Shown: positions 1 through 64,000 of the stretch, piece after piece
Position numbering within the stretch: the stretch's first letter is position 1
How the letters are laid out: each line of letters begins with the position of its first letter
Assembly: GCA_007644065.1 (NCBI GenBank)
Contig: VJWN01000001.1
Location: 572,340 to 636,339, forward strand
DNA from: Margaritispora aquatica
Lineage: Eukaryota > Ascomycota > Leotiomycetes > Helotiales > Discinellaceae
Direction of reading: 5' to 3'
Length of the DNA stretch: 64,000 nt
Translations under genes and position numbers: made by a program
The notes under the pieces: model-generated
Databases searched by the model: none
What the model was told of the DNA's origin: nothing
Seen by the model: the letters and a program-made list of their open reading frames with translations, nothing else

Positions 1-1119
1 ACCATAACGCTCTCATTGAGTTAAACTATTCGAGATTCTCTCTCTCAGGCGCTTCGTTTATAATCTTACAAGTTTGTGTATTATGTTCCGTCTACCTACA
101 GTTGCGACAGGGCCGTACACGTGAATTGTTTCTCGGTTGCTGACTACATCTCTTTTTCGTTTCTATTGAGACCAACAACACTGCTTGACGTCTTATGCAA
201 TATAGATGCATAAGCTGTATAAGCTGTTGCTGATCGTGAATTTCTTATTTTGTTATAGAGTTTCGGGGTAGGCAGGCCACTGCGAGAGAGTGTACTATCG
301 AGAGGTAGTACAGCACTTGGTTCAGGATCCATGGCATGATTGGCTCCTTGATGCACAACCATATTGTTGAGAGAAGATAGATATTCGAGCGAGAAAGGGA
401 ATTTTAGAACAAAAACTTCATTCAATTATATCGAGTTGTCTTGCTTACTAATTAATCTCTACCTCTCGCCGAGAGACAAGTGGTAGGTTGTCGATCTTTA
501 TCTTTCAGGTGTAAGATTTCGACGCACCATTACCGCCAAGCTATGGGTAAATAATCATACGAGGTCATTTTGCTTTCCCAAGCCACATTAGCTCTAGTAG
601 CGTACAAGCTAGCCTTAGTACTGGTTAAAATCAAGATTGCCGCCAGTGACAGTGTTAGATTTTGTAATCTTATCTTGTGCGCCTAGGGAGTATTGACTGT
701 GAGTCATTTGATAAATGAGAAGGTTGTGAGCTACAGCCATCCTTGAAAATGGCGAATGTGATGGCTTCTACTCAGATCAGAGAAATGAAGAGGGGGGTAT
801 TGAAGTTGTGATGGGAAGGCTGAGGAAACGAAATCGTCGATACTTTATATTCATAGAAACCGCTAAAACCGTAAACGACGCTTAGACTGCCATAGATCCA
901 ATGAGATTGTTTTAGAACTTTTAGAATTCAATATATACAGATCGTCGTAAAACCTCATTTCTATATTAGAAGTAGTGATATACAAACATAACCGAGATAC
1001 TCGCTTCTACGATTTTGCGCAGAGAGTGGCACGTGATGTGCATTGGAAAATGAAATGGATTAGAACCAGGCCCGACATAATCTTTCAGAGTCAGATCCCA
1101 GAAACAAAATCCAGCTACA
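1..1119. other. Gene-poor left edge
   Basis: No coding region could be supported here. Open frames are short (the longest, about 93 codons on the minus strand at 144-425, has no recognisable domain) and base composition is AT-rich like the other spacers. The stretch ends at the tRNA gene. Confidence 0.5.
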
Positions 1120-1212
1120 GGGCTTGTGGTTTAGTGGTATAATACTCCCTTAGCATCTAAGATCATCGATCTAAGATGGGAGTGGTCCAGGGTTCGATTC
1201 CCTGCAAGTCCA
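1120..1212 (+). tRNA. tRNA-Ala (anticodon AGC) with a 21-nt intron
   Basis: The sequence folds as a full tRNA. The acceptor stem GGGCTTG pairs with CAAGTCC and includes a G3:U70 wobble, the classic alanine identity element, followed by discriminator A. The anticodon stem is CTCCC/GGGAG and the T-arm is CAGGG-TTCGATT-CCCTG. The loop reads TT-AGC-A before a 21-nt insertion at 1156-1176 and resumes with T, so the intron sits at the canonical position 37/38. The intron carries CTAA, which can pair with the TTAG of the anticodon loop. The spliced anticodon arm is identical to that of yeast tRNA-Ala(AGC) as I recall it. The D-stem has one T-T mismatch. A Pro reading (acceptor shifted by one) was considered but fits worse. 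The intron requires the tRNA splicing endonuclease. Confidence 0.92.
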
Positions 1213-4022
1213 ATTCCAAGAGTTTGAATCTCTCAGCCATTCTTTTTGGTTTTTCTGAAGCCTTTTTCAACTCACTCTTGCTTTTCGATCTTCGTGATAG
1301 CATGTCGGATAAACATCGGCCTTGAAGCTCTTTCAGTGAGAAAAATTAAAGATACTTTAGTTTTGGTCGATATGGGATTATAATAAGAATTCTTTTTGGG
1401 AGGGTTCCGAGTTATACATATATCAAGTTTGTGTGGGAAGGCAAGGGGGATTGGTGGGGCAAAGTGGGGTTAAGCGAGATTTTACCAAATTTCATTATCG
1501 CTGATGGAGAGGCTTGGTCACTTCCTAAATCTCAGCTATCCAGCGCGAAAGATATGTTACAATTTTTTTTTGTTTCATTGATATTTCAATTTTCAATCTC
1601 AGAGCTACACCGCTAATGATGAATTCATATCATTCAGAACGTGGTATAAAACGAATCGCAAAACAATCAAGGAGAATGCAACAAACACGCATATTTGGCA
1701 CCGACAATCTTCTGACTCAATGAAGCTATATTACTAGATGAGGTATCTGGGACCAATTATCATCTATTCTGCTTAGTCAGATTACGTTGGAAGTCCTTCA
1801 CTCAAGACACCGAACTAAATTCTCGACAGATAAACAAGTCCACCTATGTTCAAACAACACCCCAATGTTAGACGTCAAGCTCTGGCTTGTAGGATAATCC
1901 TAGATATAGTTCTGTAGTTAATATATTGGATACTTATATACTTTCAGTATTTCATCAATGTTTTCAATTCAACCACTTAATGTGATTCACTTCAACAAAG
2001 TGACTCTATCAAACACAAGTCCAGGCACGCAAATTTTAAAGTTACAACCACTTACATTCCTATAGCGCGAATTGGAGCTTAGGAGCTACAGAGTTTTAAA
2101 CCATCCTCTTTTTCATAGAGACAATTTAACACCACAGCCAACTTTAAATATGGATTAACTTCTGCTTCGTAGGGAACTCATTGTGTTCGCCAGCAAAAAA
2201 AGACTTGGCAATTTCGACGACATTAGTTCATAGAAGTATAGACCAGAGCGCCTTGATATTAGCTGGGACATATGATTCAATGGAAGGTAAGACTACCTGA
2301 AGCTGTGTTTGCAAACTGTTGACAGTCAATGGAACTTAGCGAGAATGGATCACATGACAGTAAAATCGTGACTGGGCAATTGGAATGAGAACACTTCAAC
2401 ATAAAATTAAAAATGTTGCTGCCGGCAACTGGCCAGTGGCTTGGATCAAAAAAGGCGAAGAGCAAAAACATGGGGAAGTTAGTTACATAATATAAGAGAG
2501 ATGTTAGTAAAATTCTTTTGACATAAAATTTCCTCATGTACTAACTTCACAACCGATGGAATGGGCAATAGAATGCCGAATTCAACTTTTGTCATAGTGA
2601 TGGTGTGAGTTGAATTACAGAAATTGAACAGAGTGAATGATTGAGATTTATACCATCTCAACCCTTGTCCTAAACTACCACCGTTGTTGCTGAAGTCAAG
2701 CCGTGAAATCCACTTCACTCGAAGCCCACCTGTCCTCACAATCACTTTTGAACACCAGCTCCGTTGTAGAGGTATATAAACGCAGCACATCCCAGATTTC
2801 TAGGGTTACGGCATGAAAAAATCCGAAGAAAAGAAAGCAGCTTTTGTGGTTGTGGTTTTGATCTTGAGATTAAGATTGTGGGAATCACTAGGATGGATTG
2901 AGGAGTGCTCAGTCTGGCGTCTATTTCAGTGTCCAGAGATATTTTCCAAAACTAGATTGAATACTTGAAATTAATTCGCTCTTTGAGAGTAAAGAAATGA
3001 AGTGACAGTAAATAATGAAAATCTGAGAAGTGAACAGCGAGACCAGTGAGCCCAAGCAGACAAATGTGCAGGCTAGTTGATAAAAGTGACTGCCTATATA
3101 TCCACAAAACCAAAAGAATGACGTTGAGACTCTCACAACCGATGAACTGCAATAAAACAGAATGTCTTCGGAATCAAAAATCGAAGCTGGAATGTCTTTA
3201 TGGAGCAAGACGCCTTTCTTTCCTTACAAGCAACAACTTAGCTTGGCGAAGCTTAAACACTCTACAAGTACGAAACCATGGTTTAAAGATCTCGATCTCC
3301 TTCAATCAGCAATCTATTGAACTAAGGAGCGTGCCAACGTGAAGGTATAAATACGCCAAAAACCACAATTCTCAAAACACCACGATAGGCATTCGATATT
3401 TCAGAGAAAGACATAGTGATTGTGGTCGCTCGCATTACTCTCTCTCCTAAATCTATAATTTGAGCAGAACAGTACACCTTATACTAATTAAAGATTATTA
3501 TCGAAGTGTAGGAGAAGTTGTGTACTACGACGTTTGAGCTGAAGATTCCAGATTGGCGAAGATGAGGAAGATGAGAAGAAATGGTCTTGGCAGCAAGTGA
3601 AGGTATGCTTGATGGTAGAAGTGGTTGGCACAAGATCACAATCAAGGTAGCTAACAAACTCTTGTCTGGTAATCAACCATTACATGGATGCCACATCTCA
3701 TTATAAAGTAAGGGACTTTGCTATAAGCAAAACTCTCACCAAACCAAAGAAGCAGAAAAATTGCCCGAGCACACGAAACAAAGCCTCTTCGCTGTGCTGA
3801 ATGTATTCAATAAAAACTTGAGAGAGCGCGCCCTTTTATAATGGTATTAGTCGTCTGTGCCATGGTGACAAGAGTACCAGTGGGCCAAGGAACTTCGCAC
3901 ATCATGTCAAAACGACACTTTTTAGTCCCAAAGCTTCTTACACATTGCACAACGCCTTTATTTTCCCTTCCGGAGTCTATATGCCGACCTTCCATTTTGA
4001 ACGCCAACAATGCAAGCACCGT
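1213..4022. other. Intergenic stretch without a supported gene
   Basis: About 2.8 kb of AT-rich sequence with only short, mutually overlapping open frames on both strands. None has a recognisable motif or a convincing spliced extension. The last few hundred bases are probably the 3' flank of the minus-strand NAA10 gene. I see no RNA gene beyond the tRNA at its left end. Confidence 0.5.
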
Positions 4023-4987
4023 TTACGCAGCATCCTTAGACTTCTTCTTCTTCGTGGCGCCCTCTTTCTTTCCCTCCTCCCCATTCTCCGGCTTCGAGAT
4101 CTTGGTCCCACTCATCATAGCCACCAAATCGACCGAGTTACCTCCACCACCCTCCTTCTTCACATTCTCCTTCTTAACCTCACTCCTCTCAACCAAATCA
4201 CCCACACCCAGTCCCCTTCCAACCCTGACCTTTGTCTTCTTCTCGGTCGCCTTATTCAGCTCGGCCTCCCCACCATTCTTGCCCAGCTCGCCCACTGCAC
4301 CGCCCTCATCAGCTTCCTCTGCGAGTTTCTCCTGTTCTTCCCACAGCTGCTCGCGGATGAAGCCTAGGTCTAGCTTCATTGAGTGAGCGTCCTCGCCATC
4401 AGCGTAGTATTTAGCTTCGATCTTCTCGTTCTGGAAACCGAGCGTGTCGCGGTAGAGACGGAGGGCAGCGTTATTCGAGACACGGACATGGAGGGAAACG
4501 TATTGGGCACCGAAAGTCTCAACCATTGCTCTCTCTGTGCATAGTTAGTTCACTTCTTTCCCTCACTCTGTGATGCTGCATGCAGGAAGTAAGACATACG
4601 CGATTGCCTCATAAGCTTCTCCGCAATACCCAGCCGTCTATGCGTGCGCATGACGCTCAAACTGGTGATATGGCCATGCTGAACTCCATCGGGGGGATCC
4701 TCCTCCATCTTCGCAAGGACATAGCCTACGATGCGTGGGTGGTCGTAGGGCGTCTTCTTGGGTCTGCTGACGTCGACGGCGACATAGGAGAGCTGTGGCC
4801 AGGAGAGGGCATGGTAGAGGTAGTATTTCATGAAATAGCTGTTTGGGGGCACATTGGTTAGCACCACATCTTCCCAATTCAATTACGTACGGGAAGGCAG
4901 CAAAAGAACTTACTTTTCCGGCAGATTGGTGATATTCGCATGTTGTACATGCGGTATATCTGACGGGTGAAGCAGTCGGATATCCAT
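4023..4987 (-). CDS. NAA10: N-alpha-acetyltransferase, NatA catalytic subunit (NAA10/ARD1)
   Basis: Catalytic subunit of NatA, which with NAA15 acetylates nascent protein N-termini exposed after Met removal at the ribosome. Three exons: 4914-4987, 4600-4838 and 4023-4534, joined by introns with GTAAGT and GTATGT donors; the second has a CTAAC branch site. The joined frame gives 274 aa. Exon 1 starts [15 protein letters not shown] and exon 2 continues [15 protein letters not shown], the conserved GNAT N-terminus of Ard1. The acetyl-CoA loop RRLGIA (R/QxxGxA) lies near residue 85, followed by the conserved [13 protein letters not shown] segment that forms the C-terminal GNAT strand. The last 100 or so residues are a charged, Lys/Glu-rich tail ending KKKKSKDAA, as is usual for fungal Ard1. 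It is divergent from the SDR gene, sharing about 350 bp. Confidence 0.95.
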
Positions 4988-5341
4988 TGTCGCGACGGAG
5001 ATAATGTGATGCTTCTTCTCACTGAGATTCTGCTTGTCGCATGCTTCCAGGTTCCATTTCACTGAGGTAACTTTGAATCGTGACCGCAAATTCCGGGCTG
5101 GGATTGGGGCGCTAGTAAGAATGTGGGGCTCAGGGTGTGGGAGTGAGGCTAAACCACTTTGAGGCTATTTGGAGGGGTCAAGGTGGGGTGTTGGGGGACA
5201 GGCGAGATGGTATTTATACTCGAACACTTCTCTCGTGTTTGCCGATTTTTGATTCTATGAACTCAAAGTTGCTTTGGAATACTTACTTTCTCTGTGTACT
5301 CTTAGACTAAGTTTCGGATTCAGTATTTTGTTTAGTACACA
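4988..5341. promoter_or_regulatory. Divergent intergenic region NAA10 / SDR
   Basis: The 354 bp between the two start codons must hold both 5' UTRs and promoters. I see no specific operator motif that I can name; the assignment rests only on the head-to-head gene arrangement. Confidence 0.45.
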
Positions 5342-6246
5342 ATGGCATCAAAAGGATATAGACCACTGGAAGGCAAATTGGGCATAATCACAGGAGCTTC
5401 AAGAGGTATATATCTCACTTCATTACAACTCATATCTAATAAAATCAAGGAATCGGACTCGCAATAGCCCACAATCTTGCATCTAAAGGAGCCTCCCTAG
5501 TGCTAAACTACACATCTAACTCCTCCGCCGCCCAAACCACCGCCCTCTCAGAAACCCTCAGCGCAGAACACGGCATCCAATGTCTCTGCATCCAAGCCGA
5601 CATGGGAACGCCCACCGGTCCCGCCCACGTTATCACTACTGCTAAGGAGCACTTCACAGCCCAGACCGGAAAATTCCAAATCGACATCCTCGTCAACAAC
5701 GCAGGCGTATCTCGAAACCTCACGATCGAAGAGTGCACGATCGAGGACTACGAGTGGCAGTACCGCATCAACGTCCTCGGACCCCTACTGTTGATGCAAG
5801 CCGCGCTGCCGTACCTGCCCCATGACAGGAGCGGACGCATCATTAACCTGAGCTCCGTGTCCAGCGGGCAGGGATTCATCGGACAGTCTGTGTACGGTGG
5901 CACCAAGGCGGCGCTCGAAGCCATGACGAGAACGTGGGCGCGAGAACTGGCTGAGAGAGCGACTGTGAATGCCGTCAACCCGGGACCAGTGAAGACTGAC
6001 ATGTGGGGAGGAACTACTGCTGAGTTCAAGTTGAGACTTAAGCCGTTCATTCAGGCGACACCTGGAAGTGCCATCCGACCTGAGATTGACGACAAGGATT
6101 TGGTGGCTGATGCTGATAATGCGGGTGGGAGACCAGCGTATGTGCATGAGATTGCTGGTATTGTGGGAATGCTGTGTACTCCTGACGCTGCTTGGTGTAC
6201 TGGGACGGTGGTGTGCGCTAATGGTGGCATGCGGATGTCTGCGTGA
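5342..6246 (+). CDS. Short-chain dehydrogenase/reductase (classical SDR, ketoacyl-ACP-reductase-like)
   Basis: NAD(P)H-dependent oxidoreductase of the classical SDR family; the substrate cannot be told from sequence. Two exons, 5342-5405 and 5450-6246, joined through a very short 44-nt intron (donor GTATAT, branch CTAAT), give 286 aa. The intron interrupts the cofactor motif itself: exon 1 ends TGASR and exon 2 completes GIG, giving the TGxxxGIG Rossmann motif near residue 20. NNAG follows near residue 105. The catalytic triad is visible as NLSSVSSG and YGGTK (Ser ... Tyr-x3-Lys), and NPGPVKTDM matches the usual post-catalytic loop. Length and motifs fit a FabG/versicolorin-reductase-type enzyme. 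No secondary-metabolite genes lie next to it, so a housekeeping or detoxifying role is as likely as a biosynthetic one. Confidence 0.9.
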
Positions 6247-6656
6247 TAGTCAAGCGAATATGTTTGTTAACTTCGCGAATACCGAATATAAATGAAATGG
6301 ATAAGAAAGATCTCAAAAGGTCTTCCAAATTCGATGACAAAGAAGCTGCCTCTATAAAATAATTTGCCTTCTTAGAAACTTATTATGAGCGACAAGAGAT
6401 TGTACCACAATCAAGGGAGGGATAATAAATATTGTAGTACTTGATAACGTAAAAATTAATAAGACGAGATGCTTTCACAACTACCATGCTCCATCAGGGG
6501 ATTTCTTACACTATCAGGCACAAAATTAGCACAAGAACTTTGACTACATTGTATAAAGTTTTCGACATTTTCACTTCGCTCCATAAGCAACAATACCCAG
6601 CCAGGGAGTTACATCCGCTCAATCTCCATAACGCCGACAATGCATCTTTATTATAT
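6247..6656. other. Convergent 3' intergenic region
   Basis: About 410 bp between the 3' ends of the SDR gene and the MetRS gene. An AATAAA-like string lies near 6425 on the plus strand. Nothing else was recognised. Confidence 0.4.
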
Positions 6657-8654
6657 CTACGGTGCTGCAGCAGGTGGTGGTGCTTGCTCTTCAGCGACCT
6701 TTCCCCTGAGCGGCAATTCTACTGTCTCTACTTTCTTCGACTCGGTAGTTGCGTCCTCTATTGGTCCAGCTGCATCTGCCTTGGCCAATCCGGCCTTCGC
6801 AGCATCTTTCTGTACAACAATTAGTATCTCGTAGTGAGCTTAGCTTGTCCAAAACCTGCTTACCTTAGCCTTCTTTCGTTCCTTGTCCCTCGCCTTGTCG
6901 GCAGCCTTCTTTGCCTTGGCCTCTTCCTCGGCAAGTCTTGTGGCTTGAGTACCTCCATACTTTGAGCGCCATTCTGCCTCTTTTTCCTCTGGAATTCTAG
7001 TGAAAAGGTACGCCGCCTTTCCGATTTTGTGTCCACTTGCCAATGCAGTCGGGTTCCATTGATCAGGAATCGACAGCAGCGGGGCATTCAATTGCTCGGT
7101 AATAGAGGTAGCAGTTGAAGGCATGAAAGGAGAAGTGAGAGAAGCGAGCAAGTAAACCAAGTTGAGTGCAAGACCAACAGTCGCCTTTGTTCGCTCAGGG
7201 TGAGCTTGAAGATTGGCGTTGTCCATACGGTATTGCAATAAGTTGTTACCACAAGATGAGATTTCCATGAGCTTCTTCAGTGCGGCACGAATCCGAACTG
7301 CCTCCATATCCTCGACGTACTCTTTAAGCAGTCCATTAACTTGCGCAATCCAAGCGGGGAAATCGAATGACTCTTCGGTGTAAGTAGAAGAAAATTCAGG
7401 GACAGTTCCATCCATCTTGGCATTAACGAACTTGATAAGACGGTTGACAAAGTTACCAAGGTTTGCGAGAAGCTCACTATTGTTGGCTGTAATGAAGGTC
7501 TTCCACTCGAATTGCGAATCGCTGGTCTCTGGTCGATTTGCAAGCAGATAATATCTCCATACCGAAGGCGGGATTCCAGTCTCCTTTGCACCATCTCCAA
7601 ACACTCCCACACCTCTAGACTTAGAAAACTTGCCATTCTCATAGTTCAGATATTCTGTGGTAGAAAGATGGTTGAGCATAGTCCATTTGTCACCAGTACC
7701 CATTTGCGATCCTGGGAAAATTACAGTGTGGAAAGGAACATTATCTTTGCCCATGAACTGATACAGCTTCACATTCTCGGGATCACGCCACCAGAGCTCC
7801 CAGTCCTTGGTGTAATTCGCGGTAATCGATGGATACCCAATGCAGGCATCAAACCAGACATATAGAACCTTCTTCTCATAGCCAGGTAGAGGAATTGGTG
7901 TACCCCATTTCAGATCTCTTGTGATGCTTCGTCCCTCCAAGCCCTTCTCCAACCAGGATTTTGTGATGCTGACACCATTGATTGGCCACCCTCCTTGAAC
8001 ACTTGACTTCGCGAACCATTCCTCAATTGCAGGTTGACATTTGTCCAACTTGAGGAAGACGTGAGTGGTATCTCGAGGAACTGGAGTTGCGCCATCAATC
8101 TTGCAATGAGGATTAATCAGCTCAAAAGGGTCCAAGAGGCTGCCGCATTTGTCGCATTGATCTCCTCGTGCATCGTCATATTGACACTTCGGACACGTAC
8201 CCTCCACAAATCTGTCTGCCAGGAAGGAATTGTGCGCTTCACAGTATGGTTGTGTTGTTGTTCGCTCCTCCAAATATCCATTCTTGTAGAGCTTCGTGAA
8301 GATATCTTGAGCAATGACTGTCTGCTGCTCCGTCGTTGTTCTTCCGAAGTAATCAAAGCCGATTTCAAACCAGTCGTAAACCTCCTTATGCTTCAAATGG
8401 AATTCATCGCAGAGCTCCTTTGGTGTTTGTCCTGTTTCTAGAGCTTTCGTCTCTGTGGCAGTTCCGTACTCATCTGTTCCGCAGATAAAAAGTGTTGGTC
8501 TGTCCCTCAGCTTACTGAATCTCGAGAAGACATCTGCACTAAGCACACTACCAACGACGTTTCCCAAGTGAGGGACATTGTTGACATAGGGTAAGGCACT
8601 GGTGATCAAAATGTTATTTTTGCCCTTCTCAGGTAGGATGATTTTGGCGGCCAT
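6657..8654 (-). CDS. MES1: Methionyl-tRNA synthetase, cytosolic type
   Basis: Charges tRNA-Met with methionine. Exon 1 is 6864-8654 and exon 2 is 6657-6809, split by a 54-nt intron with GTAAGC donor and ACTAAT branch; total 647 aa. Class I signatures are clear: the HIGH-like motif PHLGN near residue 30 in SALPYVNNVPHLGN, a CP1 zinc knuckle CPKC...CDKC near residue 160, and the KMSKS equivalent KFSKS in NGKFSKSRGVGV. The Zn knuckle and overall length fit the cytosolic enzyme rather than the shorter mitochondrial one. The tail is Lys/Ala-rich (KKAADKARDKERKKAK) and runs into a second exon of 50 residues, likely a disordered or RNA-binding extension. An upstream in-frame ATG at 8810 would add 52 residues; I prefer the ATG at 8654 because MAAKIILPEKGKNN leads directly into the catalytic domain. 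Confidence 0.95.
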
Positions 8655-9245
8655 TGTGAAGTGTTTTGTGGAGAGAATGAATAAAAAGTTAAGATGGAGG
8701 GGTTGATTTGTATTGTTGACGAAGCTGCCCTGCGAAGCGGGGCTTTGACTCACATGAGGAGGGGCAAGGCTGAAGCAAGGCTGTAGCGCAAATGTTTCCA
8801 AATGTCCCAAAATGCGCAGTTGATGATTTATTTTTCCAATCTAACATTGTTTATTTGCTTCCCTTATCATTCTGGTAGGTTGCAGCACTGGGATATCATC
8901 AAGAACAACCCTTCGTCTACGTATTCAGCTGCTCAACGTTATATTGAGATTGACAAAGATTGTGAGGCTTTGATCTTGCAGTAAGTAATTTCAGTTGGCT
9001 CAAGAAATGGTCATATTTCACTTGAAACATGCCCTTGAGCTGAAACACATAGTGATACATCCCTAGGACCAAGCTGAAAAGGGTGAAGCTGTTGCAGCTT
9101 GAATTATATCACACCACGTGCCGACCTGTGAATGGTATCACATGACAAGCTTCACTCATAGGAAACAAACGGAAAAGAAAGATTTACCTTCAAATCCGAA
9201 CTAATACATCATAAATCCCAAAGAAGCGCTAATCCCAGCTTCGAC
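8655..9245. promoter_or_regulatory. Divergent intergenic region MetRS / LTO1
   Basis: 591 bp between the two start codons, holding both promoters. A short open frame (8802-8984, plus) has no recognisable feature and is probably chance. Only the gene arrangement supports the regulatory call. Confidence 0.4.
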
Positions 9246-9710
9246 ATGCAAGCTCATGCTTTTGACGAGGTTCTCGGCCTCGAAGAACAATTCTACAACG
9301 ACGGCCATCGCCAAGGCTACGAAGACGGTGTCAAAGCAGGCAGGATCGAAGGAAGGACATTTGGGCTTGAGAAAGGATTCGAGAAGTACGTAGAAAGCGG
9401 GAAGATCTATGGCAAATCATTGGTATGGGCAAATCGATCGTCGCATTACCAAGTCAACAAACCAGACGACACACCCGAGACAAGCAAGAAATTACCAAAT
9501 TTACCTACAAACCCACGCCTAGCTAAACACCTGAAGATTCTCCACGCAGTAGCAGAGTCAGCGAGTCTGTCTACTGAGAATAGTGAGGAGGCAGTTTCGG
9601 ATTTTGACGATCGATTGAAGCGAGCACAGGCGAAAGCGAAAGTTGTGGAAAGGATGGTTGGCGAGAGCAAGGGCGATACTGAGACAGCAGGAAAGCCTTC
9701 GTTGGATTGA
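9246..9710 (+). CDS. LTO1: LTO1-like deca-GX3 protein (Fe-S maturation of ABCE1/Rli1)
   Basis: Single exon, 154 aa. Lto1 and Yae1 form an adaptor that recruits the ribosome-recycling ATPase Rli1/ABCE1 to the cytosolic Fe-S assembly (CIA) targeting machinery. The diagnostic deca-GX3 ladder is visible: glycines at residues 20, 24, 28, 32, 36, 40, 44, 52 and 56, with only position 48 replaced (Tyr). The N-terminal DEVLGLEEQFYNDG also fits the family (ORAOV1/LTO1, formerly DUF1715). The C-terminal half is a helical, charged tail. Oddity: the protein ends PSLD followed by TGA, whereas family members, as I recall, end in a conserved tryptophan used as the CIA-targeting signal; here the stop stands where that Trp would be. 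The location fits the role, since the partner gene across the promoter is also a translation gene. Confidence 0.88.
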   Translation: MQAHAFDEVLGLEEQFYNDGHRQGYEDGVKAGRIEGRTFGLEKGFEKYVESGKIYGKSLVWANRSSHYQVNKPDDTPETSKKLPNLPTNPRLAKHLKILHAVAESASLSTENSEEAVSDFDDRLKRAQAKAKVVERMVGESKGDTETAGKPSLD

Positions 9711-10474
9711 TGCAGATAAGAGACGAAAATTACACGAGGTATAGCTGAGTTGTCAAGTCACCAATGTCACTTCGAAGTCACTGGTGAATTTGATTGAGGT
9801 TGGATGCTTTATCTCAAAAGCAAGTCATATCATTCATCTATATCTGTGGAACAAGCTTTGAGAACACTATTTTTTCGATACTGCCTTGATCTTTTTGATG
9901 TTTGGTGTTGCCATGGAGCTTTGTACAGAATGTTTGCGTATCTTAGCATTCGGTTTGGAAGTTTGCTAGCACTTTCTCATACAGCCGAAAAAGACTGTTC
10001 CCTTAAATATTAGCCTATAAAGAACACAATTCTCGAGTTCAATCAAGGAAGCGCCCCGTGATGACATCATATGGTTAAAGTGTTAGTGACATGTATAGTT
10101 TCGTCTTTTTCGAAATATCAGTAGTGAAAGAGGGATGAACTAGTCCTCTTGCTTCTTGTGGTGGGCACATTTGGTACTTGCAGCGAGAACAGAACAAGGT
10201 AGGTATGACTATAGTACTACTGTAATTCATCGTTGTTTCCAATAACTGGATATTGAAGGTATTGCTAATATACTTCGAGCAAGTCTGACTAAAATCACAT
10301 AATACATCCAAACTTCGCAACTTTTTACCTTAATCAATTAATTAAACACTTTCATTTGACTCTCAAGATCATAATTACGGTCATTCGTTCCAAACACTGT
10401 AATAATTCAGGTCATTATTACTTTACGTTCTACCATTGCAGTGTGCTTCCGATCTATCTACATCTAGACTGGTG
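9711..10474. other. Intergenic stretch
   Basis: About 760 bp with no supported gene. It contains the 3' flank of LTO1 and the upstream region of the next gene. An acceptor-like CATTGCAG just before 10440 could mean that the next gene has an upstream exon here, but I could not identify one. Confidence 0.4.
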
Positions 10475-11224
10475 ATGCAACATCGACGCAATGGGTCGGC
10501 CAACCCCTTGGGCAGGTTTGAGGATTGTGAGCAGTTCTCACCCTCTACTCTAGCCTCTTCTTCTACCATCCCTGCTAACTCATCAACATCACAGTATTAT
10601 TTGTCGTACTGCCAAATCCTTGAAAAAATCGATGAACTATGTATGTTTGGAGCCGAGGACAACGAAGGTCGATGCGACCGCCGCTTTCGACGCGAATTGA
10701 CCCGTCGAATTGCCTCCGGGGAGATAACACGATACAATCAATTCGCTACTGGCAGCGGGACAGTATTGATGATCAATCTTGCACACGAGGAAATGACGTT
10801 CTGGAAGGATTTTCAGGAAGCGGATCGTAAAGTGCGAGAAATCACTAGGTTGTATCAGACCGAATATCAAGACTTGACCAAGTCGCCTGGCGGTCCTGAT
10901 TATTCTAAATACCTGGAATTTCTAGACGCGGACACGAAACAACGGGACGCCGATCAACGGGGAGACAGTGGGATAAATCGTGTTGTTCTTCGGAGGGGGC
11001 AGTATATCTATGAGTCGAGACCACGACTTGATGAGGAGATGGTGCAGCTCAGAAGGGACATTCTGAAGATCTTGAGACACGGCCAACCTGAGGATGAAGA
11101 GCCAGAAGATGGGATTATTCCAAGAGTCAGAAGATCGAATAGGGATACAGAAACGGAAGCTATAAGATCGAGGGCTCTTGCGGCGCAAGAAGATAGAAGA
11201 GCAAGGCTTCCAGCGACACGTTAA
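10475..11224 (+). CDS. Hypothetical protein, charged, no recognised domain
   Basis: Single open frame; from the ATG at 10475 it encodes 249 aa. I do not recognise a family. The N-terminal 45 residues are Ser/Thr-rich. The centre looks like a compact helical domain (from YYLSYCQILEKIDELC to about HEEMTFWKDFQEADRKV), with many Arg/Glu pairs and aromatic residues. The C-terminus is strongly charged (EDEEPEDG, then RVRRSNRDTETEAIRSR). No signal peptide, membrane segment or zinc motif is seen. The frame stays open for 13 codons upstream of the ATG, so an upstream exon joined at the acceptor-like site near 10440 is possible. The length of the open frame and protein-like composition make it a probable gene. 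Confidence 0.6.
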   Translation: MQHRRNGSANPLGRFEDCEQFSPSTLASSSTIPANSSTSQYYLSYCQILEKIDELCMFGAEDNEGRCDRRFRRELTRRIASGEITRYNQFATGSGTVLMINLAHEEMTFWKDFQEADRKVREITRLYQTEYQDLTKSPGGPDYSKYLEFLDADTKQRDADQRGDSGINRVVLRRGQYIYESRPRLDEEMVQLRRDILKILRHGQPEDEEPEDGIIPRVRRSNRDTETEAIRSRALAAQEDRRARLPATR

Positions 11225-11637
11225 GCTGCGGAAAATCATCACTCAACAGGGTGCAAGCGAAGTATCTATAATTTGAAGACAAGTAATGGAAACTGTATTA
11301 TCATCAACTGAAATAATTCGAAATTGCTGAAAGTCTATCTGTCAAAGTTGAAATCAATACAAGAAAGTCGAAACCAAAGACTCAATACACGATACACGCT
11401 CAAAGACATTAAGAACGCCCCGTCCCTCCGTCCGTCCGTCCATCCATCCGTCCATCCATCCATCCTTCCATAAGTATGTACGCTCAATACGAAATACATA
11501 TACCACAAGAAAAGCACTGCCATCTCGTCAATAATCTCGCTAAAAACAAATCAATAAAACATACACAAACAAACATATCTCATGACATCGTGATCCTCCT
11601 CTCTAATCCCAATTGCCATCCTCATAATTCTGCACAT
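11225..11637. other. Convergent 3' intergenic region
   Basis: About 410 bp between the 3' end of the hypothetical gene and the stop codon of the giant minus-strand gene. It holds a degenerate tetranucleotide repeat (listed separately) and otherwise AT-rich sequence. Confidence 0.4.
11421..11469. repeat. Tetranucleotide microsatellite (TCCG/TCCA)n
   Basis: About 12 tandem copies of TCC-plus-one-base (TCCG and TCCA variants, read CCGT/CCAT) lie roughly 170 bp past the stop codon of the giant minus-strand gene, probably in or near its 3' UTR. Confidence 0.85.
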
Positions 11638-14600
11638 TTAGTTGAACACTTTCTTCGCACTTGACCAAAGCGAAGACAGTGTGCCCTTCTTCTCCTTCTC
11701 CCTCTCGCGCTCGCGCTCTTTGTCTCGTCGATGCTGATGGCGATGCACTCTCACCCTTGTACCACGACTGGGTCTCTCGCTCTCGCCTTCAACTTCCCTT
11801 CCACTGCGTGCGCTTCGTTCGGTTTCCGTTTCACGACCACTGCGCATGCTTCTGTCGACTTCGGTTTCGCGACCACTGCGTAAGCTTCGCTCGCCTTCGG
11901 TGTCTCTCCCGCTACGGTTACTCCTGATTTCCATCTTATCGGCCTTCTCACTACTCAAGGCAGCGTTCAAAGCCCTCTCGGCTTTCTCGACCTCGGCACG
12001 CTTCCTCCTGCGCTCTTCGCGTCGAATGCGTCGTTCCTCGTCTTCTTTCTCGCTTGCTTTCCGCGCATCGGCTGCGACGTCCGCTCTGGCGATTTCGGTT
12101 AACTTCTCTGTTTCGCGACGGTAACGCTTCGCTTCCCGCTCTTCTTCCGTCTTCCTTTTCTCGTCGTCTCTATCTCTGCGGTGGGAGCGCGAATGTCGAT
12201 GGTGATGGTGAGAACTACTTGTTGTGTTTTGTCGCTCCGGGAATACAGGCCTCTCGCCATCCAAGGAGAATCGGGGACGATCGATGATCTTAGGGATTTT
12301 CTCCTTCTTTTTCTCCTCTGTCACCTCCTTGACATGCGAGCGCTCATTCGCCATGAACGGGGTCTTGACCACGCTCTCGCCCTTAAGATCAAGTAGTTTC
12401 CGTGGCTTGTCCAAATCCTCGTCCTTGGGTACCGACCGAGTAGTGCTACTGACCCGACGAGATGTCGAAAGACGTCGGAGGATGGATGGGATGATAGGCT
12501 CGGGCGATGCATCTGCTGGCGGGCTAGCTTCAGCCGGTTGGTCAGCGGCAACGGCGCTCTCACTTTCGGCTAAGAGTTTGGCTTTGGCGGCTTTGCGATA
12601 TGCTTTGCGTTGTTCGTGAGCTTCTTGTTCTTCGGGTGTACGGTCCTTGCGATGTTTCCTCTTTTCGTGCGAGCTAGCGCTTCCGGCGCTCACGCCGCTG
12701 TCGTGTCGAACGGCTTTGTGTTCCTTGATATCCTTGGGTGTTGAGATGAGGGAGAGGGTCTTCATTGAGCCTTCACTTTCGCGTCTCTTGCGGTGACGGC
12801 GTTGCCCGTCTTCTTTGGAGTGCGCACTATCCTTATCTCTGCTTGAGCTCTTGGAACCTTCCTTCTCCCTTTCTCTCTCCTTGTCTCTGCTTGAGCTGTG
12901 TCTGCTGGATTTCTCGCCGGACTTCTCCTTGGAGTGGTGAGACGAGCGACGCTTGCGTCTCTCAGGTTTGGGCGACGTAGAGTCTTTCGTGCCTCCGATT
13001 TGCTCTGGTTCGTCCGTGATGGCACCTGCAATTATTGCACCTGCTGCCACAGCTGCTCCGCCGGCTAAAACACCGGCAACGATAGGTGCGCTATCTGACG
13101 AGGCATTTTCGGCCACTTCTTCACTCTTAGGCTCTTCGATTGGTTCTTCGACGATTTCACGGGAGGTTTCCTCAGGAGGAGACTCAATGACTGCTTCGGC
13201 AGGGGGTAATTCAGGTTCCGCGGCGGGTGGTGGTGGGATCTGTATGCGTTAGATTGTGTTTTTCAGGCTGGCACATTCAACTCACTTCTTCGACAGCTGC
13301 AGGGGCTGCTTCAACTATCTCGGGCTGCATACGTTAATTCGATGTTCTATAGTAGATTCTCGAGTGTAGCATACCTCTTCAACCACTGGTGCTGGAATCT
13401 CTTCAACTAGTTCAATCTACGCAAGTCAGTTAAGCTTTCAAATGATTTATGAACTAAGCACAGAAACGCACCTCCTTGGCTGTCTCTTCCTCGACAGGAG
13501 CAGGAGCCTCGACCTCGGGCTATAACAGTCAGTGATCTTCTAGTACAAAAGCGATGTGAACGAAAGCATACCTCTTTGGCCGCTTCCTCTACTGGAGCAG
13601 GATTTTCTTCAATGACCTTGGGCTGAAAAATAAGCGCTAGTCCATCAAAGACAGTATTGATTGAACTGCTCACCTCGATGACAGCCTCCTCAACAGGGGC
13701 AGGAGTTTCCTCAACGATCTCGGGCTGGATGATATTAGTTCGAAGTCCTAACCACAAAGTTCTTGTTTTCGCTTACTTCTTTGACTTCTTCAACAGGAGC
13801 GGGTGCCTCTTCAATAACCTAGATAGCAATTAGCACACAAACATTCACAAACATGTAGAGCAGAAACGCACTTCTGCAGCCGGTTCTTCAACGACAACAG
13901 CAGCCTCCTCGACAACAGGAGATTCCTCGACTGGAGTGGCCTCCGCAGCTTCCACTTCAGCTGGCGCAGCCACCTCCTCGACGACTTCAGGCTAGCGTGA
14001 TGTCAGTATATCGTAATTTTCGAAACAATTGAAACTTACTTCCGGTGCCGCCTCGATAACAGGCGTTTCCTCAATGGGCTAAAATGGTCAGCGAATCTGC
14101 CAATGCTTGACTAGATAGTGAGAACTCGCCTCTTCCACCTTGACTTCCTCTTCGGCAGGAGCAGGGGCTTCTTCAACCACTTCGGACTATATGAAGTTAG
14201 CGAAGAGTAACACGAATGGGAAAGATGATGCATACCTCAGGGGCAGCTTCTTCAACAACCGGCTCAACGATTTCTTCTACAATAGGCTCGGGTGTCTCTT
14301 CGACGACCTCCTAGTTCAGATATTAGTATTGAGTACGATTGGTAAAAGTACCAGTCCAAACATACCTCTTTGACCTCCTCAACAGGAGGAGGGGTGTCCT
14401 CTACTGGCTCGGCCTATGAATGTTAAACGATGGTCGTTAATCCGAAAGAGATATATTAACGTACCTCCTTAGATTCCTCAACTGGTTCAGAAACCTCGGG
14501 CTCTGCTTCAACCTACGACGAATTAGCGAGGTGAAACCCGAAACTCTCACGTCTTTATCTACATACCTCTTTTGTCTCTTCAACAATCGGGGCTTCTTCG

Positions 14601-17600
14601 ATGACCTCGGGCTGTGATGATTGTTAGACTACTTCGCAAAATGCCTCGAACTAACATACCTCAACAGCAACCTCCTCAACCGGTGCAGGGGTCTCTTCGA
14701 TGACTACAGCCTGGTGAGAGTTAGCCAAGTTCGTAGGATGAAGTTGGGCCAAACATACCTCTGCGGCCGCCTCCTCAACAACAGCAGGTGTCTCTTGAAC
14801 AACCTCAGTCTATCTCTAGTCAGCCTAGTTCAAATGATTCTATTTGAGTAGTCATACCTCGGGTGCAGCCTCTTCCACAACAGCGGGAGTCTCCTTGAAG
14901 ACTTCGGGCTATGGATGGATAGCAAGTTAGTGATATGTCCATTCAAAGAATCATGAAGCCCTAATCATGGGCAAGATACGCACTTCTTGAGCAGGTGGTT
15001 CGTCCTCCACGGGAGCTGTGTCTTCTAGGGCTACCTCAGGCTACAAATTGTCAGAAATGGTTTACTGGGAGCTTGAGAACTGAGTGCTTACCTCTACAAC
15101 CTTTTCTTCTACCACTGGAGCGGCTTCTTCTTCGGTTGTCTATCAAAGTTAGATATTTTCGAAAATATCGAAAATTGGAAACTCACCTCCTCAGGCGTCG
15201 ATTCGGCCTCGACTTCCTTTACCTCTTCGACAACCTCTGCCTCTGGCTCTGGTTCGGCTTCTGCGGGTGGAGAAGCTTCCTCGATTGTAGGCTATGAAAA
15301 TATTAGTCGTGCTTCGATGGTGGAGGGCGGATATTTGACATACCTCGGAAACAGTCTCTTCAACCACCTCAGCAGCACTCGCAATTTCGGCTTCAACTTC
15401 AGCTTCAGCCTCTTTGGTCTCCTCAGCGCTCTCAGCTTCAGCTGGTTTGCTCGCCTCTTCTGGTTCAGCCTAAAAATAATAATCAGTATATTATCGTGTA
15501 ATCTCGCTAAGTTATAACATACCTCTGGGCTAGCCTCCTCAACAACAGGTGCATTTTCTTCTGAAACCTCCTTTGATTCCTCGCTCACGTCAACAACATC
15601 TGGAGTGCTCTCAACTTCAGTAGGAGGTTCAGATTCAACAATTGGGTCATCGGATGGCGTATCTTCTGCCGGAGACTCAACCTCTGCCTCCACGGAAGTG
15701 GGCTCTTCTTCCCCGACCGCTGATGCCTCTGGCTCTTCACTAGCAGGAGATTCATCGCTGGTTTCGACCACTATTGGTTCACTTGCTGGCTCTTCATCCA
15801 CTTCGGGAGATGCGCTTTCCTCTTCTACGACAAGAGGGGCTTCGCTTGTGGATTCAGGCTCATCTTTGACGTCCTCACTCTCAGCTGGAGATTCAACAAT
15901 CGGCTCCTCGACCACTGGCTCGACGATCTCCTCCTTGACTTCTTCATCGACAACAGGTTCAGAATCCTTGCTCTCTTCCACATCATCAGCAGCGGTATCA
16001 GGTGTAACTTCATCGCTGGGTGTAGACTCGGCTTCTCCTGCTGCTTCTTGCTCTACTACCTCAGAAGCTTCAGGGAGGGTCTCAGTTTCTTCGATGGGAG
16101 AAGATTCTTCTTCTTTTGTCTCGGATGCGGTGCTTTCTTCTGATACGATGGGTTCGCTTTCGGCTAGGGATTCTGCTTCGGCGGGCTGTATCGTGATTAG
16201 ATTCTTGTCGTTGAGTTTTAGGCAACATGAGATTGAAAATGAGATTGTCATATTAGATGACGTCGCAACATTTGGCGTGTTGAGGATCCAAATAAGTGAA
16301 AAAATTGAGGTTATGTTGATGTGTGATCTGGATGTTCAGGACCAAAAGACGACAAAGTAAAGAACTTACAGCAACGGCTTCAACGACCACTTCCTCCGCG
16401 GGCTTCTCTTCTTCCGCCTGAAAATCTGTCAATAAAATCCACGAAAAGCTACACATTTCGACTCACCTCTGGAGCTGGACTTTCTTCCTCAACAGAAGCA
16501 GGAGGTTCCTCCTCTACGACTGCTTTTTCCTCCTCTACCAACGGACTATCGCTCTCCTCGGTGGACGGGACATCGGCTTCACTGCTCTCCACGACCGGAT
16601 CTGAGACTGGTGTTTCTTCTTCAGCTGAGGAACTCTCCGCTGGAGCAGCTAATTCTTCGACAGGGGCCGGTGTCTCTTCGCTGCTGGGTTCGTCGGATGA
16701 ACTTGCTGCCTCTTCGGTAGCTGGTGTCTCTTCAACCTGTATGAAGTTAGCATTTTCTTTGCTAAATCTGAGATGTTCCTAGCAAGGGAGATATCATACC
16801 ACTGGCTCGATGATCTCTTCGGATTGTGCCTCTTCTATCGGAGCCTCGACCTCTCCATTCTCATCACCAGTAGGTACCGATTCTTCCTCGACCGCAACAG
16901 GGGCATCTTCAACAATCAACTCCTGAGTCACGTCCTCACTAGTCGTTGTCTCTTCTGGAGTAGCCTCAACCACTTCCTCTGCTGCAGTCTCCACACTGGA
17001 AGATTCAATCGTCTCCTCTTGGACGACTGTTGGCTCAGCGTCGGCGCTTTCGACTTCAGCTGGAGGGGATTCCACTGGTGTTGCTTCGGGTTCTTCTGAG
17101 CTCTGTTCTTCGACCTGTACACGAGATCAGTTTTTGTCTTTTGGCACCATGTGGTGGAAACTTGCCTCCTCTGTGGTGGATGGCTCAATGACATCTGCAG
17201 TCGGTGCCTCAGCCTGTCTCATAGTTAGAAAAAAAATCATAGAAAACTACAGCTCTCATTCAATACCTCGACTGGTGCCTCTTCACTCTCAGCCAAAACA
17301 GCCTCCTCTTTCACCTCAGCAGCCTAATCAAAAAAATCAGCCTCAATTCTAAGATCCAAAACACTTTCTCAAAAGCGAACGACACGCACCTCTGCCGGCA
17401 CAGCAACAGCAGCGTCATCCACCTTCACCACCTCCTTGACCTTCCAAAAATTCAACAAAGATCCGAAATCCGACTTGGATTTCTTGTGTGTACTGACCTC
17501 TGGTTCGACTTCCGCTTCGCTCTGCGCCACTGGTGCTGGAGTCTCGTCTGTGGGCGTGGACTCGACATCGACCTAGTCTTTATGTTAGCTTTGTGACTTA

Positions 17601-20600
17601 TTGGGAGCAAGGGTGTGTGACATACCACGGCGTCTGGGGCGCTTGTTTCAGACTCGACAACCACCAGAGATTCTTCCACAGCCTGCAAACTATTAGTAAA
17701 ATCCTTTGAAGCGGAATTAGGCTCGGAATTGTGTATGCATGAACTCACCTCGGCTACAGGCGTCTCGGTTTCGCTTAGAGTTGGAGATTCTTCCATAACC
17801 TGCAGTAAATGGTTCAATGTGCGGTTCTCTGAGAGTGAAAATAATCAGAAAGGAGAGAGGGAATAAATACCTCAGGAGGGGTAACAATCGTCTCCTCGAC
17901 AGGCGGGGTGGTGGAGTCAAGGGGTTTCTCTTCATCTTCGGCCTTGGGGGAAATAAACAGATTAGTCATCCAATCTCTCTTAAGCATTAAGTTTCGTGAT
18001 TCATAGCATTGACAACACATACCAACGACTCAGAGACAACCTCGGGCTCGCTGGCAATAACAGCCGCTGCGTCATCGACCTGATATTATTAGTTCTTATA
18101 GTTTGGGCTCGTCATCGAAAGACAGCTCTTTTCGAAACCATTTTCCCTCCATAAAATTGCACAAACACTTTTCAAAGAAACGATTGTAACCTACTACTTC
18201 GAGCGCTACTTCTTCTTTCACAACTTGCACCTAGATTTATTGTCAGTATGAGTGTTCACGTTCAACTTGCACATTCAAAATATTCAATATCACGTGCACA
18301 TGGTGGAGAATACACACCTCTTCGGCGCTGGCATCGACAGTTGGCTCAGGAACATCACCAGGCACAGAAGCGTCTTCTTCGACTGGACTTGGGATCTCAG
18401 ATTCCGTACTTGTTGCTTCATCCTTGGCTTCAACTATTTCACCTGATTCTGCCAACTCAGGCGGTGGCGTTAAGATTGCACTTTCGCCCAACGTATCTGT
18501 GTCTGGATTTTCGGAACTCGAAACCGCCTCTGGCTCTGACGGAGGTGGTGTAGGTTCATCTGGCGTCTCCTCGACAGTGTTCTTTTTGTTGCCCTTCTTA
18601 CCAGCACCTTTCTTGTCCTTCTTGTCCTTGGCACTGTCCTTCTTCCCCTTTTTGCCCTTGGGAGATTTGAAGTCATCCTCTAATTCCTTGACAGGCTCTG
18701 GTGATTCTTCTGTCTCAGGAGGACTGTCTTCTACAGCTACCTCCTTCTTGTTCTTCGCATCCTTTTTGCCTTTCTTGCTTTTGGGAGGCTCGAAGTTATC
18801 CTCTAAGTCTTTCGCAGGTTCCGGTGATTCTTCCATCTCCAGAGGAGTGTCGTCGACTACTATCCCCTTTTTATTCTTGGCATTCTTGTTCTTCTTACCT
18901 TTTGACGGTTTGAAGTCATCTTCCAATTCCTTAGCAGGTTCCAGCAAGTCTTCCGTCTCAGGAGGATTATCTTCCACCACCACTGCTACCTCCTTCTTGT
19001 TTTTGGCATCCTTTTTGCCTTTCTTGCTCTTGGGAGCCTCGAACTCAGGTTCTAATTCTTTCACAGGTTCTGGTGAATCTTCTGTGTCTAGAGGGGTATC
19101 TTCCACCACTACTACCTCCTTCTTGTTCTTGGCATCTTTCTTATTTTTCTTGCCCTTTGAAGGTTTGAAGTCATCATCCAATTCTTTGACGGGTTCCGGC
19201 GAAACTTCCGGGTCAAGAGGAGTATCTTCCACTACTTTACCCTTCTTGTTCTTGTTCTTAGCATCTTTTTTGCCCTTCTTACTCTTGATGGGAAATGGCT
19301 CGAAGTCGTCTACCACCTCTTGCACTTCTGGAACCTCTGAAGCGACGGGCACTTCGATCACTTCTGGAATCTCTAGCACCTCTGGAGCCTCTGAAGCCTC
19401 TGGGGCGACGGGCCCTTCAGGCACTTCTGGGACCTCCAGCACTTCTGACACGCCCTCACTTGTCGTTTTTTCTTCTGGGCTACCCTCTAGGACTTCTGAC
19501 ACGTGTAGGGCTTCGTGCACCTCTAGCACCGCTGGAGCCTCTGGAGCTACGGGCACTTCTGACACATCCTCACTAGTCGTTGTTGCTTCTGGATTATCCT
19601 CTAGGGCTTCTGGCACCTGTAGGACTTCTTGCACATCTGGCCCCTCTGGCGCCTCCGAAACCTTTGAAGCCTCGAGCACTTCGGGCACTTCAGGCACTTC
19701 GGACACTTCTTGAACCTCTACCCTCTCTGGCGCCTCTGAGACCTCTGGCGCCTCTGATACCGCTGGTGCCTCTGATACCGCTGGCGCCTCTGAGATCTCT
19801 GGCGCTTCTGATACCGCTGGTGCCTCTGATACCGCTGGCGCTTCTGATACTGCTGGTGCCTCTGATACCGCTGGTGCCTCTGATACCGCTGGCGCCTCTG
19901 AGATCTCTGGCGCTTCTGATACCGCTGGTGCCTCTGATACCGCTGGCGCCTCTGAGATCTCTGGCGCTTCTGATACTGCTGGTGCCTCTGATACCGCTGG
20001 TGCCTCTGAGATCTCTGGCGCTTCTGATACTGCTGGTGCCTCTGAGATCTCTGGCGCCTCTGATACCGCTGGCGCCTCTGATACTGCTGGCGCCTCTGAT
20101 ACTGCTGGTGCCTCTGATACCTCTGGAATCTCGAGAATCTCGGGCACTTCTGGCGTTTTGAGCACTTCTGAAGCTTCGAGCACTTCGGACGCTTCTAACA
20201 CTTCTGGCACCTCTGGCACCTCTGGTGGTGCCTCGGGCAAATCTTCGGTTTCAGGTGCGGTTTCTTCGAACGCTACCTCCTTCTTCTTGTTGTCCTTCTT
20301 GTTGTCCTTTTTGTTGTCCTTCTTATTGTCCTTCTTGTTTTCCTTCTTGCTGTCCTTCTTGTTTTTCTTTCCTTTGGATTTCCCAACCTCGGGGAAATCT
20401 TCTATAGGAGCCTCCGGTTTGGGCGCCTCTTCTGCTGGAGCTGGATCTGGAGCTGGAAGTAATTCGTCCGCAACTTTGCCTTTGCCTTTCTTCTGATTCC
20501 TGGCCTCCTTCTTTGCATTCTTCTTTTTCTTAGAAGTTGGTGCCCATTCTTCAAATTCGGGATCGGGTTCGTCTTGTCCAGGGGGATCTGGTGCTGCTGG

Positions 20601-21055
20601 GGGAACTTGGATATCTTCTTCCGTGGCAGGCTCTTCTAATATGGGTTCCGGCTGTGGAGTTTCGCTTCTCTCTTCCTCCGCCAATTGCGGCTCCCCATCA
20701 TCGCCCATCGCTCGTTCGGATTCTCTGAAGCTTATCGTCCACTTTTCTGGTATCGGCGGCGGTGCCTCACTATCAGAATCGTCTTCTATACGACCCGAAA
20801 TGTTAGATATCAAAGGTAAAGGCATTGTCACTTGTACCTACCTAGTTGGTAAGGTAATCGTGGAGGTCGATCACTCCCAGTCTTACAAGCTTCCAGTAAC
20901 TTCAAGTCACTCTCTGTACCTGTGAAGGTGACTGGTTCTTCGTATTTGGTAGTTTGTAAATTAAACTCTGTGCTTTGGACCTCGAATTTGGTGGTCTCTA
21001 TGCCGGACGAGTCGTAAGTAACCTGTGTCCGATATGGACAGAAAGAAATGTCCAT
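11638..21055 (-). CDS. Giant repetitive Pro/Glu/Val/Ala scaffold-like protein with about 36 exons
   Basis: Joined at splice sites, the exons give 7,278 nt, or 2,425 aa. Exon 1 20842-21055 and exon 2 18318-20785 are joined in phase 1. Then come phase-0 exons 18195-18230, 18023-18079, 17871-17942, 17749-17799, 17626-17682, 17498-17572, 17390-17440, 17267-17323, 17166-17213, 16800-17114, 16467-16736, 16370-16417, 15523-16185, 15344-15469, 15187-15291, 15092-15139, 14984-15040, 14858-14908, 14759-14809, 14660-14710, 14567-14611, 14465-14512, 14366-14413, 14236-14310, 14130-14186, 14040-14078, 13872-13991, 13777-13818, 13674-13724, 13572-13622, 13472-13519, 13375-13416, 13286-13324 and the last, 11638-13239. 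Small exons encode variants of PEVVEETPAPVEEAAxE. Exon 2 holds Lys-rich and SEAPAV repeats. The last exon has a Gly/Ala hydrophobic stretch, an SR/KE-rich basic region and four RSxRSGRETE copies. Probably disordered and tether-like, of the kind annotated as involucrin-repeat or leashin-like in fungi (inference). The 5' end is uncertain. Confidence 0.82.
13286..18230 (-). repeat. Micro-exon array: repeated exon-intron modules encoding PEVVEExPAPVEE-type units
   Basis: Thirty-three consecutive exons, most 36-75 nt, alternate with introns mostly 46-57 nt long in the distal part. In the 13.3-15.3 kb section the exon-plus-intron period is often near 100 bp. Every exon is a multiple of three and every intron is phase 0. 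The encoded units share a core of Pro-Glu-Val-Val/Ile-Glu-Glu-x-Pro-Ala-Pro-Val-Glu-Glu. Introns share GTATG or GTGAG/GTGCG donors and often a GCTAAC/GCTAAT branch site 10-13 nt before the acceptor. The pattern suggests duplication of an exon-intron module. Confidence 0.9.
18560..19310 (-). repeat. Six Lys-rich repeats of about 42 residues in alternating A/B order
   Basis: Within exon 2 of the giant gene, six units of roughly 40-45 residues follow each other. Each has a DDFxP start, a KxKKGKKDAKNKK or KGKKNKKDAKNKK lysine block, and an acidic VEDTPxxxEESPEPVKELE end. Two subtypes (PKSKKGKKDAK and PSKGKKNKKDAK) alternate, so the duplication unit was probably a dimer of about 85 residues. Confidence 0.85.
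19729..20124 (-). repeat. 22 tandem copies of an 18-bp / 6-residue repeat (SEAPAV, SEAPEI)
   Basis: Inside exon 2 of the giant gene, 22 hexapeptide units of SEAP followed by AV, EI, EV or RV run without interruption. The order often repeats as AV-AV-EI, so a higher-order 54-bp unit is likely. Flanking sequence carries degenerate versions (PEVPEVLEAS and similar). On the plus strand this region creates long false open frames. Confidence 0.95.
20280..20345 (-). repeat. Short KKDN 12-bp tandem repeat
   Basis: Within exon 2, about five copies of Lys-Lys-Asp/Glu-Asn encoded by 12-bp units (TTGTTGTCCTTC and variants on the plus strand). Low-complexity and probably length-variable. Confidence 0.85.
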
Positions 21056-22400
21056 AGTAAAAAAATATGTAATTGTACAGATGCAGGAACTTCTTACAGA
21101 TCGACAATACTGACGATGATTGACTTGAATTGGGTATCGATCTTATTGTCTTGCTGCCATGACATCTATGTTTCGGCAATATGCGGTTCGGTTGGGCACG
21201 AGAAATTTTTGGTAGAGCTTTCAAACCCAATACAAGGGATGAACGGACGATTGGAGAATTGGAGAATTGCAACAGGATTCGAAGAGGTAGAGGAGATGAC
21301 AAGTGACAGTATGATGTCGTGACCAGACAATTGACACGCTTGCACAAACGACAGCAGTGGTAGACGACAAAAATTCAAAGAATTATCTCATTGGCAAAAG
21401 ACTGAGAATTGAAAATAACTTCCAATGGAGACATTATGGGTCGAGGATCTGCCCCTCTTCTCCACTGTAGTACTCCCCACGTCCACGGGGGACATCCCAC
21501 GACAGAATTACTCGATGTACGAGTGATCAATATCGTGCTCGCTATCAATTGGAGCTTGAGCAGAGACTGGCGCCACGTCGCAGGTGAGTGGCTCTATTCT
21601 GATCTTCTCGCACTGTTCGCAAGACGACGTTCCCTCTCCGTCGGTCGCTGGCTCGGGAGGTTGATGCTAATGGGCGTGGTGGATGGATGGTGAATGCAGC
21701 CCAAGACCTGCAAGCCAACTCACAAGGGGCCCAAAGGTCTGCGAGAAAACAACAAAAAGTCTCGCTGGCTACATGAATATTCGCTGCACTGACAGGATTC
21801 ATGCAGCAGGCTAGAGTGCCGTTGGTTGGCAAAAGAAAACATTTCTCCCTACTGGTCTTGGGATCAAGTGGATTTTGGGTGGGAGTAGTGGGAGTTGTGG
21901 GAGGTTTCTCCTGTGGAAGAAAAGCAGATTCCCTGACTACCCGTTCCCGTCGGACTGCATCTTAGGTGCATGAAGAGCCTTGCAACGTGGTTCGCCTTGG
22001 GATGCATCGCTCTCCGATGCATTACCGCCGTGTAATTGGGTTGGTTGCCATTGAGAGATGGGAGACGAGCGATGATTGATGAATTAATGAATTGATGATG
22101 ATGGTGATGATGATGAAATAATCCCAAATCCCAAATCCTCGAGGTGGATGGGTGAGGGTGAGCCACGAAGGTGGAGAAAGAAGAGTTGATGTGAGACAGA
22201 TGAGAGGATGGATGGAGGGATGGAGGGTTGGAGGGATGGATCTTTGAATTGAATGTGTTGGCAGAAAAGTAGAAGTGAGGCGGAAAAGTGATGTGGCTCA
22301 AGTGGCTTGCGTTTCACTGGGGTTCACATTTAGCGAACCCGTGACGCTGTCCTACTTGACCCGCCTTAATGGTAAGGTACCTGTACCTATAAAAACGACG
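21056..22400. other. Upstream region of the giant gene; no firm gene
   Basis: Nothing certain. On the minus strand a GTAAGA donor-like site at about 21098 and a GTCAGT site near 21110 could join to an acceptor-like CACAG inside exon 1 of the giant gene. That would give an alternative N-terminus from an ATG near 21170. Simple repeats of GATGATG (around 22085-22115) and GGATGGAGG (around 22195-22245) are present. Other open frames are short and mutually overlapping. Confidence 0.4.
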
Positions 22401-24158
22401 CTGGCAAGAAAGTCGGTCTGATATTTAGATGTATCAGAGCCCAAGGGGACAACAGAACTTGACTCTTCATTTCCCCCTTATCCCCCTTAATAGTACAGTA
22501 CATGATCGCCTAAGCATCCTGCCATTTTCATCTCATCTACCGACTTCGGCGTTTCAGATCAATTCCATATATAGCAAAGCATACCTAAGGTAATCCAACC
22601 GGATACCCGCCTTCAGGAGGTACTTGAGATGACGAGAGAATACCTAGGTAAGCGGTGAAGTCTGACATGAAATCCAGGACCTCCTAATATCCGTCGCAAA
22701 AAAGGTACTATGTACAATAGACATTAGACCTTCTCTAACGCTTGTTACGAGAAGAGACTGAGGTCCTACCAAGTAAGTCATATGACTTGGCAATATGCAA
22801 AGTTTGGACTCCGATTCTCGCACATTCACGAATCCATCCCTTTCTGATGCATTCACACATGTTGACACATTCATGATACAACAATTGATAGTATTTCTGA
22901 GTCACAATCTGCGTCTGTTCCGATCACATCATATGATCACGCAGGTTTGACACATTCATTACCTTATACAGCAAATACCTAGGTAGAACAACCAGGAGTA
23001 AGGTTGAGTCTCTTCAACCATAAACCTACCTCCGCAATTGAAAGTCAGTCACAATTGAAGCTGATGGTGATCAAATGTGACGTAAGTGATTGCGTTGTAG
23101 TCGAAAATTGGCCCCCGCTTGAAAACGGGTTGCAATTGAAGACTAGTCACAACTGAATGCTTGGTTGATTGCAAGTACAAAAATGAAACAGTGTGTAGTT
23201 AAAGCTGCGTGGTTGCCAAGAGCCATCGATATGCCAAAAATCATTGGTTTGCTAAAAGCTGTTGGGTTTTCAGTCGTCGTTTGCTAGCTGTTAGTTTGAA
23301 AGCTTGATATATGACTTTGAAAACACTTGAACAGGCTACAACTTAGGGCACATCAAGACCCAGAGTAGATTCATTTGGGATCTTATGACTTTCCTTATTT
23401 CCTTCATTATAATTATAGACAGTATGAGTAAGTAAGCAGCCATAAAAAAACCTACCTTAGGTACCTTATATGCCAAGCCTCCCCTTTACATCAGGCATTT
23501 GATACATAGATCCCATAATCCAATAACACCATTCACCAGAGTAAACCGGGAATTCGGTTGCAAACGCAAGTCAAATCATCAAAGAGGGTGGATTTTGTAA
23601 CCAGCCTTGTAGGGAGTAGACCGTCGCCTAGCTGACTCCACGCTAGTCTAGAATACGGATGCGAGCTTAAGCGACTAGCCTGCTACTTTTTTCAGTTTAC
23701 CTCTACCTGCCAAAATTATTTGAAAGTATTCGAACCACGCTTTTCTTCGATTTGTTGATCCTGCCCACAATTAACTTCCACAAATGTACGCAAGTACTCG
23801 TTGCGTACGAAACCAGCCTGAAAGTCAGCAACTCAAATCCAACAGGCAGAGGGTACATGGTTCATGTGCCTCGCTGGTCAGAAAGCCCCATATCTTGGCC
23901 GCAACGCCGGATTAACGCACTGTTGGCAGCCGCAAAGAAAATTCACAAATGTCATTCACCATGTGTGTTTGAGGAAGGCCCAGCAGACCTACGAGGAAAT
24001 TTGTCGATTGTCTACTGGAATATAAGTCGAAGAATTCGATCAAGGATACCCTGATTATGGCCAACACCCAAAAATCGGTAAATTACTTTGAGCAAGCCTT
24101 CTATCATGAGAGTGATGTCTTTAGGTAGACCACAATTGACTTCCAAGTAAGATCTTAC
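22401..24158. other. AT-rich spacer with repeated CTAGGTA-type motifs
   Basis: No gene recognised. Short palindromic strings of the TACCTAGGTA/CCTTAGGTACC kind occur at about 22580, 22642, 22977 and 23450. They resemble degenerate simple sequence common in some fungal spacers; I cannot assign a function. An open frame at 23752-24054 has no family resemblance that I trust. Confidence 0.4.
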
Positions 24159-24467
24159 ATGCGCGTGTATGGCATTCATGGTGGTATTCCTAATGAGGCC
24201 AAGTTCCCTGTCACTGAATCAATCCTGAGAGATACATCGAGAGCAGGAGTGCATGTATTCATCACTGCCACCGATGTTGTTCGTGGTATGGACTTCAACG
24301 TAGACCTTTTGGTCCAAGCAGAGCTTCCTCGTGTTGGTTTGTTTCACGCTGAAAAATCTGCAGCCAATATGTTCTATTCTAGAGCCGCGCCTGAAGACTG
24401 GTCAGCGAGAATGGAGGCACAAATCGCGGGTTTAGTTCTGGATGAGCAGGTATACAGCTGCGTGTGA
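24159..24467 (+). pseudogene. Possible relic of a DEAD-box-type helicase C-terminal domain
   Basis: A 102-codon open frame contains TATDVVRGMDFNVDLLVQ, which resembles helicase motif V (ATDVAARGxD...VDxVI) of DEAD-box RNA helicases. It is preceded by a HGGIP-like segment where the domain often has a HG-containing loop. No motif VI (HRxGRxGR), no Walker A and no DEAD motif were found nearby, and the flanks are gene-poor, so this would be a remnant. The frame around 23752-24054 may or may not belong to it. The resemblance is short and could be chance. Confidence 0.25.
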
Positions 24468-25079
24468 TACTGAACTATAAGCTATTAGTTCTTTAATATC
24501 TATGGTTCTTAAAGTACTAAAACTAGAGAAGATTATAGTTATAAGAGGACGAGCTCGAGGAGAATGAGCTCACCCAACAGAATATTATCGGTTTCAGTAC
24601 TCCACGCTTTGAATTCACCCATGACAATCCGGTCCACATATTTGCATCTCAAATTATTTCTGAGGATATAGCAGTTGTGGATGACTCTTTTACTTCTCAA
24701 CAGGCTGGCTCGCAAGAATGTGAGGCTTATTCAGAAGTGCAAGATAATGTGAGGTTCGCAGTTGGCAGAGACGAGCGCATAACTCCCAGAGAGATGTGTT
24801 TTTTTCTTCGTGTTTTCTTTCATATTGGATCAGCGCAAGAGCAATCGTTGGAGAATCTTGATGTCTGTGGTGTGCCCAGAGGGGGCTATCACATTACCAT
24901 TTTCTTTTTCCTTGTATTGGCGCGAGTTAGTTCTTCTGAAAAAAACGACAGTCACTAATTAAAATTTGTCTCTAAATTGCGTGCTTGTGCTTAGGCTTTG
25001 TTCTTGAGTGATTGTTCTTGATTGATGTTTCTTTACATAGTATTACTCTCTAATGGTAGTGTTTTCGAGCTTTTGAGAT

Positions 25080-25990
25080 GAAAATAGTAGGAATAGTGCA
25101 ATGAATGGGGTTGAAGATAACAAGGATGCAAGGAAAGGTAGGCAAGTAACACAGGCAAGCAAGCAAGCAAGCAAGCAACGGAAGACCGAGTAACGTAGGG
25201 CGTATCAACGCAAGCAAAATACCAATAAGACAAGACAAGGAAGCAAACAAGCAGACAGGTAGACTAAAAAGCAAGCACGGGCAAAACGAGTATTTAAGTA
25301 CTGTATTGAGAATAGAGGAAAGCAAGCACGACGCACGAAGGCAAGAGGGTAGAGTGGCCAAAAAAGTGGGAAAGCAGAATAACCAAGCACGTAGTCAGAA
25401 AACAGGTAAAATGATCAGAAAATGAGAAAGCAAGTAAGAAAGTGAGCAAGTAGTAAATCAAAAAGTAAGTGTGAAGTAAGAATATAAGTATAAGTCAAGG
25501 CGACTAAGCCAGCAGGCAAAAAAGCAGGCCAGCTAGCCAACAGGCAAGTAGGTATGCAAGCAAGCAATATAGATAAATAATATAAGATGAGTAGAATAAG
25601 ACAATCAAGCTCAAGGCAAGCGAAGTAAGTCAACATGCGAATATACAAAGGAAGATGAGTAGGGATAAGGCAACATTGGTAAGACAAGGTCAATAAGTAA
25701 GCAGGTAGACAGAACAAGATAAACAATGCTAAGTAAAGGCAAGTAAAGGTAAGTGAGGGCAGGCAACGGCAAGCAAAGGCAGATCTAGGAGAGTGGAGTG
25801 CAAGACTAGTAAAGCAAGTCGAGCAAGTAAAGTAAAGAAAAGCCAGGGGCCAAGCATGAAGCAAGATGAGCAAAGCAAGGCAAGATAGGTAAATTACGGC
25901 AAGAAAGCAATGCAAAGCAAGTAAGCAAAGAAAGATGAGCAAGCCTAGGGTGAGATGAGTAAATAAGCAGGTAAGTGAGAAAGCGAAGCT
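25080..25990. repeat. Degenerate GCAAG/AAGC purine-rich repeat tract
   Basis: For about 900 bp the plus strand is dominated by A and G with recurrent GCAAG, AAGCAAG and GTAAG words; 25155-25178 is a clean run of six GCAA units. The clean core with decayed flanks looks like an old expanded microsatellite. The complementary pyrimidine strand gives spurious hydrophobic open frames (193 codons at 25415-25996). Confidence 0.75.
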
Positions 25991-26322
25991 GCTCAATTGA
26001 ATGCAGCCCTACTTTAATCCGTCACCATCGAAAACAGGAACTAGAGCTAGATAGAATATCGAGATACCGCATTGTAATATACTGAAATACCACACAAATT
26101 GGAAAGGGGAATGTGCTTCAATACGATACAGGTTGGTACACTATACGAAAAGCAGTTCTCAACAAAGCTTCCCTTAAATACCTGCGATGCTAATACCTTA
26201 GAAATCGGCTAGAATTTTGGATTTGACGAACACAACTTTAGCTTGCCTCGCTGTAGTATTTTTCAAGCTCTTGCGAGGAAATGGGACAAGAAAGAACGAT
26301 GCGAAGGATTGGAGCTTGAAAT

Positions 26323-26343
26323 CAAGCAAGCAAGCAAGCAAGC
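26323..26343. repeat. (GCAA)n microsatellite
   Basis: About five tandem GCAA units, the same unit as in the tract at 25155-25178 roughly 1.1 kb away, suggesting a common origin of the two arrays. Confidence 0.8.
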
Positions 26344-26688
26344 GAAGCAAGAAGACTGCTTAATCAAACACAGGCCTACCTTGATAGATGAGAAGAAGAG
26401 GTGGGGTCTCATGTAAACTCTAGAAGCTCTAGACGAATATGTAGCAAGATACAGTTGGAACAGTACTTGTGTATCTTACCGTTGTATGAACGGAAGTATT
26501 TGGTATTGAAGAAGATGTACAGCAGATCCTGAAACGCCGGCTCGGAATGTGGATAAGGAATCTCTTAACAACGCGATGTGGAATCCCAAAAGCAACCAGA
26601 ACCCCTCAACAGCATGCAGGTCTCAGACACAACAGTATGTGTATCCGTAGATCAAATATAGAGTGGTGACCATAGCCATAGTCACAGA

Positions 26689-27596
26689 TTACATGGCCAT
26701 CTCAGCCTGCAGCTTTCGAAGCTCCTCTTCCTCGTCTTCCTCCTCGGCATGCACTGGTGCCTTGCCTTTGACTAAAATGAGATTAGTAGTGGCCTATGGT
26801 ATGGTAATCTAGACTTACGCTCGCCATTCGCTGCTGTTGGCAGTCTGTGGATCTCGTCAGATACAGGCACGACACCAGTCTTCAGCATCTTATTGTCCAG
26901 TTGCTCTTGTTCAAGCTCGGCTAACTCATCCTCCAATTCTGCTTCGTCAATAGGCTCGCCAATAGGTGCACTGGTGATAGCTTGAGCAATCTCTTCACCC
27001 AATGCATGCTGTTCCCGAAGTTTCTCCCTATAGTAAAAGCGTTAGTCACTGTCATCTCCTGTGCCAAAAGACTGAAGCCATACATTGTCTCATCAACCTT
27101 ATCAATATTGAGCTTGCCGTGAATTTGTTGCATAGCCTCTCCCGCACGCTCCATTGCAGCAAGTGTCTCCCTGTTAATGTTTGCGGCCTCGATGGAGTAT
27201 ATCTGTTGCTCTAATGTCGCTACTTGAGCTGTGGTCTGCTCGAGGGTGTGTTCATGTTGCTTCTTTCGTCGCAGAGCCGCCTTCGCCGCTATTACGATAT
27301 GTCAGTAGTACTCAGGTACTCCTACATCTTGCAAGTTTTCCAGATATGCATCTAGCATATAGCAAACCGACCCAGTTATGGAACCACAAGAGTCATGTAA
27401 CGCGAGACGTACCATTCTTGTTGGTGCTCACGTTCTTCCTAGCTATGGCATCCTGCTCATCCATCTGATTTTGAAGATGCCTTTCCCGCTTCTGCAACAT
27501 TTCCAACTGCGACCTCAACCCGAGAATAGCATTCTTAGGAGTGTCCTTCCTCTTCTGTGCACTCTGCCCCCCAAACCAGCCCCAAACGCCAGACAT
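26689..27596 (-). CDS. SNF7: ESCRT-III subunit SNF7/VPS32
   Basis: Core polymerising subunit of ESCRT-III, acting in multivesicular-body sorting, membrane scission and, in fungi, alkaline-pH signalling through Rim20/PalA. Four exons: 27413-27596, 27084-27288, 26819-27027 and 26689-26771, with donors GTACGT, GTATGG and GTAAGT; 226 aa. The N-terminus MSGVWGWFGGQ is the membrane-inserting amphipathic segment. The basic helix-1/2 core follows (KNAILGLRSQLEMLQKRE, AAKAALRRKKQHEHTLEQ), then the acidic helices (EPIDEAELEDELAELEQEQ). The C-terminus has EELRKLQAEMAM, a MIM1-type motif for the Vps4 MIT domain. Length equals that of typical Snf7. It is head-to-head with TEN1 across 677 bp. Confidence 0.96.
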
Positions 27597-28273
27597 TGTG
27601 TAGGTTTTGATGGAAATATGGGATAGGTCTATATTGTAGTATGTAGGATCGTATTCTTAGGAGTTTGCCTTGTGATGGATATTCAAGAAGGCTCTCCAAG
27701 TGGCAGATCGCTATCAGACAAGAGGCGGGATGAGTGTTGATGGTGGGGTTCTTTCCGTGATCGTAGAACAAAGACAGTCGCAGATCTCTCTCAACTGCTT
27801 ATGAGATATATCTCGAGTTCGAAGATATCGTAGTCAGTAATAGATGTAATCTTACTGTTGTCTTGTGACGCGGACTTTCTGAAGTGATTCTGGTTGCCTG
27901 TAGATACCTACCTGACCGTATCGTTGTGAATGACTTGTGCCTCAAGGCGATGACGCCCTAGCCCTCCAATCAGAATGCCCGAGCGGCCTCCGGAAAAGTC
28001 ATGTGACCCAGCTACTCATCGGCAGTGAAGGTTATGGTAATGGAACACCTTCTCATGTCTCAACCTAAGACACCTCAAGTACATAATCAACATTGCTCGT
28101 CCTACTCCTCTTGTTCCACAATTCCTTTAATAACAAGATGTTGATGGATGTTTGAGGTGGTTAGGTTATTCCTCTTTCATGACATATCTTCGTCGCTTTG
28201 AGTTGGCGATACTGGATAATTTCCACAGCAATATATCAAGCACCTAATTGAAGTTTATCGGCATAGTGGGAAC
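27597..28273. promoter_or_regulatory. Divergent intergenic region SNF7 / TEN1
   Basis: 677 bp between two divergent start codons, holding both promoters. Nothing more specific was recognised. Confidence 0.4.
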
Positions 28274-28918
28274 ATGTCTGTCAAGTATGAGGAGTCAGAA
28301 GAGCCCAAAAGACCCAATGGCGCGGTTCCAACAAAGCTTGTGTTACTCTCTGATCTTGGCTCGATCTCACGAAACACTAAGGTCCGCTTTCTTGGGTGGT
28401 GAGTTTCTCTGTATGCTAATATACCGGTCGAGTTCCAATACTAGGAGCAAACTTTATCTTATTTTGTCTACTTCCTTTTAGCTGTCAAGCTCCTGCTAGT
28501 TGTCCTCTTTCAATAGTTCTCTCGAAATCGAGAAAAATCGAGAAAAATCGAGTCATGATGGGCATCATGAGCACATGGAAGGCTTATTACTATACACTAA
28601 CTTGATTTCAGTGTGGTTGCATACGATAAGAAGGCTGGAGTCCTTGACCTTGAGCACAACTTTCCACTCAAGAACTCAACTAGGGCCATTGTTGATGTCG
28701 GCCTTCTACTGAGCTCCTTGAATTCCACCGATACACAAATTGGGGAATGGATTAATGTTATGGGATACATCTGTATCAACCAGTCTCATCAGACATCCAA
28801 CGACCCAAAGAGATGCGTCAAGGTCCAAGCAATTGCGCTGTGGACCACAGAGGCGTTCGATCTTGCCGCGTACGAGAAGAGTCTGGAGGATGGGAGAATG
28901 GACAAGCCAGCTAGTTGA
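28274..28918 (+). CDS. TEN1: Telomere-capping CST complex subunit TEN1
   Basis: Small OB-fold protein that with Stn1 (and Cdc13/CTC1) protects telomeric single-stranded DNA and helps C-strand fill-in. Exon 1 is 28274-28398 and exon 2 is 28612-28918, giving 143 aa. The junction completes KVRFLGC-VVAYDKKAGVLDLEHNFP, the first OB strands of fungal Ten1. DVGLLLSSLNSTDTQIGEWINVMGY follows, and the end VQAIALWTTEAFDLAAYEKSLEDGR matches the family's C-terminal strand and helix. The intron (213 nt, donor GTGAGT, branch CACTAAC, acceptor TTTCAG) is several times longer than most others in the window and carries a 10-bp triple repeat and a perfect inverted repeat. Family recognition is from conserved pattern and length; no other telomere gene is nearby. 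Confidence 0.85.
28553..28570. repeat. Perfect 8-bp inverted repeat next to a 10-bp triplicate, in the TEN1 intron
   Basis: TCATGATG and CATCATGA, separated by GG, form a perfect hairpin-capable palindrome. Immediately upstream (about 28523-28552) the word AAAAATCGAG, or its variant, occurs three times in tandem. Both are inside the single TEN1 intron. Confidence 0.85.
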
Positions 28919-30182
28919 TTGCGGGAGAAGTTCCAAAGAGGAAGATATTGGGCCTGATGGTCAGTGTCTTCCAATCCGTTGAGATGTCTTGGAACTGAGC
29001 TTGCCAAAATACGACACGAAAGCTTTTCTATTCGCCAAGGCTATGTCCAAACACAAGATGAAATGATGGACCACGAGCATTAGTAGAAACTCTGTTGGTG
29101 CCGAATTTAAGAAGTCTGTTCGTCACTTAGATTCTTAACCCGACAGCAAAGGAGAATGATTGGAATCATATTGCGCTCCTCAGCCCCTTCACTGGATTAA
29201 CAAGTTTATTCCAAAACACATCGAGACCAACGATTGCTCAGCATCTTGTCCAATGTTTGCTACAAGTTTACCTGTAAGACCTATCAGCCTCACATGAAAC
29301 GTGCGAAGATTCCTGCCAGGCCCTCCTCATCTAACCCATATATCAACAACTGGAATACTAGCCTGTGTACCAGATAGACCAACTTTGACAGTTTTGGATA
29401 TGTACTAGCCACACTCAAAACACCTTAATAGCTGTGGTGAACACATCAATTTCAAACTTGCTATCACTCGGCAAAGTTCCCTTAAGGTCTTCAACATCTT
29501 TGTATATGGCTATTCATGCAGAGGCGTATGCATCTCGGCACATGTTTTGAGCAATCGCCTCTCAGAAGTAATGCAGTCTACCTTATGTGCTAGATCATCT
29601 GATGTCTCGTGGGTCTTAGAAGGACATCCTGCAGGAACCCAATTGACGATGTGGACTCTTTCAATTCGCTTGTTCAATGGTACCACACAGCAGGACCGAA
29701 TTGCCTGAATGCGGTGTCCCACGAGCACCCAAAACGCCACAAGAATGTCTCCTCCTGCTTAATTCGTTGCATTTGTGGTATTCGCCATTGAGGATGCTCA
29801 CTTACGGATTTTTCGCTCTGTGGGCAATCAGATAACAAAGTCAGGTTGCCAAATTCAAGATATCAAGGCTTTGCGTTCAGTTACTAACTATAGTAAAGCC
29901 GATTTGGGCACCAGCAACTTGATCAAAGTACCATTGACGATGCAAAGGCAGACAAGAACATCTCAAAATTGGAAGAATGGTTAACTATCTATGAATTAAC
30001 GTATAGCAAACTTGCGAGATTCACCTCGATCATCTGGGTGACAAGTCAGTTCCTGCTATGCCGATCTCTATCAATTTCTTGCGCCAAATTCTGACATCTG
30101 GGGTATTTCTTTCAACTTGAGCTTGCGCAATTATTGCCAGCAGGCCTTGATCTCTTCTCACTTATTCACATTTCCTCTGCCA
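28919..30182. other. Stretch without a firm gene
   Basis: About 1.26 kb with only short open frames. One minus-strand stretch, roughly 30030-30160, stays open for about 43 codons in the same frame as the last exon of the neighbouring 130-aa gene and has protein-like composition (QVERNTPDVRIWRKKLIEI). It could be a further exon of that gene. Confidence 0.4.
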
Positions 30183-30681
30183 CTAGTACCTTCTGCTTCC
30201 CTCATATCTGCGCTCAACAGAGCGCCGCCTGTCTGGTTCTTCTGACCGATCATCCGAGTACTGTCGAGTTTTTGTCCCTCGGGAGACCAAGACTGGCTTG
30301 TGAAGTGGTCTTTTCAAATGCTTATCGGAATCTTTCTTTGATCGAGCTGCAGCTTTTTTCTCCCATATCTCTCTGGATTTCGAACAGATATCATCGATCT
30401 GTTCCTGATATTGGTCAACATAGAGTTATAGTGGACAGCTTATTCTGAAGTCTACTTACATCTGTCAAACACTCTCCAGGAGTGGTGATAAGAAAGCCAT
30501 CCTCGCCCTGATGATCCACTTAGCATATGCTCAATGTGCGATTGAAGAGATCACATACCTCATAAGTGTATGGTCTCACTGTGGCCTCCGGACCTAAAAA
30601 GAATTGTATCTCCTGGGTGATCACTTTCTTGATGATGTCCAGATTAGGAATCCAATATTGATTCTTCTCTCTGGCAGACAT
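30183..30681 (-). CDS. Hypothetical small protein, three exons
   Basis: Exons 30559-30681, 30460-30507 and 30183-30404 join in phase 0 (donors GTATGT and GTAAGT, acceptors ATCAG) to give 130 aa. I do not recognise a family. The first two exons encode a compact segment starting MSAREKNQYWIPNLD and containing QEIQFFLGPEATVRPYTYE and GFLITTPGECLTD. The third continues EQIDDICSKSREIWEKKAAAR, a likely helix, then a basic, Arg-rich disordered tail ending RRYEGSRRY. Smooth junctions and consistent phases make this a convincing gene although no exon is long. A fourth exon further 3' (30030-30160) is possible if a 36-nt intron or an alternative donor removes the TAG. Confidence 0.65.
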
Positions 30682-33600
30682 GATTCGGATCTCGTATGAA
30701 AATTAAATCCTACAGACACATGGGATGAATCGAGAAGAATTGAAGGAAGGAGTGGCATTCTACCTCGAAAAGACTTGGAGAAAGAATCTTCGAAGACATC
30801 TTATATACACCATTCATGCCTGATTGTCTCGCAGTGGCAAATATCATTTGCCACTAATAGCTCAACGGTCAATAACACGGACATCGGCAACTAAGCATTA
30901 AAATGCTTACAATAAGACTTGTTCGCTCCACGTTGCAACCATTTTCGTGCATGTGTGCGTCTTTGTACCATGCGATAATGGGAGGCTGTCAAGTTCTGAG
31001 AGGGGCAGCCTCGACAGGGCGAACAAGCGAGCGTATGCAATTTGGTGGGACCGAACAGTCTTGAGAAACCATTTCAGCGATTATTCCCAAGCCCTAAATA
31101 ATACAGTTCCACTACAATGGGCTGAGATGAGCTGGGCGATGAACTGAGACGGAAGCGGTGAGAGTGGACGCTGCATTCATACGCTCTTTGGGATCGCTGA
31201 GTGTTTGGTGAATCATGATTGGCGCTGTGGCCGGGGAACTTAATTCAGAGACGATCATCCAATGTCCCAATGGGCTCAACGACGGCTACCCCAGATACAA
31301 GCTTACAGTGCTTAATCTGCCAGAATTATTTCGATCTTAGCCCGTGGTAATTCATTGGACACTCGTCTCATTGGAGATGGTCGTTCCCTTCAGCCAATGG
31401 TGATAAGTATAAGTACTAGGACTAGGCAGATTGGAGTCTACATTTATAGGCGCAAGATTCCCATGAATAGACATCTCCACAAATTTCATGTTGTCACAAT
31501 CAACATGAAGAGCTGATCCAAGATATTCCCAAAACCTCTAGTCCAAAGGATGTTTACTGCCTGTATACTGACCTGCTCTGTAGGGGAACCCAAAAACAAA
31601 GGAAAGGTCCAATATTAGGTCAGAACCCTTGGAAGGTCTATTTCCACAAGATCTATATCGGTCGGAAGCCTCCCTATGCTTGCAACAGGTGAAGAATACG
31701 ACTCACTTTACTACTCAAGCAAGAAGCTACTTTGTCTTTGCTCTGGCAAAACAGCTCCACAACGCTGCTATGGCCTTTCATTCACGAACTTAAGATGGAG
31801 TTCCCCACGTCGGCCTGTTCTTGAGTCATTAAGACAAAATATTTTGCTGAAGTTCTCAATCTAGGCACACCTTCGGAAGGTAAAGAAGCCTAATCATCTT
31901 CAATCTGATGCGACAAGCTACTTCTTGGTAGCGCAGATGACTCTCTTGAACCACATACGAGTTTCAAAGATTTTAGAATCAGACCAGCGACAAACGCTAA
32001 TATGACGCCCATCCAATGCCTGAAAGCTCATTTCTCATCCGAAAACATGTGCCATGGTCACGATGGCATACGACCATAGTTAATAATCCTAGGAAAGTAT
32101 ATTTCGAGCAGCTGGACGAGAATGCGTCATTTTTTTTGTTTTTGTTTTTAACCAGGCTTCTGATACATGCTTATTTTCAGATCGCCATATTCGAGGGAAC
32201 AGCTGTGGTGCCCAGCTCACGTGTGTGCGGGGGATTTTGTATTTCAAGGTTCATTCCAATTCACCTCAAAGCTGACAAGGCTGAGCCGAACCACCCACGC
32301 ACTTTCTTCCGCGCGGCTCGGAAATCGAAAGATAAGATGAAATGACCGGATGATTCGGACACAAGCTCTTCCCGAGTGGCTGTCACAGCCTTCTGCTTGC
32401 TATGCCGTTGCAGTCGGGCGTAGCTGCAACGAAATTCTCGCCTACTTGTTTGTTTGCGGAAGCACATACGCGGTGACCGGACACCGACCAGAACAGAGGG
32501 GGGAAATACGAGCAACGTGATACAGAAAGTATGTATGAGTGGCTTTGTGCGAAGGAGGTACATGGTGGTCTTGGGACAGGAGAATTTTCTTGCAAGGCCA
32601 GGGCGTGTGTCGAGTTGCGCAGTCTGGCAGTTGGCCTGCAATCCACTGCAGCTGGGTATGTTGCGACGATTTTTCAATTACCAAAGTTTTGGGGCACGGC
32701 AGGTTTTCGAGACCTTGATCACACATTTGCCGCCGAAATTCAGAAATCTAAACTTTAATGAAGCTACGGGGGGGGGGAGTATTGGTTTGCGATCCTAGCA
32801 TTCAGCGTACAACGAAGTAGCTAGAAGCATCGTAGCTAGATTTCATGTCTCATATCCTCTTTCGAGAATATCACCACGGAAAGCAAAAATATTAGTCCCT
32901 CGAAAAGTAGACTTATTCCCTCGAAACTGTGATTTCTTGATAATAATGCGATGTGAAAGCCATTAATCTTTGACTAGGCAAAACAGGTGATTGATTCATT
33001 AGCTCTTAACGCAGTGCATTCTGAATGCCAGAGATTTATCTTTCCTGCACATAATTACCACCATAAATTGCTTCTCGAATGCAAGAGGGGAGATAATAAT
33101 GTGTTACCTCGTTGTCACCCATGCTGTGAAGCGAATAGTGATTTCGCTTGACCTCGATACTTCTCAGCTAACATACATGTTTTTCATTCCCCTAATATAC
33201 TAACACCGCATAAGGAAATTTTGAGAAGCAAGTAAACCGTCATTCTATCTTATTTACTGTGAGCGTGTGTATGCTTATGCTTCAACGATCACATTGACCT
33301 AGCCCGCTTCAAAATTTGCTTTATGTCCTGACCACTAATACTCGTGCTTAGTGAGGGCCAATCATGAAAGTATGCAGGCCCAAAAGCACTAATCGTAGCA
33401 GCAGATTCCTCTTTTCATCTTGCTAGAGTACCACAGCTGTAGTTGACTGGTTAATGACAAATCGACAACAAAAGTCAGACATCACTATTTTGTGACCGGG
33501 CAGCCGCATCTAACAACATAGACGGACTTCAAAAGTAACCTGGTGTATGCAAATGAATAAAACTAGCAACGGAATCACAGGCAGACAAAGCTGCTACTGC

Positions 33601-35204
33601 TGCTAGTGCTGTTCATGCCAATCAAACTAACACTTGCACAGGACAAGGCAGAATATCTCGCTATCCCCAAAGTCTTCCACACCAAATAAGCCGCATAAGC
33701 GAGGCATGGTAAGACAATACGACATTTCCTCGAAGCAATAAAAACAACAGAGCACATACAGACATGCCCATTGCCCGACACGCGCCCACACACAGCAGAC
33801 AAAATGGAAGCGAGGCGGAAAAGCAAGCTACAACTTAAGACACTCTTCAGCATGGCAAGACCAATGCCAGGTAAGTATGCGCCCATCAGAACGAATATCC
33901 CCATGCACGTAAAGAATAAAGAAGAAAACCCAATTAGCCAAGGAATATTAACACGATTTGTCGAGCATCCACATATTTGCATGTATAACAGGTCATACTC
34001 CATGCCAATACAAAGTCCAGTCCTACAGGGCATCCTTCTGTATCAACGCTGGGTTTGCCTGGCCTCGCCTCGCTTCGATACATCGATACATACTCCACGT
34101 ATCTACTAGCAATGTAAAGCAGCAGCAGACGAGGCTTTACTGTACCTGTCAACCTACCAGAACTTTCCCAATGACAAGGCGGCGAATGGCAGACATACTT
34201 GCAATGTTTATGTACACACGGAACTGCACTGTACTATGCTGCGAAGGAAGAAATTGTGGTAGGATTGACAGATTGAGGTTGGGCATTGATCAATTGCGGA
34301 GTACAGAGACCTTCCACTTACCCTCGACCTTATACTTCTGGCCCCCTCACTCGGACATAAGAAGAAAGTGTATTCCTGCACTGAGCTGCACATCGTCCTA
34401 CGACTGCCACGCTGTCCCATTCCATTCACACAAGTAAGTCTCTCATCGTATAGTTCATGTTAACAAGAGCCTCGCTCGGATTCTCGAAAATATCAGCGAC
34501 ACTTGAGGGAGGAAACATTCATCGTATTAATATAGTTCGCTATTCACAGCAAGCAAAAATATGCTGCTACGGATACAATACTATATAAGCTCAGGAACGC
34601 AGCTATGTTCAGAAGCCTAGCAATGGCCGTCGCACTCTTCCCCAGAAACCCGTCTTCTGTTTCACCATAGAGTAAATTAGAAAGACATGTCCAAGATATG
34701 CCCGTGAATCATCCATGCTAACTAGCACTCACCCGACCTCCATCTGCATCGCAACAAGGGTTGCGGGATATCAAAAACAGGATACCACCAAGGGAAAATG
34801 ACGGATGTGCAATGCCATGCCGTTATGCCCAGACCAAAACGCCGCCCAAGCAAGTGCTGCCTGCATCAAGCTGTCCATTTGCCCATCCATGCCTTTTGAC
34901 CCATGCCTTTCTATGCACTCGATAGATAATGCGAGACTCCAGACAGACCAACGCCAAGATGAACCCCTATCTTGTCCGTGCCTTTGAACGCCAAAATTCT
35001 TCCAAATAAACACAAACAATAAACTGATTAAGCAGGAAAATAAAACATAAAATAGTACGATGCACCAAGGACAAACCACCCATGCTTTCATGTATCTCCC
35101 AAGCCATAACTTCATAAGGCATACCTCGTCAGCCTTCCTCAAATATCAGGCCATTGATACCGTGAATCCGTTGAAGTCAATGCTTCAGCCAATAATCATT
35201 ACGA
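30682..35204. other. Long gene-poor stretch
   Basis: About 4.5 kb in which I could not support any gene. Open frames are under 160 codons, overlap on opposite strands (for example 32261-32677 minus against 32454-32798 plus), and lack motifs. A G9 run lies near 32770. The part from about 34,400 to 35,204 may include the 3' UTR of the forkhead gene. A small or highly spliced gene could be missed here. Confidence 0.45.
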
Positions 35205-38200
35205 TCAATCTTTAATTTGAGGAGGAGTAGGCTCGGACTTGACTCGCTTAGATGCAAACGAGTCATCAGTAGCAGACTCAATGGCCCCATCATGTGTTCT
35301 CTTTTGTCCTGCAGTCTCAGAGCTTCTATCGTTATGATTCGCCGCAGGTATGGGTGTGCTGGCTCCATCTGCAACTGGTTTTGGTGTCGATACCGATTGT
35401 ATATTGGCGACCCAAGGAGCAGGGCTTCCATTGCTACGGTTTGGCATCATCGGAGGTCGCGGGACAGGAACATTAGGCCGATTTTGGGTTGGATGGCTGT
35501 GGCTGACACCATTGATTTGCTGGCCACTAACTTCCAAGATTGGCTTTGCATTTCTATCTCCAACGCTGGGTGTACCATGTTGCTGAGATGGAGCTGCAGC
35601 CATTTGTGTTCCGTTTTGATTGGTGTCAGAAGTGGCACTTTGCTTCTTTGCGGCATTGGCATTATCCCAGGCGATGATCTCCCCCAGATTTGCGGATGGA
35701 ATTTTCAGAATCATGTTTGTCATACTGGCTGCGATGTGATCAACGAACTTTCCGTCCTCGCCAGTAATCGAGCTTGAGATCTTTCCATTAAGAACCATAC
35801 TTCCCGCACAATCTACCATTTCCGCGACGTTTCGGCGAGCAGATGCTGAATTCAGAAAAGTATCTTTGAACTTTTTGATGCACGTCATGAGATGGTCATT
35901 TGGAAGTGGCCGCTCCGATTGGAGTGATTTTGAATCATGACCAACCGTCTCTGTTTCCCCGTTGGGTAGGGATGGCAGCGGCGGTGACCCTGGTTGTGAT
36001 GGTTGCGGTGGGAGTGGTCGGTCCGGAACGGAATTCTGCTGAGGCTGAGGTGCTTGAACAGAAGACGGTAGACCGGGATACAAAGCATTGGTTGGATGTG
36101 ACTGTAAATGGTTATGTGATTCTTTTCTTGGGTGGGTTTGGGCAGCACTACTTAGGATAGATGGTGATGAGTTGTTTCCAGGCATATTATTAACCGTGTC
36201 CTGAGGAGGTCCCTGAGAAGTACCTGCAAAATTGTTGTGCCATTCCCGCGGAGGTGCCTGAGGGATAGCACGAGGAAAGTTTTGAGGTCCTTCCCCTGGT
36301 GCACCTTGGGTGATATTTCCAGAAGCACTATTAGGCATTCCCTGCGAAAGTCCTTGCTTGACATCTCCAGCCGAATCATGAGAGGTACCTTGAATAGGCT
36401 GTTGGGCCTGATTTGTAGGAAATCCTTGAGATGCAGGAGGTGCTTGGTGAGGAGTAGATGCTTGAGGAGGAGCAACTTCTTGAGAAGGCGCAGGATTGCT
36501 TCCAGGTTCTCCCTCTTTCGGTTGAGCTTGCTCATTCAATTGAGGCTCATTGGTAGGTGGTGGTTTTGCAGCATAAGGAGAACTGTAAGACCCAGGTTTG
36601 TTAGGTGCTAACTCTAGTGGTAAGCTGGGAGGAAGACCCATAGGTGGCCCATTGGCCTGGTGATATGGTCCTGCGTAGTAAGGCGGTGCCCCAGGGGGCG
36701 GAGGCATCGAGTACTGTCCGGGCGGATAATGAGGGGGTGGTGGTCCATATTGATAACCTGCAGGCGGAACTTGTCCAGGAGGACCATAGAACTTTTGCGC
36801 ATACTGAGGATGAGGGTAAATCGGCTGCATCTGGGGTGGTTGTCCCTGGATTGGAGGGCTTCTGCCTCTCTTCTTATTGTCCTTCTCGCCCCATACATAA
36901 TTTGGTGTCAATCTCCACAAATGGCCCTTTCCTGATTCTTTAGAGGCCTCCTGAAAGGTCACTTTGTCAATCTTCTGAAAGCCCGCATTTTGACCAAGGT
37001 TATGTCGGATACTACTCTGCCAACCAAGTGTCGAGTTTGGCAAATAGAAATAGGGGTACTTTTTTCCAATTGCCTTGTAGATTTGTGGTAACGGCAAGCC
37101 CCCTGGGTGTGCTGCTAGAGCTTCACGGAGCAGTGTGACATAGCCTTCCACTGGCCTCGTAAGCTCCTCTTTGGTGTAATTTGCAGGATCTATCACTATT
37201 GGAGGTGACACATGACGTGGCTCTTTGACTTTTTCCTTCTTTGTTGGTGCTGGATTATCAGCACCAGATCCTTCCTGCTTGACATCTCCTTCCGTAGTTT
37301 CTTTAGGCTTTCTCTTGGTGTATTTTCTTTTCGGCTTGTTTGCGTCGCTTGGTTCAGGAAGGGGATGTTTGCGTGGCCGTCCAACTTTGTTCTTTGTGGG
37401 AACAACTGGTTCTTCAGGCAAAGCATCAGTAACTGGTGCTTCAATGGCCATAGGGTTGCCTGCTTCAGTTTGAGCCTGAGCTTGCTTCTGAGCTGCCAGC
37501 TTCTTCTCCCGATTGGACATAACCCCATCCTTTGGTGGTCTGCCCGGGCCACGCTTTCTTGCCTCTGCTTTGCGAATATCGGCAGATACTTCAGGGCTAG
37601 CAGTGTTTCCAATATCACGAACTGAAACAGGAGATTGTTGGATACCAACAAGCGAATGCTCTTCGTTGTCTTCATTCTGCTCTCTATTGAATTCCTGATC
37701 GTCGAAGTCGGGTCGAGGTGATTGTTCTTCATCAAAACTCTGGCCTGAGCAGCTCAGTGCCGTAGGATTCACACTTCGATCCGATGTGTCGACAGAGCCA
37801 GAAGCACGACGGTGCAATTCGTCAAAGCCAAGACTCATTGATTTACCATCCTCATCGACATACATCTCATTTCTTGCATCTCCTTCCTCCGGCTCGGGAT
37901 ACAACGATACAGTTGTCTCTCCATGTTGGACACCGTGCATATTGAACTGAAAAGTTATATCGGAAATTTGCAACCAAAAACCGCTGGCAAGAGTTATTGT
38001 GCTTCCCAGGGGATAGTGTTGTTCTAGGCATTGCGAATCGGAACCATAAAAAACACCATTGCGGCCTTGTACATGGGCTTCAAAGACCTTTGTATCGTGA
38101 TTGAATCTGATCGCGAGATGTTCCCGAGATATCTTTGTATGAGCTTTAGCGGTATGTCGATATGGATGTAGGGCGATGAGTGGACATGAGTATAAATCAG

Positions 38201-39485
38201 GCAAAAGAGAGTCTGGATCCACAGGAATCCTGCTGTCGTTTGTAATTATAGCATAATTGGCGCCAGCGGATGATTGAACCTGGGACAGATTCTCAGCAGG
38301 CATGATTGACCGAGCCTTTGAAGATGAAGGAGATGAGTATCCATTGGATTTGGACTTTCTGCTAGCTCGTCTATGACGCTTTCGCGAGTCACGGTTTCTG
38401 TAACGCATCTCTTCCTGCTCTTCGGGCAGAGAATAATTATAACCACCACTCTTCCCAGCCTTCAGTAGTTCTTCTTCACGCAACTTTTCCCGCCGTTCTT
38501 TGATCAAAAGAGATTTCGCTGCAGCAGTATCACGTCCTATCACAACCGCATAGGTTCTCATATAGTAGGTGTGATTGCCGAATATGATGCTTGCGAATCC
38601 ATTAACAGTGGTTGACTGCTGGCCAACATCCATCATATAGGGCGACGGGTCGAGGGCACCACCGTACATAGCATTCGGAGTCATTGCTCCTTGTCGCATT
38701 TGTCCCAAAGCCTTCGAAGCACTTAAGATGGACAAAGCAGACAATGATGGGTCTTCTGCCGCAACTTGTTCCATAAGACCATTCAGATTATCCTCCGCAT
38801 ACATATTGGCAGTGAGACCACTCATGCCCATTATTGGTGCGACAAAATCGGGCTGAGGAAGAGGATTGAGAGGATCAAATTGATTGAGGGCGGCCGATGG
38901 ATTGGGTTTCTCGACGTATTGCAGGGCATCATTTGTAGGAAATCCAGCTGCAGTGAAAGTATCGGCTTGGAAAGCGTTGGATTGTGGCATGGAGGTAGGA
39001 ACTGAGAAGCTTGAATAGACCATCTGGGCCTCAGCAGCAACGGCAGATTGGCCTATGTCGTTGTCAGCGATAGTTTGTGTATGTCCAAGTTCTCCTCCTT
39101 CTGCGTTCTCCCCTGTGTTGCCTTCGGGGTTCGAATCGACGACGTTGCTGCTGGTGTTGACTCCATCAGCAGATTGTGGTAGTGGTGATCTCGTCGTCGC
39201 CATGGTGGAGGTATTCGCAGATGCAGGCTCTGGAGCGGCAGTGACAGGCGCATTGCCCTCGCTGTTGCTCAGAGGAGGGATATTACGATGAGGTGATGTC
39301 ATCGTTGCCGACCTGGAGACAACTCTTTCACCGAAGTCAGAGTCCCTACTTGTATCACCAAGATAGAGGACGTCGTAGGGGAAGCTTATAGTCGAGTTGC
39401 TGATTGTCGTGTCTCTGAACACAGCCAATTGCGACGGGTGAAGTGAGGGCGGCCGTACGAGACGGCTAGGGAACCAGGATTGCAT
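35205..39485 (-). CDS. FHA-forkhead transcription factor (Fkh1/Fkh2-like)
   Basis: Sequence-specific regulator of the type that controls G2/M and developmental genes in fungi. One uninterrupted frame of 1,426 codons. The start may instead be the ATG at 39302 (MTSPHRNIPPL, 1,365 aa), because the first 61 residues look like translated 5' UTR. An FHA domain begins at about residue 303 (YYMRTYAVVIGRD) and resumes at about 450 (ISREHLAIRFNHD...GRNGVFYG), split by a basic, Ser-rich insertion of roughly 130 residues. The forkhead domain covers about 771-873: RPVEGYVTLLREAL, YLPNSTLGWQSSIRHNL and KGHLWRLTPNYVWG. Two AT-hook-like motifs, RGPGRPPKDG and VGRPRKHP, lie between FHA and forkhead. The C-terminal half is Pro/Gln-rich and probably an activation region, followed by a conserved-looking helical stretch MTCIKKFKDTFLNSASARR. 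Confidence 0.93.
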   Translation of the reverse strand: MQSWFPSRLVRPPSLHPSQLAVFRDTTISNSTISFPYDVLYLGDTSRDSDFGERVVSRSATMTSPHRNIPPLSNSEGNAPVTAAPEPASANTSTMATTRSPLPQSADGVNTSSNVVDSNPEGNTGENAEGGELGHTQTIADNDIGQSAVAAEAQMVYSSFSVPTSMPQSNAFQADTFTAAGFPTNDALQYVEKPNPSAALNQFDPLNPLPQPDFVAPIMGMSGLTANMYAEDNLNGLMEQVAAEDPSLSALSILSASKALGQMRQGAMTPNAMYGGALDPSPYMMDVGQQSTTVNGFASIIFGNHTYYMRTYAVVIGRDTAAAKSLLIKERREKLREEELLKAGKSGGYNYSLPEEQEEMRYRNRDSRKRHRRASRKSKSNGYSSPSSSKARSIMPAENLSQVQSSAGANYAIITNDSRIPVDPDSLLPDLYSCPLIALHPYRHTAKAHTKISREHLAIRFNHDTKVFEAHVQGRNGVFYGSDSQCLEQHYPLGSTITLASGFWLQISDITFQFNMHGVQHGETTVSLYPEPEEGDARNEMYVDEDGKSMSLGFDELHRRASGSVDTSDRSVNPTALSCSGQSFDEEQSPRPDFDDQEFNREQNEDNEEHSLVGIQQSPVSVRDIGNTASPEVSADIRKAEARKRGPGRPPKDGVMSNREKKLAAQKQAQAQTEAGNPMAIEAPVTDALPEEPVVPTKNKVGRPRKHPLPEPSDANKPKRKYTKRKPKETTEGDVKQEGSGADNPAPTKKEKVKEPRHVSPPIVIDPANYTKEELTRPVEGYVTLLREALAAHPGGLPLPQIYKAIGKKYPYFYLPNSTLGWQSSIRHNLGQNAGFQKIDKVTFQEASKESGKGHLWRLTPNYVWGEKDNKKRGRSPPIQGQPPQMQPIYPHPQYAQKFYGPPGQVPPAGYQYGPPPPHYPPGQYSMPPPPGAPPYYAGPYHQANGPPMGLPPSLPLELAPNKPGSYSSPYAAKPPPTNEPQLNEQAQPKEGEPGSNPAPSQEVAPPQASTPHQAPPASQGFPTNQAQQPIQGTSHDSAGDVKQGLSQGMPNSASGNITQGAPGEGPQNFPRAIPQAPPREWHNNFAGTSQGPPQDTVNNMPGNNSSPSILSSAAQTHPRKESHNHLQSHPTNALYPGLPSSVQAPQPQQNSVPDRPLPPQPSQPGSPPLPSLPNGETETVGHDSKSLQSERPLPNDHLMTCIKKFKDTFLNSASARRNVAEMVDCAGSMVLNGKISSSITGEDGKFVDHIAASMTNMILKIPSANLGEIIAWDNANAAKKQSATSDTNQNGTQMAAAPSQQHGTPSVGDRNAKPILEVSGQQINGVSHSHPTQNRPNVPVPRPPMMPNRSNGSPAPWVANIQSVSTPKPVADGASTPIPAANHNDRSSETAGQKRTHDGAIESATDDSFASKRVKSEPTPPQIKD

Positions 39486-40477
39486 CTGGCAATATTTTAG
39501 TTCTCCACTTTAACTCACGTGCGGGATATCTTTGCGGTGAGAAGAATGGATGGATTAGGTAACTGACTTTTGCCGATCTTGATTACCTAAGCAATCTAGA
39601 TCAAAGGTCTGTAGCCGTACTCCAACATTAATGGACGTAAAAGGTAATGGGATTGATACTTGATGAATAGGTCAAATGTTGGCTGCAATGCCGTCTTTTC
39701 AATACCTTGCGGGAAACGTAGAGCAGTACTGAGTGACTGCACCGAGTAGAAGGCTCTTTTATTCTCTCTCTCATATATATGTGGTCGAACTTGGCCAAAA
39801 ATACACTGAGATTGTGATGAGTGAGTTTTTCAAGATTGTATAGTAAGTATATATTCCAGTATCGAGTCGGTATTGGTGAGATTCAGTAAGAGCTGAGGAA
39901 ATGAAAATAAACAGATCGGGAGTCACATGGAGGGCAACAACCTACCTTAGTACTTGAGTACAGAGCTGTAGGAAGCTTAGGTAGCTAATACTACTACAAC
40001 TCGTTTCAGCATCAATGAGCGCATTCCAGAGCCAAGCTGGTAGCTTTGTGAATGCTAAAATAGTTTCTGTACACCAACACGGGTAAGGCACTTTAGATGA
40101 ATTGCCTTATGAATTTCCATCCTCTCAGCTGTTTCACCATAGCCGAGAATCATTATTTGAGCAAGCCGAGAATTGTTATATTTATTGTGCATGGCTGACC
40201 AACGAATTTCTAATTATCTCGAGATGAAATATTTCTCCTGTCCCTTCTACTCACAGTTACTAAAGCCATGAATCAAAAGTAAAATGGTGACTCCATTTTT
40301 GGCATAGAGGTGCTTCTGATGTCCTCGGATCGAGATAATTCGAACTACGTCACAAGGAAAGCTAGCTACCATTAAATACCCCAAGCTCCCTAACAACGGA
40401 ACAAAAGCCGTTCCATCCTTCTCCATCCATCAATAAAACATCAACAGTTCGCAATCCCCTCATTACACAGCTCCACT
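39486..40477. promoter_or_regulatory. Divergent intergenic region forkhead factor / BRI3-like gene
   Basis: About 990 bp between divergent starts. It contains a TAGTACTTGAGTAC-type palindromic string near 39945-39960. No motif could be assigned with confidence. Confidence 0.35.
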
Positions 40478-40770
40478 ATGGCCGACTGTATCCCAATCCC
40501 TTGGGTGTGTTTCCAGTGTGGAACCAATCAAAATCCATGCCATTGCAAAGTCGTCGGACCCACAATAGGCTTCGGTGTCGCCATCGTTCTTGCTGTAAGC
40601 CTAGCCTGCATGTGTTGAGTGGACTCAAGATGATTTTGCTATAAAAGGTGATTTGTTGGCCGGCTTCCCTTTTCTGTGGATGCTGCACTACCGAGCGAGG
40701 CAAGAAGTAAGTGCCAATAGTGGATACTTAACGTATGTGATTGATGCTGACGGACAGACAAAAATGCTAG
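40478..40770 (+). CDS. BRI3-like small Cys-rich membrane protein
   Basis: Three exons, 40478-40594, 40648-40706 and 40758-40770, give 62 aa; the last coding exon is only 13 nt. Donors GTAAGC and GTAAGT and the joined frame support the model. The N-terminal 25 residues carry CFQCG...CHC. One hydrophobic segment, about residues 27-50 (VVGPTIGFGVAIVLAVICWP), is followed by LFCGCC and a basic end, ERGKKQKC. The order 'CxxC-type head, hydrophobic stretch, Cys cluster, basic tail' resembles the BRI3 (brain protein I3) family. Ten of 62 residues are Cys, and those flanking the membrane segment may be lipidated or bind metal (inference). The protein is too short for an ORF-length cut-off. The cellular role is unknown. 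Confidence 0.7.
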
Positions 40771-42413
40771 CTACGCCTGTAGACACAAGTGGCAAGGTCA
40801 GTAATGCCATTCCGATATGATGTTAGGAGATCGATGTCATGTTTGGGGTAGTCAGGGAGAAAACGTATGAGCATGACACCGAGCTCCATCAGTGGAAAGA
40901 CACAACATCGCCATGACACGGCAGTGCAAGCAAAATTGAAATCAGGCTCTGGTGATCATAAATAAGAATGATCATTTAGCAAGAGAGTTTGAAAATGGAT
41001 GTGTAGAGATGAGCCAGCAAATCGAACTTCGCACGATCAACAGTATTTATACTGTATCATTCTCAACAGAACAAGTGTCTCAACGATAACTGACTATCGT
41101 GACGCAATCCTCCCTACCGTGGTGCAATCTCTGGTAATTTCTATTTTGAATCTACCCAAATTTCATCAGTGTCCCCTCAGTTATAATTCATACCTGGTTT
41201 ATCACGGCCCTTGACAGGCAAGACATGAGTGTCATGAACAATTGTCGCTTATTATGGAGCTTAGAAACCGAGCAATTCATCTGTATGTCACGTTTGGTTG
41301 ATTTCCAGCCTTATGTAGATGCTATCATCATTTTCGATCAGATCTTTTGAAGTGCAGGCTCTTGATCAAAATGAAAACTTGATTTGCCAGTTTCCCACCA
41401 ATTTCTTACGCACTTTGAAGATCAGGAGGCTCTATAGAACACGACTTGGACTACAATGTATGATTGTTCAAGTTATTGTGCTATCTCTTCATAGTTCCAT
41501 TGTTTCCGTTTAGCAATATTCTCATCTCCCTGCCCAGGATCGCTTAATTATGATCACATGACAAAGACACCCTCATCTCTTTTTTGAAAGCACGAAGTCC
41601 CAAAGCCCATAGGTCAAAGTATGTTTACTGAAATACAGAAGCGAAATTATTGGAGCATTTGAGCCTACAAGATATTAAGTAGATGTTGTAATTTGAATTG
41701 CTGAATTTGCACAATCTTTCTGTCCAAGCAAATCAGAGAGCAAAAAGACTTCACAATAGGTATATTTCCATGATTGAAAAAATGTTACCGGACACGCAGT
41801 CTTGAATAAGAATAGATGATAGTAAAGTATATATTATATTATACCTTGTAGAATCTGAAAACATAGGTAAGGTATAGCTGCATCGTCTCAAGACCGTAGC
41901 TGTTGCCCACGATAAGAGGTGAATCATGTGCGAGATCACATGATAGGAATTGGACTTCCAGTCAAGGTACCAACCTCAAGCTACCTACTTGCTTAGCCCT
42001 ACCTCTTTGCTCAAAGTCATACGTATCTTACTGAAGGGGAAGTTAATATGATTCTAGATCTTCGTAACGAATCTCCTTACTAATGGGTAGAGAAGTAAAG
42101 AATCAATAAACAAAAATATGCGTCCTTGATAATATGTTTCAAAGGCTCTTCCAGCGAAAGCTTGCACAACAACAATTACTATGTACAGGTTTTTTAATTA
42201 ACAAGTATTATGGTCTGCTTCCATGATGTGGTTCAAGTCTCTGTTTGGTCGAATCATGTTTGCCCATCTTCGCGTCTTACCCAACGACACTGAATAACAA
42301 TAAGCACCGTAACCTGTCCCCAAGATGAATAAATTGCCTAACAAAACACAGAACTGAGTTACAATTCTTGTCGTTGGGCTGTCGTAGGCTTTCTATTGTT
42401 CGACGCGTCTACA
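40771..42413. other. Intergenic stretch without a supported gene
   Basis: About 1.6 kb of AT-rich DNA with open frames of at most about 70 codons and no motif. A string of CTACCTACTTGC/AAGGTACC words occurs near 41965-41995, similar to those at 22-23 kb. Confidence 0.45.
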
Positions 42414-44624
42414 ATGTTAGGAATTCCTTGCTGTTTCCAATATCCACTTGCCGGGGAAAAAAATATACTTGCTGTCAACTTCAACGCGTCGCATACAACA
42501 ATCTCGCTCGACCGAGAAGCCAAAAAGTTACTTGATGCTATCTACATCACTGTGAGGAAGGGCTCTATTATCCTGCAGGAAGAGCAACAATCTTATTCGA
42601 CCCAATCCTTCCATCAAAAGATTCGTAACCCTCGCAACTACTCAGCACACTTCGCAAAATATACACAACCAAGCATGAAAATGGGAGATCACCGAGCTAT
42701 TCGCAGCAACAAAAGCTACCTAGATCACGCTAAATTGATGCGATCAAGGATTCTTTTCGCAAGTCAGCGCGAGGTGGTCGAAATAAAGAGGCAAATAGAG
42801 TCACTCGAAGAAGAAGAAGAAGACAAGAAAGAGCTATTCTCTTCGCTCTTTGAAGCCAAAGACATGCTCGAACCTCCTTTCATACAATCTGATGCGGAAA
42901 TATATAAGATCCTCGCGGCTCTGGACCGGATTCCCGATATCCAACATGGAGTCATCTCTCACCTGGGGCAAAATGTGGGTGATATCCGAACTGGAAGCTA
43001 CGCAGAGCATGAACCTATGTTTGACTTTGAATTCGGCGAGACTGAAGTGATTGCTCTGCTGGAGGCATTTCCTAATTCCCCGCCGGAGCCTGGCATCGAG
43101 GGTGCACGCAGGAAGAATGCTACTCTATACAATCATGTGGTCAAAACCACTAATAAGCGTATCATACGACCCAGCCCTGGAGAAGCTATCGAAGAATCTC
43201 CGACCAAGAAGCGTAAGACATTACACAAAACTGTCATGGAAACACCCTTGGAATCAGCCCTTGAGCCTTCTGGTGATTTGACAGTGAAAGCAGTGGACGC
43301 TGGTACCGCTGTTGTGAATGAGCTTCCTCGAAACCAGAGTTCCGTCCTTGGTAACCAAAGCATAGACAAAACACAAGTAGGTGGAGATAACTCGAAGTTC
43401 AAACTTTTAGGCTTTTCCTCCAGTTTTCCTGCGCCTGAACAGACAGAAGACATGTCAGCCTTGCGCAACAAGCTGTTTTCTGCAAAGGCAGCTAACCGAG
43501 TGAAAATCGTATTTCCTGCGATTACTACCACCAACCCTCTCACTGACACGCAAAACTCGAACAAAGATGAATTTGGCAAGATGGAAAAAATCGCCCCGAA
43601 GCCAAGAGGCAAACCCTTAAAATCAACATTTAAGAAAGCTCTAATTCAGAGGACAGAGCCTGAGCAACAACCACCCTTCCCATCAGTCCCTGTCCAACCA
43701 CCACTCCCGAACGAGCCTATCCCGCGCGTAAACTGGTACTCGGAATCAGGCCACAATCAATACGAAGCAACTACACCTCATTCACTACAGCACCCTTCGG
43801 CAAATGGCAAGCCCTTTCCTACCTTAGATACAGGGTCCAACCAGTGGGTCAGCTACCAGCAACCACAAGGCGGCTTCAACAATAGTTTCCCTCCACAGCC
43901 CCAGAATGGACATATGCGATTCCAACCACCCCTTCCAGACGGACCACCACCAGCAGAACCACCACCTAGCCATGACTTTGCTGTTCAATACCCTTCCCAG
44001 AATAACAACATCCAACATCACCAGAGAAACCAGTCAGGTGAATGGAATCCTTTTTATAATAACAACAGAGGTGGCCGAGGCGGTCCAGGCGGTCGAGGTG
44101 GTCGAAGCAGCAGAGGCCATAGAGGAAATCCAGGCGGTCGAGGTGGCACTCAGTCCTTTCAATCTCTAACTACCCCTACAAGCGAGAGATACTTCAATAC
44201 CAAGCAAGGAAACGACCATTACAACAACAGCGCCTTGTCCACCCACCCAGCCCATCAATCTTCCCACCGTGGCCAGGTCATCTCTCCACGCGGCGGTCCT
44301 CAGCAGCAAAAAGGCTCTTGGGCTCGCAACAACATTGGACCCCCCTCGACACCCACCCCGTTCAATCTCAACCCCGCCACGTCTCCACCCGTCCCAAGCC
44401 GCGAAGTAGCCACCATCAGCTTCACCACCACCGCTCTACGCAATCAAGCCGTGAGGAATCTCGTAGATGCGATCGAACACAAACCATCATTCGTCGGCGT
44501 GTCGATCGTAGAGCCGCATTTGGACACAACGACCTTCAAGGTTGAGGGACCACCACGTGACAATCTGAGGGGAAAGTTGAGGACCATATTTCCGAAGAAG
44601 AATATTCGTGTGTCGATGACGTGA
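42414..44624 (+). CDS. RGG-box, Pro-rich protein of unknown function
   Basis: One open frame; the ATG at 42414 gives 736 aa. I do not recognise the family. A helical region (residues about 90-150) contains KLMRSRILFASQREVVEIKRQ and an EEEEEDKK run, likely coiled coil. It is followed by an acidic domain (EHEPMFDFEFGETEVIALLEAF). A KKRKT-type nuclear signal is near residue 265. The region 430-640 is Pro/Gln/Asn-rich and contains an RGG box (GRGGPGGRGGRSSRGHRG), typical of RNA-binding or condensate-forming proteins. The last 75 residues look folded: SREVATISFTTTALRNQAV through FPKKNIRVSMT. A later start at MKMGDHRAI or MGDHRAI is possible because the first 85 residues are less protein-like. A nuclear RNA-related role is inference only. 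Confidence 0.75.
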   Translation: MLGIPCCFQYPLAGEKNILAVNFNASHTTISLDREAKKLLDAIYITVRKGSIILQEEQQSYSTQSFHQKIRNPRNYSAHFAKYTQPSMKMGDHRAIRSNKSYLDHAKLMRSRILFASQREVVEIKRQIESLEEEEEDKKELFSSLFEAKDMLEPPFIQSDAEIYKILAALDRIPDIQHGVISHLGQNVGDIRTGSYAEHEPMFDFEFGETEVIALLEAFPNSPPEPGIEGARRKNATLYNHVVKTTNKRIIRPSPGEAIEESPTKKRKTLHKTVMETPLESALEPSGDLTVKAVDAGTAVVNELPRNQSSVLGNQSIDKTQVGGDNSKFKLLGFSSSFPAPEQTEDMSALRNKLFSAKAANRVKIVFPAITTTNPLTDTQNSNKDEFGKMEKIAPKPRGKPLKSTFKKALIQRTEPEQQPPFPSVPVQPPLPNEPIPRVNWYSESGHNQYEATTPHSLQHPSANGKPFPTLDTGSNQWVSYQQPQGGFNNSFPPQPQNGHMRFQPPLPDGPPPAEPPPSHDFAVQYPSQNNNIQHHQRNQSGEWNPFYNNNRGGRGGPGGRGGRSSRGHRGNPGGRGGTQSFQSLTTPTSERYFNTKQGNDHYNNSALSTHPAHQSSHRGQVISPRGGPQQQKGSWARNNIGPPSTPTPFNLNPATSPPVPSREVATISFTTTALRNQAVRNLVDAIEHKPSFVGVSIVEPHLDTTTFKVEGPPRDNLRGKLRTIFPKKNIRVSMT

Positions 44625-45236
44625 GTGGGACCTGTGTGGAGATTGGTGGGTTTTATGGTTGCAGGTTGGAACTGGAAAGAGGGAATTGTTGAATAAAGGT
44701 AGGGAAAACAGGAGAGGAGGTGGTGTTTTGACAGAGAATAGCTCCCTTTGACCTTGAAGGGATTCTAGGTCACTATTAGTTGTCATTTATAACTCAATAC
44801 AATGGCATGTTTATGTCTGTGATGTTTTTATTCTCATACAATGAATGCAGGATATTGTTGAGATACTAATAAATACATCAGCCTTAATCTACTGGAGAAA
44901 AGCATATTCCTACCTACCCTCTTGTCCAGGGTTTCTTCGAAGTTCAAGTGGCTACAACAAAACCGAAAGAAAACCAAAGTATGGCGTTGATATTTAGCTT
45001 TGAGGGAAATCTCGAGATAGATATAGCAAGTAGGAGTCTTGGCAATCTTATTGAAGATTTATTGAGTGTTCGCTGCGCTCGAAGAATTGTTCGAAGCGCT
45101 GCCATATGGACTCACTATGCTTTTCTATGCTCGTCATTATTCGTTGCCAGATAACCTGGGCAAAACCAAATTTCCACCCAAGTGTTCTGCTCATTAGAAA
45201 ACTCCAGGTCCATGCGTTCTAATGCAGCCAGCCCTT
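44625..45236. other. Convergent 3' intergenic region
   Basis: About 610 bp between the RGG-box gene and the 3' end of the DEAH helicase gene. No feature recognised. Confidence 0.4.
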
Positions 45237-48200
45237 TTATTTATCCTTAAACTCCTGAGAGAAAATCTTCTGCCAAATTTCCATCCACTTCTGCTGTTGA
45301 GCTGTAAGGGGCTTCCCAGGACTCTTGAATGACCTCGTCAAGATGTCGCGTAACCTCGCTCTCAAAATCTTGATGGCAAGCATCGTCTTCCAATCAGATA
45401 CGGCAAATCTTGCTCTATTTCCATCGAGGATGAACACTCCAGCATACATCTGTATTGAGGTCAATAATGGCGGTGAAATATTGTGTGAGTGGGAACCTAC
45501 ATCACACCTTACATCCCCACATAGCAAAGCAATAGAAAACTCTTCGACTGCAGTTGTTTCGTGTGCATTATAAAATCTAAGAGTGATTAGCCTTCATCAA
45601 CCGAAATCAAAGAGTACTAGATGGATATACTGCTTTGCTTGCATGATATGGTAATAAGAAAGCCATTTTAACTCATGATGTCCTTTGTTGACAGAAGTTG
45701 GATGGAGACTGATTGACTGGTTGTTGGCGCAATTTCGAAATCCTTTCCCATCTCTAATCAGTAACTTGGGATAGAAACTCCATGCAATCACTGAAGAAGT
45801 AATGGCATCATTATCGCTATTCGCATCAGCTCTGTAAGGAATATCGAAGAATTGCCGGCGTCGAGTGTTGAACCGAGTGCTGTGTTTATCAGTAAGTGTG
45901 ATGAATATTGACCGCAAGACACATTACCGGTTTAGAGAGGTTCTTTCGGCTTCTGTGAGGGGTAGAAATCCGGAGTCGACCAGAGATACAACGAGCTGAC
46001 CTTTCAAGTCTTCGATGTTCGAAAGTGTCTGCTGACTGAGAAAGCTCTTCCTACAAAATTGATATTCGGAACCTCCTGTGACACAAACTCGTTTCCATGC
46101 CAAGTAAGCATTATACACAGTGAGAAGGTCAGAATCGCCTGGCAAGTGTTAGCTATGTATTGATTTGCTTTGAGGAAATGAGGATCAAATGTCATAGACG
46201 GCAGGAGTTACAGATCTGTATTACTTACCACGACGAAATGCGAGTCGAACTGTGTCTGCCTGTGCACGAGCTCCAAATGGTGCTGAAAATGGCGACTTGG
46301 AAGAAAGAATGGCAGCTATAGTAATGACGGCATCTAAGCATTTAAAAATACTGCCTAGAAGGATGAGTTTTCCTAAAAACACATCTAGCGGAAGTCTGGC
46401 CAGCTGAATGCCGAGTGGGGTGAGATCCTCGCCAGATGTCAGAGCTCTGACATCTATCAGTGCATCTATGGCGCGGCGAATATTCTTTGGTGATGGTGGA
46501 TCCAGAGCTTGGCCTAGAGTTTCTTCAATCCCTCCTAGTTTACATATTTTGACTCGAATTGCAAGATCCTGTAGGGATAGGCGAAGCAGCTCGGGAGTCT
46601 GTTGATCGGCCATCTGAGATGTGTTAATCGTGATGGGATTGCAACAAGAACTCTCAACTTACTAGTTCATCGTGTCGATATTTGGTAAACAAATGGAAGC
46701 AAAGTCCGTCTTGCACTCTGCCAGCTCTGCCTCTGCGTTGCTTCGCATTTGCTTTGCTGATAAATGTTTCCAAAAGACGTGATAATTGTCGCCTTTCGTC
46801 AAATCTAACCGTTGTGAGCTTAAAGTTACGCTCCAAAATCGAGTGACTTACCTCATCTCACGGTGTTTACCAGTGTCGATGACACATGTGACATCAGGTA
46901 TTGTGATACCTGTCTCTGCAATATTGGTTGCGAGTACAATTTTTCTTGTGCCTGGTGGAGGAACAAGGAAAGCTGCCTCCTGATCTTCGCTTGCAATAGT
47001 TGAATGTAACGGATACACAAACCAATTGGCAGAGAACACGGGATGTCCCACTAGCATGTCGTTGAGTTGCCTGATCTCGCCAATTCCAGGGAGGAAAACC
47101 AGGATTGCTTTAGAGAACATTTCAAGATTAGAATCAGTAGCGATCCTGGCGAGCAATTGGGTAACCAGTTCAAATTCTATACGGTATTCGTCCATCTGAG
47201 CAATAGTATTACGAGTTTTGCCACTGTAGCCTCGAAGAGCCTTGGTATTTTCCGCTTTGGCCGAATCAGTGAGTGATGCGTCAGCGACTTCCACATCATC
47301 ATCAAGATCTGTAAACTTTTCATGCTGACCGTTGTCGAGGGAATATCCAGTCAATTCTACCGCATCCTCGAGGTATTTGACTTGAACTGGAAACGTGCGT
47401 CCCGGAACATTTAGCACTGGAGCGCCATCTAAATACTTCGAGAACCTTTGTGCATCAACTGTGGCTGACATAAGGACAACCTTCAGGTCAGGTCTTCGAA
47501 GCATGAGTTTCTTCAAGACAATCAAGAGGAAATCACTGTCAATGGTTCTCTCGTGGACTTCATCTAAGACGATGTGAGTAATGTCTTTGAGATCATTTGA
47601 TCCCTCAAGCATGCGCATCACGATTCCAGTGGTCGCATAGACGAGCCTCGTCTCTTTTGACGTATTCGACTCGAGCCGAATCGCATATCCAACAAGAGAT
47701 CGTGATGTACCTAGATCGTTTTTGCGTTCTCCGAGCTCCTCACTGACACGCCTGGCAAGGGAGATCGCTGAGATACGGCGAGGCTCAGTGCAGTATATTT
47801 TGCAAGGTTTGCCATTTGAGAGTTGATGTTCCAAGATGAAGGAGGGTACTTGAGTGCTCTTTCCACTACAGAATATTTAGCAAGTGACAGATATAACATT
47901 AAATAGCTTGAATTTTACCATCCAGTTTCACCACAGATGATGACTACTTGCTGACGATCAATTGTCTCGAGAACCTTCTCACGAAACCCCCACATTGGAA
48001 GTTGCATACGAGATTGCTAGGTAATAAGTTAGCATGAAATTCTCGGGCAAGACCGTATGAACAAACCAGCATGTATTGATAGCTTTGAGTAGAGCACTTA
48101 TCATACCATATTTGTTGATAAGCTTCAGAGGTCAAAGTACCCCGATTTGATTTATCACCTCCAGATTCATCTCCTGGCTCGAGAGGGCGAACCACGTTAC

Positions 48201-50199
48201 GATTCCGAAATGCGCCTTGAATCAACACACCATCCTCTTCTTCCTGATCACGCTTTTCGCGGACCATATCTCTGAATTTTCTAATGATAGCACGATCTGC
48301 TTCATCGCTCTTCTGCTTTTTTGTATCTGCTAGCTCGGTCCAAAGATCTCTCCATGCAGGCGGCAGTCGAAGGAAAACCTTGTCTTCTTTCGCTGAAGAA
48401 CCAAATAGTAGAAACAGTGCGATGGTTGCGATAAAGGCCTCAGACTGCTTTGAGTCAGGTGAGGAGACAGCGATCATAGTAAATGTTTGCGATTTGGGCA
48501 AAGCTGCATATTGTATTTCAGGAGGAGGTTCGGACACAAGATCTTGGGCTTTCGACCATGAAATCTGAAGCCTATGTCGATTTGAAAAGCTAGAGTCGGA
48601 TATCAAACTAAAGAATAATCTCACAGATGAGTCCCTTAAAGCCAGTTAGTGAAGATAGTTGAATGTGATATGATGTGGGGACTTACCTCGCTCTGCAGGC
48701 CTCTTCTAAAACTCTAGTGGGACTTACTCCAGTCCATTTTCCAAAATCTCGAATGGTCACCTTGACACCGTCTTTACCGTTCACAACAGTACTGCTTTTG
48801 CCAGTAATCGGATCAACCTCATTAACAGGCAGGCTTGCGAATAAGTCGGCAAGACCATCATCACCGCTATCGTCTCCTTCCAACAATTCTGCTCCAATTC
48901 TCGCAGCTTCTTTGCTGACTTCATCGTCAGAGTCCGAGGGTGTGAAAGATTGAGATTCAGCATCGTCTTGACTGAGTTCTAGAGTATTACGACGAGCAGC
49001 AGCTTCTCTCTCTAGCGATATCCTCTTCGTTTCCCACTGGCCCTCAGCAATATATCTATCAAATAATACATCTTCTTCGATTTTCTTGATTTTTCTGAGC
49101 AGTTTTGCTGCTTCCGGATTTGCCTTGGGCGTTCCATTGGGAGCTCTGACATTTCCCTGATGCACAGTAGACCGGACACCTCCTCGATGATGACTCGTTT
49201 GCTGAATGTCGAATAGTTTAGCTTTTGACTCCAGATATACAGGTATAAGATCATCTGGGTCTATATCACTGTCGTACTCGATAGCTTTTGCTTTCTTGAT
49301 GGGAACACGTTTTATGTCCGGTTGTGCTATCATTACAGTACTGCCCATGTGTCTAGTATCAGACTCCAATCGTGGCGTATTTGCTCCAGAAGCCAATGGA
49401 CTTTCAACGGGAGTTTCTACAAACATTAGTTTATTGGTCTTAGAAAGGTTTCTATTGATACTTCCTCACCTGCTTGTGACTTTGTCAATCCAACCTTCCT
49501 CTGCCAATTCTCATAATCTGGAAGCTCGGTTCTTGAGCATTCCCGAGAAAGCCAATCCAAAGACTCCTCCATGCCCCAGATTGCATCCTTGTTTCCTACA
49601 ACGATCTTGTCCGAAATGTCCAGAACGTGTCGCAATGCCAAGAGCACTTTTTCATCTAAGAAGCCGGCTCCAACCAATGCCTGGTATAATGTCCATAGAC
49701 GTATTGTCAAATCTTCCTCGGAAACCTGCTTCTGACTGGCTGAAGTCTCCGTAGTCTGCCCTCCAAATCGACCCTCGGCCTTGACCAAATCCAAAATCTC
49801 CTCCATAAGCTCGGGAGGGAGCCATTTTCTAGTACTCAAAGCTTCAGCTTGACTCCTCAACACCCGCCGATCAGTTTCTAGTCGAGTTTTTTGTCGTAGA
49901 GCGTCTCGTTTGGACTTCGCAGCATGTTTCTCAACCAGAATCTGCAATTCCTGATCTTCTAGTTGTTTCTCAAACTCTTCGGGGCTAAGAGAGGCTTGGG
50001 TGGGCGCAGACGATTCCTTTTTGAGCTCCGAGGTCTGTTCGTCTTGCTGGACCTCAATAGCTTCTTGTAGCTCTTTTGCAGCTGCTGACGATGCTTCAGC
50101 CTCTAAAGCTTCAGCTTTGGGTTTTGAAGCAATGGATGTGGTGGCAAATCCTCTGGCAGGATTGACGGCTGGCTTCTTTTTCTTCTTTCCCCCAGCCAT
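45237..50199 (-). CDS. DEAH-box RNA helicase, DHX29/DHX57-like
   Basis: ATP-dependent RNA helicase. DHX29 in animals unwinds structured 5' leaders on the 40S subunit, and fungal relatives are less studied. Ten exons: 49470-50199, 48687-49416, 48067-48634, 47919-48016, 46852-47865, 46663-46804, 46229-46613, 45928-46138, 45631-45879 and 45237-45576; 1,488 aa with consistent phases. The N-terminal 600 residues start [17 protein letters not shown] and include an acidic segment. Motif I, GETGCGKST, lies near residue 705 and is split by an intron. DEVHERT (motif II), LMSAT (III), [14 protein letters not shown] (V) and QRRGRAGR (VI) follow, then winged-helix/ratchet/OB domains with [21 protein letters not shown] and [20 protein letters not shown]. 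The C-terminus, [16 protein letters not shown], fits the family. Branch assignment (DHX29 or DHX57) is by general resemblance. It shares a 301-bp promoter with GCN1. Confidence 0.92.
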
Positions 50200-50500
50200 G
50201 GTGAGCAATTTTCGTGTTGAGAAGGGTTTGGTTCTCAGTTTCCCAAACAAGTTATTTAGGTATCTCGTTGCTAACTTGTCATGGCGGGGTGAGGCGGCGA
50301 GAGGTGGGACCTTTCGCTAAAACCGGGGTTGCTTCAGGTTAGCAAGGCTGAAAAGATGTACCTATCAATTGTGTGAATTAATTTATTGGCAAAAACCCGT
50401 ACACCCAGGCGACAGATATCAAAATCGGCTTTCAGCAACCACCAGACTGTTTGGAGGACCTTGACAGATCGTGTCATGATACCGAAAGGAAATCTACAAA
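50200..50500. promoter_or_regulatory. Short divergent promoter DHX29-like / GCN1
   Basis: Only 301 bp separate the start codons of two translation-related genes, so both promoters and 5' leaders must fit here. No named motif is claimed. Confidence 0.5.
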
Positions 50501-53500
50501 ATGTCTGAGGTGGAGGTAAATGGTACGGCAGTGTTTGACCTCGATATCAGCACCACAAAAGCAGAGTTAGCATCCTCCTCGACCTCTATTCGCATCGGGA
50601 GCCTGAAAGCTTTGGAAGAACGGCTTTCTCGTAAAGGTATGGCTATCAGATTCAGTACACAAGTTGAAATTCATGGTCTTTTGCTAATTTAATGACAGAG
50701 ATTAGTCCGCGACTATTTCCGCCTCTGCTTCAAGTACTTTTCAACACATACCCATATTATACAGACCGAAACTCGCGCCACGCTACTCAAAAATGTCTGA
50801 GGATAGCCTTCAGCTGTGGAGCACCCTTTCAAGCCCTTTTGGGATTCGTGAAATCAATCGATGAGGAAACATCCAAGCAGGGATTAGCAGCTGCTAATGC
50901 CTTCGTCCTCGTGGATTGGTGCAGCATTTTGATCCAGGAGATGGCAGGCACAGAGCTTTGGGAGAAGTGGGGCATTCAAATGATTGAGTACAGCTCTAGA
51001 GTTCTGGAACTATGCTTGGGCGGGTCGTCGAGGATAAATGTGAAGCATACGGCTCTTGTGGTCACACGCCGGGCCCTTCGAAAAGCCTTTACGACTGGTG
51101 ATAAACCCAAGGAGATAATTGAATCAGCCGTCAAAAAGCTTACTGCCAAGGGCTCGCTATCAAATGCCAGAAACGCTGTGATGCTGGGAGTTATAGCTGG
51201 AGTTAGTTCAAGGAAGCCACAAGCGAAGGAATTCTTGGAACAGCTAAAGTCCGAATACTATGCATTTTATGTTCGAGAAATCATTGGGTCCAGGACTCAA
51301 GTGCCAGAGCATATTGCCAATGCTTTGGGCGATTTCTTCTCGGATTTTACGACTGCTGAGGATGTCGAGAAAGAACTTGTTCCGGCGCTGGAGAAAGCCT
51401 TGCTTCGGGCTCCTGAAATTGTTCTAAACGATTTGGTTACCCCCCTTTTCCGTTCTATTTCGGAGTCTATAGATCTTTCCAATGTCCTTCGGAATAAACT
51501 TCTTAAGCCTCTCTTGTCCAATCTCAAGTCTTCCAATGTTACCATTCGCCACGGCGCCCTTTCCGCGTTCAAGGCTATCGTTTCCAGATGCCGTGATGCT
51601 GTTGTGGTGTCACAAATTGCTGAAGAGATTCTCACACCGCTGAAGACAGGAAAGCTCTCCTCTGCGGACCAAAGGGCATATTACGCACAGATGCTTGCAG
51701 CTCTTCCTGTATCCGAAGAAGCCACAACCAAAATTGCACCGGCGATGGCTACTACTGCAAGCAAAGAGGCAAATGAGGCAGCTTTATTTGCAGAAACAAG
51801 CGCCCTACTCCATTATCTCACTAACGGTCCTGCGAATGTTAAGGGCCTTGACAAGCAAGTAATTGATGCCTTTGTCAAGGGAATATCTGATAAAAAGGTA
51901 CCTACAAGGAAACTATGGAGCATTCGGTTGGGAGAGCTGTTCTGGGCAGTTAACGACAAAGATATGATCAATTCCAAACTGGGGAAGCTCGTTGATGCAG
52001 TTTTGCCTGCCCTATTGGACATTTGGCAAGAAGCCACAAATAATTCTATCCAGGCTGGCCAGTCTGGTCTTGTTGTCGGAGCTTATGTTCTCACGGCTAT
52101 TTCAGATAACAAGCTTACTGCGTTGGATAGCCCAAAAGTTGATACTGCCTTAAAACGGGCACAAATTCAGCAGCAAGCTTTGGTAGTAGAGCCGAAGCCA
52201 TCCTTTCTTTTAAATCCTCGTATTTATACAAAGCTCACTAGCGACGATGATTTGAGATGGTTCATCCGAGCTCTATCATCGATGTCTCAGCAACTCAAAA
52301 CTCTAGATCCTGAGTCCGCAATTTCTTTGGCATGGTCGCAGGCCATTATTTTTTGCATTTGTTCGGCAACTGTGACCCCAGCGCTCCGAAGAGAAGCCTC
52401 CAGCGCATTGTCGTTGATGTATGTTCAGAGCGCAGAGAACATTTACAAAACAATCGTTGCGGGATTGTGGCGATGGAGAGACTCAGTCGAATTCGGAGAG
52501 AAAGACAGTGCTGCAGCTGCAGCAAAAACCGAAAATAGAGAGTTACACATGGTTGTAAAGTCAATCTGTTTGCCATCTGGTGAAATCGCCGACATTGGTG
52601 GTCAAGTGGAAGCTACCACCAAGGAAGAACAAATGATCTCGCTCCTCATTATCTCGAGACCAGAGCTTCTCCCACGGGTGAATTGGATCGATACCTGCCT
52701 CCGAGTTGGGGTTGATCCTGGTAAGCTTGCTCATAGCTTCGGGGACATTCTGATGCAAAATATAATTGATTGTACACGCTTTGATGACAAGGTATGCAAT
52801 TTTATCTCTATTTGTGAGTTTTACTTATCTTTCTAGTCTACAATACAAACATCGAAGAACGTCAGGAAAGCCGCCTTTAATGCAGCAGCGGAACTTGCTT
52901 TTGTAGCACCAGAAGCCATGACTTCCCGCATCGTCAAGCTTATTCAGGATGATCTAAATCCAGATCAACTGGCCAACATCGGACCTACAGAGGCGGCAAT
53001 ATTTCGAACTGAAGAGGGGACAGCTTTCGTGGATGTCCTTGCCTCTAAGGCTCAAACATATGTTGCTAATAAAAACATCAAGGACTACGACACATTGAAG
53101 TGGGAAGAAGAGCTCAGAGCACAACTTGCCCAGAAGAAAGGACAACAGAAGAAGCTTACCACAGAAGAGCATGCCAAAGTCAAAGCTCAACTAAAGAAGG
53201 AATCTGAAATTCGACTACAAATCAAGTATCTTGAAGCAAGACTGCTACGAGGCATTGGAATCATTGGTAGCTTGGCGACAGGTCCTCCAACGGAAGCAGG
53301 CGTATGGATGGGTGCAGCCGTCAGATCATTAGTTGCCATTATATCCGCTGGCGCTGGGCTTTTGACAGGTAATGCCGCTCCTGAAACATATATCCTGTGT
53401 GCAGAAAGATTGCCGAGTCGAATTGGAGCATTGAGACCATTCATCGGAATTGCCACCCTTAGAGCTCTTGATGTACCTCACCTCGCGGACAGCCTTGTGC

Positions 53501-56500
53501 AGGAGCCATTGGGGGCTTTAGTGACCAGAGTCTTGTATCGCCTTCGATTTTCTGGTGAACAGCGGCCCTTCGACACTGTATCGTTAACTTATATTTTACC
53601 CCTTGTCTTCCTCGTACTCCAAAAGGGAGGCTTCGGTGATAGCGATGATGCAGATGCTCAATTGGTTCTTGCTCTGGAGTTTCTCACATTCCACACCGAC
53701 GCTTGCTCAGATGTCCTTGTACCGCGCGAACAAGTTCTCTCAGTTTTGATATCATCCATGCAAATGTATAACCAGCATTATAAGATGATCAAGGATTGCT
53801 TGGCAGATCTCTGCAGATGTATTGCTCCCAACATTAGCGATGTTGAAATCTCGATTCTCGCCAATGGGTCCATAGTTCCCCAGGTTTCTGTTCGGACTTC
53901 CGCTTTACAATCTATTAGCGCAGAAATTGACCTGAGTGAGCTCGAGTTTTCGGAGGAGATGTGGATAGCTGCTCACGATGATGTCGAGGAAAACAGGGAT
54001 TTAGGTCGCGAGATCTGGGAAGAGAGTGGATTTCAGATCACTCCTGAATCGCCATTCAGGATGTTGTCCTATCTCGAGAGACCTGACAAGCAACTTCGGC
54101 GAGCAGCAGCCAGAGCTCTTGCTGAAGCAGTCAGTTTACAGCCATCAAGCTTTAATGGCATTCTGGAACGTCTACAGTCATCCTATCAAGAATTAGCGAA
54201 GCCTCGTGTACCCCAGCTTGATGAATATGGCATGCCCAGGAAAATGGATCTCTCGGACCCCTGGGAAGCGAGAAACGGAATCGCGCTTGCATTCAAAGAG
54301 TTGTCGACCGTGTTTGTGGAGTCGATGTTAGACGACTTCCTTCGCTTTTTGATTGAGAGAGGACCCCTTGGAGATAAAAATCCTAATGTTAGAGAGGAAA
54401 TGGTGCAAGCCGCTACCACCATCATTGGTCTCCACGGCCAAGACAAAGTGGAAGAGCTGATGAAGACTTTTGAACAGACCCTAGAGGCTCCAGATAAAGG
54501 CTCTGAGTTCGCTGATCGAGTCAATGAAGCAGTCATCATCATGTACGGTGCATTGGCACGCCACTTGAAGAAGGGAGACTCTCGTGTTCCAAAGGTGGTG
54601 GATCGATTATTGGAAACACTCAGTACACCATCCGAGGCTGTACAGTATGCAGTAGCAGAATGCCTACCTCCACTGGTACGTGCTTCCAGTGATAGTACTC
54701 CAGATTACGTGCAGCGCGTTCTGGATCGTCTTTTCAACTCCAAAAAATATGCTGCTCGTCGTGGAGCAGCTTACGGATTAGCTGGAATTGTCCACGGCAA
54801 AGGTATTTCTGCTCTGAGGGAATATCGAATTATGCCAAATTTGAAAAGTGCCATTGAGAACAAGAAGGATGTAAATCACCGAGAGGGTGCCCTACTGGCC
54901 TATGAACTCCTATCGACAATCCTTGGTCGCATATTTGAACCTTACGCGATCTTAATCGTGCCTCAGCTGCTGTCGAGCTTTGGAGACGCCAGCGCAGACG
55001 TTCGTGAGGGCTGTCTAGCAGCAGCAAAGTCATGCTTCGCCAGCCTGAGCTCGTATGGTGTGAAGCAAATTCTACCGACTCTACTTGATGGTCTCGATGA
55101 CCAGCAGTGGAGGAGTAAGAAAGGAGCCTGTGATCTTCTTGGTGCGATGGCTTATCTAGATCCACAACAGCTTGCTCAGAGTTTACCAGAGATCATTCCA
55201 CCGTTGACTGGAGTCCTCAACGACAGTCATAAGGAGGTGCGTCTTGCTGCCAACCGGAGTTTGAAACGCTTCGGTGAAGTTATTAGCAACCCAGAAATCA
55301 AGGGTCTTGTTGATGTCCTCCTCAAAGCTCTCAGTGATCCAACTAAATACACAGATGATGCCCTCGACTCACTTATCAAAGTCTCATTTGTTCACTACCT
55401 TGATTCGCCATCACTTGCTCTTATTGTCCGCATCCTTGAACGAGGTTTGGGCGATCGATCCGCAACGAAGCGAAAATCTTCCCAAGTGATCGGCAGTCTG
55501 GCACATTTAACAGAACGAAAGGATCTTATCTCACACTTGCCAATCTTGGTTGCCGGTTTGAAGGTGGCAGTCGTGGATCCCGTCCCCACAACTCGTGCTA
55601 CTGCATCCAAAGCCCTTGGTTCACTTATTGAGAAACTTGGCGAGGATGCCCTGCCAGATCTTATACCAGGACTTATGCAGACACTCAAATCCGACACTGG
55701 TGCAGGAGACCGACTTGGTTCTGCACAGGCTCTTAGTGAGGTCCTTGCCGGTCTTGGTACTGGTAGGCTTGAAGAAACTCTGCCAACCATTCTTCAAAAT
55801 GTTGCATCTTCCAAGGCTTCTGTCCGTGAAGGTTTCATGTCTCTCTTTATTTTCTTGCCAGTTTGTTTTGGTAACAGCTTCGCCAACTATCTAAGTAGAA
55901 TCATTCCTCCAATTCTTTCAGGTCTCGCTGATGATGTCGAATCGATTCGCGACACTTCTCTCCGGGCCGGTCGTCTGCTTGTCAAAAACTTCGCGACGAA
56001 GTCTATCGACTTGTTACTGCCTGAGCTTGAAAGGGGTCTTGCAGATGATAACTACAGAATTCGTCTCAGCTCGGTTGAGCTGGTTGGTGATCTATTGTTC
56101 AATCTTACAGGTATCACTGCGAGTACTGAACAGGACGAGGTTGAGGAAGGTGCACAAGAAGCCGGAGCATCTCTCTTGGAGGTTCTTGGCGAGGAGAAGC
56201 GAAATCGTGTTCTTTCGTCACTGTACATTTGTCGTTGTGATACTTCAGGCCTGGTCCGCACTGCTGCGGTTAACGTTTGGAAAGCTTTGGTTGCATTCAG
56301 TATGTATCCATTTTTTTCAATCCTCGTCTGGTAACAAGTTACATTTTTACGGGTGCTCTCTCCTTAAGTGAGGGTTGAGGTACTCTGGGCTCCTTCCTTC
56401 TACTAAAATGCAGCACAACTTTCCCCTCAATCTTCGTTCGTACCCCAAGAAATCTTAATCTTCAACATCAACGTGCGAATAATCTCTTGAACTGGACAAC

Positions 56501-59500
56501 ACCTTCACTCCCATCTGGTTTGCGGCCACGGTCGACCATTCTGCATCTCAAGAGCTGCTGGTGGTTTGATTTGAACAGCATACGTGCAATCTTGGTAAGT
56601 TGAACACTCCTCATCGTGATAATTGTGGCTCACGATTGCCATCAATTGCTAATTTTTGAGGCTCTCAGTCAGCTCAATATGGAGTCTGCTACGTCGTGTA
56701 ATGTGGTCTCAACCATTCTCCAATTTATCTTGTTGATGACCTGGACTTGTTTGAACGACACTCCGAATCATAGACAAAACCCGCTATTCCTTGCTTACAT
56801 GGCAACCCAGACCGACGTCGAAGACATTGCATCACTGGCCAGCATTTCCTTCGCCAAGGGTCTCTTTGAAGTTCTCCGAGCCACCACTCCACCTTCCATT
56901 GACTATTTTAAGACGCTTTCAATTCCAACACCGGATTGCTGGGCTGTCTATGTTCTAGTATTGGAGAAGACCGGCTGCCGTCCTCGACTATACGTTGGAA
57001 GTGGCACAAATTCCAGCACTGGACTCCAACATAGATTCTATGCATACGATAACCTCCATTCCTTGCCTAGATTTGTCGAAGATTCTCTCAATGAGGGCTT
57101 CCAGATAGTTAATAAGGCGCCTTTGTGCTGGATCGATATCCCAGCCGCCTCAATGGTTCCCTGCCATCGGTTGCTGATGATTGCTCTCGAGGCCACGTTC
57201 ACTTACCTGCTATGGGCGATGAAAGCAGTCTCCAAAGACTTTGGAATGGGCCACCTCGCTCTCTGGGACCGAGTCAATCTTCCGTGGGACGGACTCTGCT
57301 CTCATTGCTGCTTAACTGAATCAATTCGTGGCGACTTTGGTATCACGCCTGAGGAACTGGAGGCTTTATCTGTCGAGAAGAAATGGGTGCAAGCTCAAAA
57401 AAAAGCAGAGTACAATCTAGAATACGAGTATGCCAGTAGAGAAGCCGATCCCGAGAAATACCAGAAGCGCAACCAAACTTGCAAAGCAAATATCAGAGCC
57501 AGAAGCCCAGACAGACTCAACAAGGACAACAAACACTGGAAGCGGGACATCAAGGCATCAAAGAAGTACTTCTGCAAAGCCTGTAAAACGGCTTTCGCTT
57601 CACCAAAAGAACTCGAGGATCATTTCCTCAAACCAGGCCACCTCAATAGAGCACGTAAAGAGGCAAAGGCAAAGACGCAACCCTTCTACTGCAAACCATG
57701 CATCTATGGAACTAAAAATAGCTGCCATTTTAATGCCCATCTCAACAGACCCAGTCACCACAAATTGGTTGCCGCTTCTCTGAAGGAGGAAGAGGAGCTG
57801 GATGAGGATCAGGAGAGCTCTCCGGAGCTTGACTGATCATATTCCACCTGTGAGACTTCTTTTTGGACCGAATCGACAGCGTCGATCGAAGGAACATCGC
57901 TATGTCAAAAGCACTTTTAAATGCCAATGTATTGTGTTCGCTCATGTGCGCGAAATTATCACTACTCTGTCATATTGGCACCCTGGACCTGGAATCATTT
58001 TCATTCTGTTCTAATTACGCATTTCATGTTCATACTAATCACAAAATAGGCCCAAAAACTCTCAAGGAATTGATTCCTACCCTAACACAACTCATCATTC
58101 GACGACTAGGAAGTTCGAATATGGAGCAAAAGATCATTGCTGGCAACGCGCTTGGAGAATTGATCCGCAAAGCTGGAGATGGAGTTTTGTCAACTCTCCT
58201 CCCTACGCTCGAGGAAGGTCTACAGACATCGACAGATACCGATGCCAAACAAGGTATCTGCATTGCCCTCCGCGAACTCATATCTTCTGCTTCTCCTGAG
58301 GCTCTTGAAGATCACGAAAAGACATTGATTTCAGTCGTTCGAACTGCGCTCATAGACTCTGACGAAGACGTCCGAGATGCCGCAGCTGAGGCCTTTGATT
58401 CCCTACAACATATTCTTGGCAAGAAGGCGGTTGACCAGGTTCTTCCATACCTGCTCAGCCTCCTGCGTACGGAAGATGAGGCGGACAATGCGTTATCTGC
58501 CTTATTGACCTTGCTTACCGAAACCACAAGATCGAACATCATCCTTCCAAACCTGATTCCAACTCTTACTACCTCTCCAATTTCATCGTTCAATGCAAAG
58601 GCCTTGGCTTCGCTGTCCACTGTTGCTGGATCTGCAATGACACGACGCTTGCCCACCATACTCAACTCTCTTATGGATAATATAATTGCTTGCAAGGATG
58701 AAGATCTCAAGGATGATCTAACCTCTGCATTTGATACCGTTATTCTCTCTATTGATGAATTTGACGGTTTAAATACTACTATGAGCGTACTTCTAGCGCT
58801 TGTCAAGCATGATGATCATAGACGACGAGCAGCCACAGGTCATCATCTGACAAAATTCTTTGCATCTTCCACAGTTGATTATTCTCGGTATAACCAAGAT
58901 ATTATCAGAGCACTTTTGATTTCATTCGATGATGGAGATATAGAGGTTGTCAAGGCTGCCTGGGCAGCACTGAACGAATTCACAAAGCATCTTAAAAAGG
59001 AAGAGATGGAAGCTCTGGTTTACTCCACGCGACAAATTTTACAGCACGTGGGAGTGGCAGGATCCAACCTTCCAGGATTTGGACTACCCAAGGGCATCAG
59101 TGCTATCCTGCCCATTTTCTTACAAGGACTGATGAATGGTACCGCAGAGCAAAGGACACAATCTGCCCTTGCTATCTCTGATATTGTTGATCGGACTAGC
59201 GGCGACTCACTAAAGCCTTTCGTTACCCAAATTACTGGACCTCTTATCAGAGTAGTCTCTGAGAGGTCTGTCGATGTCAAGGCTGCAATTCTCCTTACCT
59301 TGAACAACCTCCTGGAAAAAATACCCACTTTCCTCAAGCCATTCTTACCACAGCTTCAAAGAACATTCGCCAAGTCCTTGGCGGATACATCAAGCGAGGT
59401 GCTCAGAAGTCGTGCTGCGAAAGCCCTTGGCACCCTGATTACGTTGACTCCGAGAATCGATCCACTGATCGCAGAGTTGGTAACAGGCTCAAAGACTTCC

Positions 59501-60455
59501 GATATTGGCGTGCGAAATGCAATGCTTAAGGCACTATACGAAGTCATCAGCAAAGCAGGAGCAAACATGAGTGAGGCATCGAGAAGCGCCGTTCTCAGTC
59601 TCATTGATGCTGATCCTGAAGATAATGACATGTCGATGGCAATCACCAACGCAAAATTACTCGGTGCATTGATCAAGAATGTGCCTGCCGAGAATGCCAC
59701 CAGCTTGATCAAGAACAGGGTTGTAACAACTCACTTCAGCCAGTCCTCTGTTTTGGCTCTTAATGCAGTCTTATTAGAAGCGCCAACTGCAATAACCGAA
59801 GGTGTCTTTGCGGATGATGTGCCGGGAGTTGTTTGTCAGGGTATGGCGAGCAAGAATGTGAGAACTTTGACCTTTCCCTACTGATTGCCAAACTAACATT
59901 ATACAGAATTTTGTATCCGACAACAGTGTTCTGGCAGCTGGAAAGTATCTCCTCTCTGACTCTAAGAGCTATGATTTCGAAGTTCTTAAACCGATCTTTG
60001 AATCTCTAGCTAAAGTCATCCAACCAGGCAATCCTGTTGATACTCGCCGCCTTGCTCTGGTAGTGATTCGCACTACTTGCAGACATCATCTAGAGCTTGT
60101 TAGGCCTCACCTTCCATTACTTGCTGCTCCTGTGTTTGCAAGTGTGCGAGACCCAGTCATTCCGGTGAAGCTTGCCGCAGAAGCAGCATTTATGGCCCTA
60201 TTCAATGTGGTTGACGAGGAGAGCAAAGTGTTTGACAAGTTTATCATCTCACAGGACCTACCTGCAACACAGAAGCGAAGCATGCAGGATTACTTCAAAC
60301 GAGTTGCCTTGAGACTTGCGAATACCGCGCGAGAGAGGAGAGATGCAGAAGGCGGACAGGGCGGTTTGGGTCTTTCCAATGATGAGGTTGATGATGAAAA
60401 GGAGATTTGGAGCATTGGAAAGGTGGATCTTGGTGAAGGAGCGTTTGATGAGTGA
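50501..60455 (+). CDS. GCN1: eIF2-alpha kinase activator GCN1
   Basis: Very large HEAT-repeat protein that binds translating and collided ribosomes and passes the uncharged-tRNA signal to the kinase GCN2. Five exons: 50501-50636, 50699-52791, 52837-56299, 58050-59857 and 59907-60455. Phases match at every junction and give 2,682 aa, close to yeast Gcn1 as I recall its length. HEAT repeats run throughout. The eEF3-like central part is in exon 3, and the most conserved region (GAAYGLAGIVHGKG, EGALLAYELLS, WRSKKGACDLLGAMAYLDP) precedes the Gcn2-binding part encoded late in exon 3 and in exon 4 (RRLGSSNMEQKIIAGNALGELIRKAG). Introns 1, 2 and 4 are 45-62 nt, but intron 3 (56300-58049) is 1,750 nt and contains a GIY-YIG ORF. 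Its donor GTATGT, branch CTAAT and acceptor AATAG are normal, and splicing restores AFSPKTLKELIPTL. Confidence 0.96.
56300..58049 (+). other. Oversized GCN1 intron 3 hosting an ORF
   Basis: The intron is 1,750 nt against 45-62 nt for the other GCN1 introns. Donor A|GTATGT and acceptor CTAATCACAAAATAG|GC are both canonical, and the flanking codons join to give an unbroken GCN1 frame. About 500 nt precede and about 210 nt follow the nested ORF. I could not see a target-site duplication or terminal repeats by eye. Confidence 0.9.
56799..57836 (+). CDS. GIY-YIG nuclease-like protein with two C2H2 zinc fingers, nested in the GCN1 intron
   Basis: From the ATG at 56799 the ORF gives 345 aa; the frame is open further upstream, and another ATG at 56679 is possible. 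A GIY-YIG fold is indicated by AVYVLV (residues 49-54, the GIY strand), LYVGSG (64-69, the YIG strand), the basic pair HR at 78-79 and a following glutamate in IALEATF (Glu131), in the order of Tyr, Arg and Glu catalytic residues. A Cys cluster LCSHCC lies at 166-171. Two fingers with identical spacing C-x2-C-x12-H-x5-H occupy 259-281 and 298-320 (YFCKACKTAF, FYCKPCIYG). A Lys/Arg-rich linker lies between nuclease and fingers, and the tail is acidic. The ORF is intact and in the same orientation as GCN1. DNA cleavage and homing are inference; the combination suggests a sequence-specific endonuclease or its domesticated descendant. Confidence 0.8.
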   Translation: MATQTDVEDIASLASISFAKGLFEVLRATTPPSIDYFKTLSIPTPDCWAVYVLVLEKTGCRPRLYVGSGTNSSTGLQHRFYAYDNLHSLPRFVEDSLNEGFQIVNKAPLCWIDIPAASMVPCHRLLMIALEATFTYLLWAMKAVSKDFGMGHLALWDRVNLPWDGLCSHCCLTESIRGDFGITPEELEALSVEKKWVQAQKKAEYNLEYEYASREADPEKYQKRNQTCKANIRARSPDRLNKDNKHWKRDIKASKKYFCKACKTAFASPKELEDHFLKPGHLNRARKEAKAKTQPFYCKPCIYGTKNSCHFNAHLNRPSHHKLVAASLKEEEELDEDQESSPELD

Positions 60456-60994
60456 TATGACTTACGATCATGGAGAGAAAAGGCATAGCAGGTAGCATAA
60501 GCGTTTGATAGCATTTTCAAGGGCCAATTGATGAATTGGCTCCAAAAGTAATGATATTTTATGTGCATCATGTTACAAATTTCTCCTTTGGCTGCTCAGA
60601 ATCGTTCACAAGTTTAGACTTATAAATTGCTCCCAATGGAAGACCAACCACATACCTAAACTCGAGGGATTGAGAGAATACCTTCATAAGCTACATATTA
60701 TGATATTGAAAACAACTTCAGATATCAGTCATATTTTCCATCTACCGATTTGTATTTCTGGTGAAGAAGCGCCTATCTGAGGTGAAAATTGGAAGGGGAG
60801 TTAATGTTAAGTCACATGATAGTTTCTGCCTCTACTTTCAGGCCACACAGCCGCACACAAAATTTGTTCCCAAAAATGAGCTAAGCGAAGGCTGCTAGCG
60901 CCAATCAACTCCACTCCACTCGAGGAGCAGACAAATATCTTTGAACATCGACAACCCACGACAACCATCGCCGACGACATCAAATTCCGTCAAG
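60456..60994. other. Intergenic region GCN1 / RPL19
   Basis: About 540 bp holding the GCN1 3' end and the RPL19 promoter and leader. No gene recognised. Confidence 0.4.
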
Positions 60995-61834
60995 ATGTAA
61001 GCACCTCAATCTCTGCAGAGCTCTATTTTCCCTTGGATCGATTCTGCGGCTGTCAAAATGTGACAGCCCTCGCCCACAGATGCGTCATGGATTCTCCGTT
61101 CCTCTAATCAACAGAAACTGACCTTGTTTTCTCTCGATAGGGTCAACCTCACTACACAAAAGCGCCTGGCGGCCTCCGTCGTCGGCTGCGGAAAGCGCAA
61201 GATTTGGCTTGATCCTAATGAGACCAGCGAGATCTCCAATGCCAACTCCCGCCAAACCATCCGAAAGCTCGTTGCTGATGGACTCATCATCCAAAAGCCA
61301 GTCACCATGCACTCCCGATCCCGCGCTCGCGAACTCACAGCTGCCCGCCGAATTGGTAGACACCGTGGTTTTGGAAAGAGGAAGGGTACAGCGGATGCTC
61401 GTATGCCCAGGTATGGTTTTGGACTCGAATATTGGAAGTGGGATAGGTTCTGATACAGATTTTACAGCCAAGTTGTCTGGATGCGCCGTCTCCGTGTTCT
61501 CCGCCGTCTTCTCGTCAAGTACCGTGCCAGTGGCAAGATCGACAAGCACCTTTACCACGAGCTCTACCACCTGAGCAAGGGTAACACCTTCAAGCACAAG
61601 AGAGCATTGGTCGAGCACGTAAGTTAATCTATGGATTCGAGGCAAGGAAACAAAGGTCTGACAGAGTGATAGATCCACCGAGCCAAGGCTGAGAAGGCCC
61701 GTGAGCGTGTTCTTAAGGAGGAGATGGACGCCAAGAGACTGAAGACCAAGGCTGCCCGTGAGCGTAAGCAGGAGAGAGCTGCGGAGAAGGCAAAGGCACA
61801 GTTTGGTGATGAGGAAGAGGCTGAGGCCAACTAG
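60995..61834 (+). CDS. RPL19: 60S ribosomal protein L19 (eL19)
   Basis: Component of the large ribosomal subunit. Coding exons are 60995-60996 (the two bases AT), 61141-61410, 61468-61618 and 61673-61834; 194 aa. The initiation codon is split: AT ends exon 1 directly before a GTAAGC donor, and the G is the first base of exon 2, giving [16 protein letters not shown]. The rest matches eL19 throughout: [45 protein letters not shown], and the long basic C-terminal helix with [21 protein letters not shown] two-base first coding exon is also what I recall for yeast RPL19 genes, so the position is probably ancient. The 144-nt first intron is the longest in this gene, as often seen in ribosomal-protein genes. 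Confidence 0.97.
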
Positions 61835-62868
61835 ACTGGAGAAGCATGATGAAGGTAGCATAACGGCGTGTATTGGGCAAGGTCTGAAAATACAGGCAGG
61901 GTTGCTTTTTACTAGTCATTTCTGCATTATTGCACGGTCGAATGGAATCATGATCTTCACATTGGTGTTTCGGTTGGATGTGAGGCACTGGGGACAGGAG
62001 ACGATCCTTGTGACAGAGGTGCACCACATTGTACGAACTCAGCAAAATGATTTTATATCCATACAAGCCGTAGCCTCCACTACCTTATGCTTTAATTGCC
62101 AGCCATGCCATATAACATTGCATGTACCAAAGTTGCATAAATGGTCTATTGAATACACAGGAGATACTCCACAGATAGACAGATGCAGTTGTGGCACAAC
62201 ATAAACAGCGCCAGCAAGCAGACGGATAGAGTACATTGTTACATGGATAGACACCGCCCTCCTGAGCGTGAACACATCGGAGATCACTCCGTCATAGTAA
62301 CACAAAGCCAACCGTAACCCCCACACTCTGAACCCCTCAATTCTGGCCTAGACAGTCAGTAGCTTAATAGAGAAACAGCACACAATCAAGGGCGATTGAA
62401 AGATCTGGGGAGAAGCGCATCGAGAAACGATAATCAGAAGATATTGAAAATCAACTTCAAACGGATCAGATATATTCACATTGTCTCCTTTGAGTGGTGA
62501 TGTGAGCCCAAGACATCTCAACAACGCCCGCCATTCACTTGCGCAAAAGGCCAGAGCTGAGCAGTCGTATAGCAATCATCCCTTCCGTTTTAGTTGTGAG
62601 GAGAAAAGGAAGAAAAGGAGGGTTGGAGATAAACTTGACAACTCTGGATAAATACTCGAAGTCGCGACTAACTGCAAGCCACGGGCGACTTTCCCGTTTC
62701 AAGTCTAGCTTCAATGTGGCGTTCGGCGGGGAAATAATTCCAAGTCCGACTGTTGCATGAGTCTTTGATTGTTGACCAGGACATCGATTCCAGGTACCAA
62801 CGTTCGAGGTGAGTTCAATTGGGCTTCCACCTTATAGACTGTGAATATACTAACCTTCTTAGATCAAA
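61835..62868. other. Intergenic region and 5' leader of the SHMT gene
   Basis: About 1 kb without a supported gene. The last part, 62809-62862, is a likely 5' UTR intron of the SHMT gene: donor GTGAGT, branch TACTAAC, acceptor CTTAG, ending six bases before the ATG. Confidence 0.55.
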
Positions 62869-64000
62869 ATGTCTCTTTTCAAAGGGGCAGCGAGGTCTTT
62901 GACCAGAGCTTCGGCTTGTAGAGTGGCACCACCTGCGCTTTCTTTCTCGAGGCGAGCTTCCTCTATGACTGCAGAGTCGCAGCAAAAGGTATGTATTTGG
63001 TAATTGATAGCTTTTTTTGCATTTGCTAACCACTTCTCGAAACAGCTTCTCTCTGCCGATCTCGAGCATGGCGACCCAACCATTTACAAAATCCTCCAAA
63101 ATGTTGGTTGTCTGTGGAAAGCATGGTCGAGGACAAAGACTTATACCAGTATAGGAAAAACGACGACAAAAGCACTTCATTAACCTCATTCCCTCGGAGA
63201 ACTTCACTTCCCAAGCTGTACTGGATGCCCTAGGAAGTGTTATGCAAAGTTGGTCTTGAAAGTCTGGAAGTGGGGTGGTTGGAGACTTACGGTGAACAGA
63301 CAAATACTCCGAGGGTTACCCAGGTGCACGATATTATGGTGGAAACGAATTTATCGACGAAGCGGAACGATTATGTCAATCTCGTGCGCTGCAGACTTTT
63401 GGATTGAAGGAGGCCGAATGGGGTGTGAATGTGCAGCGTATGTTAGTACATTTGGAGTTATTGATTGAGACTGACTTCACTAGCACTTTCTGGCTCCCCT
63501 GCGAATCTAATGGCCTACTCTGCTCTGCTTAACACACACGATAGGATAATGGGTTTGGATTTACCTCACGGTGGACATCTTTCCCATGGTTACCAGACAC
63601 CAACAAAGAAGATCTCGGCAATCTCTAAGTACTTCGAAACTCTACCATACCGATTAGATGAGAGCACTGGCTTGATTGATTATGTCAAGCTGGAGGAAAT
63701 GGCTATGCTTTACAGGCCAAAGCTTATTATTGCAGGTACATCCGCGTACAGTAGACTTTTGGACTATGAGAAGTTCCGTGAGATTGCCGACAAGGTTGGA
63801 GCATATCTTCTCGCCGACATGGCACATATCTCTGGTCTTGTAGCAGCAAAGGTCATTCCAACTCCATTCAAATATGCAGATGTTGTTACAACAACTACCC
63901 ATAAATCGCTTCGTGGACCTCGGGGCGCTATGATCTTCTACAGGAAAGGAGTTAGGCGAGTCAACCTAAAGACGAAGGTTGAGGAGATGTATAATCTCGA
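62869..64000 (+). CDS. SHM1: Serine hydroxymethyltransferase, mitochondrial type (3' end outside the window)
   Basis: PLP enzyme interconverting serine and glycine with tetrahydrofolate, feeding one-carbon metabolism. Exons so far: 62869-62988, 63046-63102, 63155-63248, 63300-63437 and 63484 to the window edge, with introns of 46-57 nt and consistent phases. The first 35 residues ([19 protein letters not shown]...) are Arg/Ser/Ala-rich without acidic residues, a typical mitochondrial presequence; an internal Met at the end of exon 1 could start a cytosolic form. Conserved SHMT blocks follow: [72 protein letters not shown] and the PLP-lysine site [13 protein letters not shown] near the edge. 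Introns 2 and 3 both use the unusual donor GTTGGT. The C-terminal part is cut off by the window end, not by a stop. Confidence 0.96.

Follow-up and report, generated by a model that had tools for sequence, protein, structure and literature searches.

Genes for a predicted GIY-YIG/zinc-finger nuclease in introns of housekeeping genes of Margaritispora aquatica: candidate homing introns in a nuclear genome

An intact ORF with features of a GIY-YIG nuclease lies within an intron of the GCN1 gene of Margaritispora aquatica, which raises the question of whether it belongs to a mobile nuclear element or is a domesticated nuclease gene, the two options offered in a preliminary description. The window analysed is the whole stretch of 64,000 nt (assembly GCA_007644065.1, contig VJWN01000001.1, positions 572,340 to 636,339 of the forward strand). 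The following features were assigned in it.

52837..56299, + strand: GCN1 exon upstream of the insertion; open frame that continues into the downstream exon in phase 1
56296..56298, + strand: additional Phe codon (TTC) next to the insertion, without counterpart in 120 of 120 GCN1 homologues (best 120 of 285)
56300..58049, + strand: ORF-bearing GCN1 intron of spliceosomal type, 1,750 nt, GT-AG, phase 1 (from sequence)
56300..56678, + strand: 5' leader of the intron, 379 nt, up to a start codon assigned in this analysis
56679..57836, + strand: ORF of 385 aa plus stop, with GIY-YIG domain, helical linker and two C2H2 fingers (from homologues, motif and predicted model)
56934..57314, + strand: GIY-YIG nuclease domain, residues 86-212
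57348..57560, + strand: residues 224-294, a long helical linker in the predicted model (from its secondary structure)
57573..57641, + strand: C2H2 finger 1, residues 299-321 (motif; weak, sub-cutoff Pfam match to zf-met)
57690..57758, + strand: C2H2 finger 2, residues 338-360 (motif, spacing as in finger 1; weak, sub-cutoff Pfam match to zf-C2H2_REST)
58033..58039, + strand: TACTAAT, a putative branch point (from sequence)
58050..59857, + strand: GCN1 exon downstream of the insertion; open frame, phase 1

A 589-aa query from the upstream exon was matched end to end by a solved chain of 2,898 aa that is deposited as Ribosomal protein L19, and yeast GCN1 was matched over residues 3-185. The ORF-bearing intron starts with GTATGT at 56300 and ends with TAG at 58047-58049. 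The adjacent introns have only 45 nt (52792-52836) and 49 nt (59858-59906), so that the contrast first described, 1,750 nt against about 50 nt, was borne out together with the intron ends. The ORF was also correctly described as intact and in the orientation of GCN1, i.e. on the sense strand.

Both zinc fingers have the spacing C-X2-C-X12-H-X5-H and are thus identical in this respect, as had been stated. The GIY-YIG hallmark residues were found to be conserved, but the start codon implied for them (ATG 56799) had to be moved to ATG 56679 according to the homologues; counted from there, the former Arg79 and Glu131 are R119 and E171. Among 67 family members, with P0002 left out and only members with a letter in the column counted, Y91, Y105 and G107 were each conserved in 66/67, R119 in 64/66 and E171 in 59/62. 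Y91, Y105, R119 and E171, which we take to be the catalytic residues, represent the Tyr, Tyr, Arg and Glu of the GIY-YIG superfamily in an alignment to I-TevI made by eye. I-TevI is the GIY-YIG homing endonuclease of a group I intron of phage T4; the ORF protein is only 15-16% identical to it and, by Rfam, the intron that encodes this protein does not belong to group I.

Comparison of the predicted fold with known structures gave 12 best rows that were all GIY-YIG, with I-TevI first, and I-TevI, UvrC, EndoII and Slx1 ranked above all else. Foldseek with the full model gave nothing significant (best PDB row unrelated with E 1.0, I-TevI second) and no viral row with E < 0.001. The Pfam family GIY-YIG had no match in 19 proteins with full Pfam lists, was absent from the precomputed accessions of 58 profile-search homologues and was not among 25 of the 84 Pfam families listed for 64 members. 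Neither Pfam nor PHROGs provided a nuclease name for the family, and the sole match of PF01541 in the genome was an SLX1-like gene. PF01541 is, however, a detection aid and does not define the superfamily. A lack of profile matches had been proposed as an argument against a GIY-YIG enzyme; the Pfam match is indeed absent, yet the predicted fold is that of GIY-YIG proteins. On fold and catalytic residues the ORF is assigned to the GIY-YIG superfamily, and metal-dependent DNA cleavage is predicted.

With the ORF alone as query 13 homologues were obtained at E ≤ 1e-3, and a profile of 17 sequences yielded 58; by these searches the likeness of the ORF to its relatives exceeds chance. As the nearest full-length relative is only 78% identical (fragment P0002, 83%), a recent transfer is not proved. 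Five copies were detected in the genome at E ≤ 0.001, all of them in sense within housekeeping genes (GCN1, ATP2, clathrin, PYC and DED1) as inserts of 1.57-1.92 kb, and no intergenic or antisense copy was found at this threshold. An intron location had been asked about for further copies, and it applies to 4/4 of the others in this genome, one of which, in DED1, has an irregular 3' junction. Four of the five, including that in GCN1, have GT..AG ends and are in frame; the DED1 copy has GT without AG. All five copies have an unbroken ORF with the catalytic residues conserved. Measured to start codons chosen in this analysis, the leaders comprise 355-379 nt in four copies and 528 nt in ATP2. Leaders and trailers are weakly similar (in 3 of 20 comparisons the score was attained by no more than 2 of 500 block shuffles). 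The sites in ATP2, DED1 and clathrin lie in stretches strongly conserved in comparison with solved yeast or animal chains, while those in PYC and GCN1 are less conserved. In a core-domain tree the five copies were spread over three separate clades and two ORFs named cpa2 were placed in different clades; relatives in other fungi are located in, or named after, other genes. A group I or group II intron was ruled out, as a ribozyme core had no support from Rfam in the five loci: there was no match at the gathering score, and the sole match at E ≤ 1 was a sub-threshold one to RsmY, unrelated to group I/II introns. An HNH nuclease was likewise ruled out, with one weak match on another contig.

A further host gene was indicated by a single automated gene model for ATP1 of Colletotrichum tanaceti. 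This model (after FTG) and ATP2 of M. aquatica (between LTG and LTIAEE) break off at the same column of the alignment, and the own ATP1 of M. aquatica is uninterrupted there. The ORF of the model, P0065, had its best match among the five copies in ATP2 (36% over 213 aa). ATP1 and ATP2 share the aligned column, but the core-domain tree keeps their ORFs apart, with the ATP1 ORF outside the ATP2 clade. Judged from these alignments, one branch may have moved between homologous codons of the two genes.

In the assembly, the DED1 copy ends in ..CCTTATCG, followed directly by GGACTT and without AG. An ordinary-looking intron of 749 nt (A) ends 1 nt upstream of the insert (B); no nuclease relic was seen in A (best E 0.016). 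If the single G between A and B is counted as a micro-exon, the reading frame is kept only when the end of B is ..TTATCG. An in-frame alternative is an AG 15 nt upstream, which would add five residues inside helicase motif V. A second DED1 gene was rejected as an explanation of the junction, since none is close: the next best by score has 43% identity, and other exon-sized matches reached up to 66% over 41 aa. The junction may result from an assembly error, unusual splicing or decay.

The GCN1 site was uninterrupted and without insert in 120/120 homologues, some of them 94-96% identical; these were the best 120 of 285 matches to the joined query, a list biased towards uninterrupted ORFs, from which no frequency follows, and the comparison covered GCN1 in other species. 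Three homologues come from contigs in which just 2-5 nt are spare, too few for an intron. From the uninterrupted homologues it follows that the intron itself was gained at GCN1, and the extra Phe codon, a one-codon footprint, indicates that the insertion was not perfectly clean. The same ORF in all relatives, with no empty sites, had been named as the mark of a normal nested gene; instead, empty GCN1 sites occur in other species.

ORFs in introns of several essential genes, together with an empty site, suggest selfish introns that copy themselves within nuclear genes. On sequence and predicted structure, the GCN1 insert is probably a spliceosomal homing intron of the nuclear genome: a selfish element that combines a removable spliceosomal intron with a GIY-YIG/C2H2 homing endonuclease gene. 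The empty GCN1 sites and the in-intron copies thus support the earlier option of a mobile nuclear element, while the domesticated gene is not favoured, because the site is empty in relatives. The host would tolerate the proposed intron because the spliceosome would excise it from the mRNA of GCN1. Expressed from the sense-strand ORF of the intron, the protein would enter the nucleus, where the fingers and linker would recognise the uninterrupted GCN1 exon and the I-TevI-like domain would cut it. Where the two alleles meet, in a heterokaryon, a cross or a hybrid, repair from the intron-bearing one would then copy the intron in and destroy the target, and the element would spread; related elements would be specialised on other essential genes.

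It is unlikely that the endonuclease gene alone was mobile and entered pre-existing introns as safe, transcribed harbours. The intron ends of the five copies, which are not recognisably alike save for weak trailer similarity, and the 749-nt intron 1 nt upstream of the DED1 insert would fit such a course, and the list of empty GCN1 sites is poorly suited to showing relatives with a short intron. However, the intron was a gain at GCN1 by the 120/120 uninterrupted homologues (best 120 of 285), the organism's own ATP1 lacks an intron at the corresponding column, and the leader length of 355-379 nt recurs in 4/5 copies. It is very improbable that the ORF is a domesticated nuclease which serves the host and has been passed on vertically like any nested gene. 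The five intact ORFs with conserved catalytic residues do imply that function was kept, but intact ORFs are equally expected from active homing genes, and the empty GCN1 site in relatives, the three clades and the other host genes in other fungi argue against it. Least probable of all is a family of transposons whose random insertions persisted in introns alone: several copies do occur in one genome, but all five are in sense, the ATP1 and ATP2 inserts are at homologous codons, no further coding domain was seen, and a terminal-repeat transposon was ruled out by a target duplication of at most 1 nt at the splice-site borders and the lack of a clear terminal inverted repeat in the five copies (end-to-end local scores of 8-16, no shuffle control).

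The homing intron proposed here resembles introners and introner-like elements, as insertions that create spliceosomal introns. Introners are mostly short, non-coding, sequence-similar copies, whereas the fungal copies are few, diverged and coding. The closest likeness is to mirusvirus shintrons, which in the text of PMC12768974 are GT-AG spliceosomal introns without a group I/II signature, located in conserved genes with target-gene preference and carrying homing-endonuclease genes, including GIY-YIG. The fungal introns share the GT-AG ends (4/5 copies), the missing group I/II signature, a homing-type nuclease gene and intron-less alleles (on the fungal side for GCN1 and in other species). 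Unlike shintrons of virus genomes they lie in nuclear housekeeping genes and their ORF has C2H2 fingers; the terms 'zinc finger' and 'fungi' are absent from the main text of PMC12768974, and in one section of that paper the homing of viral shintrons, too, is without demonstration. When viral contigs were scanned with one pattern, it matched 14 times, but no relative was among the matches. The WHO elements and HO of yeasts, as portrayed in passages of PMC7282813, are likewise homing elements of the nucleus that have a zinc-finger region at the C-terminus and a host-gene target, FBA1, but are intein/LAGLIDADG-related and, in the case of WHO, replace the 3' end of FBA1. The fungal element has instead a predicted GIY-YIG fold and lies in an intron predicted to be spliced, and a LAGLIDADG element was ruled out by 0 matches of PF00961 in the genome. 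The GIY-YIG homing endonuclease gene in a nuclear telomeric helicase gene of Ustilago maydis is, in the account of PMC7593156, a single chance insertion that derives from mitochondria and apparently lacks function, unlike the family in spliceosomal introns considered here. Among the top-ranked papers of searches in the open-licence literature (at most 20 per search), which covers few preprints and subscription journals, none described a homing endonuclease in a spliceosomal intron of a cellular gene.

The origin of spliceosomal introns is a long-standing question. A wider reading, which we regard as possible though rather doubtful, is that natural gene drives in filamentous ascomycetes install ready-made spliceosomal introns in essential nuclear exons. 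They would cut the target until the intron is copied in, jump between paralogue codons as in ATP1/ATP2 and leave an ordinary-looking intron after decay of the endonuclease; this would be a cellular route by which endonucleases drive the gain of spliceosomal introns, with the mirusvirus shintrons as its viral branch. If such a family is real in fungal nuclear housekeeping genes, it would be the cellular counterpart of viral shintrons. Because some of these fungi are amenable to culture and crossing, homing into nuclear protein genes, endonuclease-driven intron gain and the fate of introns after decay would be directly testable. The family would also add naturally divergent GIY-YIG/zinc-finger nucleases with targets in conserved genes. 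For annotation it is a warning, as ORFs of this kind have here been merged with host genes or given the names of these genes (ATP1, cpa2). Two weak matches to the ORF were also present in the genome, at C46:1799307 (E 0.03) and C47:1244453 (E 0.16).

The plus strand of the window carries GCN1 across the region of 56300-58049, and the unusually long GCN1 intron claimed in the preliminary description was confirmed there, with 1,750 nt compared with 45 and 49 nt in the neighbouring introns. It has a GTATGT donor, a branch-like TACTAAT and a TAG acceptor, and the GCN1 frame stays open after the predicted phase 1 splicing. The ORF described within this intron is intact and in sense orientation; homologues place its start at 56679, giving 385 aa.

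The genome (42.4 Mb, 49 contigs) was searched three times with queries from different branches of the family of GIY-YIG nuclease-like ORFs, and the same five loci were obtained at E<=0.001. The search whose query contains ATP1 additionally matched ATP1 and ATP2 exons. Whether other copies are also intragenic had been left to be checked; all four remaining loci were in sense within genes, with exons read on both sides.

Inserts in M. aquatica genes other than GCN1
Clathrin heavy chain copy: insert of 1,661 nt, sense, phase 1
ATP2 copy: insert of 1,917 nt, sense, phase 0
Pyruvate carboxylase (PYC) copy: insert of 1,568 nt, sense, phase 0
DED1 copy: insert of 1,638 nt, sense, irregular 3' junction

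The leader 5' of the ORF measured 355-379 nt in four of the five copies and 528 nt in the ATP2 copy, while the trailers 3' of it measured 111-232 nt. The ATP2, DED1 and clathrin inserts sit in stretches that are strongly conserved when compared with solved chains of yeast and animals; conservation at the PYC and GCN1 sites is lower. The sole Pfam GIY-YIG match in the genome was a gene that reads as SLX1-like (L001, G000 C26:122461). One weak HNH match (L054, G000 C11:570862; E 5.3e-4) was also obtained, in an open frame of 215 aa.

These elements are probably nuclear spliceosomal homing introns with a GIY-YIG/C2H2 endonuclease. As a spliced intron, such an insertion would be nearly harmless and so tolerated within an essential exon; the encoded nuclease would cut intron-less alleles, and repair would then copy the intron into the cut allele. 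Group I homing introns follow the same logic, the difference being that the spliceosome would stand in the ribozyme's place.

For the empty site, 400 aa of GCN1 from each side were joined as a query, and matches were judged around the junction. Sequence comparison indicates that the GCN1 site is empty in other species: none of the 120 homologues listed (the best of 285, a selection that favours uninterrupted GCN1 and in which annotated records are possibly already spliced) had an insert, reading ..WKALVA-SPRTLKEL.. or close variants, which is a comparison between species from a biased list and not a frequency. Metagenome gene calls are as a rule unspliced. Identity reached 94-96% for some of the 120, and the closest named relative among the matches listed was a Lachnellula (89.9%). 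The room for an intron, contig minus coding length, was computed for 20 of the 120 and was smaller than the M. aquatica intron in 11. Three Aureobasidium records had 2-5 nt left over, and therefore no intron fits; P0072, a close relative (96%), had 145 nt. The Phe just 5' of the intron in M. aquatica was present in none of the 120, nor in a solved GCN1-matching chain deposited as Ribosomal protein L19 (entries include 8pv1, titled Chaetomium pre-60S); judged from these alignments, the insertion left one extra codon behind as a small footprint. That chain (PDB 8i9x_LR, 2,898 aa) matched GCN1 over the whole query and is probably a fused gene model.

A profile search yielded 58 family proteins, with named members from Elasticomyces (Dothideomycetes), Neophaeococcomyces (Eurotiomycetes) and Colletotrichum (Sordariomycetes), and further ones from Cadophora and Verticillium. 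The Elasticomyces and Neophaeococcomyces members are annotated cpa2; these two public entries hold the ORF alone, and the name suggests that both may lie within the cpa2 gene. The closely related P0002 (83% identity over 227 aa) has a late start and Ser in place of the first Cys of finger 1. It reads past the stop of the GCN1 copy, with a trailer that by eye is nearly identical, and may represent a copy undergoing decay at this site.

P0065, a public ATP synthase alpha model from Colletotrichum tanaceti, is chimeric, fusing ATP1 exons with half of a family ORF; the ATP1 exon runs into the ORF directly after FTG. In an ATP1/ATP2 alignment this switch falls in the same column as the M. aquatica ATP2 insertion (between LTG and LTIAEE). 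M. aquatica's own ATP1 is uninterrupted at that column; its intron lies about 3 codons further on. The P0065 ORF was 36% identical to that of the ATP2 copy over 213 aa, its best match among the five copies. In a midpoint-rooted tree of the core domain (65 of 68 sequences) the five M. aquatica copies fell into three clades (supports 0.97, 0.98 and 0.92) and the two cpa2-named ORFs into different clades. The ATP1 ORF lay outside the ATP2 clade; an N-terminal motif common to both is outside the core-domain input. Because this tree does not unite the two ORFs, the homologous position hints at movement between ATP1 and ATP2 but does not prove it. Together with the biased homologue list, the split slightly weakens the homing-intron reading and slightly strengthens the alternative that the endonuclease gene alone is mobile and entered introns already present, which we consider unlikely.

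Mirusviruses have spliceosomal introns, termed shintrons, that carry nucleases of the HNH, GIY-YIG and other kinds, and the same homing logic was proposed for them in November 2025 (PMC12768974); besides that paper, the term "shintron" matched one unrelated paper in the literature searched. WHO elements of yeast home within the nuclear genome and have zinc fingers, but they use another nuclease class and no spliced intron (PMC7282813), and the nuclear GIY-YIG gene of Ustilago stems from one transfer and is apparently dead (PMC7593156). As this logic has been proposed for mirusviruses and the other two cases differ, the M. aquatica elements are classed with spliceosomal homing introns, of which they would be a new, cellular form.

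The DED1 insert ends in ..CCTTATCG followed by GGACTT, with no AG, and an unusually long 749-nt intron (L029 / L006) stops one base, a single G, upstream of it. The junction may reflect an assembly error, unusual splicing or decay. A second close DED1 gene was not found in the genome, nor a credible nuclease remnant in the 749-nt intron.

The palindrome AAAAGTACTTTT, picked after being seen, occurred at 20 places in 42.4 Mb versus 8 for the reversed pattern. Four of the 20 were within the ATP2 or DED1 inserts or the adjoining intron: G000 C2:287611 in the ATP2 trailer, and C23:34090, 35106 and 35856 at DED1 (one in the ORF, one in the leader inside a 20-nt palindrome and one in the 749-nt intron). 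A near variant was present at window position 57907. In L035 (4517-5968) and L037 (4525-5295), open frames near palindrome clusters contain similar segments (..LALRSG../..LALRTGN..) and perhaps represent another mobile element.
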